From positions 1 to 64,000 of the forward strand of contig NZ_FOZM01000004.1 in the NCBI RefSeq assembly GCF_900114675.1: a stretch of DNA of 64,000 nt. The letters run 5' to 3'. How positions within the stretch are numbered: position 1 is the first letter of the stretch; every line of letters begins with the position of its first letter. The position numbers were made by a program, and so were the translations under genes. Positions 1-64,000 of this stretch are shown here, piece by piece. Below the pieces are notes generated by a model. That model was not told where the DNA came from. It saw only the letters and a program-made list of their open reading frames with translations, and did no database searches. The stretch is from Yoonia litorea. Lineage in GTDB: Bacteria > Pseudomonadota > Alphaproteobacteria > Rhodobacterales > Rhodobacteraceae.

Positions 1-2309
<2,309 letters not shown>

Positions 2310-2324
2310 TGGTATGCTTTCCTC

Positions 2325-2840
<516 letters not shown>

Positions 2841-2857
2841 CTACGGTTAGCGGGTAG

Positions 2858-2875
2858 GGCGGGATTGATCCCGCC
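2858..2875 (-). other. Hairpin in the rpsL-rpsG spacer
   Basis: GGCGGGAT and ATCCCGCC form a perfect 8-bp inverted repeat around a TG centre, within the 87-base gap between rpsL and rpsG. There is no T-run, so termination is unlikely. In E. coli the S7 autoregulatory site lies in the S12-S7 (rpsL-rpsG) spacer, so this position is right for a regulator, but the structure has not been compared. Confidence 0.45.
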
Positions 2876-2882
2876 GGCCCAA

Positions 2883-3254
2883 TTACTTCGGACGCTTCGC
2901 GCCGTACTTCGAACGACGCTGCTTACGGTCTTTGACACCCTGGGTATCCAGAACACCGCGCAGGATGTGGTAACGCACACCTGGAAGGTCTTTCACACGG
3001 CCGCCGCGGATCAGAACAACGGAGTGTTCCTGAAGGTTGTGGCTTTCACCAGGGATGTAGGAAATGACTTCGTAGCCGTTGGTCAAACGCACCTTGGCAA
3101 CTTTCCGCATCGCGGAGTTCGGCTTCTTCGGTGTCGTTGTGTAAACGCGTGTGCAAACACCGCGCTTTTGTGGGCATCCCTCCATGTGGAGCGACTTGGA
3201 TCGTGTAACTTTCGGCTGGCGCGGCTTGCGGATCAGCTGCTGAATCGTTGGCAT
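2883..3254 (-). CDS. rpsL: 30S ribosomal protein S12
   Basis: Protein of 123 residues starting [13 protein letters not shown], the canonical S12 N-terminus; I reject an in-frame extension of 8 codons upstream. S12 controls decoding accuracy at the A site. Lys43 (in TTPKKPNS) and Lys88 (in GGRVKDLPG), the usual sites of streptomycin-resistance changes, are wild type. It opens the str operon and is preceded by a 403-base gap that must carry the operon promoter. Confidence 0.98.
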
Positions 3255-3657
3255 CGTTTGATGTTCCCATCTATTCACATATTGCGTCCGGCAAACGCGG
3301 GTTTCATAAGCGTGCCTTCATCTGTTGAAAGCACAAAAATTCCGCAGTCGAACCCTTACCGGAGGTTCGGTGCGGTGAGTTCCAGAGGAACAGGACGACA
3401 AAATTGTCCGGTTCTTGGCCACTACAGTTTTGATATCGGGACGACGGAGGGATCGCCCCCAGCCCGGATGTGCGGCGTATAGGGGGAGTCGAATGGGGTG
3501 TCAACAGCCCGCACGGGGGCAATCCGGTGGCTGGGCGTTCTGGCGCTGAATGATTGGCCCAGACCGGACTGATATCGCATAACAGCCAGATTTTATTGCC
3601 TAGCACAGGCGACGGGCACACATAGCCTCCAGATATTATTTGCCGGAGAACCTATAG
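3255..3657. other. Intergenic region upstream of rpsL (403 bases)
   Basis: The gap lies between the divergent rpsL (minus) and a lipoprotein gene (plus). No convincing protein-coding sequence is seen; the open frames here do not resemble known proteins. It should contain the str-operon promoter and the lipoprotein promoter. I see no consensus-quality -35/-10 pair that I would defend. A short imperfect dyad (GACAA, AA, TTGTC) lies around 3397-3408. Confidence 0.5.
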
Positions 3658-4227
3658 ATGTTTCGTGTGACGATCCCCGCTCTGACCTTGCTGACCGCCG
3701 CCGCCTGCGCGAGCCCAAATCCACCCACTGTTTCTGCCGCGGACGTCGACCGCGCTTACGCAGAAGCGCGCTATATCAGCGGGCTGCCTTTCACCGCCAC
3801 AGGTGATTTGCCGACTGGAACCGTAACCTATGAGGGGCAACTGGGGGCAACAGTGACCGGTGATGTGGAAGGCAGCATTCTTGGCGATATGACCATGAAC
3901 GTGGGATTTGCCTCAAACGACGTGTCCGGCGACGTCAGCAACATCAACCTGATCGACACTGACGGACGGCCAGACCAGCGCCTCGATGGAAGCCTCGGGA
4001 TCGACGGCTTCGAGAGTGCCGGTCGTATTGACGCCTTTGCTTCCGGCCGCCTTGAGGCCATTGATGATGGTGGTTTCATCCGTGAAAGCGATGTGCTGCT
4101 GACGCTTGACGGTGATGTCTTTGACGATCGCAGCCGTGGTGACGCCGTGTTTGGTTCGGCGCAGGGCAACGGGATCGGCGATCTTGAAATCGAGGTTGAT
4201 GGTGTGTTTTTCGGCACCCGAAACTAG
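3658..4227 (+). CDS. Lipoprotein with transferrin-binding-protein-like beta-barrel fold
   Basis: Protein of 189 residues with a short signal sequence ending in a lipobox-like TAAAC; Cys17 would be lipidated. The mature part is rich in Gly, Asp and short beta-strand repeats (TGDVEGSILGD, SGDVSNINL) and ends in GDLEIEVDGVFFGTRN. This resembles the C-terminal barrel of TbpB-like lipoproteins, whose typical ending is a glycine-rich GxFFG. Function is unknown; iron or surface binding would be speculation. It stands alone between rpsL and a DMT transporter. Its stop overlaps the convergent neighbour's stop in a shared CTAG. Confidence 0.7.
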   Translation: MFRVTIPALTLLTAAACASPNPPTVSAADVDRAYAEARYISGLPFTATGDLPTGTVTYEGQLGATVTGDVEGSILGDMTMNVGFASNDVSGDVSNINLIDTDGRPDQRLDGSLGIDGFESAGRIDAFASGRLEAIDDGGFIRESDVLLTLDGDVFDDRSRGDAVFGSAQGNGIGDLEIEVDGVFFGTRN

Positions 4228-5123
4228 CGGATACGGTCGGGGATCATGCGGGGCGTGCGCCGCAGGCGCGTTTCACGGTAAAGCGTGAAAAGCCCCGTCG
4301 CCACAACGACCCCTGCGCCGACCAAGGCCAGTGCATTCGGCCATTCGTCAAAAATGACCACGCCCAGCACCAGTGCAACAAGCAAGCTGCTGTAGCGAAA
4401 CGGCGCGACGAAGGCGATCTCGCCAAAGCGCATCGCGTTGACTGATGCGATATAGCCAAAGATCAAGCAAAGGGTCGCGCCTGAAAGCTGGAGTGCGGAT
4501 GTGGTAGAGAAAGCAGCCCATGGTGTGAACATCGCACCGACCGCGCCCAAGCCTGTCACACCCACCGCCGCGACCAATGCCACAAACACCGAAGGAACGT
4601 CACGTGACATGCGGCGCACCGCAATGTCGCGCAAAGTGACGCAAGCCACCGCCCCCAGGGCATAGAGGCTGTATGCGCTGAAGTCCGCGCCCCCTGGCTG
4701 GATGATCAGCAGGACCCCTGCAAAACCGATGGCGATTGCAGTCAGGCGTCGCCAGCCTAATGGTTCACGTAGAATGACCGCTGCTGCCAGACTGACCGAG
4801 AGCGGCAACGCCTGCAAAATCGCGCTGACGTTAGCGATAGGCATGTTGAAAAGTGCGGTCAGAAAAAAGAACGTACCGCCGACTTCGCCAGCCGACCGCA
4901 GGATCACCAATCCCCAGTCCCGCCGGCCGAGGTTGAACTTCAGTTGGCCGAGCATCCGGCACATCAGTGTCAGAAAGACGATTGCCCCCATGCCGCGAAA
5001 GAGGATTGCCTGAAACAGAGGGATCTCGTCCGACAGGGCCTTCATAAAGGCGTCGTTGAACGTATAGGCGCACATCGCGCCCGCCATAATCAACGCGCCG
5101 CGAATGTTGTCGGAGACTGTCAT
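4224..5123 (-). CDS. DMT-superfamily (EamA) transporter
   Basis: Integral membrane protein of 299 residues with about ten hydrophobic segments in two EamA repeats (residues about 10-145 and 155-285), the drug/metabolite transporter architecture. FRGMGAIVFL in the first repeat is a typical stretch. The substrate cannot be told from sequence. The start codon abuts a perfect 8-bp hairpin. The gene lies between the universal stress protein and the lipoprotein, in the segment separating rpoC from rpsL. Confidence 0.85.
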   Translation of the reverse strand: MTVSDNIRGALIMAGAMCAYTFNDAFMKALSDEIPLFQAILFRGMGAIVFLTLMCRMLGQLKFNLGRRDWGLVILRSAGEVGGTFFFLTALFNMPIANVSAILQALPLSVSLAAAVILREPLGWRRLTAIAIGFAGVLLIIQPGGADFSAYSLYALGAVACVTLRDIAVRRMSRDVPSVFVALVAAVGVTGLGAVGAMFTPWAAFSTTSALQLSGATLCLIFGYIASVNAMRFGEIAFVAPFRYSSLLVALVLGVVIFDEWPNALALVGAGVVVATGLFTLYRETRLRRTPRMIPDRIR

Positions 5124-5146
5124 GGGCCTGCCGTATCAGCAGGCCC
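5124..5146 (-). promoter_or_regulatory. Hairpin abutting the DMT transporter start codon
   Basis: GGGCCTGC/GCAGGCCC (5124-5131 with 5139-5146) is a perfect 8-bp stem with a 7-base loop. On the minus strand its 3' side ends directly before the ATG, so in the mRNA it would cover the ribosome-binding region. On the plus strand it is followed by only TTTC. It may act as a translational block, or as a terminator against transcripts from the other side. The role is inferred. Confidence 0.45.
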
Positions 5147-5186
5147 TTTCACCTTCTAGTCAGAAACCGTCAGATGATGTCGCCTG

Positions 5187-5594
5187 CTATCTCAGCACGT
5201 GCACGGCGCAATGGGCATGGCGCACGACCTTCGCGGCGGTCGAGCCGAGAAGGTAATCCTGCATTCCCGGCTGATGACTTGCGATAATGATCAGGTCCAC
5301 GTCATTGTTGTTTGCATGCGCAAGAATGGTGCGGGACGAATGGCCATCGACGACCAGTGTTGTCGCGCCCTCCACGCCTTCGGTCAGTTCCTTCAGGCTT
5401 TCAACGATGTCGGCCTTCGCGGCGTCAAGGTGGCCGGCTGGCAGGTATTCAGTTGCATATTGCGGTAGCTGTTCCATGACGTGCAGGCAGGTAATCTGTC
5501 CGCCTTCTGCACGGAGGCTCTTTGCAATCTCCATTGCGCCCTTGGCGTTGCGGTCGGCCTCGAATGAGACGGGAACAAGGATGTTTTTGTACAT
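5187..5594 (-). CDS. Universal stress protein (UspA family)
   Basis: Protein of 135 residues starting MYKNILVPVSFE, with the Rossmann-like USP fold. The C-terminal nucleotide-binding stretch GMQDYLLGSTAAKVVRHA contains the GST loop and the RHA segment of the ATP-binding USP subclass, and the chain ends AVHVLR as in UspA-like proteins. The start is fixed by AAGGAGA seven bases upstream; a longer in-frame extension has no family similarity. USPs accumulate in stasis or stress. It sits downstream of the rpoC terminator and is probably transcribed alone. Confidence 0.93.
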   Translation of the reverse strand: MYKNILVPVSFEADRNAKGAMEIAKSLRAEGGQITCLHVMEQLPQYATEYLPAGHLDAAKADIVESLKELTEGVEGATTLVVDGHSSRTILAHANNNDVDLIIIASHQPGMQDYLLGSTAAKVVRHAHCAVHVLR

Positions 5595-5790
5595 GACGGT
5601 CTCCTTTGAATTGGTTGATCCATCATAGCGCGACAGCGCTGAAACCGCCTTGATCTGCGTCATGGGACGGCCTGATTGGTATGCCCGTTCGTAGATTGAT
5701 CGCTGGCCAGACCGCATTTTCATGGATCCGCAGAATGGCACTTAATCGTCTGTGGCCCGTCCTATTGGTCGAGGCCCACGAAACAGAACC

Positions 5791-5828
5791 CCCTAAGAAA
5801 AACGGCCCCTGCTTTCGCAAGGGCCGTT
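5791..5828 (-). terminator. Intrinsic terminator of the rplJL-rpoBC unit
   Basis: On the minus strand AACGGCCC/GGGCCGTT (8-bp stem, 5821-5828 with 5801-5808) is followed by TTTCTTAGGG. It lies 24 bases beyond the rpoC stop codon. The stem, loop and T-run geometry is classic for Rho-independent termination. Confidence 0.85.
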
Positions 5829-5851
5829 CCAATTTTCACGTGTATCGACGC

Positions 5852-10093
<4,242 letters not shown>

Positions 10094-10147
10094 CTTCAAT
10101 TCCTTGAATTGGGGTGCGTTGAGAGGTGGGGGAGCAAGGCTCGCGCC

Positions 10148-13100
10148 TTACTCCTCATCCTCCGCATCCAGGAGTTCCATGTTGAGGCCGAGGCCCCGCA
10201 CTTCTTTCACCAGCACGTTGAACGACTCTGGCACACCGGCCTCGAAGTTGTCCTCGCCTTTGACGATGCTCTCGTAGACTTTCGTCCGGCCTGCCACGTC
10301 ATCCGACTTCACAGTCAGCATTTCCTGCAGGGTGTAAGCAGCGCCGTAGGCTTCCAGTGCCCAGACTTCCATTTCCCCGAAACGCTGGCCGCCGAACTGG
10401 GCTTTACCGCCCAGAGGCTGCTGCGTGACAAGGCTGTAAGGCCCGGTGGAACGCGCGTGGATCTTGTCGTCGACAAGGTGATGCAGCTTGAGCAGATACT
10501 TCACACCGACCGTAACAGGGCGGCTGAACTGCTCGCCTGTGCGGCCATCGTAAAGCACTGACTGACCGGAGGTGCTGAAACCGGCGCGCACCAGCGCGTC
10601 GTTAACATCAGCCTCTTTCGCACCGTCGAAGACAGGTGTCGCAATCGGCACACCGCGTGTGACGTTGCCGGCAGCCTCGATCAGGTCATCCTCGCCCATA
10701 CCGGCGATGCCTTCATCGTAGACATCGTCGCCATAGACGATCTTCATCGCGTCACGCACAGGTGTCAGATCACCAGAGCGGCGGTACTCGTCCAGCGCTT
10801 CGTCAATCTGCAGACCAAGACCGCGTGCGGCCCAGCCCATGTGTGTTTCGAGGATCTGACCGACGTTCATACGCGACGGCACGCCCAGCGGGTTCAGACA
10901 GAAGTCGACAGGTGTACCATCGGCAAGGAACGGCATGTCTTCCATCGGCACAACCTTGGAAATAACACCCTTGTTCCCGTGACGACCGGCCATCTTGTCG
11001 CCGGGCTGCAGCTTGCGCTTCACAGCCACGAAGACCTTGACCATCTTCATCACACCCGGTGGAAGATCGTCACCGCGACGCACTTTCTCGACCTTATCCT
11101 CGAAGCGGGCATCCATTGCCTTCTTCTGGATTTCGTACTGTTCGTTCAGTGCTTCGACGATCTTGGCATCATCTTCGTCTTCCATGGCAAGCTGCCACCA
11201 CTGTCCGCGGGACAGATCGGCAACGCTTTCCTCAGACACAACCGACCCTGCCTTGAAGCCTTTCGGCCCTTTGACAGCTTTCTTGCCGTTGATGATGTCC
11301 CACAGACGCGCGTAGATGTTGCGATCAAGGATCGCCAACTCATCGTCACGGTCACGTGCGAGGCGCTCGACCTCTTCACGCTCGATCTGCAGCGCACGCT
11401 CGTCTTTTTCTACGCCGTGGCGGTTAAAGACACGCACTTCAACAACCGTGCCGAAGTCGCCTGGCGGCAGACGCAGTGATGTATCACGCACGTCGGAGGC
11501 TTTCTCACCAAAGATGGCGCGCAGCAGCTTTTCTTCTGGCGTCATCGGGCTTTCGCCCTTTGGTGTGATCTTGCCGACCAGAATGTCCGCGGGCCCGACC
11601 TCGGCACCGATGTAGACGATGCCAGCCTCGTCGAGGTTGCGCAGCGCTTCTTCACCGACGTTCGGAATGTCGCGGGTGATTTCTTCTGGCCCGAGCTTGG
11701 TGTCACGGGCGGCAACTTCGAATTCTTCGATATGGATCGATGTGAACACGTCGTCGCGCACGATACGCTCGGAGATCAGGATGGAGTCTTCGTAGTTGTA
11801 ACCGTTCCACGGCATGAACGCGACGACCACGTTCTTACCCAGCGCCAGTTCACCCAGATCGGTCGATGGTCCGTCTGCGATCACCTGGCCCTTCTGGACC
11901 ATGTCACCCACCTTCACAAGCGGACGCTGGTTGATGCAGGTGTTCTGGTTGGACCGCTGAAACTTGCGCATCCGGTAGATGTCAACGCCTGCGTCGCCCA
12001 GTTCGAGATCTTCGGTGGCACGGATAACGATACGCTGGGCATCGACCTGGTCGATGATCCCTGCACGCTTTGCCATGATCGCAGCACCGGAATCGCGGGC
12101 CACAACCTCTTCGATACCTGTACCAACCAGCGGTGCCTCTGCCTGCAGCAGCGGCACAGCCTGACGTTGCATGTTCGAACCCATCAGCGCGCGGTTCGCG
12201 TCGTCGTTTTCAAGGAACGGGATAAGCGAGGCCGCAACAGAGACCAGCTGCTTTGGCGACACGTCGATCAGATCGACACTCTCGCGTGGAGACAGCGTGT
12301 AATCACCATTCTTACGGGTCGACACCAACTCGTTGTTGAAACGGCCTTCGCCGTCAACATTCGCATTGGCCTGCGCCACTGTGTGACGCATTTCTTCCGT
12401 AGCGGACATGTAGCTGACGTCATCCGTCACCTGACCGTCTACAACCTTGCGGTAAGGTGTTTCGATAAAGCCGTACTTGTTCACGCGGGCAAATGTCGCC
12501 AGTGAGTTGATCAGACCGATGTTCGGACCTTCCCGTGTTTCAATCGGGCACATGCGACCGTAGTGGGTCGGGTGCACGTCGCGCACCTCAAAGCCCGCGC
12601 GTTCACGTGTCAGACCACCAGGCCCAAGGGCCGACAGACGGCGCTTGTGAGTGACTTCAGAAAGCGGGTTTGTCTGGTCCATGAACTGCGACAGCTGCGA
12701 AGAGCCGAAGAATTCACGCACGGCAGCCGCAGCAGGCTTCGCGTTGATCAGGTCCTGCGGCATCACAGTGTCGATCTCGACGCTAGACATACGCTCTTTG
12801 ATCGCGCGCTCCATCCGCAGCAGACCAACGCGGTACTGGTTTTCCATCAACTCGCCAACGGAACGAACGCGGCGGTTGCCGAGGTGGTCGATATCGTCCA
12901 CATCGCCGTTGCCATCACGCAGTTCGACCAGCGCCTTGATGCAGGCCACGATGTCTTCCTTGCGCAGAGTGCGCATGGTGTCTTCTGCATCGAGGTCCAG
13001 ACGCATGTTCATCTTTACGCGACCAACAGCCGAAAGATCATAGCGCTCGCTATCGAAGAACAGCGTGTCGAACAGGGCCGACGCGGACTCAACGGTCGGT

Positions 13101-14287
13101 GGCTCACCTGGGCGCATGACACGGTAGATATCCATGAGCGCGGTTTCGCGGTTCATGTTCTTGTCCTGCGCCATGGTGTTGCGCATGTAGGCGCCCACGG
13201 TCACGTTATCGATGTCAAGCACTGGGATCGTGGTGATACCAGCGTCAAGCAGGTCCTTCAGCGTGCCGCCGATAACCTCGCCGTCCTTGTCACGCTCAAG
13301 CGTCAGCTCATCACCGGCTTCAACATAGATTGCGCCGTTTTCCTCGTTGATGATGTCCTCAGCAACAAACTTGCCCACGATGTTCTCGTATGGGACGAGC
13401 AGGTCTGTGACTTCGCCAGCATCGATCAATTTCTTGACCGAACGCGGCGTGACTTTCTCACCGGCTTTGGCGATCACTTCGCCAGTCTTCGCGTCGACCA
13501 GATCAAAGGTCGGACGTGTGCCGCGCACACGCTCAGGGAAGAACTTGGTGACCCATGCCTTTGCCTTCTTGTCGAACTTGTAATCAACGGTGTTGTAGTA
13601 AGCATTCATGATGCTTTCCTGGTCCATGCCCAGTGCATAAAGCAGGGTGGTCACAGGCAACTTACGACGACGGTCGATACGGCAGAACACCAGATCTTTG
13701 GCGTCAAACTCAAAGTCGAGCCAGCTACCGCGGTATGGGATGATGCGGCAGGCAAACAGCAGTTTGCCGGAAGAATGGGTTTTGCCCTTGTCGTGGTCAA
13801 AGAACACGCCCGGCGAACGGTGCATCTGGGAGACGATCACACGCTCGGTGCCGTTGACGACAAATGTGCCGTTTGGCGTCATCAAAGGCATATCGCCCAT
13901 AAAGACGTCCTGTTCCTTGATGTCCTTGACGGACTTCGCGCCTGTATCTTCATCGACATCAAAGACGATCAGGCGGAGCGTCACCTTCAAAGGTGCGCTG
14001 TATGTCATGTCACGCTGCTGGCATTCCTCAACGTCATACTTCGGCTTTTCCAGCTCGTATTTGACGAATTCGAGAACAGCAGTCTCGTTGAAATCCTTGA
14101 TCGGGAAGACCGACTGGAACACGCCCTTGATGCCTTCGCCATCAGCAGGCTGATCGCCATCGCCTGAGCGCAGGAACAAGTCGTATGAGGATTTCTGAAC
14201 CTCGATGAGGTTCGGCATTTCAAGCACTTCACGGATTTTGCCGTAGTACTTACGCAGGCGTTTCTGTCCAAGGAACGTAGAAGCCAT
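10148..14287 (-). CDS. rpoB: DNA-directed RNA polymerase subunit beta
   Basis: Protein of 1379 residues starting [17 protein letters not shown], the usual start in this family; an upstream in-frame extension of 22 residues is not homologous. The rifampicin region reads [17 protein letters not shown] and is otherwise standard. Just after it, [12 protein letters not shown] has Arg585 where E. coli has Pro564 (CPIETPEGPNIG); see findings. The C-terminus carries [19 protein letters not shown]. It forms the catalytic core with RpoC. A gap of 245 bases with three hairpins separates it from rplL. Confidence 0.99.
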
Positions 14288-14428
14288 GTGCGATGTCACC
14301 TTTTGCTTTGTCTCTCGAGCCATGCACCGCCGGGGTCGCGCTGCATCACCCATTTGACCGGGGGCTTGATGTCAATTCGTGGCGGCCGTCCCACCGGCCT
14401 CCTCCCGACATCTCAAACCTACCCAAGG

Positions 14429-14520
14429 GGTCGGTCAGCGTTGGCCGACCTCTAAGACAGGTTTGGCTGGACCCGCATTTCTGCGGGCCCAGCCGAATTT
14501 TTTGGCAGATCTTGTCTGCC
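14429..14520 (-). other. Three tandem hairpins between rplL and rpoB
   Basis: Inverted repeats in the rplL-rpoB spacer: GGTCGG/CCGACC (14429-14450), a long GGCTGGxCCCGCA stem (14465-14494) and GGCAGA/TCTGCC (14504-14520). The long one has a T-run (14498-14503) only on the plus-strand side, so it would stop antisense rather than sense transcription. In E. coli the same spacer holds an attenuator and an RNase III site. An mRNA processing role is therefore plausible. Confidence 0.6.
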
Positions 14521-14532
14521 AGTAGCTTTGGC

Positions 14533-14910
14533 TTAGGCCAGTTCGACCTCTGCGCCAGCTGCTTCCAGCTTGGCTTTGATGTCTTCTGCTTCTGCCTTGT
14601 CCACGCCTTCTTTGATCTTGCCGCCAGCTTCGACCAGGTCCTTGGCTTCTTTCAGGCCAAGACCGGTGATGCCGCGAACTTCTTTGATGACGTTGATTTT
14701 CTGTGCGCCAGCGTTCTTGAGAACGACGTCGAATTCTGTCTTCTCTTCAGCAGCTGCGCCAGCGTCGCCACCAGCAGGGCCAGCCATCATGACAGCGCCA
14801 CCAGCAGCAGGTTCGATACCATACTCGTCCTTGAGGATGGTTTTCAGTTCTTGTGCTTCGAGAAGGGTCAGACCAACGATCTCTTCAGCAAGTTTCTTCA
14901 GATCAGCCAT
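14533..14910 (-). CDS. rplL: 50S ribosomal protein L7/L12
   Basis: Protein of 125 residues starting [22 protein letters not shown]. It has an N-terminal dimerisation helix, an Ala/Gly-rich hinge (about residues 37-55) and the C-terminal factor-binding domain with EKTEFDVVL and [12 protein letters not shown]. Multiple copies on L10 form the ribosomal stalk that recruits EF-Tu and EF-G. It follows rplJ by 68 bases and is transcribed with it. Confidence 0.99.
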
Positions 14911-14978
14911 TTTATGCTTTCCGTTCGTTTTAAGTGTGTTCCAACGTGAGGGCGCGCCCCCAAGTCAATTCAGATGCT

Positions 14979-15491
14979 TTATGCAGCTTTCTCTTCGATG
15001 GTTGAGAGAATGCTGGCGATGTTCGAAGCAGGTGCGCCAATGGCCCCGGCAATGTTGGAAGCAGGTGCACCGATGCAGCCCACGATGGAAGCAATAAGCT
15101 CCTCACGGGATGGCATACCGGCAACAGCTTTCACACCAGCTGGATCCAGCGCTGTCTCGCCCATAGCGCCGCCGAGAACGACGAGCTTGTCGTTATCTTT
15201 GGCAAACTTGTCGACAACCTTTGCCGCAGCAACGGGGTCTTCAGAGTAAGCGAGTACAGTCATGCCTGTCAGGTACTGAGCGATGCTTTCGCATGGCTTA
15301 CCTTCCAAGGCGATTTTGGCGAGTCTGTTCTTGGCAACGCGTACAGAACCGCCCGCTTCACGCATGTTGGCGCGCAGGTCCTGCATTTCAGCAACTGTCA
15401 TGCCTTCGTAGTGGGCAACCACTACGACGCCAGAGCTTTCAAAGATCTGGCCGAGATCTTCGACCAGCTGTTCTTTTTGTGCTCTATCCAC
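14979..15491 (-). CDS. rplJ: 50S ribosomal protein L10
   Basis: Protein of 170 residues. I place the start at GTG 15491 ([14 protein letters not shown]) because GGAG lies seven bases upstream and homologues start MDRAQKE; an extension of 35 residues upstream is not homologous. L10 anchors L7/L12 dimers to 23S rRNA through its C-terminal helix. In most genomes rplJ follows rplA directly. Here an opposite-strand gene and a terminator lie between, so rplJ must use its own promoter in the 328-base upstream gap. Confidence 0.97.
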
Positions 15492-15819
15492 AGTTTCACT
15501 CCAAGTTTGGGGTTTCCCCCGGCTCAATTTTGTCAAACGGCTTGGCCGCCCAACATCTACAGTCCATGCAAACGGGGCGCGCCAGATAAGCCTCAAAAGA
15601 GCCCTAGAATTCTGGTCTATCCCGTCTCAGGCAGGAATTATCGGCAATCTGCCAACCCACCGTCTCGGACGAACAAAGGCCCGAACGAATCAATCTTTCG
15701 GGCCAGGGCTGTTGATTACTTGCTCAGTTATGAAAAGCCAAGGGTATGTTGGGAATTTTCAACGCAGGAAATAGGTGCTGCTAACCAGTTGTTCAAGGTC
15801 ATCGGACTAGAAGGCTTCT
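15492..15819. promoter_or_regulatory. rplJ leader and divergent promoter region (328 bases)
   Basis: The gap lies between rplJ (minus) and the PAS-GGDEF-EAL gene (plus). It must contain the promoter for rplJL-rpoBC, since rplA is cut off by a terminator. A short GGGG/CCCC hairpin lies just upstream of the rplJ Shine-Dalgarno (about 15506-15518). In many bacteria the rplJ leader folds into the L10 autoregulatory RNA; I did not model it. No coding sequence is convincing here. Confidence 0.5.
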
Positions 15820-17616
15820 ATGACTGCAATGGACCACCATATCGTGCGAGATCTTGAAGATTTTGCCGGGATCGCCTCCGATTGGTTCTGGGAAACCAAC
15901 GCCGATCACCGCTTCACCTATTTTTCAAGCCGCATGGAAGATGTGACCAAACTGGACTCCAAGCAAATTCTGGGTCAGCGGCGCACAGATGTCGCAATGG
16001 TCGATTACAACGATCCGAAGTGGCAGGCGCATCTTGACGATCTCTACTCACATCGCCCCTTCCGTAACTTCGACTACGCGATCCGGCGGCCTTTTGATGG
16101 GTCGCTTATGTGGCTGCGCATTGCGGGGCAGCCGCTGTTCGATGCTGACGGGACGTTCTGTGGTTATCGCGGGACGGGGCACGATATCACCCCGGAGAAA
16201 ATCGCGATGCAGAAGCTCGAAGCGTCAAATCGGGCACTGGCCGAACGCAACACAGAACTGGCGGAGACCCGCAAGGCCCTGGAGCGCAGCGCGAACGAAG
16301 ATGCGTTGACAGGTCTGCTGAACCGGCGTGCGTTTGAACGGGATTTACAGCAGTTTTTTGATGGCTGCGGATCTAACCTTGGTTTGCTTCATGTCGATCT
16401 GGATCGTTTCAAATGGGTGAACGATACGCTTGGCCATGCGGCTGGTGATGCTGTTCTTGTAACGGCAGCAAAAAGGCTCAGCCAGATTGTCGGTGAGGCG
16501 GGCAAAATCTATCGCGTGGGCGGCGACGAGTTCCAGATCCTTTTGATTGCGCAACGCGCACATGAAAACGTCAGGTGGTTCGGCGAACATATCGTGGAAT
16601 GTATGCGGGCGCCCTTCTTCTATGACGGGCATCGCATGACGATTGGCGCCAGTGTCGGGATCGCACTGGTTGATGAAACGATCACCTCACCGCGGGACCT
16701 CATCGATCTGGCAGACGGGGCGCTCTACCAGTCCAAAAGGTCGGGTCGTGATACCCTGTCTTGTGCAGCCTATGAGACTCGACAGGAACGCAGCTTCAGG
16801 CGGCAACTCTCGTCCGAGCTGCCAAAGGCCATTGAGAAAGGCGCCATCGTCCCGTTTTTCCAACCACAGGTCAACGCACTGACCGGTCGGATTGTGGGAG
16901 CGGAAGCCCTCGTACGGTGGAAGCATCCTCGCTTTGGAATTCTCAAACCGGGTCGCTTTCTCGATATCGCGGCAACACTTGGGCTGAGTGCGCAACTCGA
17001 TCGCGCGGTCCTGAGGCAAACTTTGCGCCTTGCTGACCGTCTGCCAAAGATGGGGCTGTCGCTTGACTCGATTGCGGTCAATACAAGCGCGGGCCGGCTG
17101 ATCCGCCATGACCTTCTGTCAGATATCCGACAATGGTGGCTGAACCGCGATTGCCAGCTATCGATTGAGCTGCTTGAGACGCTTCATTTCGATGACATGC
17201 ACGAGTCCTCACCGGTCACAGAACAGCTGCGCCAACTCCGCGATCTCGGTGTGCGGATTGAGATCGACGATTTCGGCAGCGGACGCGCCTCGCTGACCGG
17301 TCTTTTGCGCGTTCGTCCCGACAGGATCAAAATCGACCGCAACCTCATACAGGCCGCCGCGCGCGACCCGATGCAGCAAAGCGTGGTTGCCGCAATTTTT
17401 GACATGGCGCGCGCTTTAGGTCTGCAAGCCATGGCCGAAGGCGTCGAAACGGCTGAGGATGTCGCGGTGATCCGCAAGCTCGGCTGTGAGGTGTTTCAAG
17501 GCTTCTACTATGCACGACCGTTACCGGAAGAGGCATTTTGCAGACTGCTTGCAGAAGGGCTGAAAACAAAAATGGCAGACCCGGAGGGTCTGCCACGTCA
17601 ATCTACATTGCCTTGA
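15820..17616 (+). CDS. PAS-GGDEF-EAL c-di-GMP protein
   Basis: Protein of 598 residues: PAS sensor (about 10-125), short coiled segment (126-158), GGDEF (159-310) with intact GGDEF at 234-238, and EAL (about 335-585). The EAL domain keeps EAL 362-364, Asn421, Glu450, DDFG from 483 and Lys504, so phosphodiesterase activity is plausible. The inhibitory RxxD I-site is absent (GEAG is at that position). No membrane segment is seen, so it is cytoplasmic. It lies on the opposite strand between rplA and rplJ, convergent with rplA (8-base gap), and its last codons contain the rplA terminator. Confidence 0.95.
   Translation: MTAMDHHIVRDLEDFAGIASDWFWETNADHRFTYFSSRMEDVTKLDSKQILGQRRTDVAMVDYNDPKWQAHLDDLYSHRPFRNFDYAIRRPFDGSLMWLRIAGQPLFDADGTFCGYRGTGHDITPEKIAMQKLEASNRALAERNTELAETRKALERSANEDALTGLLNRRAFERDLQQFFDGCGSNLGLLHVDLDRFKWVNDTLGHAAGDAVLVTAAKRLSQIVGEAGKIYRVGGDEFQILLIAQRAHENVRWFGEHIVECMRAPFFYDGHRMTIGASVGIALVDETITSPRDLIDLADGALYQSKRSGRDTLSCAAYETRQERSFRRQLSSELPKAIEKGAIVPFFQPQVNALTGRIVGAEALVRWKHPRFGILKPGRFLDIAATLGLSAQLDRAVLRQTLRLADRLPKMGLSLDSIAVNTSAGRLIRHDLLSDIRQWWLNRDCQLSIELLETLHFDDMHESSPVTEQLRQLRDLGVRIEIDDFGSGRASLTGLLRVRPDRIKIDRNLIQAAARDPMQQSVVAAIFDMARALGLQAMAEGVETAEDVAVIRKLGCEVFQGFYYARPLPEEAFCRLLAEGLKTKMADPEGLPRQSTLP
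17562..17594 (-). terminator. rplKA terminator inside the convergent EAL gene
   Basis: On the minus strand GGCAGACCC, TCC, GGGTCTGCC (perfect 9-bp stem, 17574-17594) is followed by ATTTTTGTTTT. It begins 31 bases after the rplA stop. It lies wholly within the final codons of the plus-strand PAS-GGDEF-EAL gene, so that C-terminus is constrained by the terminator. Strong intrinsic terminator geometry. Confidence 0.88.
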
Positions 17617-17624
17617 GGCTGGGC

Positions 17625-18326
17625 TTAGTCGTTGCCTGTCGCGGACACGACATCAACGGTCACGCCTGGCCCCATTGTGGAACTGACGGCGATCTTTTTC
17701 ATGTATGTGCCCTTTGCACCCGATGGCTTGGCCTTGCTGACCGCATCGACAAATGCCTTCATGTTGTCGGCAATCTGTTCCGCGCTGAATGACGCTTTGC
17801 CGATACCGGCATGGACGACCCCTGCCTTTTCAGCCTTGAACTGAACCTGTCCGCCTTTGGCCGCTTCAACAGCTTCCTTGACGTCCATGGTCACGGTGCC
17901 AACGCGCGGGTTTGGCATCAGGTTGCGTGGACCCAGGACCTTACCCAGACGACCGACGATGGCCATCATATCGGGTGTCGCGATGCAACGGTCGAAGTCA
18001 ATCGTGCCACCTTGGATGGTTTCCATCAGGTCTTCAGCGCCAACGATGTCTGCACCAGCAGCCTTGGCTTCTTCGGCCTTCTCGCCACGTGCAAATACAG
18101 CAACGCGGACAGTCTTGCCGGTGCCGTGTGGCAGTGTGACGGTGCCACGGACCATCTGGTCTGCGTGACGTGGGTCAACACCGAGCTGCATTGCGATCTC
18201 GATGGATTCATCGAATTTCGCGGTCGCGTTCTCTTTGACCAGAGATGCGGCTTCATCAACAGAAACGTTGTGCTTGCCTTCAAAAGCGGCGCGAGCGGCC
18301 GCTGTGCGCTTACCAAGTTTCGCCAT
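17625..18326 (-). CDS. rplA: 50S ribosomal protein L1
   Basis: Protein of 233 residues starting [17 protein letters not shown]. It shows the L1 signature region ([11 protein letters not shown]) and the C-terminal [17 protein letters not shown]1 binds 23S rRNA at the mobile E-site stalk and usually represses its own operon by binding the rplK leader. Its ATG overlaps the rplK stop by one base (TAATG), which suggests translational coupling. It is the last gene of its unit here. Confidence 0.99.
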
Positions 18327-18751
18327 TACTTCACCTCGATGCCCATAGAACGGGCGGAGCCCATGATGATCTGCATTGCGCCTTCGATGTCGTTGGCGTT
18401 GAGGTCCTTCATCTTGGCTTCAGCGATCTCGCGGACCTGCTTGCCTGTGATGGAGCCTGCGACGGCTTTACCAGGTGTCTGGCTGCCGGACTTCAGTTTG
18501 GCCGCTTTCTTGATGTAGTAAGACGCAGGTGGCGTCTTGATTTCCATCGAGAACGACTTGTCCTGATAGTAGGTGATGACAGTCGGGCATGGTGCGCCCT
18601 TTTCCATGTCTTCTGTCTTGGCGTTGAAAGCCTTACAGAATTCCATGATGTTGATACCGCGCTGACCCAACGCAGGACCGACGGGTGGGGAAGGGTTTGC
18701 GGAACCTGCAGGAACCTGCAGCTTGAGCGTACCCACTACTTTCTTGGCCAT
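18326..18751 (-). CDS. rplK: 50S ribosomal protein L11
   Basis: Protein of 141 residues starting [16 protein letters not shown], with the Pro-rich [13 protein letters not shown] hinge that contacts thiostrepton-class sites and the GTPase-associated centre. It is needed for RelA-type stringent signalling and release factor action in bacteria. AAGGAG lies upstream of the ATG. It starts a two-gene rplK-rplA unit, 274 bases downstream of the unrelated lyase gene. Confidence 0.99.
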
Positions 18752-18853
18752 GGGGCCTCTCCTTTTTCCAACGCCTTCAGGTCGCGACCGTCAGGCTTTG
18801 ATGTTGTGTGGTCCGGCCGGTCACGCGCGCGCGCCAAAGCCTCCCACGAGGGA

Positions 18854-18875
18854 TCACCCCACGGGGGCGGGGTGA
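18854..18875. other. Inverted repeat upstream of rplK
   Basis: TCACCCC/GGGGTGA (18854-18860 with 18869-18875) flank an 8-base centre about 100 bases upstream of the rplK start. It has no T-run. It could be part of the rplKA leader (L1 translational repressor site) or an operator. The position is suggestive only. Confidence 0.35.
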
Positions 18876-19025
18876 CAAAGGCGGCGTTTAGGGGTGAATC
18901 GCGGTGATGGCAAGGGGGTTGTCGGCAAGACGCCTCAAACTGGACTGGTTCCCAACCACGCAGATCCTAGCCGTTCGACACCCGCATGCTTTGACTGACA
19001 AGCAGAACTCGCTCTCGCCTGAGAA

Positions 19026-19814
19026 TTATCGCTGGATTTCCACGGACCCGCGTGTGTCACCCCGACGTACGTTGTCATAAATGGCCCATTGTCGCGGCAC
19101 CGGATTTCCTGTGTTGCCGGTATAGCGAGAAACAAAAGACCGGTAGATACCAAATCGAAATGTCACCTCGTCTCGATTGTTGTAAACGACACGCCCTCTG
19201 TGTGATGCGATCAGCCGTCCATCGACATAGAAATCAAGAAACCCATCTGAATCTGCACTCCAATTTGAGTGCACCATAAAATCAATCCATCGACCACGCG
19301 CCGCCGCAAGCGAAATGAAGGGCTTGTCGATCATATAGGTTGCCTCGCCGTTGGCAGCACAGAGTTTGTTGTAGAAAAACAAGCCACGGCTTTCGATTCC
19401 TATGCCGGCCACTTCACAGCCCTGGGGTTCCTGTTTGAACTGTCCAAGGGTAGTATTCGTTGGGCGGATGAACGGGAAATCGTCAGCCAAACGAAGCGAC
19501 CAAGCATACCAATGTTCATCACGAGGTCTGGAGCCGGACCTGTCTACACGTTCGACACGTTCCCGGTCTTCACGGCAATCGTTTCCTCCGCAGTCTCCTG
19601 GTCTGACGTCGAAAAGAAATGCTCTTTGGCCCTCGCGCAACAAAGCTGGAGGTCCAGAGATTATATTGAATCCATGTGCTGTTTGTGCCGCGCGCGTATG
19701 GGCATCAAAGCGCCCGAATGTGCCACTGTCGTCTGGCGAGAGCGACTGAGCAGAAGCTAAAAAGGGATGAAATGCAAATGAAAGCGACAATATGACGGCA
19801 GCTAACAACCTCAT
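19026..19814 (-). CDS. Secreted heparin-lyase-I-like polysaccharide lyase
   Basis: Protein of 262 residues with a clear signal peptide (MRLLAAVILSLSFAFHPFLASAQ). The mature part matches the heparin lyase I-like family (Pfam Polysacc_lyase, PF14099, recalled): EHWYAWSLRLADDFPF near the middle, then GRWIDFMVHSNWSADSDGFLDFYVDG and a C-terminal FRFGIYRSF. The fold is a jelly roll acting on acidic polysaccharides outside the cell; the substrate is unknown. Four Cys are present. It is inserted between nusG and rplK, both of which have their own signals, and looks less GC-rich than its neighbours. Confidence 0.8.
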   Translation of the reverse strand: MRLLAAVILSLSFAFHPFLASAQSLSPDDSGTFGRFDAHTRAAQTAHGFNIISGPPALLREGQRAFLFDVRPGDCGGNDCREDRERVERVDRSGSRPRDEHWYAWSLRLADDFPFIRPTNTTLGQFKQEPQGCEVAGIGIESRGLFFYNKLCAANGEATYMIDKPFISLAAARGRWIDFMVHSNWSADSDGFLDFYVDGRLIASHRGRVVYNNRDEVTFRFGIYRSFVSRYTGNTGNPVPRQWAIYDNVRRGDTRGSVEIQR

Positions 19815-19999
19815 GCGAAATACCTTCAGAAAATGTTTGATGTATAACTGTCCCAATGCACGATGGGACCATACGTATCCGTAGCACGTCAAGAGCGACG
19901 ATCAGAAAAACTAAGCACCGCCAGCGTTCAACCAGACCCATCGTGAGCCGACCCCCTCCAGTGCTCTCCAAACGAAGACTGATGGCCAACACTTCCTCG

Positions 20000-20027
20000 A
20001 AAAAAAAGGGGACCACTCGGCCCCCTT
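20000..20027 (-). terminator. Intrinsic terminator after nusG
   Basis: On the minus strand a GGGG(x)CC-type stem with a 4-base loop (20006-20027, one mismatch) is followed by eight consecutive T (20007-20000). It starts about 25 bases after the nusG stop. It should isolate nusG from the lyase and rplK downstream. Confidence 0.85.
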
Positions 20028-20052
20028 CCCGTTCCATCGCTGATCCCAAGCC

Positions 20053-20583
20053 TTACTGCTTGGTCACCTGCGTATATTCCAGCTCGACCGGGGTTGCGCG
20101 GCCGAAGATCGAGACCGTCACCTTCAGGCGCTGGTTTTCTTCGTCCACCTCTTCGACCAGACCGTCGAAATCCTCGAACGGACCATCGTTGACTTTGACC
20201 TTCTCGCCAATCTCGAAGTTGATGAGCGTGCGAGGCGCCTCTTCACCTTCCTGCACGCGGCCAAGGATCGCCTGCACCTCTGCATCGCGCATTGGCATCG
20301 GGCGGCCTTGCGGACCAAGGAAGCCTGTGACGCGGTTGATGGAGTTGATCAGGTGATAGCCCTCGTCGGACATTTCCATGTGGACAAGCACGTAGCCCGG
20401 CATGAAGCGGCGCTCGGCGGTGACCTTTTTGTTGCGGCGGATTTCGATGACTTCTTCTGTCGGCACCAGCACTTCATCGATCTGGTCGTCAAGACCTTGG
20501 TCTGCCGCCTTCTGACGGATCGCTTCCGCGATCTTCTTCTCGAAGTTCGAGAGAACACTTACCGAATACCAGCGTTTGGCCAT
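20053..20583 (-). CDS. nusG: Transcription termination/antitermination factor NusG
   Basis: Protein of 176 residues starting MAKRWYSVSVLSNFEKK. It has the NGN domain (1-115) with the RFMPGYVLVHMEM strand and the C-terminal KOW domain (about 122-176) with GEKVKVNDGPFEDFDG. NusG binds RNA polymerase, reduces pausing and links it to Rho or to ribosomal S10. AAGGTG lies upstream of the ATG. It follows secE, but a terminator-like hairpin lies between the two. Confidence 0.99.
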   Translation of the reverse strand: MAKRWYSVSVLSNFEKKIAEAIRQKAADQGLDDQIDEVLVPTEEVIEIRRNKKVTAERRFMPGYVLVHMEMSDEGYHLINSINRVTGFLGPQGRPMPMRDAEVQAILGRVQEGEEAPRTLINFEIGEKVKVNDGPFEDFDGLVEEVDEENQRLKVTVSIFGRATPVELEYTQVTKQ

Positions 20584-20657
20584 CTGTCAGAGCACCTTGT
20601 CATCATCTGCCCTTGCGGGCGCGTTGTCATTGCATCAGCGCGATTGCGCGAGTCCCG

Positions 20658-20695
20658 AAAATAAAAGCGGCGTGCAACTCGATTCGCCGCACGCC
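20658..20695 (-). terminator. Terminator or attenuator between secE and nusG
   Basis: On the minus strand GGCGTGC/GCACGCC (20695-20689 with 20675-20669) precedes GCTTTTATTTT. An overlapping alternative stem GCGGCG/CGCCGC (20690-20685 with 20672-20667) abuts the same TTTTATTTT. The two stems exclude each other, an arrangement seen in attenuators as well as plain terminators. It would limit read-through from secE into nusG. Confidence 0.7.
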
Positions 20696-20770
20696 ATTTC
20701 CGGATAACTTGGTGAGGCTCATACCGCTGCAAATCTCTCTTTTCAAGAGGGCGCAACCGCTATGGCGGTG

Positions 20771-20971
20771 TCAGCCGCCGAAGTAGCTCAAGACACCGTT
20801 GAGGCCGGTCCGCAGCAGCAGATCAATCAGAAAGAAAAAGATCGCAGTCAGCGTGGCCATGATGAAAACCATGATGGTCGTCATCACTGTCTCACGGCGG
20901 GTCGGCCAGACGACTTTCGCCACCTCAGCGCGGACTTCCTGAATGAACTTAACGGGGTTGGCCATTGCCAT
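20771..20971 (-). CDS. secE: Preprotein translocase subunit SecE
   Basis: Single-span SecE of 66 residues: cytoplasmic amphipathic helix with VRAEVAKVVWPTRRET, then one membrane segment (about residues 29-55). SecE clamps SecY in the SecYEG channel. Two ATGs two codons apart are possible; AAGGA nine bases upstream favours the first, at 20971. It lies upstream of nusG as in most bacteria. The gene before it is a sulfotransferase-like protein rather than tRNA-Trp. Confidence 0.97.
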   Translation of the reverse strand: MAMANPVKFIQEVRAEVAKVVWPTRRETVMTTIMVFIMATLTAIFFFLIDLLLRTGLNGVLSYFGG

Positions 20972-21051
20972 CTCTTTTCGTCCTTGATCTCAACAGGCGC
21001 GACATACGGAGTCTGGCCAGTGAATTCAAGCCTGACTGCACGGCCAGTTCA

Positions 21052-21948
21052 TCAACTCTTTTCAGGCTGCAAAAGTGTGACGCCCGGCATCTGGGCAATT
21101 TGCGCGACTTGCTGGCGGTATATCGCATCGCTGATGGCGTGCTCTTCGGCATCAAAGGCATCGAACGGCGGATAGCCGTCAAGAACTGACAGAAGGGCGC
21201 GCGCGTCCTTTGCCACCGCACGCATGTCCTCGGCCCCTTCGCGATGCAGGATTTCCGCAACGGCCGAGGCCGAAAGACCCGGATTGATCTGGCGCGCGAC
21301 TGTGGGGACATGGCGCGCCGGACCTTCACCCAAAAGCCCGGCGGTGATCCGTGGAAAGACGGCGTTGTAATCCTCGTACTTCCAGACCGTCACCGCACCC
21401 ACGCCAGGGGCTTGCCTGATGCGATCCACAAGATCAACCCAGTCAACGCCGGACAGCGGATTGCGCCGCAGGTAGACACCAAGTGGCCGGACATCACCGG
21501 CCAGCAACATCTGGCAGTAGGCGGAGTTCAGAAACCCGGTCGGTCGCCTGATGGCGAGAAAGACCTCGATTTCATGCCCTGTCGCCGCAGCGAGTTGCGA
21601 CAATCGAGTCCCGGCGGCCTTGTAGCGCTTGCGCAGGCCGAGCCCTTTGGCGCTGTTGAGCGGACCGATGAAGTTTTCCTCGCTCAGGACCAGGCGGGAT
21701 GCGCCCTTGGCAAGACGTGTGAGCTGATCCCGCGGGTCTCTGTCGGTGGTTTGTGGTCCCTTGCCGGACTGAAAACCAAACAGTGCCGGGATCGTGCGCC
21801 CCGGCATCCTGAAGTTTTCGGGCCCGTAAAACCGCACGCCATCATCAGCCAAAGGCGCGATGGCCCGTTTGATCGTTTTTTGCAGATGTGTCGTTGCGGT
21901 TTTGTGTGCACCGACATGAAACGCAATCGTCATCGGCTGGCGTGTCAT
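21052..21948 (-). CDS. Sulfotransferase-like P-loop protein
   Basis: Protein of about 298 residues. The N-terminal HVGAHKTATTHLQ is the 5'-PSB/PAPS loop of the sulfotransferase superfamily, and a later AIRRPTGFLNSAY fits the 3'-PB region, with Arg-Arg-Pro. Acceptor is unknown; such genes in roseobacters often act on cell-surface glycans (inference). Start chosen at ATG 21948 with AAAGGA upstream; ATGs at 21978 and 21933 are alternatives. It is inserted between tRNA-Trp and secE, 41 bases downstream of the tRNA. Confidence 0.75.
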   Translation of the reverse strand: MTRQPMTIAFHVGAHKTATTHLQKTIKRAIAPLADDGVRFYGPENFRMPGRTIPALFGFQSGKGPQTTDRDPRDQLTRLAKGASRLVLSEENFIGPLNSAKGLGLRKRYKAAGTRLSQLAAATGHEIEVFLAIRRPTGFLNSAYCQMLLAGDVRPLGVYLRRNPLSGVDWVDLVDRIRQAPGVGAVTVWKYEDYNAVFPRITAGLLGEGPARHVPTVARQINPGLSASAVAEILHREGAEDMRAVAKDARALLSVLDGYPPFDAFDAEEHAISDAIYRQQVAQIAQMPGVTLLQPEKS

Positions 21949-21989
21949 GGGGGCAATGATCCTTTGGCACAGTGCCATGTGATCCGGTC

Positions 21990-22065
<76 letters not shown>

Positions 22066-22078
22066 ACGACCGGATGTC

Positions 22079-22107
22079 GGGTTAGTCGGGAATCACAGCA
22101 GGATCAA
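22079..22107 (-). promoter_or_regulatory. Candidate promoter of tRNA-Trp
   Basis: On the minus strand TTGATC (22107-22102) is separated by 17 bases from TAACCC (22084-22079). Transcription would start about 7-10 bases before the mature tRNA. The -35 is good and the -10 is weak, as is common in alphaproteobacterial stable-RNA promoters. Confidence 0.4.
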
Positions 22108-22188
22108 GAGGGAAGGTGCATGACACTTCCTGTTCTGACCAAGAAATGTAACAACAGCGGCCATTGAGCAGAGGGCCACAGAGCTTTG

Positions 22189-22884
22189 ATGAAATCCGTG
22201 CGTCGCAGATTGGAAAAGTCAGAGAGACTGGCCGCCGGAGTGGCAGGGCTGGCTGGCAGATATCTGGCGTTTTGTGACCGAACAACCAAATGGCAGACCA
22301 CGGGTCTCGATACGCTAAAAGATGCGCTCTCAAGCGGTCCCGTTATTCTGGTGATGTGGCACGAGCGGTCGATTATGGGCGCATTGCATTGGCCTGTGGC
22401 CGCTGGTCCGCTTTCGAGCCTTTATGCCAACAGTCCGATAGGGCGGGTTTCCGGTGCGCTGCAACGCTCTGTTGGTTTGCAACCGATGCAGATGTCCGAC
22501 AAGACGTCGAATGTTGTCGCCTCGCGCCAGATCCTCAAACGCGTCAAAGACGGTGTCAGCATCGGCCTGACGGGTGACGGGCCACTTGGCCCGGCCTTGG
22601 TGCTGAAAGATGCGCCGCTTGAGTGGGCGCGGGTAACAGGTGTTCCGGTCTTTACCTATGCATTTGCCACGTCCCGTTTTCGCAGGCTTGATGCCTGGGA
22701 CAAAATGATCGTGCCCAAACCTTTTGGCCTTGGCGCCATCGTCTTTCGACGCTTCGAGACAACTGTTCCGCGTCGCATGGACGAGGCAAGTCGCGAAGAG
22801 GTCCGCAGCAAGCTTTCAACGTTTCTGACAGAAACCAATGAAATTGCCGATCAGCACGTCAGTCAGTTGCTCAAGAACCCCTGA
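22189..22884 (+). CDS. DUF374 lysophospholipid acyltransferase-family protein
   Basis: Protein of 231 residues. WHERSIMGALHW resembles the HX4D-like region of glycerolipid acyltransferases, and TGDGPLGPALVLKDAPLEWARVTG is the typical DUF374 stretch. The family is thought to transfer acyl groups to lipid A or phospholipid precursors at the inner membrane. Start taken at ATG 22189; a TTG directly before is possible. It is divergent from tRNA-Trp and stands alone. Confidence 0.8.
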   Translation: MKSVRRRLEKSERLAAGVAGLAGRYLAFCDRTTKWQTTGLDTLKDALSSGPVILVMWHERSIMGALHWPVAAGPLSSLYANSPIGRVSGALQRSVGLQPMQMSDKTSNVVASRQILKRVKDGVSIGLTGDGPLGPALVLKDAPLEWARVTGVPVFTYAFATSRFRRLDAWDKMIVPKPFGLGAIVFRRFETTVPRRMDEASREEVRSKLSTFLTETNEIADQHVSQLLKNP

Positions 22885-22975
22885 CAAAAAATCACAGACA
22901 GAGACACCAAAACCGTCTGCAACTTGACGACGGTGCAGGCTCATGGCCTAAGCGCGCCAATTGTAACGTGTTACC

Positions 22976-23836
22976 GTGTCGGAGGACGCCTTGGAAACCT
23001 TGATGACAACCGAAATCTGGAATGGTCAGACGTTGGCCGATTTCCTGACGATTGAATTTCTGGCCTCTGCCGTCGGCAGTGTTGTCGGTGCCATCTTTAT
23101 CCTGATCATCGGCTTTATGGTCGGCAGTTGGGTGCGCAACCGCATCACCAGCATCGGCGGGCGCCATGCGCATCTCGATGTGACCCTCTTCAACTTTCTG
23201 GGCAATATCGCGCGTTACGTCGTTGTCGGTTTTGCCTTTCTCTTTGTTCTCAACACCTTTGGGGTGCAGACGACATCAGTTGTCGCTGTCATCGGTGCAG
23301 CGGGTCTGGCGATTGGTCTGGCCTTGCAGGGGACATTGTCGAATGTTGCGGCTGGCGTGATGATTGTCTTCTTCAGACCGATCAAAATCGGCGATTTTGT
23401 CCAGATCAGCGGCGAGATGGGGACGGTAAAGGATATCACCCTCAATTACACCGAATTGGCCGACTTGAGTAACGTCCAGATCATCATCCCCAACAGTCAG
23501 GTCTGGGGCAATACGATCATCAACTATTCGGTCTACAACACCCGCCGCGTCGAATGGATATTCGGCGTCAGCTACGGGGCGGACCTGAAACTTGCCGAAG
23601 AGACGATCCGCGAAGCGATCATGGCAGACCCCCGCGCGAAATCCGACCCAGAGCCTTTCATTCAGGTCAACACCCTGGGCGACTTCTCTGTCGATTTTCT
23701 TGTGCGCGTATGGTGTGACAGCGCCGACTTCTTTGCTTTCAAAACGGACATGACCCGCAAGGTCAAAGAAGCATTGGATGCCAAGGGTATCGATATTCCG
23801 TTCCCGACACGAACCGTTCTGCAGGCCGGGAATTAG
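22976..23836 (+). CDS. mscS: Small-conductance mechanosensitive channel (MscS family)
   Basis: Protein of up to 286 residues with an N-terminal hydrophobic helix, a second and third membrane segment, and the pore-lining AAGLAIGLALQGTLSNVAAG that is diagnostic of MscS, followed by FFRPIKIGDFV and the beta domain with IIIPNSQVWG. It releases solutes on hypo-osmotic shock. The start is uncertain: GTG 22976, TTG 22991 (five bases after GGAGG) or ATG 23003. Its stop codon is immediately followed by the stop of the convergent acetyltransferase. Confidence 0.93.
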   Translation: MSEDALETLMTTEIWNGQTLADFLTIEFLASAVGSVVGAIFILIIGFMVGSWVRNRITSIGGRHAHLDVTLFNFLGNIARYVVVGFAFLFVLNTFGVQTTSVVAVIGAAGLAIGLALQGTLSNVAAGVMIVFFRPIKIGDFVQISGEMGTVKDITLNYTELADLSNVQIIIPNSQVWGNTIINYSVYNTRRVEWIFGVSYGADLKLAEETIREAIMADPRAKSDPEPFIQVNTLGDFSVDFLVRVWCDSADFFAFKTDMTRKVKEALDAKGIDIPFPTRTVLQAGN

Positions 23837-24352
23837 TCACGGCGTGGACTGGCGCATTGCTTCAAGGCGATGCGCCAGCATGGGCACGATCCTGCCCCAA
23901 GCCGTGTCCTGCGGCTGTCCTGAAATCGCAAAGCCTGCCTTTTCATAAGCACGGATCGCACTGGCATTGTCAGGGTGCGGGTCTGTTGCCACGACCGGTG
24001 CACCGGCCTCAAACAAACTGTGGACACGCTGGGCGATGAAGGCCGGTCCGTGACCTTTGCCGATCATGTCTGAGGGACCGATAAACTGGTCAATCCCGCG
24101 TGAGCCATGTGGCAAACCCGCGAAATGGTGATCATCCCAGCCATGCACCGTATAGTCTTGCATATAGGCAAACGGGCGATCATCCAGACTGACGATCATC
24201 ATCGTGACACGCGGCTCGGCGAGGTCTTCTTGCGAGTAGCTCTCGCCCTCGCCCCACCATCGCGCCACATGTGCCGCTTTGCGCCAGTCTGCCAGTAAGA
24301 GCAAATCGGCTGGCGTGGCTTGTCTGAACGAATATTTGGGCGGGCGGGTCAT
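23837..24352 (-). CDS. AAC(6')-Ib-like GNAT acetyltransferase
   Basis: GNAT protein of 171 residues. It shares with AAC(6')-Ib-type aminoglycoside acetyltransferases an early HVARWWG, a central RGIDQFIG, the acetyl-CoA loop GKGHGP and a C-terminal TDPHPDNASAIRAYEKAGF. The true substrate may be another amine, since siderophore N-acyltransferases look similar. No mobile element is near, so it is probably a resident chromosomal gene. It is transcribed toward mscS with no intergenic base. Confidence 0.8.
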   Translation of the reverse strand: MTRPPKYSFRQATPADLLLLADWRKAAHVARWWGEGESYSQEDLAEPRVTMMIVSLDDRPFAYMQDYTVHGWDDHHFAGLPHGSRGIDQFIGPSDMIGKGHGPAFIAQRVHSLFEAGAPVVATDPHPDNASAIRAYEKAGFAISGQPQDTAWGRIVPMLAHRLEAMRQSTP

Positions 24353-24412
24353 GACCCGCCCAGACTAGCAGCAAACGCGCGGCGCAAAACCCTTGCGTCT
24401 GCGCGCGGCATG

Positions 24413-24904
24413 TCAGCCCATCTGGGACACAAGCGTCTGCCCTGCAGAAATCTCACACTGTCCGCCCGGAGGTTCAGGGTTGAAGATCGTGACCTTGCCG
24501 TCCTCAACCAGCATCGAATAGCGCTGCGACCGGTCAAAGAAGCCAAGGTCCGGCACAGTGAACGTCAGGCCCAGCGCCTTGGAGAAGCTGCTGTCAGCAT
24601 CGCCCAACATCGTGATGCCTGCGTCGCTGGCACCTGTCGCATCGCCCCAGGCTTTCATCACGAAAGGATCATTCACGGACACGCAGATGACTTCATCCAC
24701 ACCTTTGGCTTTCAGATCGTCCATCGCGGCGATGAAGCTTGGAAGATGCGCGGCCGTGCAAGTGCGCGTGTAGGCCCCCGGCAGGCCGAAAATGACGACC
24801 TTGCGGCCTTTCAGCTTGGGGCCAAGATCGACTGATCCCGGGCCTTCGTCGCCAAAGACCAGAAATGTCGCTTCCGGCAATGTATCCCCTACCGCGATTG
24901 TCAT
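24413..24904 (-). CDS. Peroxiredoxin, Prx5 type
   Basis: Protein of 163 residues. PGAYTRTCTAAHLPSF contains the peroxidatic Cys in the Prx5 setting, and VICVSVNDPFVMKAW is the typical following strand. A further Cys in PPGGQCEIS could be resolving. It reduces H2O2 and organic peroxides, probably with glutaredoxin or glutathione. Start at ATG 24904 with AGGAG upstream. It is divergent from the flavoprotein reductase at 24991, so the two may share a promoter region. Confidence 0.92.
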   Translation of the reverse strand: MTIAVGDTLPEATFLVFGDEGPGSVDLGPKLKGRKVVIFGLPGAYTRTCTAAHLPSFIAAMDDLKAKGVDEVICVSVNDPFVMKAWGDATGASDAGITMLGDADSSFSKALGLTFTVPDLGFFDRSQRYSMLVEDGKVTIFNPEPPGGQCEISAGQTLVSQMG

Positions 24905-24990
24905 AAATGTTGCTCCTGTTCGCATTGCGCCTGTGGTTTTGGCAGATGTAGTGTGCACCACGCCAAACGCCAAAAGGAAAGTGCATTACC

Positions 24991-26202
24991 ATGACCCATG
25001 TCGTTGTGATCGGGGCCGGCCAAGCGGGCGCGTCCTGCGTGGCCAAGCTGCGGGCCGAAGGGTTTGACGGGCAGATCACCCTGATCGGGGCCGAGCCTGT
25101 GCCGCCATACCAGCGCCCGCCGCTGTCAAAGGCCTACCTTCTGGGAGACATGGCCGAGGAACGACTCTATCTGCGACCCGAAGCCTTCTATGCAGAGCAT
25201 GACATCACGCTGCGGCTGAACACCCGGGTTTTCGAAATCGCCCGCGGCGAAAAGGCCATCGTCCTGTCAGGTGGCGAAATCCTCAATTACGACGAGCTGG
25301 TGCTGACGACCGGTTCCTACCCACGCAGCCTGCCAAACAATATCGGTGGCAATCTGAAGGGCGTCTTCACCGTCCGCGATCTGGCCGATGCCGACGCGAT
25401 GGCACCAGCCTTCACGGCTGGCAAGCGGCTACTGGTGATTGGTGGTGGCTACATCGGGCTGGAGGCAGCTGCCGTCGCCACCAAGCTGGGCCTGCAAGTC
25501 GCCGTGGTGGAAATGGCAGACCGCATCCTGCAACGTGTCGCGGCGCCAGAAACCTCTGACTATTTTCGCGAACTGCATAGATCACATGGCGTCGACATCC
25601 GCGAAGGTGTGGGGCTGGTGCGCCTCACAGGCGAAGACCATGTCGCTGGCGCTGAACTGACCGATGGGACAAGGCTGGACATCGACTTTGCCGTTGTTGG
25701 CGTCGGCATCATTCCCGCAACAGGTCTGGCCGATATGGTAGGGCTATCTGGCGACAACGGCATCATCACTGACGACTATGGTCGCACCTCTGACCCTCAC
25801 ATCTGGGCGGCAGGGGATTGCGCAACCTGTAACTTCGAGGGCCAGACCATCCGACTGGAAAGCGTCGGCAACGCCATTGATCAGGCCGAAGTCGTAGCCG
25901 TGAATATCGCTGGCGGCGAACAACCTTACGTGCCCAAACCGTGGTTCTGGTCTGATCAATACGACTGCAAGCTGCAGATTGCGGGGCTGAACCTTGGTTA
26001 CACCGACGTTTATGTCCGCAAGGGTGACGGCGATGTTGTCTCGCATTGGTATTACAACAAAGATCGCCTGATCGCGGTTGATGCGATGAATGATGCGCGC
26101 AACTACATGATCGGCAAGCGGCTGATCGAAGCCGGCAAATCGCCAGCGCCCGCGCTGATCACTGATCCGGCCACTGACATGAAGGGGCTGTTGAAAGGGT
26201 GA
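24991..26202 (+). CDS. FAD-dependent ferredoxin/rubredoxin reductase-family oxidoreductase
   Basis: Protein of 403 residues with FAD-binding VVVIGAGQAGASC at the N-terminus, the YQRPPLSKAYL stretch typical of ferredoxin reductases of mono- and dioxygenase systems, an NAD-binding VIGGGYIGLE near 150 and the FAD motif IWAAGDCA. The C-terminal reductase domain ends LITDPATDMKGLLKG. It would pass NADH electrons to a small iron-sulfur or rubredoxin partner that is not in this window. Its stop overlaps the rsmD start (GTGA). Confidence 0.92.
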   Translation: MTHVVVIGAGQAGASCVAKLRAEGFDGQITLIGAEPVPPYQRPPLSKAYLLGDMAEERLYLRPEAFYAEHDITLRLNTRVFEIARGEKAIVLSGGEILNYDELVLTTGSYPRSLPNNIGGNLKGVFTVRDLADADAMAPAFTAGKRLLVIGGGYIGLEAAAVATKLGLQVAVVEMADRILQRVAAPETSDYFRELHRSHGVDIREGVGLVRLTGEDHVAGAELTDGTRLDIDFAVVGVGIIPATGLADMVGLSGDNGIITDDYGRTSDPHIWAAGDCATCNFEGQTIRLESVGNAIDQAEVVAVNIAGGEQPYVPKPWFWSDQYDCKLQIAGLNLGYTDVYVRKGDGDVVSHWYYNKDRLIAVDAMNDARNYMIGKRLIEAGKSPAPALITDPATDMKGLLKG

Positions 26203-26756
26203 GGATCATTGGCGGCACGCATCGCGGCACGGCGCTGACGCCGGTAGGCAAAGGCGACACTGGCGCACATCTGCGCCCGACGACCGATCGCGTGCGTGAA
26301 AGCCTGTTCAATGTGCTGATGGGGGGCCGCTTTGGCGACCCGATTACGAAAGTCCGCGTGCTGGACCTATTTGCAGGCACAGGGGCGCTCGGTTTGGAGG
26401 CGCTTTCGCGCGGGGCATCACATGTCACTTTTGTTGACAGCGGTCGAATGGCGCAAAAGCTGATCCGCGCCAATATCGCCAAACTCAGACGCGAGGCGGA
26501 TACGCAACTGATCGCCACAGATGCGACACGTCTGCCAGAGGGTGAAGGATGCAACCTGATCTTTCTCGACCCGCCCTACGGAAAAGGTCTGGGGGCCAAG
26601 GCGTTGGAGGCAGCGAAAGCCAAAGGCTGGATCGCTGCCGAGGCGCTGATCGTCTGGGAAGAATCCGCCGCCCAGATCGCCCCCGCCGGTTTCACCACCC
26701 TCGACCAGCGCCGCTATGGCGAGACGTGGATCACCTTCCTGCGCCATAGCGCCTGA
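26199..26756 (+). CDS. rsmD: 16S rRNA (guanine966-N2)-methyltransferase
   Basis: Protein of 185 residues starting with GTG (RIIGGTHRGTAL). It has RPTTDRVRESLFNVL, the SAM-binding VLDLFAGTGALGLEALSRGA and the catalytic LIFLDPPYG, all diagnostic of RsmD. It methylates G966 near the P site of 16S rRNA. The GTG overlaps the previous stop by four bases (GTGA), so translation is probably coupled. Confidence 0.95.
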   Translation: MRIIGGTHRGTALTPVGKGDTGAHLRPTTDRVRESLFNVLMGGRFGDPITKVRVLDLFAGTGALGLEALSRGASHVTFVDSGRMAQKLIRANIAKLRREADTQLIATDATRLPEGEGCNLIFLDPPYGKGLGAKALEAAKAKGWIAAEALIVWEESAAQIAPAGFTTLDQRRYGETWITFLRHSA

Positions 26757-26792
26757 TTTGCGCGTGCAGGGCCACCTTGCTAGATTGCGCAC

Positions 26793-26978
26793 ATGACCGA
26801 TGCGACCGACATTTCCTTGGTGCCACATGTCCGGCGCGAACCAGCCGAGACTGTGCCGTTGCCCCGGCCGGTGCCTTTCGGTGCGCCGGTGTTGATCTCG
26901 GACTGTGTGAATCCGCTCGCCGGTGAGACGTTGCTCAGTCTTTTGTGGAAACGAATGGCGGCGTCTGACGAGGGCTAA
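26793..26978 (+). CDS. Small hypothetical protein, 61 aa
   Basis: Open frame MTDATDISLVPHVRREPAE continuing through a Pro-rich middle to LLSLLWKRMAASDEG. It starts 36 bases after rsmD in the same direction. No clear Shine-Dalgarno, no signal peptide, no recognised domain. Its stop overlaps the convergent ispE stop (bases 26975-26978). Could be a real small gene coupled to rsmD or a chance frame. Confidence 0.45.
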   Translation: MTDATDISLVPHVRREPAETVPLPRPVPFGAPVLISDCVNPLAGETLLSLLWKRMAASDEG

Positions 26979-27832
26979 AGCATCCTGGCCGCTTCTACCC
27001 ACCAATCCGGATGTGCGGACCTGATCTGGCTGGCCGCGTCCTGCGCCTGCGAGAGCGTGGCGAAGGCACCAAAACACGTGGCCCCCGACCCTGACATGGC
27101 CGCCAGTGCTGCACCGTCCTGCATCTGCAGAACATCAATGACCTGTCCGATCACAGGGGCAATGCCGATTGCAGGTGTCTGAAGGTCGTTGCGCTGCCGC
27201 GACAGCCAATTGACGAACTTCGGAAAATCGAGCGCCTCCGGCACACCCGTCATTGGTTCGCCGGTCTTGGTTGCCAGCCCCTGAAAGACAGGGCCGGTCG
27301 GCACGGCGACAGGCGGACGCACAAGCACAAGTGCAACCTCCGGCAACGGCGGAACAGACGAAAGAACCTCGCCAATGCCACGCATCCGTTGCGGTTTCGG
27401 TCCTGCCGCACAAACCGGCACGTCAGCCCCAAGTTCAAGGACGCGCGGATCGTCTGCTTTCAGCGGGTCAACCTGCCACAGATCAGCCAGAAGCGACAAC
27501 GTCGCCGCAGCATCCGATGAGCCGCTGCCAATACCTGCCGCATGCGGCAGGTTCTTTTCCAGATGCAGGCGCGCACCCTGCGACACGCCTCTGGCCTCAG
27601 CCAGCACCTGCGCCGCGCGCAAAATCAGGTTGCTTTGATCGGTCGGCACGCCCGCTCCGAAGGGGCCGTCCACCGTCAGCGTCAGATCATCCGCCGCTTC
27701 GACGGTGATCACGTCACCCACATCAGCAAAGACCACAAGACTATCCAGCAGATGATAGCCATCTGCACGCTGCCCTGTCACATGAAGGGTGAGATTGACC
27801 TTGGCTGGCGCGGCGATCCTAGCTGTCGTCAC
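26975..27832 (-). CDS. ispE: 4-diphosphocytidyl-2-C-methyl-D-erythritol kinase
   Basis: GHMP kinase of 285 residues, fourth step of the MEP isoprenoid pathway. The start VTTARIAAPAKVNLTLHV is typical; the ATP loop is PHAAGIGSGSSDAAA, and SGSGATCFG near the C-terminus is the third GHMP motif. I place the start at GTG 27832 with AGGT five bases upstream. This overlaps the end of the TPR gene by 14 bases, so the two are likely coupled. Confidence 0.96.
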   Translation of the reverse strand: MTTARIAAPAKVNLTLHVTGQRADGYHLLDSLVVFADVGDVITVEAADDLTLTVDGPFGAGVPTDQSNLILRAAQVLAEARGVSQGARLHLEKNLPHAAGIGSGSSDAAATLSLLADLWQVDPLKADDPRVLELGADVPVCAAGPKPQRMRGIGEVLSSVPPLPEVALVLVRPPVAVPTGPVFQGLATKTGEPMTGVPEALDFPKFVNWLSRQRNDLQTPAIGIAPVIGQVIDVLQMQDGAALAAMSGSGATCFGAFATLSQAQDAASQIRSAHPDWWVEAARML

Positions 27833-29516
27833 GTGCGACCTGCAGCGGCTCAGCACCTTCTTCTTCCAGAACAGCGTCCAGCCCGCGATCAAGCTTGGCG
27901 CGGATGCGCGTTGCATCCTCCTCGCTGGGCGAAAACGACAAGGCGCGTTGCCACTGGAAGCGTGCTTCGATTTCGCGCCCGACCGCCCAGAAAGCATCGC
28001 CAAGGTGGTCGTTGATCACCGCATCCACAGGCTCAAGAGAGGCCGCGTGTTCTAGATGCACGACGGCTTCGTCATAGCGGCCCAACTGGAAATAGACCCA
28101 GCCAAGACTGTCGATGATGGCACCGTGATCAGGACGGGCAGCAGCGGCGGTCTCGATCATATCGAGGGCCTCTGACAGCTTCTCGCCGCGCTCGACCAGC
28201 GAGTATCCCAGATAGTTCAGGACCTGCGGCTGCTCTGGCCGCAAGGCGAGGGCCGAGCGGAAATCGGCTTCGGCCCCGGTCCAGTCGTCCAGCCTGTGCC
28301 GCGTGATCGCGCGCGTGTAGTAGACAAACCACTTGGACCGGTCGAGGTTATCATAAAGATCAAGCGCGCGGGTGTAGGCGCGGTCGGCCTCAGCATAGCG
28401 TTCCGCCATACGCAGCGTGTCACCTTTGGTGGCGTGCACTTCCGGCAGAGCCGGATAAAGGCGCGTCAGCCCTTCAAGCACTTCCACAGCGGCCTCTTCG
28501 CGGCCTGCAGCGCGCAAAGCCTCAGCCCGGCCAAGCTCGGCTGCGTGATAAGAGGGATCATCCGGCGAAACCGCGCTATAGGCCGCGTTTGCAAGGTCGT
28601 AGTTCTCCAGCTCTTCAAGCAAACGGGCCGTCATCAACTGGGCCGTCGCGTTCTGTGGCCAGAGGTGGTTGGCGGCACGTGTGTAGAGCAACGTAAAGTT
28701 TGCAGGGGCATCGGCCTGCACAAGACCTGCGATCACATGCGCCAGATCACCCATCGCCTCTGCCGGGGTCCGTACAGCACTGTAAGCCACCGCCTCACCG
28801 TCCGAGAGCGCATCGCGCAGGGCAATCAGACCCGGATCAAGCTGCGTGCCAAAGACCGCAGAGATCAGTTCCAGCGCCTCGGTATTCTGGCCCAACTGGC
28901 TCATGATCTGGGCGTGGGCAATCGCGCTCTGGCGGCTATACCGCATTCCGCCATGACCGTTGTTGGTGAATAGCCGCTGCGCCCCTTCGAAATCGCCAAA
29001 GGCCGCAAGGGCGTAAGCTTTGTGGGTCAAACCATAAACGCCCATCCCTTCGCCCTGAATGACGGCGTCAAACGCATCCATGGCAGCACTTGTGTCACCT
29101 GCACCCACCAGCGCCCATGCTGCAGAAAGCTGATCAACCAACGGGCCGATCTGCTGGCCTGCTTCGAGCGCGTTCAGCACCTCGTTCCAGCGTCCCGCCG
29201 CGAAATCATCAGTGCGCAAGATCAGATGCGTTACAGGGTTGCCCACGCCGGCGTCAGCCATGGTCCGCGCCACAGGCACCGCGCGTGCAAAGTCGCCTTG
29301 CGCCACATAGGCGCGTTGCAAGCGATCCAGCAGGTCGGCATTGGTCGGGTCCTGCACCAGACCATCCGCGAAATAGCGGGCGGCGGTGCCGAAATCATGC
29401 GCGGTCTCTGCCTGCTTTCCTGCAAGATAGGCACCGGTATCAACCTCAGCCACCGCTGGTGCTGATGCCACTGCAAGCGCAGTCAGAGTGAGAATTGTTG
29501 TAACGTATTTCCGCAC
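27819..29516 (-). CDS. Exported tetratricopeptide-repeat protein
   Basis: Protein of 565 residues starting at GTG 29516 (AGG seven bases upstream) with a signal peptide (LTLTALAVASAPAVAEV). The mature protein is a solenoid of TPR units, clearest at the C-terminus (VLNYLGYSLVERGEKLSEALDMI, then IIDSLGWVYFQLGRYDEAVVHLE), the YfgC/BepA-independent TPR type common in Rhodobacteraceae. Probably a periplasmic scaffold; function unknown. Overlaps ispE. Confidence 0.85.
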   Translation of the reverse strand: MRKYVTTILTLTALAVASAPAVAEVDTGAYLAGKQAETAHDFGTAARYFADGLVQDPTNADLLDRLQRAYVAQGDFARAVPVARTMADAGVGNPVTHLILRTDDFAAGRWNEVLNALEAGQQIGPLVDQLSAAWALVGAGDTSAAMDAFDAVIQGEGMGVYGLTHKAYALAAFGDFEGAQRLFTNNGHGGMRYSRQSAIAHAQIMSQLGQNTEALELISAVFGTQLDPGLIALRDALSDGEAVAYSAVRTPAEAMGDLAHVIAGLVQADAPANFTLLYTRAANHLWPQNATAQLMTARLLEELENYDLANAAYSAVSPDDPSYHAAELGRAEALRAAGREEAAVEVLEGLTRLYPALPEVHATKGDTLRMAERYAEADRAYTRALDLYDNLDRSKWFVYYTRAITRHRLDDWTGAEADFRSALALRPEQPQVLNYLGYSLVERGEKLSEALDMIETAAAARPDHGAIIDSLGWVYFQLGRYDEAVVHLEHAASLEPVDAVINDHLGDAFWAVGREIEARFQWQRALSFSPSEEDATRIRAKLDRGLDAVLEEEGAEPLQVARDDS

Positions 29517-29778
29517 GGGCCTACCTGCTCTGGACAAAGTCTTTAGGCAACCTAGGCAGACCTTTTTCCCAGATGCAAATCACGACATCCCAGAGGCGGC
29601 AAAATGTTGCGGGTGGTGTGGCGTTAGCGCAATCACAAACACAAGAAGACAGGCCATAAGACCCGCCAACTCGCCCTGCCAAGACTGCCCGTCCGCGCCT
29701 GTTTTTTATGGCGCTTCGCGTTGAGAAGGAAACTACGCGAAGGAATGATTCGCCGTCAAGAGACTGATTCGCGAATCG
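29517..29778. other. Intergenic region upstream of the TPR gene (262 bases)
   Basis: No credible coding sequence. Contains an inverted repeat CTTCGCG/CGCGAAG (29714-29742) and a perfect 12-base palindrome GATTCGCGAATC (29766-29777). The latter includes two GANTC sites, the target of the CcrM cell-cycle methylase in alphaproteobacteria. It should carry the promoter of the TPR-ispE unit. Confidence 0.45.
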
Positions 29779-30285
29779 TTAGCTCAAAGGGCTGTAAAGT
29801 CGGCATTCGGGGTCCACCGGCACTGTGCTGACAAGAAATGGCGTCTCTGGCGGCATCCCGCTTTCCTCGATCCATTCGCCATTCAGACAAAAGTCCTGTG
29901 CATAGTTGCCAAGGTTGAAACCAAAGCCCGGGTCACCGCAGTCATCAGCCATCCCCCCCGCGTTCCATGCCTGACTGACACCCACGCCTAGTTCGTCGGG
30001 CGTGAAAAAAGCCAGCCGCTCAGGATCAAAGGTCAGAAACCACGGGTCGTCGGGCGCACGCGTCGCTTGATCCCATTTGCCAATCAGAATGCCGTCCTTG
30101 TATCCGGCAATCCGGAATGCGCTGACGTCGTCTTCGGTCACAAGTGGCAGATCCAGCGCGCCTTGTTGCAGCGTCATCTGACCCGTCATGGTGTAGCCGT
30201 TCTCACCTTCCCAGCAGAAATAGAACGCAGCCGCATCGGCTTTTGTCGCAGTCAGCGCAAGGAGAAATGCGAAAGCCCTTGTCAT
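29779..30285 (-). CDS. Secreted hypothetical protein, last gene of the accD-folC operon
   Basis: Protein of 168 residues with a signal peptide ([18 protein letters not shown]). Five Cys residues in the mature part suggest disulfides in the periplasm. A repeated theme of Asp/Gly-rich loops (AGGMADDCGDPGFGFN) is visible, but I recognise no family. The ATG overlaps the folC stop by four bases (ATGA), so it is co-translated with folC. Confidence 0.75.
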   Translation of the reverse strand: MTRAFAFLLALTATKADAAAFYFCWEGENGYTMTGQMTLQQGALDLPLVTEDDVSAFRIAGYKDGILIGKWDQATRAPDDPWFLTFDPERLAFFTPDELGVGVSQAWNAGGMADDCGDPGFGFNLGNYAQDFCLNGEWIEESGMPPETPFLVSTVPVDPECRLYSPLS

Positions 30286-31556
30286 GCCGCATTCTCGCGC
30301 ATGACGTGCCCTGCCAGATAAAGCGAGCCGCAAATCAGGATGCGTGCCGCCGGATCCTTGGCCGTGATGGATTTGATCGCGTCCCTCACGTTCTCGGCCA
30401 CGGTTGCAGGAAGATCGACTGCTGCCGCCGCTTCCGCGGTGCGCGCGGCCGGGATCGTGTTGGCCTCACCGGGGATGGACACTGCCGTCAGTGAGGCGGC
30501 CACCGTGCCAAGCGGGCGCAGATAGCCTGCAATATCCTTGGTGTTCAGCATCCCGCAGATCAGATGTGTGGGGCGCGGCGGCTGCTGGCGCAGTGTCTCG
30601 GCCAAAGCAATACCTGCGGCGGGATTATGCCCTCCATCCAGCCAAAGCTCGGCGGGCTTGGCCAGCTCAACCAATTTGCCTTGCGTGAGCCGTTCCATCC
30701 GTGCAGGCCAATAGGCCTGCGTCACAGCCGCCTCGCAGGCAGCTTCGCTTTTGCCAAGCACGCGGAGTGCCGCGATTGCCGCGCCAGCATTCATGATCTG
30801 ATGCGGCCCCGGCAGGTTCGGCATCGGCAAGTCCAGCAAACCGCGCTCGTCTTGATAGACCAGCCGCCCGTTTTCGGTTCCGACATGCCAATGCTGCCCA
30901 AAGGCGATCACCGGTGCACCGGCCCGTGCGGCCACGCTTTCGATCACCTCCAGACCATCCTCGTGTTGTGGCCCGACCACGCAAGGCACGCCCCGCTTGA
31001 TGATCCCGGCCTTTTCACCCGCAATTTTCGCGATGGTGTCACCCAGAAACTGCTGATGATCCATATCGACAGGCGTGATGATCGTGACCTCCGGCTTGGC
31101 AATCACGTTTGTCGCGTCAAGCCTGCCGCCAAGCCCAACCTCAAGCAGGGCGTAGTCGGCAGGTGTTTCAGCAAACGCCAGCAAGGCCGCGACAGTGGTA
31201 ATTTCGAAATAGGTGATCGGATCGCTGCCATTTGCCTGATAGCAGCGGTCAAGCACCTCGGTCAGCGCCTCTTCACTGATCAGGGTGCCAGCCAGACGGA
31301 TACGCTCATGAAACCGCGCCAGATGCGGTGAGGTATAGGCATGGACCGCAGCGCCGTCGGCTTCCAGACCGGCACGGATCATGGCTTGGGTGGACCCTTT
31401 GCCGTTAGTGCCTGCGATATGGATGACAGGTGGCAGACGATCCTGCGGGTTGCCCACGGCATCAAGCAAGCGCCAGACACGGTCAAGCGTCAGATCAATG
31501 ACCTTGGGGTGCAAGGCCATCATCCGGTCAAGGATCACGTCAGAGGATGATGTCAC
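30282..31556 (-). CDS. folC: Bifunctional folylpolyglutamate/dihydrofolate synthase
   Basis: Mur-ligase-type protein of 424 residues. Shows [13 protein letters not shown] (P-loop), [15 protein letters not shown] and [10 protein letters not shown]. It adds glutamate to dihydropteroate and extends folate polyglutamate tails in the cytoplasm. The start is GTG 31556, overlapping the accD TGA (GTGA). Common alphaproteobacterial order accD-folC. Confidence 0.96.
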
Positions 31557-32491
31557 TTTTCCGCGTCCGCCGCAGCGATCATTTCAGCCGGATCAGGCAT
31601 CTTGTCATCTTCGGGCTTCGGCAAGTCGCCTTTGACAGGCGCAGGCTCTTTCATCAGCATCCGCACGATTGTGACCAGCTCTTCTTTCAGGTCGGTCCGC
31701 TTCGTCACGCGGTCCAGCATTCCGTGATCAAGCAGATACTCGGCCCGCTGGAACCCTTCCGGAAGCTTTTCGCCGATCGTCTGTTCGATGACCCGCGCCC
31801 CGGCAAAACCAATCAGCGCGTTAGGCTCGGCGATCTGCACGTCGCCAAGCATCGCGTAAGACGCCGTGACCCCGCCGGTCGTCGGGTGGGTCAGGACAAC
31901 GATGTAGGGCAGGCCCGCCTCTTTCAGCATCTGCACGGCAATCGTGGTGCGCGGCATCTGCATCAGACCCAGAATGCCCTCTTGCATCCGCGCGCCACCT
32001 GCAGCGGAAAACAGGATCAAAGGGCGCTTAGTCTCAACCGCACGCTGGGCCGCGGCGACAATGGCATTGCCGACATACATCGACATCGAACCACCCATGA
32101 AGGAAAAGTCCTGCACCGCAACAACAACGCCGGTCCGGCCCATCTCACCTTCAGCGACAAGCATCGCGTCTTTTTCGCCGGTTTTCTTACGCGCTTCCTT
32201 GATCCGGTCGGTATAGCGTTTCTGGTCGCGGAAATGCAGCGGGTCGGCCACTGGCTCTGGCACGTCAACCTCGACAAAAACGCCGCCATCAAAGATCGAC
32301 GCAAGACGCGCCCGCGCACCGATCGGCATGTGATGTTCGCAGTTGGTGCAGACATTCAGGTTCTCTGCCAATTCGCGGTGAAACAGCATCGTGCCGCAGT
32401 CGTCGCACTTGGTCCAAAGATTGTCAGGCACCTCGCGGCGCGAAAACAGCGAGTTGATCTTGGGTCGGACGTAATTGGTGATCCAGTTCAT
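31553..32491 (-). CDS. accD: Acetyl-CoA carboxylase carboxyltransferase subunit beta
   Basis: Protein of 312 residues. An N-terminal zinc ribbon (CDDCG, then CTNCEHH) and the carboxyltransferase core with [12 protein letters not shown] and [13 protein letters not shown] are diagnostic. With AccA it transfers carboxyl from biotin to acetyl-CoA, making malonyl-CoA for fatty acid synthesis. First gene of the accD-folC-hypothetical operon. Confidence 0.98.
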
Positions 32492-32549
32492 CGGCGCGCC
32501 TTTATGACTTCTTGTCGATTGAGATATGCCGCTCGCAAACGAATTGCAA

Positions 32550-33458
32550 TCAACAGCGCAAGGTGATCCTCGCGGCCAGCCACATGATATAGGTGGTCAA
32601 CGCCAGAACGATTGCCTCGAAGATGACCCAGGGTTCCAGCAAGGTTTCGACACCGCCGCTGTAAAGCGCCGGATCTTGGTAGGGATAAAGAAAGAGTGCG
32701 ACACCCGAGGTCGGCCACCCCGCAATATGCACAATCAGCAGGGCGAAGGCATTATTGGCCATATGCAAACCGATGGCGGCCCCGATATTTCCCGTCCGTG
32801 CGGTCAGATCAGCACAAGCCATGCCTAATCCCGTCGCCCAAACCGCCCAGACGATCCCCTCTGCAGCGCCTTCGCCATTCCAGAAATGGAGACTGCCAAA
32901 CATGACGGACGGCACCACCATCCACGCCCAACGACTGCGCGACAGGCAGGCAAACTGCTGCTGCAGATAGCCTCTGAAAAACAGCTCCTCGGTGCCCACC
33001 TGCACCAAAAGCACCGCAAGTGTGACAGGGATCAGTGCCAGCCAAACACCGAAGTTGCGAAACACCTCGATCTGGTCGGGATCAATGCGCGGTGGCAGAA
33101 GCTCAATCAGGATAAGCCAGAAGCTTACCCCCACGAACACCCGCACAAGGTCCTGCTTTGCCTGCGCGTAAGCGCCGATCAGACTGGCAAACCCGCGTCC
33201 ATGCAGCAAACGCAACAACACCAGAAAACCCGCAAGCGTAATCCCGAAGGACAAGAACTGGGTCAACGTGCCAAAGGCCGTGATGCCGTCGTAGAATTCA
33301 TCGCGCAGACGCTCGCTTGGCAAGAGCGTTGCGAAAACAACCGGCGACAGCATGAAGACCGCCTCAAAAGCAAGGATCATCACAATGATGCGCCACAGCT
33401 CCGTGGCCCCGCGTGCCGGGCGCACAAAGGCGTCATGTGCTGCGTAGTCGTCTTTCAT
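32550..33458 (-). CDS. CPBP-family intramembrane protease (CAAX-like)
   Basis: Protein of 302 residues with about eight membrane segments. The three ABI/CPBP motifs are intact: EELFFRG with Glu157-Glu158, FGSLH with His191, and HMANN with His232 and Asn236. These bind the catalytic metal in CAAX proteases. Substrate unknown; bacterial members are often linked to peptide maturation or immunity, but no peptide gene is adjacent. Lies between accD and the divergent ilvD. Confidence 0.88.
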
Positions 33459-33593
33459 CCCGGACCCTATTCACGTCGTCTCGGCCACTGCAACCACCGT
33501 GGTGTCGCATCAGGTGAATGCGTACTGGGGCTTGCGCCTTGCCAGCCCTCTAATTAGACCCTTTTCAACAGTTTTCCCGGAGGAGTGCTTCAA

Positions 33594-35327
33594 ATGTCCC
33601 AAGGTAAGGTCGACAAATCCCGCCTGCCCAGCCGCCACGTGACCGAAGGTCCGGCCCGTGCACCGCATCGGTCGTATTTTTATGCGATGGGCCTGGACGA
33701 AAAAGCCATTCACCAGCCTTGGGTTGGCGTTGCCACCTGCTGGAACGAAGCGGCCCCTTGTAACATCTCGCTCAACCGGCAGGCGCAGGCTGTCAAACTC
33801 GGTGTCAAAAAGGGCAACGGCACTCCGCGTGAATTCACCACGATCACCGTCACCGACGGGATCGCCATGGGCCACGAGGGGATGCGGTCCTCGCTCGCCT
33901 CTCGCGAGGCGATTGCTGATACAGTCGAACTGACCATGCGCGGCCACTGCTATGACGCAATCGTCGGGCTTGCAGGCTGCGACAAATCCCTGCCGGGCAT
34001 GATGATGGCAATGGTCCGTCTGAACACCCCGTCCGTGTTCATCTACGGCGGCTCGATCCTGCCAGGACGTCTTCAGGGCAAGGACGTCACGGTTCAGGAC
34101 GTGTTCGAGGCTGTCGGCAAGCATCAGGCAGGCAATATGTCCGATGCCGAACTCGAAGTGCTTGAACGCGTCGCCTGTCCTTCCGCCGGTGCCTGCGGCG
34201 GTCAGTTTACCGCCAACACAATGGCCTGCGTGTCAGAGGCCATCGGTCTTGCGCTGATGAACTCCTCAGGTGCACCCGCCCCGTACGAGTCGCGCGACCA
34301 GTACGGCGTGGCCTCCGGCGAGGCGGTGATGAACCTGATCGAGAAGAACATCCGCGCCCGCGACATCGTCACACGCAAATCGCTTGAAAACGCAGCGCGC
34401 ATCGTGGCCTGCACGGGCGGCTCCACCAACGCCGGTCTGCACCTGCCCGCCATCGCCCACGAGGCTGGCATCGACTTTGACCTGATGGATGTCTGCGACA
34501 TCTTCCGCGACACGCCTTACTTCGTGGACCTGAAGCCCGGCGGCCAATACGTCGCCAAGGATCTTTACGAGGCGGGCGGCGTGCCAATCGTAATGAAGGA
34601 ACTGCGCAAGGCCGGTCTGATCCACGAGGATTGCATGACCGCCTCAGGGCGCAGCATCGGCGAAGAACTCGACATGATCCGTGGCGAAGCTGACGGCAAA
34701 GTCGTCTACCCTGTCGAAACCCCGATCACGCCAACTGGCGGTGTTGTCGGCCTGAAAGGCAACCTCGCCCCTGAAGGGGCTATCGTGAAGGTCGCAGGCA
34801 TGAGCGCCGAAGAACAGGAATTCACCGGCCCTGCCCGCGTGTTCGAATGTGAAGAAGACGCCTTTGAGGCCGTAAAGGCCCGTCAGTATGAAGAAGGCGA
34901 AGTCATCGTCATCCGCAACGAAGGTCCCGCTGGCGGCCCCGGTATGCGCGAGATGCTGGCAACCACCGCCGCCCTCTCCGGTCAGGGAATGGGCAAGAAG
35001 GTGGCGCTGATCACTGATGGACGCTTCTCTGGCGCGACACGCGGCTTCTGCGTCGGTCACGTCGGCCCTGAGGCTGCGCATGGCGGACCAATCGGAATGC
35101 TGCAAAACGGTGACATGATCACGATCAACGCCAAGACAGGCGAGTTGTCCGTCGATCTTTCCGATGAGGACCTGCAAGCCCGCAAGGATAGCTGGAAAGG
35201 TCCACGCAAGACGATCTATGCCTCCGGCGCGCTCTACAAATATGCGCAACTGGTCGGCGGCGCACGTCTCGGCGCTGTGACACATCCTGGTGCCAAAGGC
35301 GAAGAACACATCTACATGGATCTCTGA
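33594..35327 (+). CDS. ilvD: Dihydroxy-acid dehydratase
   Basis: Protein of 577 residues that dehydrates 2,3-dihydroxy acids in valine and isoleucine synthesis. Iron-sulfur ligands are visible in [14 protein letters not shown] and [18 protein letters not shown], with the C-terminal GRFSGATRG. Start at ATG 33594 with GGAGGAG eight bases upstream. A small lipoprotein follows at once, with five bases between. Confidence 0.96.
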
Positions 35328-35331
35328 TCGG

Positions 35332-35922
35332 ATGTTTCACCGTCTCATCGGCTTTCTCAGCCTGACGATGCTGACAGCCTGCACGTTGGCCGCTCCTGAG
35401 CGGTCAACGACCTTGGCCGATGGTGAGATCTTTCTGCAGGCGCCTGCAGGTTACTGTGTTGATATGGTCGCAAGCCGCCCATCCCGTGATTTTGCCGTGC
35501 TGGCCCCATGCAATGTGATGGGCGTTGTGACCGATGCACCTGATGTCGTGGGGCTTGTCACCGTGCAGGCCGGAGCGGCCGACAGCGGCGCGATCGCACT
35601 GGATGAAATCGCGCTGCGTGATTTCCTGATTACAGATACCGGCAACGCGCTTCTCAGCCAGACCGGCAATGCTGCAAGCATCAATGTGCTTTCAACACAG
35701 GCCTTCAGTGATCAGGTGATGGTCCACTTCGCCGACAACGGCCCGCCGCCTGTTGCAGGCCTTCAGAACGAAGAATGGCGGGCGTTTCGCAGTGTCGGCG
35801 GACGACTGGTCACCGTAGGTGTCAGAGGCGCATCAGCAGCCCCGCTGCAGGATGGCCCTGGCGCGAGCCTTCTGAAACTGGTGCTGGCAGGTGTCAGAAG
35901 CACTGAGACACCAGACAGCTAG
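35332..35922 (+). CDS. Small lipoprotein downstream of ilvD
   Basis: Protein of 196 residues. The N-terminus MFHRLIGFLSLTMLTAC is a lipoprotein signal with the lipidated Cys at 17. The mature domain begins with a Gly-Tyr-Cys motif (QAPAGYCVDM) and is mixed alpha/beta with no known family. Located five bases after ilvD and probably read with it, but a direct role in branched-chain amino acid synthesis is unlikely. Weak Shine-Dalgarno. Confidence 0.75.
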   Translation: MFHRLIGFLSLTMLTACTLAAPERSTTLADGEIFLQAPAGYCVDMVASRPSRDFAVLAPCNVMGVVTDAPDVVGLVTVQAGAADSGAIALDEIALRDFLITDTGNALLSQTGNAASINVLSTQAFSDQVMVHFADNGPPPVAGLQNEEWRAFRSVGGRLVTVGVRGASAAPLQDGPGASLLKLVLAGVRSTETPDS

Positions 35923-35986
35923 GCGAAGGCTTCTCAATCGGTCACTGGCCTGACAGACTGCTTTCGGGTTACACGCAAGGTTCAAA

Positions 35987-36757
35987 ATGCTCTTTCCACC
36001 ACACGGAATGATTGGACGTTTCTTGCAGCGCCGCTCGGTTGCGCGGTGGCGCGCGGCGACCCGTGATGCCGAAACAACCCGGCTTACCGATCTGGAACAA
36101 CAGGTCGCCATGGCAAAACAGACATCGCGGCGCATCCGCGATTTCCGCGCAGCCGCATCATCGCGCCTCTCGGCACCGCGCAGAGGGCAGAAAAATTTCC
36201 CGACACCGACCGGCACAGACTGGCAATGGCGGCCCAAACCCTGGGCCTTTGAATGCCGTGATCTCAGCCTTGCTCCGGCGCGCGCCAAGGACAGCATCAC
36301 AAACGAACTGGTCATCTTTCATGATTGCCCTCTGGGCGAAGTGAGCCTGACGCAATCGCCAAATATGCGTAATATTGATCTTTCTGCGCATATTATAGCC
36401 CTTGAGGTATTCCATTTTGCGGGAAGTTACCTCTCCTTGGTGATCGAGATTCCGGCATCCTCTTGTGAGGGCCTCAAGAAATCGCACCTGATCAGACTTC
36501 AAACGACGATCGAACGCGAACGTCCGACGCCAATCTACGCGCGGCTTAATATCAAGCACGGCCCCAATACCGAACAGATCCTTCTGACCCTCCCCGACGA
36601 CGACGAGGCAATGGTGGAGTTTGATCTGGCCTACTCGCAACTCATCGCAGAACGCGCTGAACGGATGTGGATCGATCTGATGATCGGCGCACCCGCGATG
36701 AACAAAATACTGGTGCGCGACCTGACACTGTCGCGGTATCCACGCGCCGAAATCTGA
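35987..36757 (+). CDS. DUF6478-like hypothetical protein
   Basis: Protein of 256 residues. It has a basic N-terminus (RFLQRRSVARWRAATRDAETTRLTDLEQQ) that looks helical, and a mainly beta C-terminal domain (KPWAFECRDLSLAPAR, then VIFHDCPLGEVSL). It resembles a family of Rhodobacteraceae-restricted proteins I recall as DUF6478; this is from memory. Function unknown. Followed 10 bases on by another hypothetical gene, so probably an operon. Confidence 0.7.
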   Translation: MLFPPHGMIGRFLQRRSVARWRAATRDAETTRLTDLEQQVAMAKQTSRRIRDFRAAASSRLSAPRRGQKNFPTPTGTDWQWRPKPWAFECRDLSLAPARAKDSITNELVIFHDCPLGEVSLTQSPNMRNIDLSAHIIALEVFHFAGSYLSLVIEIPASSCEGLKKSHLIRLQTTIERERPTPIYARLNIKHGPNTEQILLTLPDDDEAMVEFDLAYSQLIAERAERMWIDLMIGAPAMNKILVRDLTLSRYPRAEI

Positions 36758-36767
36758 GGTTCCCACG

Positions 36768-37118
36768 ATGAAGATCATCAACGCATCCCTGCGCGAAGGC
36801 ATCTGGACAGCAGAGCTTGTTGAAGGCAACGGCGACGGCATCAAGGTGCTCTACCAGGGTGAAGAGGTGACCGGTGTCGACATCAGCCCCGCCTCTGATC
36901 CTGAAACCCGGACGATCCGTGTGCCCATTCCGCCCAGCGCAATCAGCGATGGCGTCCAGACTTTTGTGGTCAAGACAGCCTCGGGCGAGGAGATCACAAG
37001 TTTCAGTATTCTGGCCGGTGATGTGCTGGCCCATGATCTGCGCGCAGAGGTTGATCTGCTCAGGGCGGAACTTGATCTGCTCAAGAAAGCCTTCCGTCGG
37101 CATTGCGCAGAAGGTTAG
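36768..37118 (+). CDS. Hypothetical protein with C-terminal coiled coil
   Basis: Protein of 116 residues. A beta-rich N-terminal part of about 80 residues resembles a small beta-sandwich. The C-terminal HDLRAEVDLLRAELDLLKKAF carries leucine heptads that suggest a dimerising coiled coil. GAGG lies eight bases before the ATG. It is read with the DUF6478-like gene. The two may act together at a surface or scaffold, which is inference. Confidence 0.7.
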   Translation: MKIINASLREGIWTAELVEGNGDGIKVLYQGEEVTGVDISPASDPETRTIRVPIPPSAISDGVQTFVVKTASGEEITSFSILAGDVLAHDLRAEVDLLRAELDLLKKAFRRHCAEG

Positions 37119-37194
37119 CCCTCCGCGTCACCGATCAGATCACGCGTTTCAGCAGCCTCAACTTATTGTCATTCCTTCATCTGCCGCAATGCGA

Positions 37195-37309
37195 CCGCCG
37201 TAACGACAGCGTCAACGGTCTCATGGTCAATGACGCCACTGTCACCACCAGTGATATCATCGCATCTAATGGTGTGATCCACGTGATTGACACAGTCCTG
37301 CTTGCGTAA
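37195..37309 (+). pseudogene. Remnant of a fasciclin (FAS1) domain gene
   Basis: The frame reads DSVNGLMVNDATVTTSDI then IASNGVIHVIDTVLLA and a TAA stop. This is the last strand pair and the conserved H2-box-like end of the FAS1 domain (typical ending SNGVIHVIDAVLLP). Upstream sequence in the same frame shows no FAS1 similarity, so only the C-terminal tail of about 35 codons remains. It lies in the gap between the coiled-coil protein and the ACT-domain gene. Confidence 0.7.
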
Positions 37310-37319
37310 GGATCAGACA

Positions 37320-37362
37320 GGCCCCGCGGCGATCCTCCCCTCTCTCCTCTTGTCGCGGGGCC
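37320..37362. other. Large hairpin after the FAS1 remnant
   Basis: GGCCCCGCG/CGCGGGGCC (37320-37328 with 37354-37362) forms a perfect 9-bp stem with a 25-base pyrimidine-rich loop. There is no T-run (GGCC then ACACTTTACG). May be the surviving terminator of the decayed FAS1 gene. Confidence 0.5.
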
Positions 37363-37423
37363 ACACTTTACGAACCGATATGCATCAGCCATCTTTGAGG
37401 TGCTGTTCTGGGCGGAGGCGTGA

Positions 37424-37828
37424 ATGTCGGGCGAACATGATCTTGATGTGCTGTTCAGGACCCTGACAGCCAAACTGCACCCTGAAACCTATGTTTTCGC
37501 GACGCTGAAAGACGGGAGTATCCCGCCGGCGATCACGCCGCGTCTGGTTTTTGTCGAGGACGAGGGCACCACGCTTATCTGCGCCCGTGATCAGGCCGAG
37601 GCGGCAGGCATCGCCTTCACGTTTCCCTGCCGGATGATCACCTGCAACGTGCATTCGGCTTTGGAGGCTGTCGGTTTCATCGCCCATATCGCCACGCGCC
37701 TTGCTGCCGCAGGCATGGGCGTGAACCCGGTTGCGGGATACTTCCACGATCACCTGTTCATCCCCGAAGGGCGCGAGGATGACGCGCTGGCCGTCCTCGA
37801 ACAGATTGCGGAAGAGGCGAAAGCCTAG
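37424..37828 (+). CDS. ACT-domain protein (DUF2241/ACT_3 type)
   Basis: Protein of 134 residues resembling two ACT-like halves: an N-terminal LDVLFRTLTAKLHPETYVFAT and a C-terminal AGMGVNPVAGYFHDHLFIP. The latter is typical of small standalone ACT proteins that bind amino acids. Likely a regulatory or metabolite-sensing protein. Its stop codon shares a CTAG with the convergent VOC gene. Confidence 0.8.
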   Translation: MSGEHDLDVLFRTLTAKLHPETYVFATLKDGSIPPAITPRLVFVEDEGTTLICARDQAEAAGIAFTFPCRMITCNVHSALEAVGFIAHIATRLAAAGMGVNPVAGYFHDHLFIPEGREDDALAVLEQIAEEAKA

Positions 37829-38229
37829 TCGTCGCGCCCCGGCTCGTCGGGATTGCTGGAAAAGAGCGCGATCTTGTTGCCCTGCGGATCGCGCAGATAG
37901 CCCACATAAAAGCGCGGGCCGTAGTCTGCCCGAAACCCCGGTTGCCCCTCATCAGATCCACCTGCCGCGACCGCCGCCGCATGCAAACCACGCACCTGCG
38001 CTTGGCTCTGCGCCTCGAACGCCACCATATTGCCATTCCCGGCGCTCGCGGGCTGACCATTGAATGGGCGCTTCACATAGAAATCGGGAGATGCCGGAGC
38101 ACTGGCCGGGATGTAACTCAGGTCACCATGATAGCGTTCAAAGCTGTAGCCCAGCGCGGGCAGGAAAGCAGAATAGAACCGCTCCGCCGCCTCCATGTCG
38201 TCGGCACCGACGGTGATATAGGCGATCAT
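37825..38229 (-). CDS. VOC-family (glyoxalase-like) protein
   Basis: Protein of 134 residues starting MIAYITVGADDMEAAERFYS. It has the paired beta-alpha-beta-beta-beta modules of the vicinal oxygen chelate fold and a C-terminal GYLRDPQGNKIALF, where metal-binding acidic residues often lie. The reaction is unknown. Its ATG directly follows the TAG of the isomerase gene (TAGATG), so it belongs to the desaturase-isomerase operon. Confidence 0.85.
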   Translation of the reverse strand: MIAYITVGADDMEAAERFYSAFLPALGYSFERYHGDLSYIPASAPASPDFYVKRPFNGQPASAGNGNMVAFEAQSQAQVRGLHAAAVAAGGSDEGQPGFRADYGPRFYVGYLRDPQGNKIALFSSNPDEPGRDD

Positions 38230-39072
38230 CTAGGCATCACCCCCCAAGTCCTCCCAAATCTCCTCGACCCAAGCTTTGATCACCTGCGCCTCTTCCCAGC
38301 GGTTCGACATCTCGCGCCCGTCGGGGCCTGTCATCGCATATTCCGGCGGCCCCAACTCGCAGACAAAAATGCAATCCCCCGACGCATTCCGCGCCCGCCA
38401 GTCGGCCAGCCCCTCGCGCCACCAGCCCTTGAACAGCTCGACCCATTTCTGATGCTGAGGGAAATCCAGTTGCAGCTGGATCTGCTGGCGCGACGCCACA
38501 CGGCCCTGAAAACTGTCCGAGCGCTGCAGGATGCGGCTGATCAGGCCAAGGTCATGCTCTGACAGCGGAAACCAGAACTCGCGATCCACCACATAATGCG
38601 ACAGGTCCGCGCAAATCCGCATGTCCGGGATGCGGTCGAGCAATTGCAGCGTCGTATAAAGATCATTGGTGATGCAGTTGCGGTGCGTCTCGAACTGCAC
38701 CGGCACACCGATGCGCTCGGCCATGGCCATCCAGGTTTCAATCACCGGCACCATGTCGTCCAAGGCAATCGGCATCACCTGCCCGATCACATCGACGAAC
38801 GGCGCGCCAAAATCGGCCGCCATATGCAGCGTGTCCTCAAGGCTCTCAATCGTTTTGGGAAACGCCACGATCAGTGGCGTCAGCCCATTCGCCTGCATAT
38901 GCGGGCGGACGGCGTGGGCCGTCGCCACATCAGAGGCACCCAGATCAATCGCCATGCCGTCGAACCCGGCGCTCGCCACCATTTCACAGACCTGATCATA
39001 AGGCAGCTTCACGCCCGTCTGATCATGGGGCTGCATCGCCCAAAGCGAGGTGTAGACCTGTAGCCGCCTCAC
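38230..39072 (-). CDS. Sugar phosphate isomerase/epimerase-family TIM-barrel protein
   Basis: Protein of 280 residues with an AP-endonuclease-2-type TIM barrel. VQFETHRNCITND, ICADLSHYV and VCELGPPEYA contain likely metal ligands (Glu, His, Asp, His, Glu). It may isomerise or epimerise a sugar or inositol-like compound; the substrate is unknown. The start is GTG 39072, overlapping the desaturase stop (GTGA). Confidence 0.85.
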   Translation of the reverse strand: MRRLQVYTSLWAMQPHDQTGVKLPYDQVCEMVASAGFDGMAIDLGASDVATAHAVRPHMQANGLTPLIVAFPKTIESLEDTLHMAADFGAPFVDVIGQVMPIALDDMVPVIETWMAMAERIGVPVQFETHRNCITNDLYTTLQLLDRIPDMRICADLSHYVVDREFWFPLSEHDLGLISRILQRSDSFQGRVASRQQIQLQLDFPQHQKWVELFKGWWREGLADWRARNASGDCIFVCELGPPEYAMTGPDGREMSNRWEEAQVIKAWVEEIWEDLGGDA

Positions 39073-40052
39073 TCGGCTGGCATCCGCACTGTGCGACCAC
39101 CGGAACGCGGGATGACCCAGACCTCATCCATCGGGTACTGGCTTTCATCCTTGGCCATGAGCTTCCCGATCACCTCGATCTGGAATTCGATCCAGCCCAT
39201 GCGATGCACCTCGCCCGCCTTGTCCTCGATCTTGTCGTTGAGTTCCTTCAGCTTCCAGAAGGGCACCGCAGGAAACGTATGATGCGCGGTGTGATAGGGC
39301 ATCTGCCAGCACAGCCAGTTCTGGAAGGCATTGGCGCGGGTCGAGCGGGTGTTTTCCATGATGTCGTTCTCATGGCTGAGACCCAGATGTTCGATCGTGT
39401 TCTGCAACTGATGAACAGGCTTGGTCAGGATCATCGGAAGCAACCAAAAGGTCACCGCAAACCACGACCCTGCAATAACCGAAGCGAATGCGATCAGCGC
39501 ATAGCCTGCCAGATGCAACCGGCTTTCGAGAATGACCTTGGCCTCTTCTTCCTTGCGGATGAACGGCTCGATGATCACGCCGGACGCGCGCCGCACGACA
39601 CCGAACACACGGTTGCGCCAATAGGTGATGCCGGTCAGCCAGAGAAGATAGGTCCGTATCGTGTAGGGCTCGCGGACCAACTCGCCGTCACGCTCCCAGT
39701 TCTGCGTGTACTGGTGATGGGCAAAATGCATGATCTGGTCAAAGTCGCGCGGGAAAATCTGGATAAAGCCGATGATGCGGCCAAAGACCTCGTTCAGCTT
39801 GCGGGTCTTGAAGACAGTGGCGTGCGACAGCTCATGCTGTGCCGCATAGAGAAAGTTCAAGAGCACACCCAGCGCCGCACCTGTCACCCAGACCCAACCC
39901 GTCCCCATCGCCTGCCAGTGCAAGAGCCCCACCAAAAGGATCGCACCAAGATGGCTGCCCATCTGGATCGCGCCCCTCAGATCAGAACGGGCCGAGAGGT
40001 CTTTCAACTCGACAGGCGTCAGCAGCTTGCGGCGGGAAAAACTGGCTTCCAT
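39069..40052 (-). CDS. Membrane fatty-acid desaturase/hydroxylase-family protein
   Basis: Protein of 327 residues with several membrane segments and three histidine boxes: HELSH (from His73), HFAHH (109-113) and a late HTAHH. These hold the di-iron centre of membrane desaturases and related hydroxylases. Start at ATG 40052 with AAGGAGA five bases upstream. It leads the desaturase-isomerase-VOC operon and is divergent from fadH across a gap with 11-bp repeats. Substrate cannot be assigned; a modified lipid is plausible. Confidence 0.88.
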   Translation of the reverse strand: MEASFSRRKLLTPVELKDLSARSDLRGAIQMGSHLGAILLVGLLHWQAMGTGWVWVTGAALGVLLNFLYAAQHELSHATVFKTRKLNEVFGRIIGFIQIFPRDFDQIMHFAHHQYTQNWERDGELVREPYTIRTYLLWLTGITYWRNRVFGVVRRASGVIIEPFIRKEEEAKVILESRLHLAGYALIAFASVIAGSWFAVTFWLLPMILTKPVHQLQNTIEHLGLSHENDIMENTRSTRANAFQNWLCWQMPYHTAHHTFPAVPFWKLKELNDKIEDKAGEVHRMGWIEFQIEVIGKLMAKDESQYPMDEVWVIPRSGGRTVRMPAE

Positions 40053-40079
40053 GGTGATCTCCTTGCCGCAAAACCTTAG

Positions 40080-42284
<2,205 letters not shown>

Positions 42285-42306
42285 ATCATAGCAGAAATGA
42301 CAGGCG

Positions 42307-42327
42307 CAGCCCGGCAGCGGGCTGTTT
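42307..42327 (+). terminator. Probable terminator after fadH
   Basis: CAGCCCG/CGGGCTG (7-bp stem, 4-base loop) followed by TTTCC, 23 bases after the fadH stop. The T-run is short, so efficiency is uncertain. Confidence 0.5.
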
Positions 42328-42439
42328 CCACTTGTTCATCAAACGGATTGTTACCCCCGTATTGTCAGGCATTTGTCCCATTCCTGCCTGATTTCAGTGC
42401 GACGAAAACAAAAGAAATTTTGTTTGTACGGATGTTTGC

Positions 42440-43345
42440 ATGGACCGCCTGACCGAAATGGAAGCCTTCGCCACCGTTGTTGATCAAGGGGGGTTCACCG
42501 ATGCAGCCAAGAAGATGGGCATTTCAAAGTCGGCCGTTTCCAAGCACGTTTCCTCACTTGAAGCACGCCTTGGCGCGCGCCTTCTGAACCGCACCACACG
42601 GCGCGTCAGCCCAACCGAGATCGGTCTCGCCTATTATGACCGCGCACGTCGCGTGCTCAATGACGCAGGCGAAGCTGATGCCTTGGTCTCTTCCATGCAA
42701 TCGGCCCCTTCGGGACTACTTCGGATCAGCGTTGCAACCGACTTCGGCGTCAATCACATGTCACCGGTTCTGGGTGACTTCCTCAATGAGTTTCCAGAAA
42801 TCACCGTCAACATGGTCTTGAACAACCGCTTTGTTGAGCTGATTTCCGAAGGCTTCGACATGGCAGTGCGCATTGGTGAGCTTGAGGACAACACCCTTCG
42901 CGCACGCAAGCTGACCGAAACGACCATCCGCATGATCGCAAGCCCTGCCTATTTCGAGCGCTACGGGCGCCCTGAAAAGATTGATGATCTCAACGAACAC
43001 AAGTTGCTGCACTATTCCAATCAGGCCAACTCCGCGGTCTGGAAACTGACAGCGCCATCCGGTGAAAAACGGCAGGTGCGCACAGCAGGCTGGCTGACCG
43101 TGAATGACGGCCAGTCGTTGCTGAATGCCTGCATCAGCGGTCTTGGAATTGCATATCTGCCAAGCTTTCTTTTCGCCGAGGCCATGGAAAGCGGCCTTGT
43201 CGAGGACGTGATCCCCGACCTGCCAAAAGAAACCAAAGGCATCTACGCGGTTTATCCACCAGGCCGTTTCACCCAGCCAAAGGTCCGCGCCTTTATTGAC
43301 TTCCTCGTTCACGCGTTCGCGGAAAAAGGCCCTGATCGCTGGTAG
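42440..43345 (+). CDS. LysR-family transcriptional regulator
   Basis: Protein of 301 residues: an N-terminal winged helix (MDRLTEMEAFATVVDQGGF, then AAKKMGISKSAVSKHVSSLE) and a periplasmic-binding-like effector domain. It closely matches the LysR subgroup with a SKSAVSKHV recognition helix. It lies 155 bases downstream of fadH in the same direction and could control nearby genes; the target is unknown. Preceded by an A/T-rich promoter-like stretch. Confidence 0.93.
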   Translation: MDRLTEMEAFATVVDQGGFTDAAKKMGISKSAVSKHVSSLEARLGARLLNRTTRRVSPTEIGLAYYDRARRVLNDAGEADALVSSMQSAPSGLLRISVATDFGVNHMSPVLGDFLNEFPEITVNMVLNNRFVELISEGFDMAVRIGELEDNTLRARKLTETTIRMIASPAYFERYGRPEKIDDLNEHKLLHYSNQANSAVWKLTAPSGEKRQVRTAGWLTVNDGQSLLNACISGLGIAYLPSFLFAEAMESGLVEDVIPDLPKETKGIYAVYPPGRFTQPKVRAFIDFLVHAFAEKGPDRW

Positions 43346-43369
43346 ACCGGCTAGCAGGTTTCTCAACCA

Positions 43370-44305
43370 CTACTCTTTGATACTGGTGACAATCACCTCG
43401 ACCCTGCGGTTTGCCTCTCGCCCTTCTTCGGTCAGATTGTTCCCGATTGGCGCAAGATACCCCATACCTTCGGCTTCAAGCTGTCGTCTTGGCACGCCGT
43501 AGACGCTGACCAGTCTTTCCAGCACCGACGCAGCGCGCCGTTTGGACAGGGCGATGTTTGCCTCTAGCCCACCTTCCGCATCCGTATGCCCGACCAATGC
43601 AACGGTGCGTTGCGGAAACCGGAAGAGGTAATCTGCAAGTTCCTGCAACGACGCATACGGGCCCTCGCCCAGTTGCGCCGATCCGGTTTCAAAGGTCAGA
43701 TCAGACAGGATGCTGCGCCCCACCTCTTCAAGTTGGGCCGCCAGATCAACGTCCTGTCCGGTTTCAAAGGACCGCAGTGGCGCAGCATCAGCACCCTGCA
43801 CGATGGATGGCATCGCTGCCGGAGAGATTGACGTCACTTCCACAAACCCTGCTTCTGCTGTCCGGCTGACAAAGAGGGTCACATATTCCTCTCCTTCAGC
43901 GGTCGTGCGAACGGCTGTCAGAAAGCGGAAGTCGCCGATGTTGATCCGCATTTCAGGCGGCGGGAAAGTATCAACAGCGAAGCGGAAGTCGAAACCGCCG
44001 CAGGCTTCGGTCTGGCATTCAAAGAGGATGCGGAATCTGTCATTGCGAAGCTGCTCGCGCAACGGACGCAAGATCTGGAGCGTGGTCAGGGATTGGGCAG
44101 AGATACGCCAGGCCTGTCGCACGACACGACCCTCGACCGTCTGCATGGGGAGCGCACCGTTTTCCCAGATGCCCATCGGCAAAGCGTAGCTATCAACCGC
44201 CTGCACCTCATCACGCATAAGGTCCGCATTGCTGGGGAATTGCAGGCCCTCTGCCGTGGCCATGCCCGCAAGTGCCGCAAAGACAAGAGCCGTCCTGACG
44301 ATCAT
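43370..44305 (-). CDS. OmpA-domain outer-envelope protein
   Basis: Protein of 311 residues with a signal peptide (MIVRTALVFAALAGMATAEG), an N-terminal beta-rich domain of about 180 residues with two Cys (CQTEACGG), and a C-terminal OmpA domain: LTFETGSAQL, VALVGHTDAEGGLEANIALSKRRA and NRRVEVIV, which bind peptidoglycan. Its ATG overlaps the AhpD-like stop (ATGA). Last gene of a four-gene operon. Confidence 0.9.
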   Translation of the reverse strand: MIVRTALVFAALAGMATAEGLQFPSNADLMRDEVQAVDSYALPMGIWENGALPMQTVEGRVVRQAWRISAQSLTTLQILRPLREQLRNDRFRILFECQTEACGGFDFRFAVDTFPPPEMRINIGDFRFLTAVRTTAEGEEYVTLFVSRTAEAGFVEVTSISPAAMPSIVQGADAAPLRSFETGQDVDLAAQLEEVGRSILSDLTFETGSAQLGEGPYASLQELADYLFRFPQRTVALVGHTDAEGGLEANIALSKRRAASVLERLVSVYGVPRRQLEAEGMGYLAPIGNNLTEEGREANRRVEVIVTSIKE

Positions 44306-44868
44306 CTGGCCTGCGCGTGGTAGTCGTCGTTGGGCCGCATATCGGTGGCTGAGGCGATGCGGTTGCTCATGTTGTAAAAGCCTGCGGTTGCCGCAATGTC
44401 CCAGATATCGCGGTCGCTGAAACCGACATCGCGCAGGGCCTGACGGTGTGCCTCTTCGATCTTGGCGCTGGCCACCGTCATCATCTCGGCAAATTCCAGC
44501 ATCGCCCGCTGCCGCGCATCAAGTGCCGCAACCCGCCAGTTCATAACCAGCATTTCGCCAAGTTTGGGATCACCGGAAAGCTGCCGGACGGCCGCGCCAT
44601 GTGCTGTCAGACAATAGTAGCATTTGTTGATTGACGAGACAGTCACCGCGATCATCTCGCGTTCAAGTTTTGACAGACCACTGTCGGCCAGCATCACGTC
44701 ATTGTAGAGCGCCGTAAACGCGTTCAGCTTGTCGATATCAAAGGCGTAGGCGCGCAACACATTCGGCACCATCCCCAGCTTTTCCTGACAGATATCAAAG
44801 TATTTCTGCGTTGCCTCAGGCAGCGGATCCACCATCGGCAGATCGAGGGCGGTGGGTTGGTCAGTCAA
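44302..44868 (-). CDS. AhpD-like peroxidase-related protein
   Basis: Protein of 188 residues. The carboxymuconolactone-decarboxylase/AhpD motif reads CYYCLTAHGAAVR (CxxC with a later His), followed by ALDARQRAMLEFAEMM. Matches the uncharacterised peroxidase-related family. Start is TTG 44868 with GGAG seven bases upstream. It is four bases after the GNAT stop and overlaps the OmpA-like start. Confidence 0.88.
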   Translation of the reverse strand: MTDQPTALDLPMVDPLPEATQKYFDICQEKLGMVPNVLRAYAFDIDKLNAFTALYNDVMLADSGLSKLEREMIAVTVSSINKCYYCLTAHGAAVRQLSGDPKLGEMLVMNWRVAALDARQRAMLEFAEMMTVASAKIEEAHRQALRDVGFSDRDIWDIAATAGFYNMSNRIASATDMRPNDDYHAQAR

Positions 44869-44872
44869 TCTC

Positions 44873-45598
44873 TTACTCCGGCAAAATCCGATAGTGATAC
44901 TGTCCCACAAGCGTCATGCCGAGGGAAGTGTAGAGCGCGTTGGCACCTTCGTTCGCCTGCGTCGTCACCAAGGTCAGATAGTCTGCCCCGTGTTCCTGCG
45001 CCCAGAACGCAACCGCCCGCGTCAGATGCCGCGCCAGACCCTGACGGCGGTGATCTGCAGCGATTTCGAGGGCATGGATCATGGCACAATCTGCAGCGAT
45101 GCCTGCAAACACGGTGCCTGCAGGCCGGTCGTTCAGTCGTCCGAGGATCGTGGTTTTGGGGTGTCTGGCCCGATCCATGACATCAAGACGCCCTTGCTCG
45201 ATCCCGCCTGCGGCCCAGACTTCTGCCTGCACAGCAAGCGGTGGCCAGACCGTAAAGGCGGTAACCGGTGGCGGACGCTCCGTGGCGATACGCGCGACCG
45301 GCGCGGCATAGAGGTTAACCGGATCCTTGATCTGATAACCGCGTGCTGCGAGCATCTCATCAAGATCGGCGTCTGCCTCTCTGATCATGAAAAGAGGGAC
45401 CTGTCCGACCTCGCGCATGGCGGCCTCCGCGTCGGAGATGTCAAAGTTGGTAAAGTCCGCCTCAACTGTCGCTGCAGAAACACGGCTTCCGCCCTTGCCG
45501 TCGATCCTGATCACCCAAGGGCCAACGGCGCGTTTGGCAAACGCAGGCCAGGTCCCATCAATAACAGCGTAGAGCTTTTCAACACTGGGAAGTGTCAT
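44873..45598 (-). CDS. GNAT-family N-acetyltransferase
   Basis: Protein of 241 residues. The N-terminal half is family-specific. The C-terminal GNAT domain carries ALEIAADHRRQGLARHL (acetyl-CoA loop R/QxxGxA-like) and a late NEGANALYTSLGM. Substrate unknown. Its start overlaps the stop of the CinA-like gene (ATGA), so the two are translationally coupled. Confidence 0.85.
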   Translation of the reverse strand: MTLPSVEKLYAVIDGTWPAFAKRAVGPWVIRIDGKGGSRVSAATVEADFTNFDISDAEAAMREVGQVPLFMIREADADLDEMLAARGYQIKDPVNLYAAPVARIATERPPPVTAFTVWPPLAVQAEVWAAGGIEQGRLDVMDRARHPKTTILGRLNDRPAGTVFAGIAADCAMIHALEIAADHRRQGLARHLTRAVAFWAQEHGADYLTLVTTQANEGANALYTSLGMTLVGQYHYRILPE

Positions 45599-46317
45599 TC
45601 AGAATAAAGTCTTTCCAAAGTAGCCATCGCCGCATCCAGCTCTTCTGCATCTGTGCCGCGAACGACAATATTGGACCCATAGATACCGTCTTTTTGAAAC
45701 GGATACGACCCGACAGAAAGCGTCGGGTGTTCTTGCGCAAATTTACCCAATGGCCCTGCAAGATCCCCCTCCCCCCGCATCAGGGGCAGGGTCCGCGACA
45801 AAAGCGGCGCGCCACCTGTGAGTGTTGGCAGGATACTGGCCACCATCGCCTGAAACACAGATGGCACGCCCGCCATGACATGGACGTTGCGCAGGGTAAA
45901 ACCGGGGGCTGTGCTGACCGGGTTTTCAATCAGGGTGGCGCTGTCGGGGATGCGGGCCATGCGCAAACGCGCCTCATTCAAGTCCTGGCCGGATCGGTCA
46001 TAGTGCGCCTGCAGCAGCGCACGGGCATCGTCGCGCACATCGATATGGTCGTCAAAGGCTGCTGCGATGCAGTCTGCCGTGATGTCGTCATGGGTGGGAC
46101 CGATACCACCGCTGGTGAAGACATGGTCATAGGTCTCGCTCAAGGCCTTGACCGCAGCGATAATGGCCTCGCGGTCGTCGCTGACCACCCGCACCTCTTT
46201 AAGGTCAATCCCGCGCTCGGTCAGTTGACCCGCCAGATAATGCATGTTCGCATCACGCGTCCGCCCTGACAGGATCTCGTCTCCGATCACAAGCATTGCA
46301 GCGGTTGGGTTGGTCAT
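45595..46317 (-). CDS. CinA N-terminal/MoaB-like molybdopterin-binding-domain protein
   Basis: Protein of 240 residues starting MTNPTAAMLVIGDEILSGRT. It holds the competence/damage-inducible CinA N-terminal domain: GDEILSGRTRDAN, VFTSGGIGPTHDDIT and the late FTLRNVHVMAGVPSVFQAM. The C-terminal deamidase domain of full CinA is absent, as is usual for this short alphaproteobacterial type. The active-site-like GGIGPTHDD is intact. It is divergent from sfsA across 42 bases, heading the operon GNAT-AhpD-OmpA. Confidence 0.88.
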   Translation of the reverse strand: MTNPTAAMLVIGDEILSGRTRDANMHYLAGQLTERGIDLKEVRVVSDDREAIIAAVKALSETYDHVFTSGGIGPTHDDITADCIAAAFDDHIDVRDDARALLQAHYDRSGQDLNEARLRMARIPDSATLIENPVSTAPGFTLRNVHVMAGVPSVFQAMVASILPTLTGGAPLLSRTLPLMRGEGDLAGPLGKFAQEHPTLSVGSYPFQKDGIYGSNIVVRGTDAEELDAAMATLERLYSE

Positions 46318-46359
46318 TGCGAGGTTCTCCTTGGTGCTACAAATGGTTATAGGCCGCAT

Positions 46360-47061
46360 ATGGAATTTGCCACGCCTCTTGTCCCTGCCCGCCTGATCAA
46401 ACGCTACAAACGGTTTCTGGCTGACGTTTTGCTTGAGGACAGGCGCGAAGTGACCGCCCATTGTGCAAACCCGGGCTCAATGATGGGGCTGGCCAAACCC
46501 GGCACGAAAGTCTGGCTTGAGCCGAATGATGACCCAAAAAAGAAGCTCAAGTTCGGGTGGCGTCTGGTGGATCACGAAAACGGGCATTTCACTGGGGTCG
46601 ACACCAGCATTCCGAACCGCGCCTTGAAGACCGCCCTCATGGCGCATCAGGTGCCTGGCCTGCCGCCCTATGATCTTGTGCGGGCAGAGGTGAAATACGG
46701 GCAGAACAGCCGGATCGATTTCCTGCTCGCTGGCGATGGACCTGACACATATGTCGAAGTGAAAAGCGTCACCCTGTCACGCCGGTCAGGACTGGCCGAG
46801 TTTCCCGATAGTGTGACTGCGCGCGGCGCCAAGCACCTTGAAGAACTGGCCGCCATGGTGGCTGAGGGCCACCGGGCCATCATGTTCTATCTGGTCCAAC
46901 GCACTGATTGCACGCGCGTTACGCTCGCTGCGGATATTGATCCCGCCTACCACGCCGCCTTTGACCGCGCCCATGCGGCTGGTGTGCAAGTTCTGGCGAT
47001 GGACTGTCAGATCAGCCCGGACGCGATTGACCTTGGGAAACCGCTTCCCTTCCAACCCTAG
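46360..47061 (+). CDS. sfsA: SfsA-family DNA/RNA nuclease
   Basis: Protein of 233 residues, close to SfsA: MEFATPLVPARLIKRYKRFLAD (OB-like domain), TAHCANPGSMMGL and the nuclease core with SRIDFLL and YVEVKSVTL (D/E-x-K type). The name comes from sugar fermentation stimulation in E. coli; the biochemical role is nucleic-acid cleavage. It lies directly upstream of map. Confidence 0.95.
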   Translation: MEFATPLVPARLIKRYKRFLADVLLEDRREVTAHCANPGSMMGLAKPGTKVWLEPNDDPKKKLKFGWRLVDHENGHFTGVDTSIPNRALKTALMAHQVPGLPPYDLVRAEVKYGQNSRIDFLLAGDGPDTYVEVKSVTLSRRSGLAEFPDSVTARGAKHLEELAAMVAEGHRAIMFYLVQRTDCTRVTLAADIDPAYHAAFDRAHAAGVQVLAMDCQISPDAIDLGKPLPFQP

Positions 47062-47115
47062 AACTCTGCGATCCGATCCCTTATGTGGCGTGCAAGCAGA
47101 CGAAGGACCGCGATT

Positions 47116-47928
47116 GTGGAAACGAACAAAGCCCGCCTGACCAAAGATGGTATCCGCATCTATGACCCTGCCGATCATGTCGGCATGGCCAAGGCCGGTG
47201 CGCTGGCCGCAAAGATACTGGACGATATTGCAGCCCATGTCTTTCCGGGACAGACGACTGGTGAGATTGATCGTTTGATCACGCAATGGGTGGAAGAAGC
47301 AGAAGCAACCTCTGCCACGATCGGCTACAAGGGCTATCAGCATGCAAGCTGTATCTCGGTAAACCATGTCGTTTGCCACGGTATTCCGGGCGACAAGGTG
47401 CTCAAGGACGGCGATATTCTGAACATCGACGTCACAGTGATCGTGGATGGTTGGTTCGGTGACACCAGCCGCATGTATGTGGCAGGCAAGCCCAGCCGCA
47501 AAGCCGAGCGTCTGATCCAGGTGACCCATGACGCCCTGATGAAAGGGATCGAAGCTGCGAAACCCGGCAACACCTTTGGCGATATCGGCCATGCGATCCA
47601 GCTTTATGCCGAAAGCCACCGCATGTCGGTGGTCCGCGATTTCTGCGGCCATGGTCTGGGACGCGTGTTCCACGCCCCGCCGAACGTCCTGCACTACGGT
47701 CGCCCCGGCACAGGTGCGCGGCTGGAAGAAGGCATGTTTTTTACGATTGAGCCGATGATCAACCTTGGCCGGCCTGAGACGAAAGTACTGGCGGACGACT
47801 GGACGGCTGTCACCCGCGACAAATCGCTGTCCGCGCAGTTCGAACACTCCATCGGGATCACTGCTGACGGATGCGAGATCTTCACGATCTCGCCTGCAGG
47901 CAAGTTCCATCCGACCTACGAAAGCTGA
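47116..47928 (+). CDS. map: Type I methionine aminopeptidase
   Basis: Protein of 270 residues. Start taken at GTG 47116 (VETNKARLTKDG) with AAGGA eight bases upstream. Metal ligands and substrate His are in NIDVTVIVDGWFGDTS, RDFCGHGLGRVFHA, FTIEPM and FEHSIGI, the type I set. It removes the initiator Met from nascent proteins. Follows sfsA by 54 bases. Confidence 0.96.
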   Translation: METNKARLTKDGIRIYDPADHVGMAKAGALAAKILDDIAAHVFPGQTTGEIDRLITQWVEEAEATSATIGYKGYQHASCISVNHVVCHGIPGDKVLKDGDILNIDVTVIVDGWFGDTSRMYVAGKPSRKAERLIQVTHDALMKGIEAAKPGNTFGDIGHAIQLYAESHRMSVVRDFCGHGLGRVFHAPPNVLHYGRPGTGARLEEGMFFTIEPMINLGRPETKVLADDWTAVTRDKSLSAQFEHSIGITADGCEIFTISPAGKFHPTYES

Positions 47929-47934
47929 GTTTGC

Positions 47935-47961
47935 AGGGGAAATCTCAGCGGGATTTCCCCT
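47935..47961 (+). terminator. Probable terminator after map
   Basis: AGGGGAAATC/GATTTCCCCT is a perfect 10-bp stem (47935-47944 with 47952-47961) with a 7-base loop, six bases after the map stop. The T-run is poor (CTTGCG). Confidence 0.5.
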
Positions 47962-48062
47962 CTTGCGAATGACTTGCAACTAGACTTTCGCACCCCTATA
48001 TCAGTGCTGTCGCTAGCGGTGACGCCTTTCCCCAAAAATTGACGACGCAAAGGATGCACCAC

Positions 48063-49094
48063 ATGCATATCTTCAAACCTGCCGCTGTTGCGGCCGCCAT
48101 TGGCCTGAGCGCCACGACCCTTACCGCGCAGGAAGTGACATTGCGCTTTCAGCACTTTGTTTCACCTGCCAGCGCCAATCCCACCTATTTCATGCAGCCT
48201 TGGGCTGATGCGATCGAAGAACAGTCCGAAGGCCGCATCAAGGTTGAGCTTTATCCCTTCATGCAGCTTGGCGGCTCTGCGCCGAACCAGTACGACCTGA
48301 TCCGCGATGGTGCGATTGATGGCGGCTGGGTGATCCCCGGCTATCAGCCAAACCGCTTTCCTGAGGCCGAGGCGATGGAACTGCCCTTTATGACCACCAA
48401 ATCCGGTGAAGAGGCATCCGCCGCTGCGTGGCAGTTCACGCAAGAATATCTGATGGATGATTTTGCCGACGTACACGTCATCGCCGCCCATATGCACGGC
48501 CCTGGTATTGTGCATAAGCGTGGTGAAGCGATTGAGACGGTCGAAGACTTCGCCGGTCTGAAACTGCGCGGCCCGTCGCGCCCTGCAACCCTGCTGCTTG
48601 AGGAACTGGGTGCGACACCTATCGGGATGCCTGTGCCTGCCTTTCCTGAGGCCCTGTCCAAAGGTGTTGTCGATGGCGGCGTGATCACATGGGAAATGTC
48701 GCCTTCGCTGAAGCTCAACGAGCTGACAGACAGCCACACGGATGTGGCGGGGGACCGTGCGCTCTATAACCTCTACTTCATCTGGGCGATGAACAAGGAT
48801 GTGTATGAGGGCATGCCCGATGACCTCCGTGCGATCATCGACGCCAATTCCGGCATGATGGCCAGCCAGTGGGCCGGTCGCGCACACGACACCGGCGACG
48901 TGATCGGTCGTGATGTCATGGCGGCTGACGGCAACGAAATCGCCGAGCTGTCAGAAGAAGAAACCGCGCGGATTATGGCCCTCGGTGCCGAGGTCACATC
49001 GAACTGGATCACCGAAATGGATGCCAAGGGCTTTGACGGAGCAGCACTGGTCCGCTCTGCGCAAACCGCTGTGGCTGAGAACCTGCTCGACTAG
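48063..49094 (+). CDS. TRAP transporter substrate-binding protein (DctP type)
   Basis: Protein of 343 residues. Signal peptide MHIFKPAAVAAAIGLSATTLTAQ, then the DctP fold with GRIKVELYPFMQLGG, ELPFMTTKSGEEAS and the binding-site region LKLRGPSRPATLLLEELGA. The conserved Arg in LRGPSRP would bind the carboxylate of the solute. Start chosen at ATG 48063 with AAGGA eight bases upstream, over ATG 48054. No DctQ or DctM membrane genes are near, so its transporter partner is encoded elsewhere or missing. Confidence 0.92.
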   Translation: MHIFKPAAVAAAIGLSATTLTAQEVTLRFQHFVSPASANPTYFMQPWADAIEEQSEGRIKVELYPFMQLGGSAPNQYDLIRDGAIDGGWVIPGYQPNRFPEAEAMELPFMTTKSGEEASAAAWQFTQEYLMDDFADVHVIAAHMHGPGIVHKRGEAIETVEDFAGLKLRGPSRPATLLLEELGATPIGMPVPAFPEALSKGVVDGGVITWEMSPSLKLNELTDSHTDVAGDRALYNLYFIWAMNKDVYEGMPDDLRAIIDANSGMMASQWAGRAHDTGDVIGRDVMAADGNEIAELSEEETARIMALGAEVTSNWITEMDAKGFDGAALVRSAQTAVAENLLD

Positions 49095-49120
49095 ACAGCA
49101 AACACGAACTGAAAAAATGC

Positions 49121-49159
49121 GACCGTTGCGCCCCACTGGCGCAGCGGTCTTTTTATTTT
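49121..49159 (+). terminator. Intrinsic terminator after the TRAP gene
   Basis: GACCG(T)TGCGCC, CCACT, GGCGCA(G)CGGTC followed by TTTTTATTTT. The stem is 11 bp with one bulge pair. It starts 27 bases after the stop. Confidence 0.9.
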
Positions 49160-49345
49160 GGAAGAGCCTCTAGCGCGAAGACCAAGTGACTAATGCAAGC
49201 TGAACTCCTAGGTGCTGCACAATACGCAGCACTTCAATGACTAATTCACTCCGCACCTAAAACGCATGGCGGTCTCAGTTTGCTCACATTACGATGCGAG
49301 ATGTAGTCGAAAATATATCATCGCGCCTGAATTATTGAGCCCCGG

Positions 49346-50653
49346 ATGTCATCAGAGAAATCACTAAGAAGCATAAAACTGATCCGGTATCTGTGCGTCC
49401 TCGTTTTGATCGTCATACCCGTCAGCATGCTCGTCACGCCATTCGTGGACTATGCGATCATTGAGGGACTGGACGAGAATTGGACTGTTACGAAGACGCT
49501 GTACTTCTTTTTGGTAATGGCAATGCCACTATTTGCCATCGTCGTGAATGCGATGAGATCCAAAACAGAAAAGCGCCTTATGCGCGCTATGTTCCTGGTC
49601 TTTGGCTACACGATTTGGTTGACCTACACATCTGCTCAAGAGCTTTCGTATCCTGTTTTCGGCTTTGTTTCCCTACTGGGAGCAGTGTTTGTCGCAATGA
49701 TTTTCTATTGCTGCCTGCGTGATGGAAACTTGGCTCCAACCAAGGTGTTTTACGTGCTGGCCCTCTCATCGTGCCTCGTCGCGATCCCGATGCTCCAAGT
49801 CACTGCGAATGTCGCCAAATTTACGGCCCTGCGAGATGCTTTTGGCACCAGCTACATCCTTTATGGGTATGAAAACCCAAGAGCGGTCGGATGGATTGCG
49901 ACATTCTCGCTTATCTTGACCAGCGTACTTCTGCTCGAACGACGCGGGGAGGAACGCTTTATTTTGCTTCTATCGTTCGTTGCGACGATAGCTGCGGCGA
50001 CACTTTTCTGGAGCGGGTCTCGTGGAGGAATTCTCGCTTTTCTAATGTCACTCGGCGTTTTCCTCGTGATGTCCCGCAATGCAACACGGTGGAGACTGGC
50101 CCATGTGATCGCCTGCGTCTTTTCCGGTCTGATACTTTCTCTATTCATGCACCTGCCGTCGCGCTCATTTGGTTTTTTCGCGCGCGTTTCCAGCTCCTTA
50201 GATGCGGAAGGAGTCGATGGATTGAGCTCTAGTCGCATGACACTTTGGAAAAACAACCTCAGCTACATTTTCGATCAACCACTGACTGGGTACGGATTGC
50301 TGCCTCACAAATATCTGCCTGGTTTGTCTGGGGGCAGCGCGCACAACATTATCATAGAGCTATGGCTCTGGTTTGGCATTCTTCTTGGCAGTGCCGTGCT
50401 GCTCGCGCTCATCTGGCTCTGGATTGCATTGCTCCGGATTGCGCTGGCAACGAGCAACCCTCACATCAGAGCGCTTTTCGCCCTTACCACAACGTTTGCC
50501 GTTTATTGCCTCTACTCAGGCCCCTATGCGCGTACGCTACCGCTTTTGTTCGTCGGTATTTCCGTGGGTACAATTCTGGGATACGGGGCCAGGAAGCCAA
50601 CAGAAGCTATCGAAGACGCGAAAAGTGCAATCCCCTCAACACAATCAAGTTGA
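49346..50653 (+). CDS. O-antigen ligase (WaaL/Wzy)-family membrane protein
   Basis: Protein of 435 residues with about ten membrane segments. The Wzy_C signatures are visible: a GSRGG loop near residue 225, SSRMTLWKNNLSYIFDQPLTG, and SAHNIIIELWLWFG with the conserved His. Such enzymes join O-antigen or exopolysaccharide units at the periplasmic face. No glycan cluster surrounds it, and its codons and flanks look more A+T-rich than neighbours, suggesting transfer. Confidence 0.85.
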   Translation: MSSEKSLRSIKLIRYLCVLVLIVIPVSMLVTPFVDYAIIEGLDENWTVTKTLYFFLVMAMPLFAIVVNAMRSKTEKRLMRAMFLVFGYTIWLTYTSAQELSYPVFGFVSLLGAVFVAMIFYCCLRDGNLAPTKVFYVLALSSCLVAIPMLQVTANVAKFTALRDAFGTSYILYGYENPRAVGWIATFSLILTSVLLLERRGEERFILLLSFVATIAAATLFWSGSRGGILAFLMSLGVFLVMSRNATRWRLAHVIACVFSGLILSLFMHLPSRSFGFFARVSSSLDAEGVDGLSSSRMTLWKNNLSYIFDQPLTGYGLLPHKYLPGLSGGSAHNIIIELWLWFGILLGSAVLLALIWLWIALLRIALATSNPHIRALFALTTTFAVYCLYSGPYARTLPLLFVGISVGTILGYGARKPTEAIEDAKSAIPSTQSS

Positions 50654-50753
50654 GACGCTTTCGCAGCCAGAAACCGTTCTTCTGCATCCTTGACTTGAAA
50701 TCGCCTGATGAGGAAATCAGCTCACCAGTCGTTTGCGCGTTGATCTGCGCGGA

Positions 50754-51752
50754 TCAGCTAATCCGCGCCACCACATAATCCGCCAAATCGACCAACATTT
50801 GCTTCAGTGCATGATCCGGCACGTGATCGAGCGCTGCTTTGGCTTTGTCGGCCCACGCCAATGCGTCAACGCGTGTGCTCTCCATCGTGCCGTGTTTTGC
50901 CAGAATGGACATTGCATGCTCAAGATCGCCGTCTTCCTGACGCCCTTTCTGGATTGTCCGTTCCCAAAAGGCACGCTCGTCGGCATCCGCTTGAGCTACG
51001 GCGCGAATGACTGGCATCGTCAGCTTGCGTTCACGGAAATCATCGCCGACGTTTTTGCCAATCGCGTTGGAACCACCGTAGTCGAGCAGGTCATCAACGA
51101 TCTGGAAAGAGATACCAAGCGCGTCGCCATAATCAAAAAGCGCCTGTTTGGTCGCGGTATCCTGACCCGCAATCTCGCCGCCGACTTCCATCGCTGCAGA
51201 GAAAAGTGCAGCCGTCTTGCCACGCACGACCTTGATGTAGGTCTCTTCAGTGGTTGCCAGATCGCTGGCGGCGGTCAGCTGCAAAACCTCGCCTTCGGCA
51301 ATCGTCGCGGCCGCATTTGCCAGAATGTCGAGAATCCGCAATGAGCCGGTTTCGACCATCAACTGGAACGACCGCGCAAACAGATAGTCACCCACCAGAA
51401 CGCTTGAGGTATTATCCCACAGCAGGTTTGCCGTTGGCCGACCGCGTCGCTGTTTGCTTTCGTCCACAACATCATCGTGCAGCAAAGTCGCGGTATGAAT
51501 GAACTCCACCGTTGCTGCCAAATGCACATGGTAGGGGCCGTCATAGCCACACATCCGCGCCGCCGCGAGGGTCAGCATCGGGCGCAAACGCTTACCGCCT
51601 GCCTCGACCAGATGAGCGGTCACTTCGGGAATGCGAGGGGCATGTTCCGAGGCCATGCGTTCGCGGATCAGCGCGTTGACCGAAGCCAGATCATCGGCCA
51701 GCGCCGCGGCGAGTTGTTCGTGCGGTTTGGTGGCGGCAGCGTCTAGGCTCAT
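50754..51752 (-). CDS. ispB: Long-chain polyprenyl diphosphate synthase
   Basis: Trans-isoprenyl synthase of 332 residues. First Asp-rich motif LLHDDVVDE and second QIVDDLLDY are intact; GGKRLRPML binds the allylic substrate. Product length (octaprenyl to decaprenyl) is not certain; in Rhodobacteraceae it makes the ubiquinone-10 tail. Start taken at ATG 51752 with GGAAA upstream. Divergent from the DUF2007 gene. Confidence 0.95.
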   Translation of the reverse strand: MSLDAAATKPHEQLAAALADDLASVNALIRERMASEHAPRIPEVTAHLVEAGGKRLRPMLTLAAARMCGYDGPYHVHLAATVEFIHTATLLHDDVVDESKQRRGRPTANLLWDNTSSVLVGDYLFARSFQLMVETGSLRILDILANAAATIAEGEVLQLTAASDLATTEETYIKVVRGKTAALFSAAMEVGGEIAGQDTATKQALFDYGDALGISFQIVDDLLDYGGSNAIGKNVGDDFRERKLTMPVIRAVAQADADERAFWERTIQKGRQEDGDLEHAMSILAKHGTMESTRVDALAWADKAKAALDHVPDHALKQMLVDLADYVVARIS

Positions 51753-51808
51753 GCAAGTTTCCGTCAAGTGAATAGACAACAGGTCAACGTCATCTTAGGT
51801 CTGGATTT

Positions 51809-52027
51809 ATGAAAGAGCTCTTGCGCACCAACGACCCGACAGTCATCGCCTTTGCAACCGCCCTTTTGGACAGCGAGGGTATAGACTGGTTCACCTTCGA
51901 CGTAAATATGAGCGTCCTTGAAGGCAGCATCGGCATAATGCCGCGCCGATTGATGGTCATGGACCGCGACCTGTTCATGGCCGAGGCCGTGATGCGCGAT
52001 GCAGAGATCGACCTTGGCCGTGACTGA
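51809..52027 (+). CDS. DUF2007-family small protein
   Basis: Protein of 72 residues: KELLRTNDPTVIAFATALLDSEGI, then a central LEGSIGIMPRRLMV. It matches DUF2007 (putative signal-transducing family), usually coupled to a methyltransferase gene as here. The TrmN6-like gene starts before its stop. Function unknown. Confidence 0.85.
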   Translation: MKELLRTNDPTVIAFATALLDSEGIDWFTFDVNMSVLEGSIGIMPRRLMVMDRDLFMAEAVMRDAEIDLGRD

Positions 52028-52775
52028 AAATCTGACATGCGATGACTTTCTGGGGGGCAAGCTGCGCATCTGGCAACCGCGCTCTGGCTATCGCGCAGGT
52101 GTTGATCCGGTGCTGTTGGCTGCAGCCGTCCCTGCGCAGGCCGGTGACACCGTCCTCGAACTGGGGTGCGGCGTCGGTGTGGCCTCACTGTGCGTGATGA
52201 CGCGGGTGGCAGGCGTGAACGTGACCGGTGTCGAAGTACAGGCGGATTATGCAGCACTTGCCCTGCGCAATGCTGGTGAGAATGACTTGCCGTTCGACGT
52301 CGTGCAGGCGGACCTCCGTGCTTTGCCGTACGAAGTGCGACAGCAACAATTCACCCACGTGATCATGAACCCCCCTTTTTTCGACCGAACACGGGGCACA
52401 GCGGCGCAGGACCCCGGACGCGATATGGCTTTGGGCGGGCAGACGAGCCTGGCCGATTGGCTTGATATTGGCATCAAACGACTTGCTCCGCAGGGTTATC
52501 TGACTGTCATTCAACGCATTGACAGACTGCCTGAGGTTCTGGCGCATATTGAAGGGCGGATTGGCGCAATTGTTGTGGAACCAATCGCCGGACGCGCCAC
52601 CAAGGCGCCCGAGAATTTTATCTTGCAGGGGCGACATTCGGGCAAGACCCCCTTTCGCCTTGCCAGACCATTGGTCATGCAGCGCGGCGACCGGCATGAA
52701 AGTGACCGCGAGGATTACACCGCGCAAGTCTCGGGGATTTTGCGGGACGGAGATGCGCTGCCCCTCTTCGATTAA
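52020..52775 (+). CDS. tRNA1(Val) (adenine37-N6)-methyltransferase-like protein
   Basis: Protein of about 251 residues. SAM loop TVLELGCGVGVASLCV and the N6-adenine motif MNPPFFDR are visible. An N-terminal CDDFLGGKLRIWQPRSGYRAGVD is typical of the YfiC/TrmN6 family. Likely methylates A37 of tRNA-Val. Start taken at GTG 52020; an ATG at 51999 is an alternative. It overlaps the end of the DUF2007 gene. Confidence 0.85.
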   Translation: MTENLTCDDFLGGKLRIWQPRSGYRAGVDPVLLAAAVPAQAGDTVLELGCGVGVASLCVMTRVAGVNVTGVEVQADYAALALRNAGENDLPFDVVQADLRALPYEVRQQQFTHVIMNPPFFDRTRGTAAQDPGRDMALGGQTSLADWLDIGIKRLAPQGYLTVIQRIDRLPEVLAHIEGRIGAIVVEPIAGRATKAPENFILQGRHSGKTPFRLARPLVMQRGDRHESDREDYTAQVSGILRDGDALPLFD

Positions 52776-52891
52776 GACTTCGGCAAGATTTCGCTGCGAC
52801 GATCTAGCATGGCGAAATTGCTGCCGTGCGGCGTGACTTCACGCAGACGATGTGCTGCACTTGAGCCTCAACCAACCAGAGGAGTCTTATT

Positions 52892-53059
52892 ATGAGCTTG
52901 AGTTCGCACCTGCAGGAACTGAAGAAGAAACACCAACACCTCTCGGAGCATGTTGAAAGCCTCCAGCGGAGCCCTGCGTCCGACGACCTTGAACTCGCCA
53001 AACTCAAGAAACAAAAGCTGATGCTGAAAGAAGAGATCACACGCCTCAGCGCGCACTGA
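52892..53059 (+). CDS. YdcH-family (DUF465) small protein, 55 aa
   Basis: Reads MSLSSHLQELKKKHQHLSEH continuing through LELAKLKKQKLMLKEEI and ends RLSAH. This is the two-helix hairpin of DUF465/YdcH (SHLxxLxxKHxxL and LKKxKLxLKDEI). Function unknown. AGAGGAG lies seven bases before the ATG. Too short to be picked up by a length filter of 60 residues. Confidence 0.88.
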   Translation: MSLSSHLQELKKKHQHLSEHVESLQRSPASDDLELAKLKKQKLMLKEEITRLSAH

Positions 53060-53101
53060 TCTGAAACTGACGCTTTGACAGCGCGATCACAGGGGGCGCT
53101 G

Positions 53102-54043
53102 TCAAAGCAGATCGCTTGCGCGAATCAAGCGACGCCCGTCCGCAAATTTGCGGGACGCTTTGATTTCATCCATCACCCACGCCTCGAAAGCCGCGATATG
53201 GGGGCGTTTTTCGTTGCCCGGCGGACAAATGAAGCGAAACTGAGCCTCTGATATCAGACCGACCTCGAATGGCGCGACGAGGCGTCCCGCCTCTAGCGCG
53301 CGGGTCGCCAGCGATACCCGCCCCAAAACAACGCCCGCCCCGGCGATAGCCGCATCCAACGCGTGATCTGCCTGCGAAAACCGTGGCCCGTGCGTGTCAT
53401 CCAGCTCCATGCCCGCCGCTTGCGCCCACGCCCCCCAACCCATCGGGATCTTGAACGGGGCGATGGAATCGTCATGGACCAGAACCGCATCAGCCAGTTT
53501 TTCGGGTGTGTTGATCTTTTCCGCCATGGCAGGTGTCATCATCGGCGTCATCCACTCTTCGATAAGCGGGCGCGCGTAGAGGCCCTTGTCGTGATCGATG
53601 CCGAAACGGATCGCGACATCCACCTCGTCGCGGTCAAAGTCGATCAGACGCAAGGTCGCCAGAAACCGAAGCTCGATTTCAGGATGCGCCTGCGCAAATT
53701 CATACATCCTTGGCGCAAGCCATTTTGAGGTAAAGGCAGGCCCTGCAGTCACGGTCAGAACACCACTATCGTTCAATCTTTTTGTTGTGCGCCATGCGGC
53801 CTGTAGCGTGGCAAAGGCGTCCCTTGCGCCTGGTGCAAGGCTGCGTCCCGCTTCTGTCAACTCAACAGCGCGGTTCAGCCGCCGAAAGACCGGCATACCG
53901 AGGTCAGCCTCTAAAGCCTTGATTTGATATGATAATGCCGCAGGCGTCACGTTCAGTTCGGCAGCAGCTTGTGCAAATGACATATGGCGCGCAGCCGCTT
54001 CGAAGGCGCGCAACGCGGTCAGTGGAGGAAGGCGATCAGACAT
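53102..54043 (-). CDS. LysR-family regulator (GcvA-like)
   Basis: Protein of 313 residues starting MSDRLPPLTALRAFEAAARHM with the HTH AQAAAELNVTPAALSYQI, and an effector domain with FTSKWLAPRMYEF and VDVAIRFG typical of GcvA-like LysR proteins. It is divergent from a 37-residue small gene at 54163 and may regulate it. Confidence 0.92.
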   Translation of the reverse strand: MSDRLPPLTALRAFEAAARHMSFAQAAAELNVTPAALSYQIKALEADLGMPVFRRLNRAVELTEAGRSLAPGARDAFATLQAAWRTTKRLNDSGVLTVTAGPAFTSKWLAPRMYEFAQAHPEIELRFLATLRLIDFDRDEVDVAIRFGIDHDKGLYARPLIEEWMTPMMTPAMAEKINTPEKLADAVLVHDDSIAPFKIPMGWGAWAQAAGMELDDTHGPRFSQADHALDAAIAGAGVVLGRVSLATRALEAGRLVAPFEVGLISEAQFRFICPPGNEKRPHIAAFEAWVMDEIKASRKFADGRRLIRASDLL

Positions 54044-54162
54044 AGATCAGTTTAATACAGCTTAACTGAAGCAATAGAAAGTCTCGTTTGTCGGGTGCAC
54101 CAGAAACGCCCATATAGGATGCAGAACGAACCGAGAGACACCTCAATCGAAGGAACAGACAA

Positions 54163-54276
54163 ATGTACGAGACAACCACCAGCCCCCGCATCCGCGAAGG
54201 TATCGAACGCGCTCACAAGGAACGTGCCGAAGCCGTCCGCAAGGCATTTCGCTGGATGATCTTCCGCCACGTCTAA
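54163..54276 (+). CDS. Very small protein, 37 aa, basic
   Basis: Reads MYETTTSPRIREGIERAHK, continuing RAEAVRKAFRWMIFRHV and TAA. AAGGA lies eight bases before the ATG, and a strong terminator follows. A basic amphipathic helix with a hydrophobic Trp-Met-Ile-Phe tail is visible. No recognised family. The clean start signal, the own terminator and the position beside a divergent LysR support a real gene. Similar-size proteins occur in Rhodobacteraceae (memory only). Confidence 0.65.
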   Translation: MYETTTSPRIREGIERAHKERAEAVRKAFRWMIFRHV

Positions 54277-54289
54277 GCCGCGGAAATCC

Positions 54290-54331
54290 GCACAAAAGAA
54301 AAGGGCCACGCCAGAACGGCGCGGCCCTTTC
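54290..54331. terminator. Bidirectional terminator between the 37-aa gene and phaB
   Basis: AAAGGGCC-A-CGCC/GGCG-C-GGCCCTTT (54300-54330) forms a 12-bp stem with one mismatch. Minus strand: stem then TTTTCTTTT (serves phaB). Plus strand: CCCTTTCTC (serves the small gene). A small AAGCC/GGCTT hairpin with GAAA loop follows at 54342-54355. Confidence 0.85.
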
Positions 54332-54353
54332 TCATTTCGATAAGCCGAAAGGC

Positions 54354-55079
54354 TTAGGACATATACTGTCCACCGTTCGCCGAGATGGTCGAACCTGTGA
54401 CGAAACCGGCTTCGTCGGACGCCAAGAACAGAACAGCGCGCGCGATTTCAGAGGCTTCGCCAAGGCGACCGACTGGAATCTGCGGCAGGATGACTTCGTT
54501 CATCACTTTTTCTGGGATCGTGCTCATCATCTCTGTGTTGATGTAGCCAGGGGCGACAACGTTCACGGTGATACCAGCGCGTGCACCTTCCTGTGCCAGA
54601 GCTTTGGTGAAACCGATGTCACCGGCTTTGGCTGCAGCGTAGTTGGCTTGCGCAAACTGACCCTTCTGACCATTGATCGAACTGATCGTGATGATGCGCC
54701 CGAACTTGCGCTCGCGCATACCTGGCCAGACTGGATGAGTCATGTTGAAAACACCGGACAGGTTTGTGTCGATGACTTCCTTCCACTGCTGTGGCGACAT
54801 TTTGTGGAAAGGTGCATCGCGTGTGATACCGGCGTTGTTCACCAGAACATCAACAGGGCCAAGATCGGCTTCGACTTTGGCGATACCTTCGGCGCAGGCC
54901 TCGTAGTTGCCAACGTCCCACTTGTAAGTCTTGATGCCTGTTTCTTCGGTAAAGGCGGCTGCCTTTTCATCGTTGCCTGCATAAGTCGCGGCAACGGTGT
55001 AGCCTGCGTCTTTGAGTGCTGTCGAGATGGCTGCGCCGATACCGCGCGAACCACCGGTGACGAGTGCAACACGTCCCAT
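54354..55079 (-). CDS. phaB: Acetoacetyl-CoA reductase (PHB pathway)
   Basis: SDR protein of 241 residues. NADPH loop VTGGSRGIGAAIS, DVLVNNAGITRDA, catalytic Tyr-x3-Lys in NYAAAKAGDIGF and the PhaB-like GQFAQANY. It reduces acetoacetyl-CoA to (R)-3-hydroxybutyryl-CoA. AGGAGA lies eight bases upstream. It follows phaA by 70 bases on the same strand; phaC is not in the window. Confidence 0.95.
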   Translation of the reverse strand: MGRVALVTGGSRGIGAAISTALKDAGYTVAATYAGNDEKAAAFTEETGIKTYKWDVGNYEACAEGIAKVEADLGPVDVLVNNAGITRDAPFHKMSPQQWKEVIDTNLSGVFNMTHPVWPGMRERKFGRIITISSINGQKGQFAQANYAAAKAGDIGFTKALAQEGARAGITVNVVAPGYINTEMMSTIPEKVMNEVILPQIPVGRLGEASEIARAVLFLASDEAGFVTGSTISANGGQYMS

Positions 55080-55149
55080 AGTTATCTTCTCCTAAGAATT
55101 TCGTTGTGAGGTGAATAGGCGGCGCAAACATGCGCCGCCTTGATCTAGA

Positions 55150-56325
55150 TCAGGGGCGCTCAACGCAGAGAGCAACACCCATGCCGCCACCGATGCAGAG
55201 CGTGGCAAGGCCTTTCTTGGCATCGCGGCGCTTCATCTCGAACAGCAGCGTGTTCAGCACACGGCAGCCGGAAGCACCAATGGGGTGGCCGATCGCAATC
55301 GCGCCGCCGTTGACGTTCACGATGGACGGGTCCCAACCCATGTCCTTGTTCACAGCGCAAGCCTGCGCGGCGAAAGCTTCGTTGGCTTCAACGAGGTCAA
55401 GGTCATCAACAGACCAGCCAGCCTTCTCAAGCGCTTTGCGTGACGCATAGATCGGGCCAACACCCATGACGGATGGGTCCAGACCGGCAGTCGCGTAAGA
55501 AGCGATACGGGCGAGCGGTTCAATGCCGCGCTTTTCAGCTTCGTCAGCCGACATCAACAGCGTCGCAGCAGCACCGTCGTTCAGACCTGATGCGTTTGCC
55601 GCAGTCACCGAACCGTCCTTTGTGAAGGCCGGACGCAGTTTCTGCATGGCTTCGATAGTCGCACCGTGGCGAATGTACTCGTCCTGATCGACGACGATAT
55701 CGCCTTTGCGCGTCTTGATGGTAAACGGCATGATCTCGTCAGCGAATTTGCCAGCCTTCTGGGCTGCTTCCGCCTTGTTCTGCGATGCCACAGCGAATTC
55801 ATCCTGCTGGTCGCGGCTGATCTGCCACTGCTCGGCAACATTCTCTGCCGTTTGGCCCATGTGATAGTTGTTGAAAGCATCCCACAGACCGTCGCGGATC
55901 ATGGTGTCAATGTACTTCATGTCGCCCATTTTGTGACCGGCGCGCAGCGCGGCAGCATGTGGGCTGAGAGTCATGTTTTCCTGACCGCCGGCGGCAACAA
56001 TCGCCGCATCGCCCAGCATGATGTGCTGTGCGCCAAGGGCAACGGCACGCAGACCGGAACCGCAGACCTGGTTAATACCCCAGGCGGCCGCTTCTTTTGG
56101 AAGCCCTGCATTGATGTGTGCTTGACGGGCAGGGTTCTGGCCTTGTGCGGCTGTCAGAACCTGTCCGAGAATTGTTTCGCTGACTTCGGATTTGTCGACG
56201 CCAGCGCGTGCGACGACTTCTTCCAACACAGCTGCGCCGAGGTCATGCGCAGGGGTGTTTGCAAAAGACCCGCCGAAGCTGCCAACAGCAGTACGGGCGG
56301 CCGATGCGATTACGACATTGGTCAT
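55150..56325 (-). CDS. phaA: Acetyl-CoA acetyltransferase (beta-ketothiolase)
   Basis: Protein of 391 residues. Cys in [11 protein letters not shown] is the acyl-enzyme nucleophile, His in IGHPIGASG and the second Cys in [11 protein letters not shown] complete the active site. It condenses two acetyl-CoA to acetoacetyl-CoA, feeding PhaB. AGGGAA lies upstream of the ATG. It leads the phaA-phaB unit. Confidence 0.97.
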
Positions 56326-56454
56326 TATTGAGTTCCCTTCAGGCTACGTTCCCGACAGGACGGTGCCATTTACACTTATGAGGTGCAAGACAGCCCAATC
56401 TGCCGCTTTCTCGGCCTCATACGTCGTTAACTGACGTGAGGCAACTCAATTCCC

Positions 56455-57282
56455 CTATGCGTCCAGTGCATCGCCCTCCGACGCGAATGTCGGGACACCG
56501 AACAGATATCCCTGCAGGCAATCAACCCCTATCTTCCGAAGAAATCCTGCCTCTCCAATGGTTTCGACACCATCAGCAACGGCAAACATCTCAAACTGAT
56601 GGGCGACGGTGATCAGTGCCTCGGCCAGAACCTGATTGTCGGCGTCTGCGTCGATTCCGCGCACAAATCCTTTGTCGATCTTGACCAGATCGAAGAAGAA
56701 ATCCTTCAAATGACGGAAGGCTGTGAAACCCGCACCGAAACCGTCGAGCGCAAAGCTGACGCCGCGCGGCTGCATTTCGTGCATGAAACGGATCACGCTT
56801 TCTGCCAGCAACATGGCCGACGTTTCATTGATCTCGAGGATCAGGCGTGGGCCGATATTGAACCGTCCGGCGAGACCCTGATCCAGTGTCCGCCGCCATT
56901 CGCCATCACCCAACGATCGCGCTGAGACGTTGATTGATAAGCATAAATCCGGTTGGATCGCCAACGCTCGCAGCGCAAGGCGGAGTGTCGCGCAGTCGAT
57001 GCGGCGCCCCAGCACGGTTTCTTCGACCAAGGGCATGAAGTGTCCGGCGGGGATCACGCGGCCCTTGGCGTCGCATAATCTGATCAACCCCTCATAAAAG
57101 GCGACTGAACCGTCAGCCTCGGCCCGGATGATCGGCTGGAAGGCAAGCCTTGCGCGTCCCGCGTCAAGCGCCGCGCCCACCAGCGTCACAAGATCCTGAT
57201 CGCGACTGGCGGATGCATATGAGAACGGGTCGCCCAGCCCCCGGTCATTCATGTCGTATCTGGAGAGCGTGGCCTTTTCCAT
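56455..57282 (-). CDS. EAL-domain protein with altered catalytic motif
   Basis: Protein of 275 residues that is almost all EAL domain. Family residues: Glu64 in EGLIRL (EAL to EGL), Asn118, Glu150 and Lys201 are kept. The DDFG motif reads LDGFGAG (Asp180 but Gly181), and the late AEGVET reads ADGVET. Loss of the second Asp suggests weak or no c-di-GMP hydrolysis, so it may bind c-di-GMP or a protein. Divergent from tag; the phaA promoter region lies after it. Confidence 0.85.
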   Translation of the reverse strand: MEKATLSRYDMNDRGLGDPFSYASASRDQDLVTLVGAALDAGRARLAFQPIIRAEADGSVAFYEGLIRLCDAKGRVIPAGHFMPLVEETVLGRRIDCATLRLALRALAIQPDLCLSINVSARSLGDGEWRRTLDQGLAGRFNIGPRLILEINETSAMLLAESVIRFMHEMQPRGVSFALDGFGAGFTAFRHLKDFFFDLVKIDKGFVRGIDADADNQVLAEALITVAHQFEMFAVADGVETIGEAGFLRKIGVDCLQGYLFGVPTFASEGDALDA

Positions 57283-57334
57283 GTCGCGCCTTCATAGTCG
57301 TCTGAAAACATGCGTATGCCGGAGGGCCTAACAA

Positions 57335-57937
57335 GTGATTAATCATCACGAGAGATGCGGCTGGGCTGGGCCAGAGCAGATCTACATCGACTACCACGAT
57401 ACCGAATGGGGCGTGCCGGAGTACGACAGCCGCGCCTTGTGGGAGAAGCTGATCCTTGACGGATTTCAGGCTGGCCTGTCATGGATTACCATATTGAAAA
57501 AACGGGATAATTTCCGCGCAGCCTTTGAAGGATTCCAGCCAGAGATCATCGCCGAATGGGGCGAGGCGGACGTGCGGCGATTGCTGTGTGATGCGGGGAT
57601 AATCCGGCACCGTGGCAAGATCGAAGCGACCATCGGGAATGCGCGGGCCTATCTGGAAGTCGAAGCGCGCGAGGGTTTTGACCGCTTTTTGTGGAGCTAT
57701 GTCGATGGCGTGCCGCTGAGGACGACACTGAGTGATCGTGCTTTGATGCCGACGCAGTCGCCGCTGTCGGCGCAGATCAGTAAGGACTTGAAAAGAAACG
57801 GTTTCAGGTTCTGCGGCCCGACGATTGTCTATGCATTTATGGAGGCGACCGGCCTTATCAATAACCACCTGACGGGCTGTTTTCGCCATGCCCCATGTGC
57901 CGCGATGGCACGGGATCGGGCAGAGGTTTTGGGCTAG
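57335..57937 (+). CDS. tag: DNA-3-methyladenine glycosylase I
   Basis: Protein of 200 residues starting with GTG (MINHHERCGWAG). Typical Tag pattern: RCGWAG (zinc Cys), YHDTEWGVP, LILDGFQAGLSW, and a C-terminal NNHLTGCFRH with His and Cys zinc ligands. It excises 3-methyladenine from alkylated DNA. Followed 32 bases later by the second 11-bp array. Confidence 0.94.
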   Translation: MINHHERCGWAGPEQIYIDYHDTEWGVPEYDSRALWEKLILDGFQAGLSWITILKKRDNFRAAFEGFQPEIIAEWGEADVRRLLCDAGIIRHRGKIEATIGNARAYLEVEAREGFDRFLWSYVDGVPLRTTLSDRALMPTQSPLSAQISKDLKRNGFRFCGPTIVYAFMEATGLINNHLTGCFRHAPCAAMARDRAEVLG

Positions 57938-57968
57938 CTGCTGCACAGGCAAAAGGCGGCACGCAGGG

Positions 57969-58030
57969 CGTACACCAGACGTACACTGGCCGTACACAAC
58001 CTGTACACAGGCTGTGCACCGGCTGTGCAT
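57969..58030. repeat. 11-bp-period array of a GTGTACA-type motif (copy 2)
   Basis: On the plus strand seven-base cores start exactly 11 bases apart at 57969, 57980, 57991, 58002, 58013 and 58024 (CGTACAC three times, TGTACAC, TGTGCAC, TGTGCAT). Read on the minus strand, the order is ATGCACAGCCG, GTGCACAGCCT, GTGTACAGGTT, GTGTACGGCCA, GTGTACGTCTG, GTGTACGCCCT. This is the order of the array at 40125-40179 with one extra unit. It lies between tag and the MFS gene. Confidence 0.85.
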
Positions 58031-58191
58031 ACAGCCGCCAAACCGCGCAGCGCGGCGGTGGAAGCGGCTGCTGACGTATCGTGCGGCATTGGCACGCCTT
58101 AGCAGCATTCCAATGTGATCCTGCCAATCCGACCACAGTCACCTCAGAATGCGGTATTGCACGCAGGTTGAGAAACGCAGATGCTGCCCAA

Positions 58192-59481
58192 ATGGCAACC
58201 GAGATCGCCTTCTCTTACACTGCACTGAGCGAGGCGGCGCGACGGCATATCCGTCTGTTCCAGGTTCACCAGTTTCTTGACCGGTTTGCGATGGGTCTGA
58301 CGGTTGCGGTTGTCGCGCTGGCGCTGACCGACCGTGGGTTGGACCTGTTCCAGATCTCGCTTCTGTTCGGGGTCTATTCACTGACGACAATGACGATGGA
58401 ACTGCCCTTCGGTGGGCTGGCAGATGCCATCGGGCGCAAGCCTGTCTTTCTGGTTGCGGTCGTCGCCAGTCTGATTTCCCTCGCCCTCTTCCTGTCATCG
58501 AGCAATTTCGGAGCCCTTGCAGTTTCCTTTGCCTTCATCGGTTTCGGGCGGGCGCTGCGATCAGGCACGCTGGATGCGTGGTTTCTGGAGACCTTCAGGG
58601 TCAACGCGCCAAATGTCGATGTGCAGCCCGCCCTTGCCAAGGCGCAATGGGCAAATGCCATGGGCCTTGCGATTGGCGCGGTTGTCGGCGGGCTGCTGCC
58701 GGATGTCTTCGGTGCGCTCGGACTGCGCTTTGGCATCACGATTTACGATGTGTCCTACGCCGCAGGCTTTGTCGCCATGTTGGGCGTGCTGATCTTTACC
58801 GTTGTCGCCGTCAAAGAAGAACCGCGCCCGTTGAACCCCAGCGCGCTGCGGCAAGGGTTTGCCAGCGTCCCGTCAGTAATCGCAGATGCCGGCATGCTTG
58901 CATTGAGGCATCCGACGCTTTCCATCCTTTTGGCGGCGCTTGCCCTGTTCCTGTTGGCGACAAATCCGGTTGAAGTGATCTGGCCGACATTTGCCAGACC
59001 GATGCTGGATGCAGACTTTGCCAGCACTGCGATTGGTCTTTTGACTGCCACCTATTTCCTTGCGATTGCCTTTGGCGCGTCACTGTCGCCACATATCAGC
59101 CGCATCTTCAAACGGCGGCACGCGGTGACGCTTGCGGCCGTGTTTGCCGCACTTGCTGCCGCGCAGATCACGCTGGCCCTGCAAGAGGGCATCATCGGAT
59201 TTGCTGTCGTCTTTGTCGTGTTTTCCATCGTGCTTGGCGCAAGCGAGACACCGGCAAGCAGTATCCTGCATCGCTGCGTTGAAGATCGCCAAAGATCGAC
59301 CATGTTGTCGCTGCGGTCACTGATCCAGCAGTTGGGCGGTGCAAGCGGTCTCGTGATGGTGGGCGCTCTGGCGGAGGCTTACACGACATCTGTGGCTTGG
59401 ATCATCGGCGCGGGCTTTTTGCTGATCGCGGTCGCGCTTTGCCTGATTTTGGCGAAACGGATGGCAGATGACGCGCGGTGA
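58192..59481 (+). CDS. Major facilitator superfamily transporter
   Basis: Protein of 429 residues with about twelve membrane segments. The loop GGLADAIGRKPVFL is the MFS motif A between helices 2 and 3, and the second half repeats the pattern less strictly. Substrate unknown. Start taken at ATG 58192, without a clear Shine-Dalgarno. The 11-bp array lies 160 bases upstream and may regulate it. Confidence 0.85.
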   Translation: MATEIAFSYTALSEAARRHIRLFQVHQFLDRFAMGLTVAVVALALTDRGLDLFQISLLFGVYSLTTMTMELPFGGLADAIGRKPVFLVAVVASLISLALFLSSSNFGALAVSFAFIGFGRALRSGTLDAWFLETFRVNAPNVDVQPALAKAQWANAMGLAIGAVVGGLLPDVFGALGLRFGITIYDVSYAAGFVAMLGVLIFTVVAVKEEPRPLNPSALRQGFASVPSVIADAGMLALRHPTLSILLAALALFLLATNPVEVIWPTFARPMLDADFASTAIGLLTATYFLAIAFGASLSPHISRIFKRRHAVTLAAVFAALAAAQITLALQEGIIGFAVVFVVFSIVLGASETPASSILHRCVEDRQRSTMLSLRSLIQQLGGASGLVMVGALAEAYTTSVAWIIGAGFLLIAVALCLILAKRMADDAR

Positions 59482-59499
59482 CGCTGGCCTCACCCTGAA

Positions 59500-59940
59500 C
59501 TACCACCGTTTGAGCGCATCCTCATCTGCGTCTTTCGCCTCGACCCATGCAGATCCAGCGTCCGTCACCTCTTTCTTCCAGAAGGGTGCGCGGGATTTGA
59601 GGTAGTCCATCAGAAAGTCTGCCGCTTCGAATGCAGCAGCCCGGTGTGCGCTGGCGGTGGCGACCATCATAATCTGGTCACCGGTTTTGAGCGGGCCGTG
59701 GCGGTGGATCACCAAGGCATCTGCCAGGGCCCAGCGCGACATGGCCTCTTCCAAGATCTTGGTAATCGCTTTTTCGGTCATGCCGGGGTAATGCTCGATC
59801 ACCATTTCCTGCAGGTCGCCGTCGCTGTCGCGCACGACACCTGTAAAGCTGACAACGGCCCCGACGCCGGAATGGCCTGCTGAGAACCGGTTGAGTTCGG
59901 CCCCTGCATCAAAAGCCTCTGACTGCACAAGGACGCGCAT
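59500..59940 (-). CDS. moaE: Molybdopterin synthase catalytic subunit
   Basis: Protein of 146 residues. GVGAVVSFTGVVRD, MVIEHYPGMTEKAI, VIHRHGPLKTGDQIMMV and FWKKEV are the MoaE core with the active-site Lys. It joins sulfur from MoaD to precursor Z to make molybdopterin. Its ATG shares one base with the moaD stop (TGATG). Confidence 0.96.
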   Translation of the reverse strand: MRVLVQSEAFDAGAELNRFSAGHSGVGAVVSFTGVVRDSDGDLQEMVIEHYPGMTEKAITKILEEAMSRWALADALVIHRHGPLKTGDQIMMVATASAHRAAAFEAADFLMDYLKSRAPFWKKEVTDAGSAWVEAKDADEDALKRW

Positions 59941-60185
59941 CAGCCGCCCGTCATCGGTGGGAAGAAGGCGACCTCTTTCACGCCAGCAAGCGGGGCGTCG
60001 AAATCAGAAAGCTCCTGATCGAGTGCCACACGCAGGGCAGAGGTATCAGCAAAGGCTGCCGCATAGCGTTCTTCGCGCTGCTTCAATTCGGCAATCAGAT
60101 CATTGACGGTCGCGGCTGAAGTTTCGACGGTTTCCTGTGGAAGGCCGATCCGTTCACGCACCCATGCAAAATATACGACGTTCAT
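59940..60185 (-). CDS. moaD: Molybdopterin synthase sulfur-carrier subunit
   Basis: Protein of 81 residues: ubiquitin-like MNVVYFAWVRERIGLPQET with the C-terminal Gly-Gly (FFPPMTGG) that is thiocarboxylated. It overlaps pgsA (ATGA) and moaE, in a tight pgsA-moaD-moaE chain. Confidence 0.95.
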   Translation of the reverse strand: MNVVYFAWVRERIGLPQETVETSAATVNDLIAELKQREERYAAAFADTSALRVALDQELSDFDAPLAGVKEVAFFPPMTGG

Positions 60186-60850
60186 GTGTCACCCTCTTTG
60201 AGGAATGGCAGCGCCTTGCGGAAGTAATCCCATCCGGTGATGAGCGTCAGGATCGCAGCGATCCAGAGCGTGATGATCCCACCCCACCAGCTGATCATCA
60301 TGCCGTTGTATTTCCAGCGCAGTCCCAGTTCATCCGGGCCGGTGCCGTCAAGTGCCTGCGTGACCATTTCCTGCGTCATGGCAAGCGACTGCATCCCGAA
60401 GTAATGCTCGAACGCGCCAGTGGCGAAAAGCATGGCAATGGCGACCATCTGCACGGTGGTCTTCCATTTGGCGAGGTTGGTGACTTTCAGCGTGCCAGCC
60501 GTGTCGCCAAGAAACTCGCGCAGACCAGAGACAAAGACTTCGCGGAAGATGATGATGGTGGCAGGCAGCAGGATCCAGGGGTTCATGCCGGAAAAGCCGG
60601 TGATCACGACAAGCGCGATAATCACCATTGCCTTGTCGGCAATCGGATCGAGCATCGCGCCAAGCTTGCTTTCCTGCTTCCATGCGCGGGCAAGGTAGCC
60701 GTCAAGGAAATCGGTAAAGGCCGCCAGCACAAAAAGGACAAGCGCAAACCAGTCCGCCCAGGGCCGTGCGAAATAAAGAAACATCACAGCCACACCAGGG
60801 GCCGCGGCAAGCCGCAGGATCGTCAGGATATTTGGCAGGTTCAGCGTCAT
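60182..60850 (-). CDS. pgsA: CDP-diacylglycerol-glycerol-3-phosphate 3-phosphatidyltransferase
   Basis: Membrane protein of 222 residues. The CDP-alcohol phosphotransferase motif DG-x2-AR-x8-G-x3-D-x3-D is present (DGYLAR, then GAMLDPIAD). It makes phosphatidylglycerol phosphate in the inner membrane. Together with uvrC and moaDE it forms a Rhodobacteraceae-type operon. Confidence 0.96.
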   Translation of the reverse strand: MTLNLPNILTILRLAAAPGVAVMFLYFARPWADWFALVLFVLAAFTDFLDGYLARAWKQESKLGAMLDPIADKAMVIIALVVITGFSGMNPWILLPATIIIFREVFVSGLREFLGDTAGTLKVTNLAKWKTTVQMVAIAMLFATGAFEHYFGMQSLAMTQEMVTQALDGTGPDELGLRWKYNGMMISWWGGIITLWIAAILTLITGWDYFRKALPFLKEGDT

Positions 60851-60917
60851 GCGACGGGTTTACCGCCTTGCGCGGGGCGATGGAAGCGGGATCGTCATCA
60901 TCGCTGCGGCGCGACCG

Positions 60918-62780
60918 TCAGCCATTCTCATGGAAGTAGTCATAGACCGTCTGCGCCAGTTTTTCCGACACGCCGTCTACGGCCTTGAGATCGGCAAGGT
61001 TCGCGCGGGCGACGGCCTTGGCTGATCCGAAATGCGCCAGCAGCGCGCGTTTGCGTGTGGCACCGACACCCGGCACGTCGTCGAGCGGTGTCGCGCCAAT
61101 CGCCTTGGACCGTTTCGCGCGGTGGGTGCCGATGGCAAAGCGGTGCACCTCGTCCCGCATCCGCTGGATGAAATAGAGCACAGGGTCGTTGTGGCGCAGT
61201 GCCATGACGGGCTTGCCGGTGCGGTGGAATTCTTCCTTGCCTGCGTCGCGGTCCTCGCCTTTGGCCACGCCCACCATCGGCACGTCGCCGACGCCGAGGT
61301 CCTCCATGATTTCGCGGACCGCAGACACCTGGCCCTGCCCTCCGTCGATGAGCAACAGATCAGGCCATGTGCCTTGGGTGCGGTCCGGGTCCTCTTTCAG
61401 GAGGCGCTTGAAACGGCGTGTCAGCACCTCTTTCATCATGCCGAAGTCGTCGCCGGGGGTGAGGTTTTCGTTCTTGATGTTGAATTTGCGGTACTGGTTC
61501 TTGTCGAAGCCGTCGGGGCCCGCCACGACCATCGCGCCGACCGCATGGGCGCCTTGGATGTGAGAGTTGTCGTAGACCTCGATCCGTTGGGGGATGTTGG
61601 GCAGGTCAAACGCCTCCGCCAACCCTTTGAGCAGTTTGGCCTGCGTGGCGGTTTCCGACATCTTGCGGGCAAGGCTTTCGCGGGCGTTGCGCAGGGCGGA
61701 TTGCACCAGCTCGGCTTTCTCGCCGCGTTGCGGGACGATCACTTCGACCTTGCGGCCTGCCTTTTCGCAAAGCGCCTCTGCCATCAGGTCATCGTTATCA
61801 AGCCCGTGGGACAGGATGACCATGCGCGGTGGCTCGCGGTTGGAATAGAACTGGCCGACGAAGGCCTCCATCACCTCTGAGGGGTCTTCGTCACCGCTGA
61901 CGCGCGGATAATAGTCGTGGTTGCCCCAGTTCTGGTTGGCGCGAATGAAGAAGACCTGCACGCAGGCCTGCCCGCCATCGCGGTGCAGCGCAATGACGTC
62001 GGCCTCTGGCGTGTTCTGCGGATTGATGCCCTGGGCGGTCTGGACCTGCGTCAGCGCCTTGATCCGGTCGCGCAAGGCGGCGGCGCGTTCGAATTCCATC
62101 TCCGCACTTGCGGCTTGCATCTGTTTGGCGAGGGCTTCCTGTATGCCCTTGGTGCGGCCTTGCAAAAACTTCTCAGCGTCCTTGACCGACGCGGCATAGT
62201 CTTCTTCGGAAATCAGACCGCAACAGGGGCCAGAGCAGCGTTTGATCTGGTATTGCAGGCAGGGGCGCGTGCGCGTTTCAAAGTCGCTGTCAGAGCAGTT
62301 CCGCAGCAGAAAAACGCGCTGCAACTGGTTCAGTGTCCGGTTCACCGCACCAGCACCGGCGAAAGGCCCGTAGTAATCGCCTTTCTGTTTTTTTGCGCCC
62401 CGATGCTTTTTGATCATCGGAAAAGCATGGTCTTTTGTGACGATGATATTCGGGAATGACTTATCGTCCCGCAGCAAGACGTTGTAGCGCGGCTTGAGTT
62501 GCTTGATCAGGTTTTGCTCAAGCAAGAGCGCTTCTGTTTCCGTCCGTGTCGTCAGAAACATCATGCTGGCTGTCTCGCGGATCATCCGTTCGATCCGCGG
62601 TGAATGGTTGCCCGGGCGGCTGTAATTTGACACGCGGTTTTTGAGGTTGCGCGCCTTGCCCACGTAGAGAACGCGGCTTTCGGAATCGAGCATCCTGTAT
62701 ACACCGGGAGAGCCGTCCAGCGTGCGCAGGTAGCTTTGGATGACACCGTAGCCTGTCAGATTTTTCTGGTCCTGCGCCAA
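60918..62780 (-). CDS. uvrC: Excinuclease ABC subunit C
   Basis: Protein of about 620 residues with the GIY-YIG domain ([10 protein letters not shown] then [15 protein letters not shown]), a UVR segment ([16 protein letters not shown]), and the C-terminal endonuclease and HhH domains ([20 protein letters not shown]). It makes both incisions in nucleotide excision repair with UvrB. Start chosen at TTG 62780; upstream in-frame codons to 62849 do not resemble family members. Confidence 0.94.
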
Positions 62781-62929
62781 TTTTGCTCTAATTCTCCTGA
62801 TTCTGGACTTGCTGCAATGGTAAGGCAGCGAGGGCAAGAGGAAAGGCATCCACTGTTTCTGTGGATAAGTCCGTGGGAAAAACTTTGCGACCGAGGATTT
62901 TCCGTTGTTTTAGGGGGCTTTCGTGTATT

Positions 62930-62946
62930 TGCCTAAAAAATAGGCA
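62930..62946. other. TGCCTA/TAGGCA dyad in the SDR-uvrC spacer
   Basis: TGCCTA, AAAAA, TAGGCA is a perfect 6-bp dyad with a 5-base A/T centre, 150 bases upstream of the uvrC start, in an A/T-rich stretch that likely contains the uvrC promoter. There is no T-run, so it is not a terminator. A repressor operator (for instance of an SOS-like regulator) is conceivable but unproven. Confidence 0.4.
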
Positions 62947-63067
62947 CCTTTTCAACCCCTTGAAATCATTGGTGATTTTTATTCAGTATTCTTAACGCAT
63001 TGATAATCCTGCCATTTATGACAGTTTCGTGAAGGCTGACGTAAGGACGTGCACAACTTTTGCGAGG

Positions 63068-63847
63068 TCACTCAACACCGAGCACATCCGGCGTTTCCCA
63101 AGCGAGGTGCTGGCCCCCGTCAACCGAGATCATCTGGCCTGTTACAGCCGGCGCATCAAGAAAATATCCAAGTGCCGCAGTGATGTCGGCAGGGTTCGCG
63201 CCGCGCTTGAGAATTGTTGCGTTTCGCTGCCGTTCAAAGTGCGTTTTGCTCTGGTTATGCCCCTGAAGTGTCGGGCCGGGACCAATGCCATTGACACGGA
63301 TGTTCGGGGCCAGCGCCTGTGCAGCGGTGCGCGTCATGGCCCATAGGCCCATCTTGGCGATTGTGTAGGATGCAAACTCAGGCGTGAGCTTGTGCACGCG
63401 TTGGTCAAGCATGTTGATCACAAGCCCTTGGGCGAGCGGCTCGCCTCTTTCATCAGTTTGCGCAGCAGGAGCTTGCGCCGCAAAATTCTGCGTCAGGACA
63501 AACGGCGCGCGCAGGTTGGATTCCAGATGTCTGTCCCAGCTTTCCCGCGTCGCGGTGTCGAAATTGTCATATTCAAAAATCGAGGCATTGTTGATCAGGC
63601 AGTCCAGCGGTCCGCCCAAGGCATCAGCGGCATGCGCGACCAGTTCTTGTGTCTGCCCCTCGTCGAGAAGGTTTGCCTGCAACGCGACAGCTTTGCGGCC
63701 CATCGCCTCAAGCGCATCTACGGTTTCATGCGCGCCCTGCTCAGAGCCTGCATAATGGACGGCGACATCATACCCGCGCTTGCCAAGGTAAAGCGCCATC
63801 GCCTGCCCCAGCCGTGCACCTGCGCCAGTGACCAAGGCACGGTTCAT
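63068..63847 (-). CDS. Short-chain dehydrogenase/reductase
   Basis: SDR of 259 residues starting MNRALVTGAGARLGQAMALYL. Cofactor loop TGAGARLG (an Arg three from the end favours NADPH), LINNASIFEYDNF and active-site YTIAK. The sequence resembles pteridine-reductase-type SDRs, and no fixed substrate is assigned. Its ATG overlaps the stop of the small Cys-rich gene (ATGA). Confidence 0.88.
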   Translation of the reverse strand: MNRALVTGAGARLGQAMALYLGKRGYDVAVHYAGSEQGAHETVDALEAMGRKAVALQANLLDEGQTQELVAHAADALGGPLDCLINNASIFEYDNFDTATRESWDRHLESNLRAPFVLTQNFAAQAPAAQTDERGEPLAQGLVINMLDQRVHKLTPEFASYTIAKMGLWAMTRTAAQALAPNIRVNGIGPGPTLQGHNQSKTHFERQRNATILKRGANPADITAALGYFLDAPAVTGQMISVDGGQHLAWETPDVLGVE

Positions 63848-64000
63848 CTGGCTTTCTCGCACTGGCAGGGGCCCTTGCCGATCTTGTAGCGCAGACACTT
63901 AGGGCATTTCGCGGCTGCCAGCCGCGCCTGCCCCGGAAACCTGAGCTTTCCAAAGATCGCAAGTACCAGCATGAAAGCCAGAAAGACAAAGATGGCTTTG
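63844..64000 (-). CDS. Small membrane protein with Cys-rich tail, partial (cut by window edge)
   Basis: The last 51 codons are visible: a hydrophobic segment (KAIFVFLAFMLVLAIFGK) followed by a basic linker and CPKCLRYKIGKGPCQCEKAR. The CPKC and CQC pairs suggest a zinc ribbon or metal site. The start lies outside the window. The stop overlaps the SDR start (ATGA), so it belongs to the same operon. Function unknown. Confidence 0.65.
   Translation of the reverse strand, partial: KAIFVFLAFMLVLAIFGKLRFPGQARLAAAKCPKCLRYKIGKGPCQCEKAR

Follow-up and report, generated by a model that had tools for sequence, protein, structure and literature searches.

Phased 11-bp arrays in Yoonia litorea and other Rhodobacterales as candidate protein-docking sites at shared chromosomal slots

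Two related arrays in the window

The window analysed here, the first 64,000 nucleotides of contig NZ_FOZM01000004.1 of Yoonia litorea, carries a short tandem array between two plus-strand genes, tag (57335..57937), encoding DNA-3-methyladenine glycosylase I, and a gene for an MFS transporter (58192..59481). The array (57970..58032) is located on the minus strand, 33 bp from the stop codon of tag and 162 bp from the start codon of the transporter gene, and has a period of exactly 11 bp. It consists of six cores spanning 57970-58030, namely ATGCAC, GTGCAC (58014-58019) and four GTGTAC units (58003-58008, 57992-57997, 57981-57986 and 57970-57975), separated by the spacers agccg, agcct, aggtt, ggcca and gtctg; it can also be read as a left edge, GTATGCAC, at 58025-58032, followed by five cores. 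A sister array on the plus strand (40123..40176) begins with the same left edge, continues with three GTGTAC cores and finishes with the right end GTGCATAC. Its five cores, ATGCAC, three times GTGTAC and GTGCAT, are separated by agcct, aggtt, agcca and gtctg, which is the spacer order of the 57970 array. The sister array is flanked on the left by a 984-nt minus-strand ORF predicted by our own gene caller (39069..40052), for which the 280-aa part searched (L036:2231-3073) has no NCBIfam match at 1e-10, and on the right by a plus-strand gene for an OYE/FadH-like oxidoreductase (40260..42284).

A first-pass annotation of this DNA had described the array next to tag as six cores in reverse orientation that keep the unit order of the array near 40125, with one extra unit and two exactly shared 11-mers, and the sequence agrees with this description in full. 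Pairs of cores at this spacing (GTGTACN5GTGTAC, up to two mismatches) occur ten times in the window, as compared with 1.64 ± 1.19 times in 100 shuffles (maximum 5). Among the 231 pairs formed by the 22 arrays of this genome, the 57970 and 40123 arrays are the pair closest in spacer order. Upon shuffling of spacers among arrays, their score was reached by that pair in 0.1% of 2000 trials and by any pair in 2.3% of 300 trials; a special kinship of the two arrays, as judged from their spacers, is therefore suggestive, not proven. At 26 tag loci of relatives, three in-phase cores were found in none within about 1.5 kb of the gene (the tag matches of genomes G005 and G007 are just 47-51% identical and may be paralogues), and tag was rejected as a shared slot of the 57970 array. 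The junction between tag and the MFS gene appears to be particular to this genome. The bases 3' of tag differ, in most relatives read, from those at this place in Y. litorea.

Copies across the genome and occurrence in Rhodobacterales

The whole-genome scan for further copies that the first-pass annotation had proposed returned 22 arrays of GTGTAC-N5 units in the Y. litorea genome (G000; 3.32 Mb in 8 contigs), distributed over contigs C4, C5, C6 and C8. Three exact cores match 19 times genome-wide and a degenerate pattern with one mismatch 72 times, and the reversed control has 0 matches in both cases. Each array contains 4-7 cores under a 5-of-6 extension rule, and of the 115 cores 65 are GTGTAC and 18 are GTGCAC, a conservation that is partly built in because the arrays were selected by their cores. 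The left edge GTATGCAC is conserved among the arrays though it is absent from the search pattern, with GT.TGCAC at 1.2-1.9 bits and one position at 0.8, and 16 of the 22 arrays open with an ATGCAC or CTGCAC core.

In an exact-pattern scan of a genome collection, at least 116 stretches were matched. Among the 80 matches listed, 64 carry Rhodobacterales names, including Paracoccus, Gemmobacter, Roseovarius, Jannaschia, Nioella, Palleronia, Planktomarina, Octadecabacter, Sulfitobacter and Phaeobacter, and several of the 16 others resemble simple repeats. Going by these matches, the array repeat is frequent in Rhodobacterales. For the comparison of slots between genera, the 64 loci were used and the 16 that are outside the Rhodobacterales or unassigned were excluded. 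The exact triple is present in 7 of the 60 genomes nearest to Y. litorea, all seven of which are congeneric, and in none of the 24 genomes among these 60 that belong to other families of the class. Scans of a viral collection gave 70 and at least 120 matching stretches, and these loci were left out of all results. In the literature searched, which comprised open-licence papers, no article describing such arrays was found by title.

Within the genus, the arrays are built from two classes of core. Of 56 genomes including that of Y. litorea, 20 contain GTGYAY triples and 18 contain CCGAC triples, the CCGAC search giving one match of the reversed control, in G021. Large sets are mutually exclusive: the numbers of GTGYAY and CCGAC matches are 42 and 0 in Y. 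litorea and 0 and 177 in G011, the latter counted as CCGACN6 triples. Both classes are found in G012, G027 and G033, each with few matches; in G027 the array at lpd is of the CCGAC class and a beta-mannosidase gene contains an NTGTAC array, and in G005 the array at lpd is of GTGTAC type, with CCGAC arrays at other places. Given the presence of both core classes in one genome (G005, G027, G012 and G033), a single evolving protein is not the sole reading. Read side by side, the core classes have a common register, G-[TGT, TGC or CCG]-AC-G, and they may reflect either drift of one specificity or two classes competing for the same slots.

The 20 CCGAC arrays of G011 that were compared (L314-L333) are embedded in a block of about 120 bp that is partly conserved, spacers included. 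TTAA/GTTAAC motifs flank these arrays on both sides, at a distance of about 28 bp on the left and 35 bp on the right, and similar TTAAC boxes are found 5' of some arrays in Paracoccus and at the Y. litorea loci L043 and L045; these motifs resemble CtrA half-sites. In many of the G011 arrays the first and second spacers are complementary, in either order (TTTTG/CAAAT, CAAGT/TTTTG), and the third is mostly CGATG.

Slots shared between species

The slot preceding lpd is occupied by at least three in-phase cores in 18 of the 23 genomes of the genus read, of GTGTAC type in eight, NTGTAC in three, GTGCAC in five and CCGAC in two. It is shortened or degenerate in three further genomes (G016, G019 and G033) and without an array in two (G012 and G032). 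The set comprised 25 genomes, two of which (G020 and G075) have no lpd match at the cut-off, and the lpd tree was built from 22 of the 23 genes, with G016 left off. On this tree, Y. litorea and G027 are paired with a support of 83/94, and G005 and G007 are sisters with a support of 100/100. The two sister species nevertheless differ wholly in the cores at this slot, which is occupied by a GTGTAC-type array in G005 vs a CCGAC array in G007.

Six slots are common to Y. litorea (22 arrays) and G061, of whose 25 arrays 20 were fetched; three of the six slots (L043/L295, L050/L306 and L066/L312) are supported by one flank only. Two slots are shared with G011 (20 loci fetched), one of them the 40123 slot, which in G011 (L331) is occupied by a CCGAC array. 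G008, G010 and G060, which are nearer to Y. litorea, have further slots in common with it. By a rough estimate, the sharing expected by chance is well under one slot. Sharing also extends to other genera. Four loci, from Nioella, from Planktomarina and from two species of Paracoccus, have an array 24-27 bp after the stop codon of gltD and antisense to it, with gltD genes that are 72-83% identical; in Y. litorea the array follows gltD at about 11 bp. An array precedes lpd in two loci of other genera, from Palleronia and another member of the Rhodobacteraceae, and is found next to a fabH-like gene in one locus from Sulfitobacter. These counts exclude a weak match (L139) and a paralogous one (L320).

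Comparison of these sequences supports selection on the arrays, through slots common to congeners and to other genera. The first-pass annotation had attributed the conserved unit order of the two window arrays to common descent or strong selection rather than chance; the part concerning selection has gained support, and a special kinship of the two is no more than suggested. An absence of further copies, together with a lack of conservation at both window loci, had been named as evidence against that proposal, and what was found is copies throughout the genome and a 40123 slot held in common with G011.

An array within a coding sequence

One Y. litorea array (L038) is located within the coding sequence of a beta-mannosidase, where the protein aligns with a variable part of beta-mannosidases of solved structure. 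Among 27 orthologues, the array codons contain at least three in-phase cores in five, two cores in three and none in 19. The cores are GTGTAC in Y. litorea and G075, mixed in G076, NTGTAC in G027 and GTGCAC in G031. No gap is present at the array region in the 19 aligned rows covering it, and the array has therefore been gained or lost by substitution, that is, without a change in length at this one site. Three arrays of G061 (L296, L297 and L301) also appear to be inside long open frames, of 813, 875 and 721 codons, respectively, and orthologues of the protein at L296 are found in 13 of 13 genomes.

Gene context, folding and replication geometry

Of 62 arrays from three genomes, 22 run in the same direction as both flanking genes and 21 in the opposite direction; the flanking genes are divergent in 10 further cases and convergent in 8, and 1 case was left unassigned. 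Gene calls for these counts come from our own script, and some arrays overlap predicted open frames; the cores of G061 and G031 are palindromic, and array direction was set there by our own spacer rule. Array direction is unrelated to transcription. Neighbours in Y. litorea include lpd, gltD, sarcosine oxidase genes, agmatinase, an ABC transporter, rplO, lldD, biotin carboxylase genes, TrkH and tag. An NCBIfam scan gave matches for 30 or so of 40 neighbouring proteins, and no functional theme was seen by inspection among the annotated ones. A regulon of functionally linked genes, as considered in the first-pass annotation, is not supported, the neighbours being unrelated on inspection and placement being independent of transcription direction.

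Mean folding z scores of the two strands, relative to base shuffles, are -2.9 and -2.3 in Y. litorea, -2.3 and -1.6 in G061, and 0.1 and 0.2 in G011, and no Rfam family matched at gathering score in 7 loci. With respect to replication, origin and terminus were placed by sampled GC skew, which is coarse, and weak in Paracoccus mutanolyticus. The skew-based replichores of this species contain 8 plus- and 6 minus-oriented arrays and 3 plus- and 4 minus-oriented arrays, respectively; a post hoc split of the chromosome gives 4 plus and 9 minus before 2.02 Mb and 7 plus and 1 minus after it (Fisher p 0.024). Within 0.5 Mb, three of its arrays are near the estimated terminus vs six near the estimated origin. 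Seven consecutive arrays between 2.05 and 3.19 Mb of this chromosome (G080 C1) are identically oriented. In G031 the skew-based replichores contain 7 plus and 5 minus and 7 plus and 7 minus, with eight arrays near the terminus and four near the origin, so that neither replichore polarity nor depletion around the terminus was found by sampled GC skew in this genome. In P. mutanolyticus no polarity is seen between the replichores so placed, and the pattern as a whole is ambiguous.

Proposed function and competing explanations

We hypothesize that the arrays are docking sites for a head-to-tail DNA-binding protein at fixed chromosomal slots, which is probably the best explanation of their layout. 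The DNA-binding domains would line up head to tail along a single face of the helix, one for each 11-bp unit, and the distinct left-edge half-site would complete the platform. The Y. litorea genome would contain about two dozen platforms of this kind, of which several occupy old slots common to other species, and the specificity of the protein, or the choice among related proteins, would change between species while the slot stays. Protein binding itself and its head-to-tail geometry are suggested by analogy with CarH operators. Two congeners without an lpd array and the absence of an array from most beta-mannosidase orthologues speak against docking. As to the task of such platforms, we tentatively favour a genome-wide structural or roadblock role over the switching of one pathway, because of the direction independence, the in-gene slot and the lack of an evident theme. 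More speculatively still, Rhodobacterales chromosomes may carry a conserved set of protein-docking slots that would be the bacterial equivalent of architectural sites; a fast-evolving or interchangeable binder would rewrite the recognised word of these slots genome-wide between species, even within a gene.

The main rival is that an ordinary transcription factor, either MerR/CarH-like or OmpR/PhoB-like, controls a very broad regulon, with the arrays as its operators or as internal operon roadblocks, many of them in central metabolism. This is quite possible, if not the reading we favour: different species have slots beside the same genes, namely lpd, gltD, agmatinase and a metE-like gene, and direct repeats of 11 bp are a known operator geometry (PMC9304148). 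The annotated neighbourhoods, however, have no functional theme on inspection, and arrays are also found right after stop codons, in convergent gaps, in a gene and in either orientation. Of the genome-wide regulon or mobile intergenic repeat that the first-pass annotation had envisaged, the genome-wide extent stands, with 22 arrays, and the mobile repeat has lost ground to the old slots and the unchanged length of the in-gene site. A dispersed, MITE-like family without a function of its own would fit the partial likeness of some 120 bp around the 20 G011 copies, spacers included, and the very different copy numbers between species, but it is unlikely, as shared slots hold different sequences and the in-gene array occupies the same codons in five orthologues at unchanged length; at this one site, mobile insertion was rejected, the array-less orthologues having no gap.

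Array direction, the lack of a shared function among the neighbours and the in-gene site likewise argue against an RNA element or a terminator as well as against insertion. GUGUAC and GUGCAC self-pair and could form hairpins in transcripts, in line with the negative mean folding z of Y. litorea and G061, but such a role is barely credible: the CCGAC class, foldless in G011, already contradicts it, direction is unrelated to transcription (22 vs 21), and an RNA motif or terminator was set aside on these grounds and on the lack of an Rfam match in 7 loci. Markers of replication or division, either polar (KOPS-like) or excluded from the terminus, would be expected to be scattered along whole chromosomes as the arrays are, and the post hoc orientation split and terminal deficit in P. 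mutanolyticus point the same way; mixed orientations within the skew-based replichores of both P. mutanolyticus and G031, and the excess of arrays near the terminus in G031, make them very unlikely.

If docking is the correct reading, the replacement of the recognised word at many loci of a single genus, with the slots themselves retained, would represent an unusual case of cis-trans co-evolution, for which the sister species G005 and G007 would provide a natural experiment on the rewriting of a genome-wide DNA specificity. Should the role be architectural, the arrays would constitute a new class of chromosome-organising bacterial site, frequent in Rhodobacterales.

Candidate binding proteins and comparison with known systems

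None of the MerR groups inspected contains a protein that would explain the core switch. The search covered MerR_1 domains, for which matches were listed in 14 genomes and part of them read. The helix ending LRFWE/LRxYE is identical in GTGTAC and CCGAC genomes in the ihfA-linked group (11 genomes), the SoxR-like group (4) and the tandem pair (6), and in this partial survey the MerR candidates are thus unsupported as the binder. A wing residue of the ihfA-linked protein is R in four GTGCAC genomes and G in seven others, a split that may reflect descent alone because the same four genomes are set off from the others on the lpd tree too. In the 11 genomes read, the DNA-binding domain encoded by the MerR-family gene at L655 (G000 C8:983784) and by its orthologues is strongly conserved, and the adjoining reading frames are presumably IHF-like and fabH-like. 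At L667 (G000 C8:1800202-1801091), two MerR matches about 0.6-1.2 kb apart are found in 14 of 14 genomes scanned, six pairs of which were read.

CarH binds tandem 11-bp repeats of the form nnnnTnnACAn, perfect beside imperfect ones, in operators that overlap promoters of carotenoid genes (PMC9304148). The operators of CarH and CarA (LitR), members of the MerR family, are thus tandem 11-bp direct repeats of 3-5 units like the arrays described here, and the CarH pattern is fitted by GTGTACA, with the TGTACA units of Y. litorea matching TnnACA. In contrast to CarH operators, the CCGAC arrays do not have the T of TnnACA, and the 22 slots of Y. litorea have no apparent relation to promoters, many sites being located after genes. 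No carotenoid gene is among the NCBIfam-annotated neighbours, and membership of the arrays in the CarH/LitR systems is not claimed.

OmpR/PhoB-family boxes are direct repeats of a hexamer plus N5 with an 11-bp period, usually a few units in the promoters of a coherent regulon. They share hexamer, N5 and period with the arrays; the coherent target set is not seen here. matS, Noc-binding sites, SBS and KOPS are single short sites with a positional or polar bias. Like them, the arrays occupy tens of chromosomal sites without a functional theme; unlike them, they are built as 11-bp arrays, without bias in G031 and with an ambiguous pattern in P. mutanolyticus. REP, BIME and MITE repeats are dispersed, short and mostly intergenic, and are also found within operons, all of which is true of the arrays. 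In contrast to these repeats, however, the in-gene site bears no insertion, and a slot is kept while its sequence changes.
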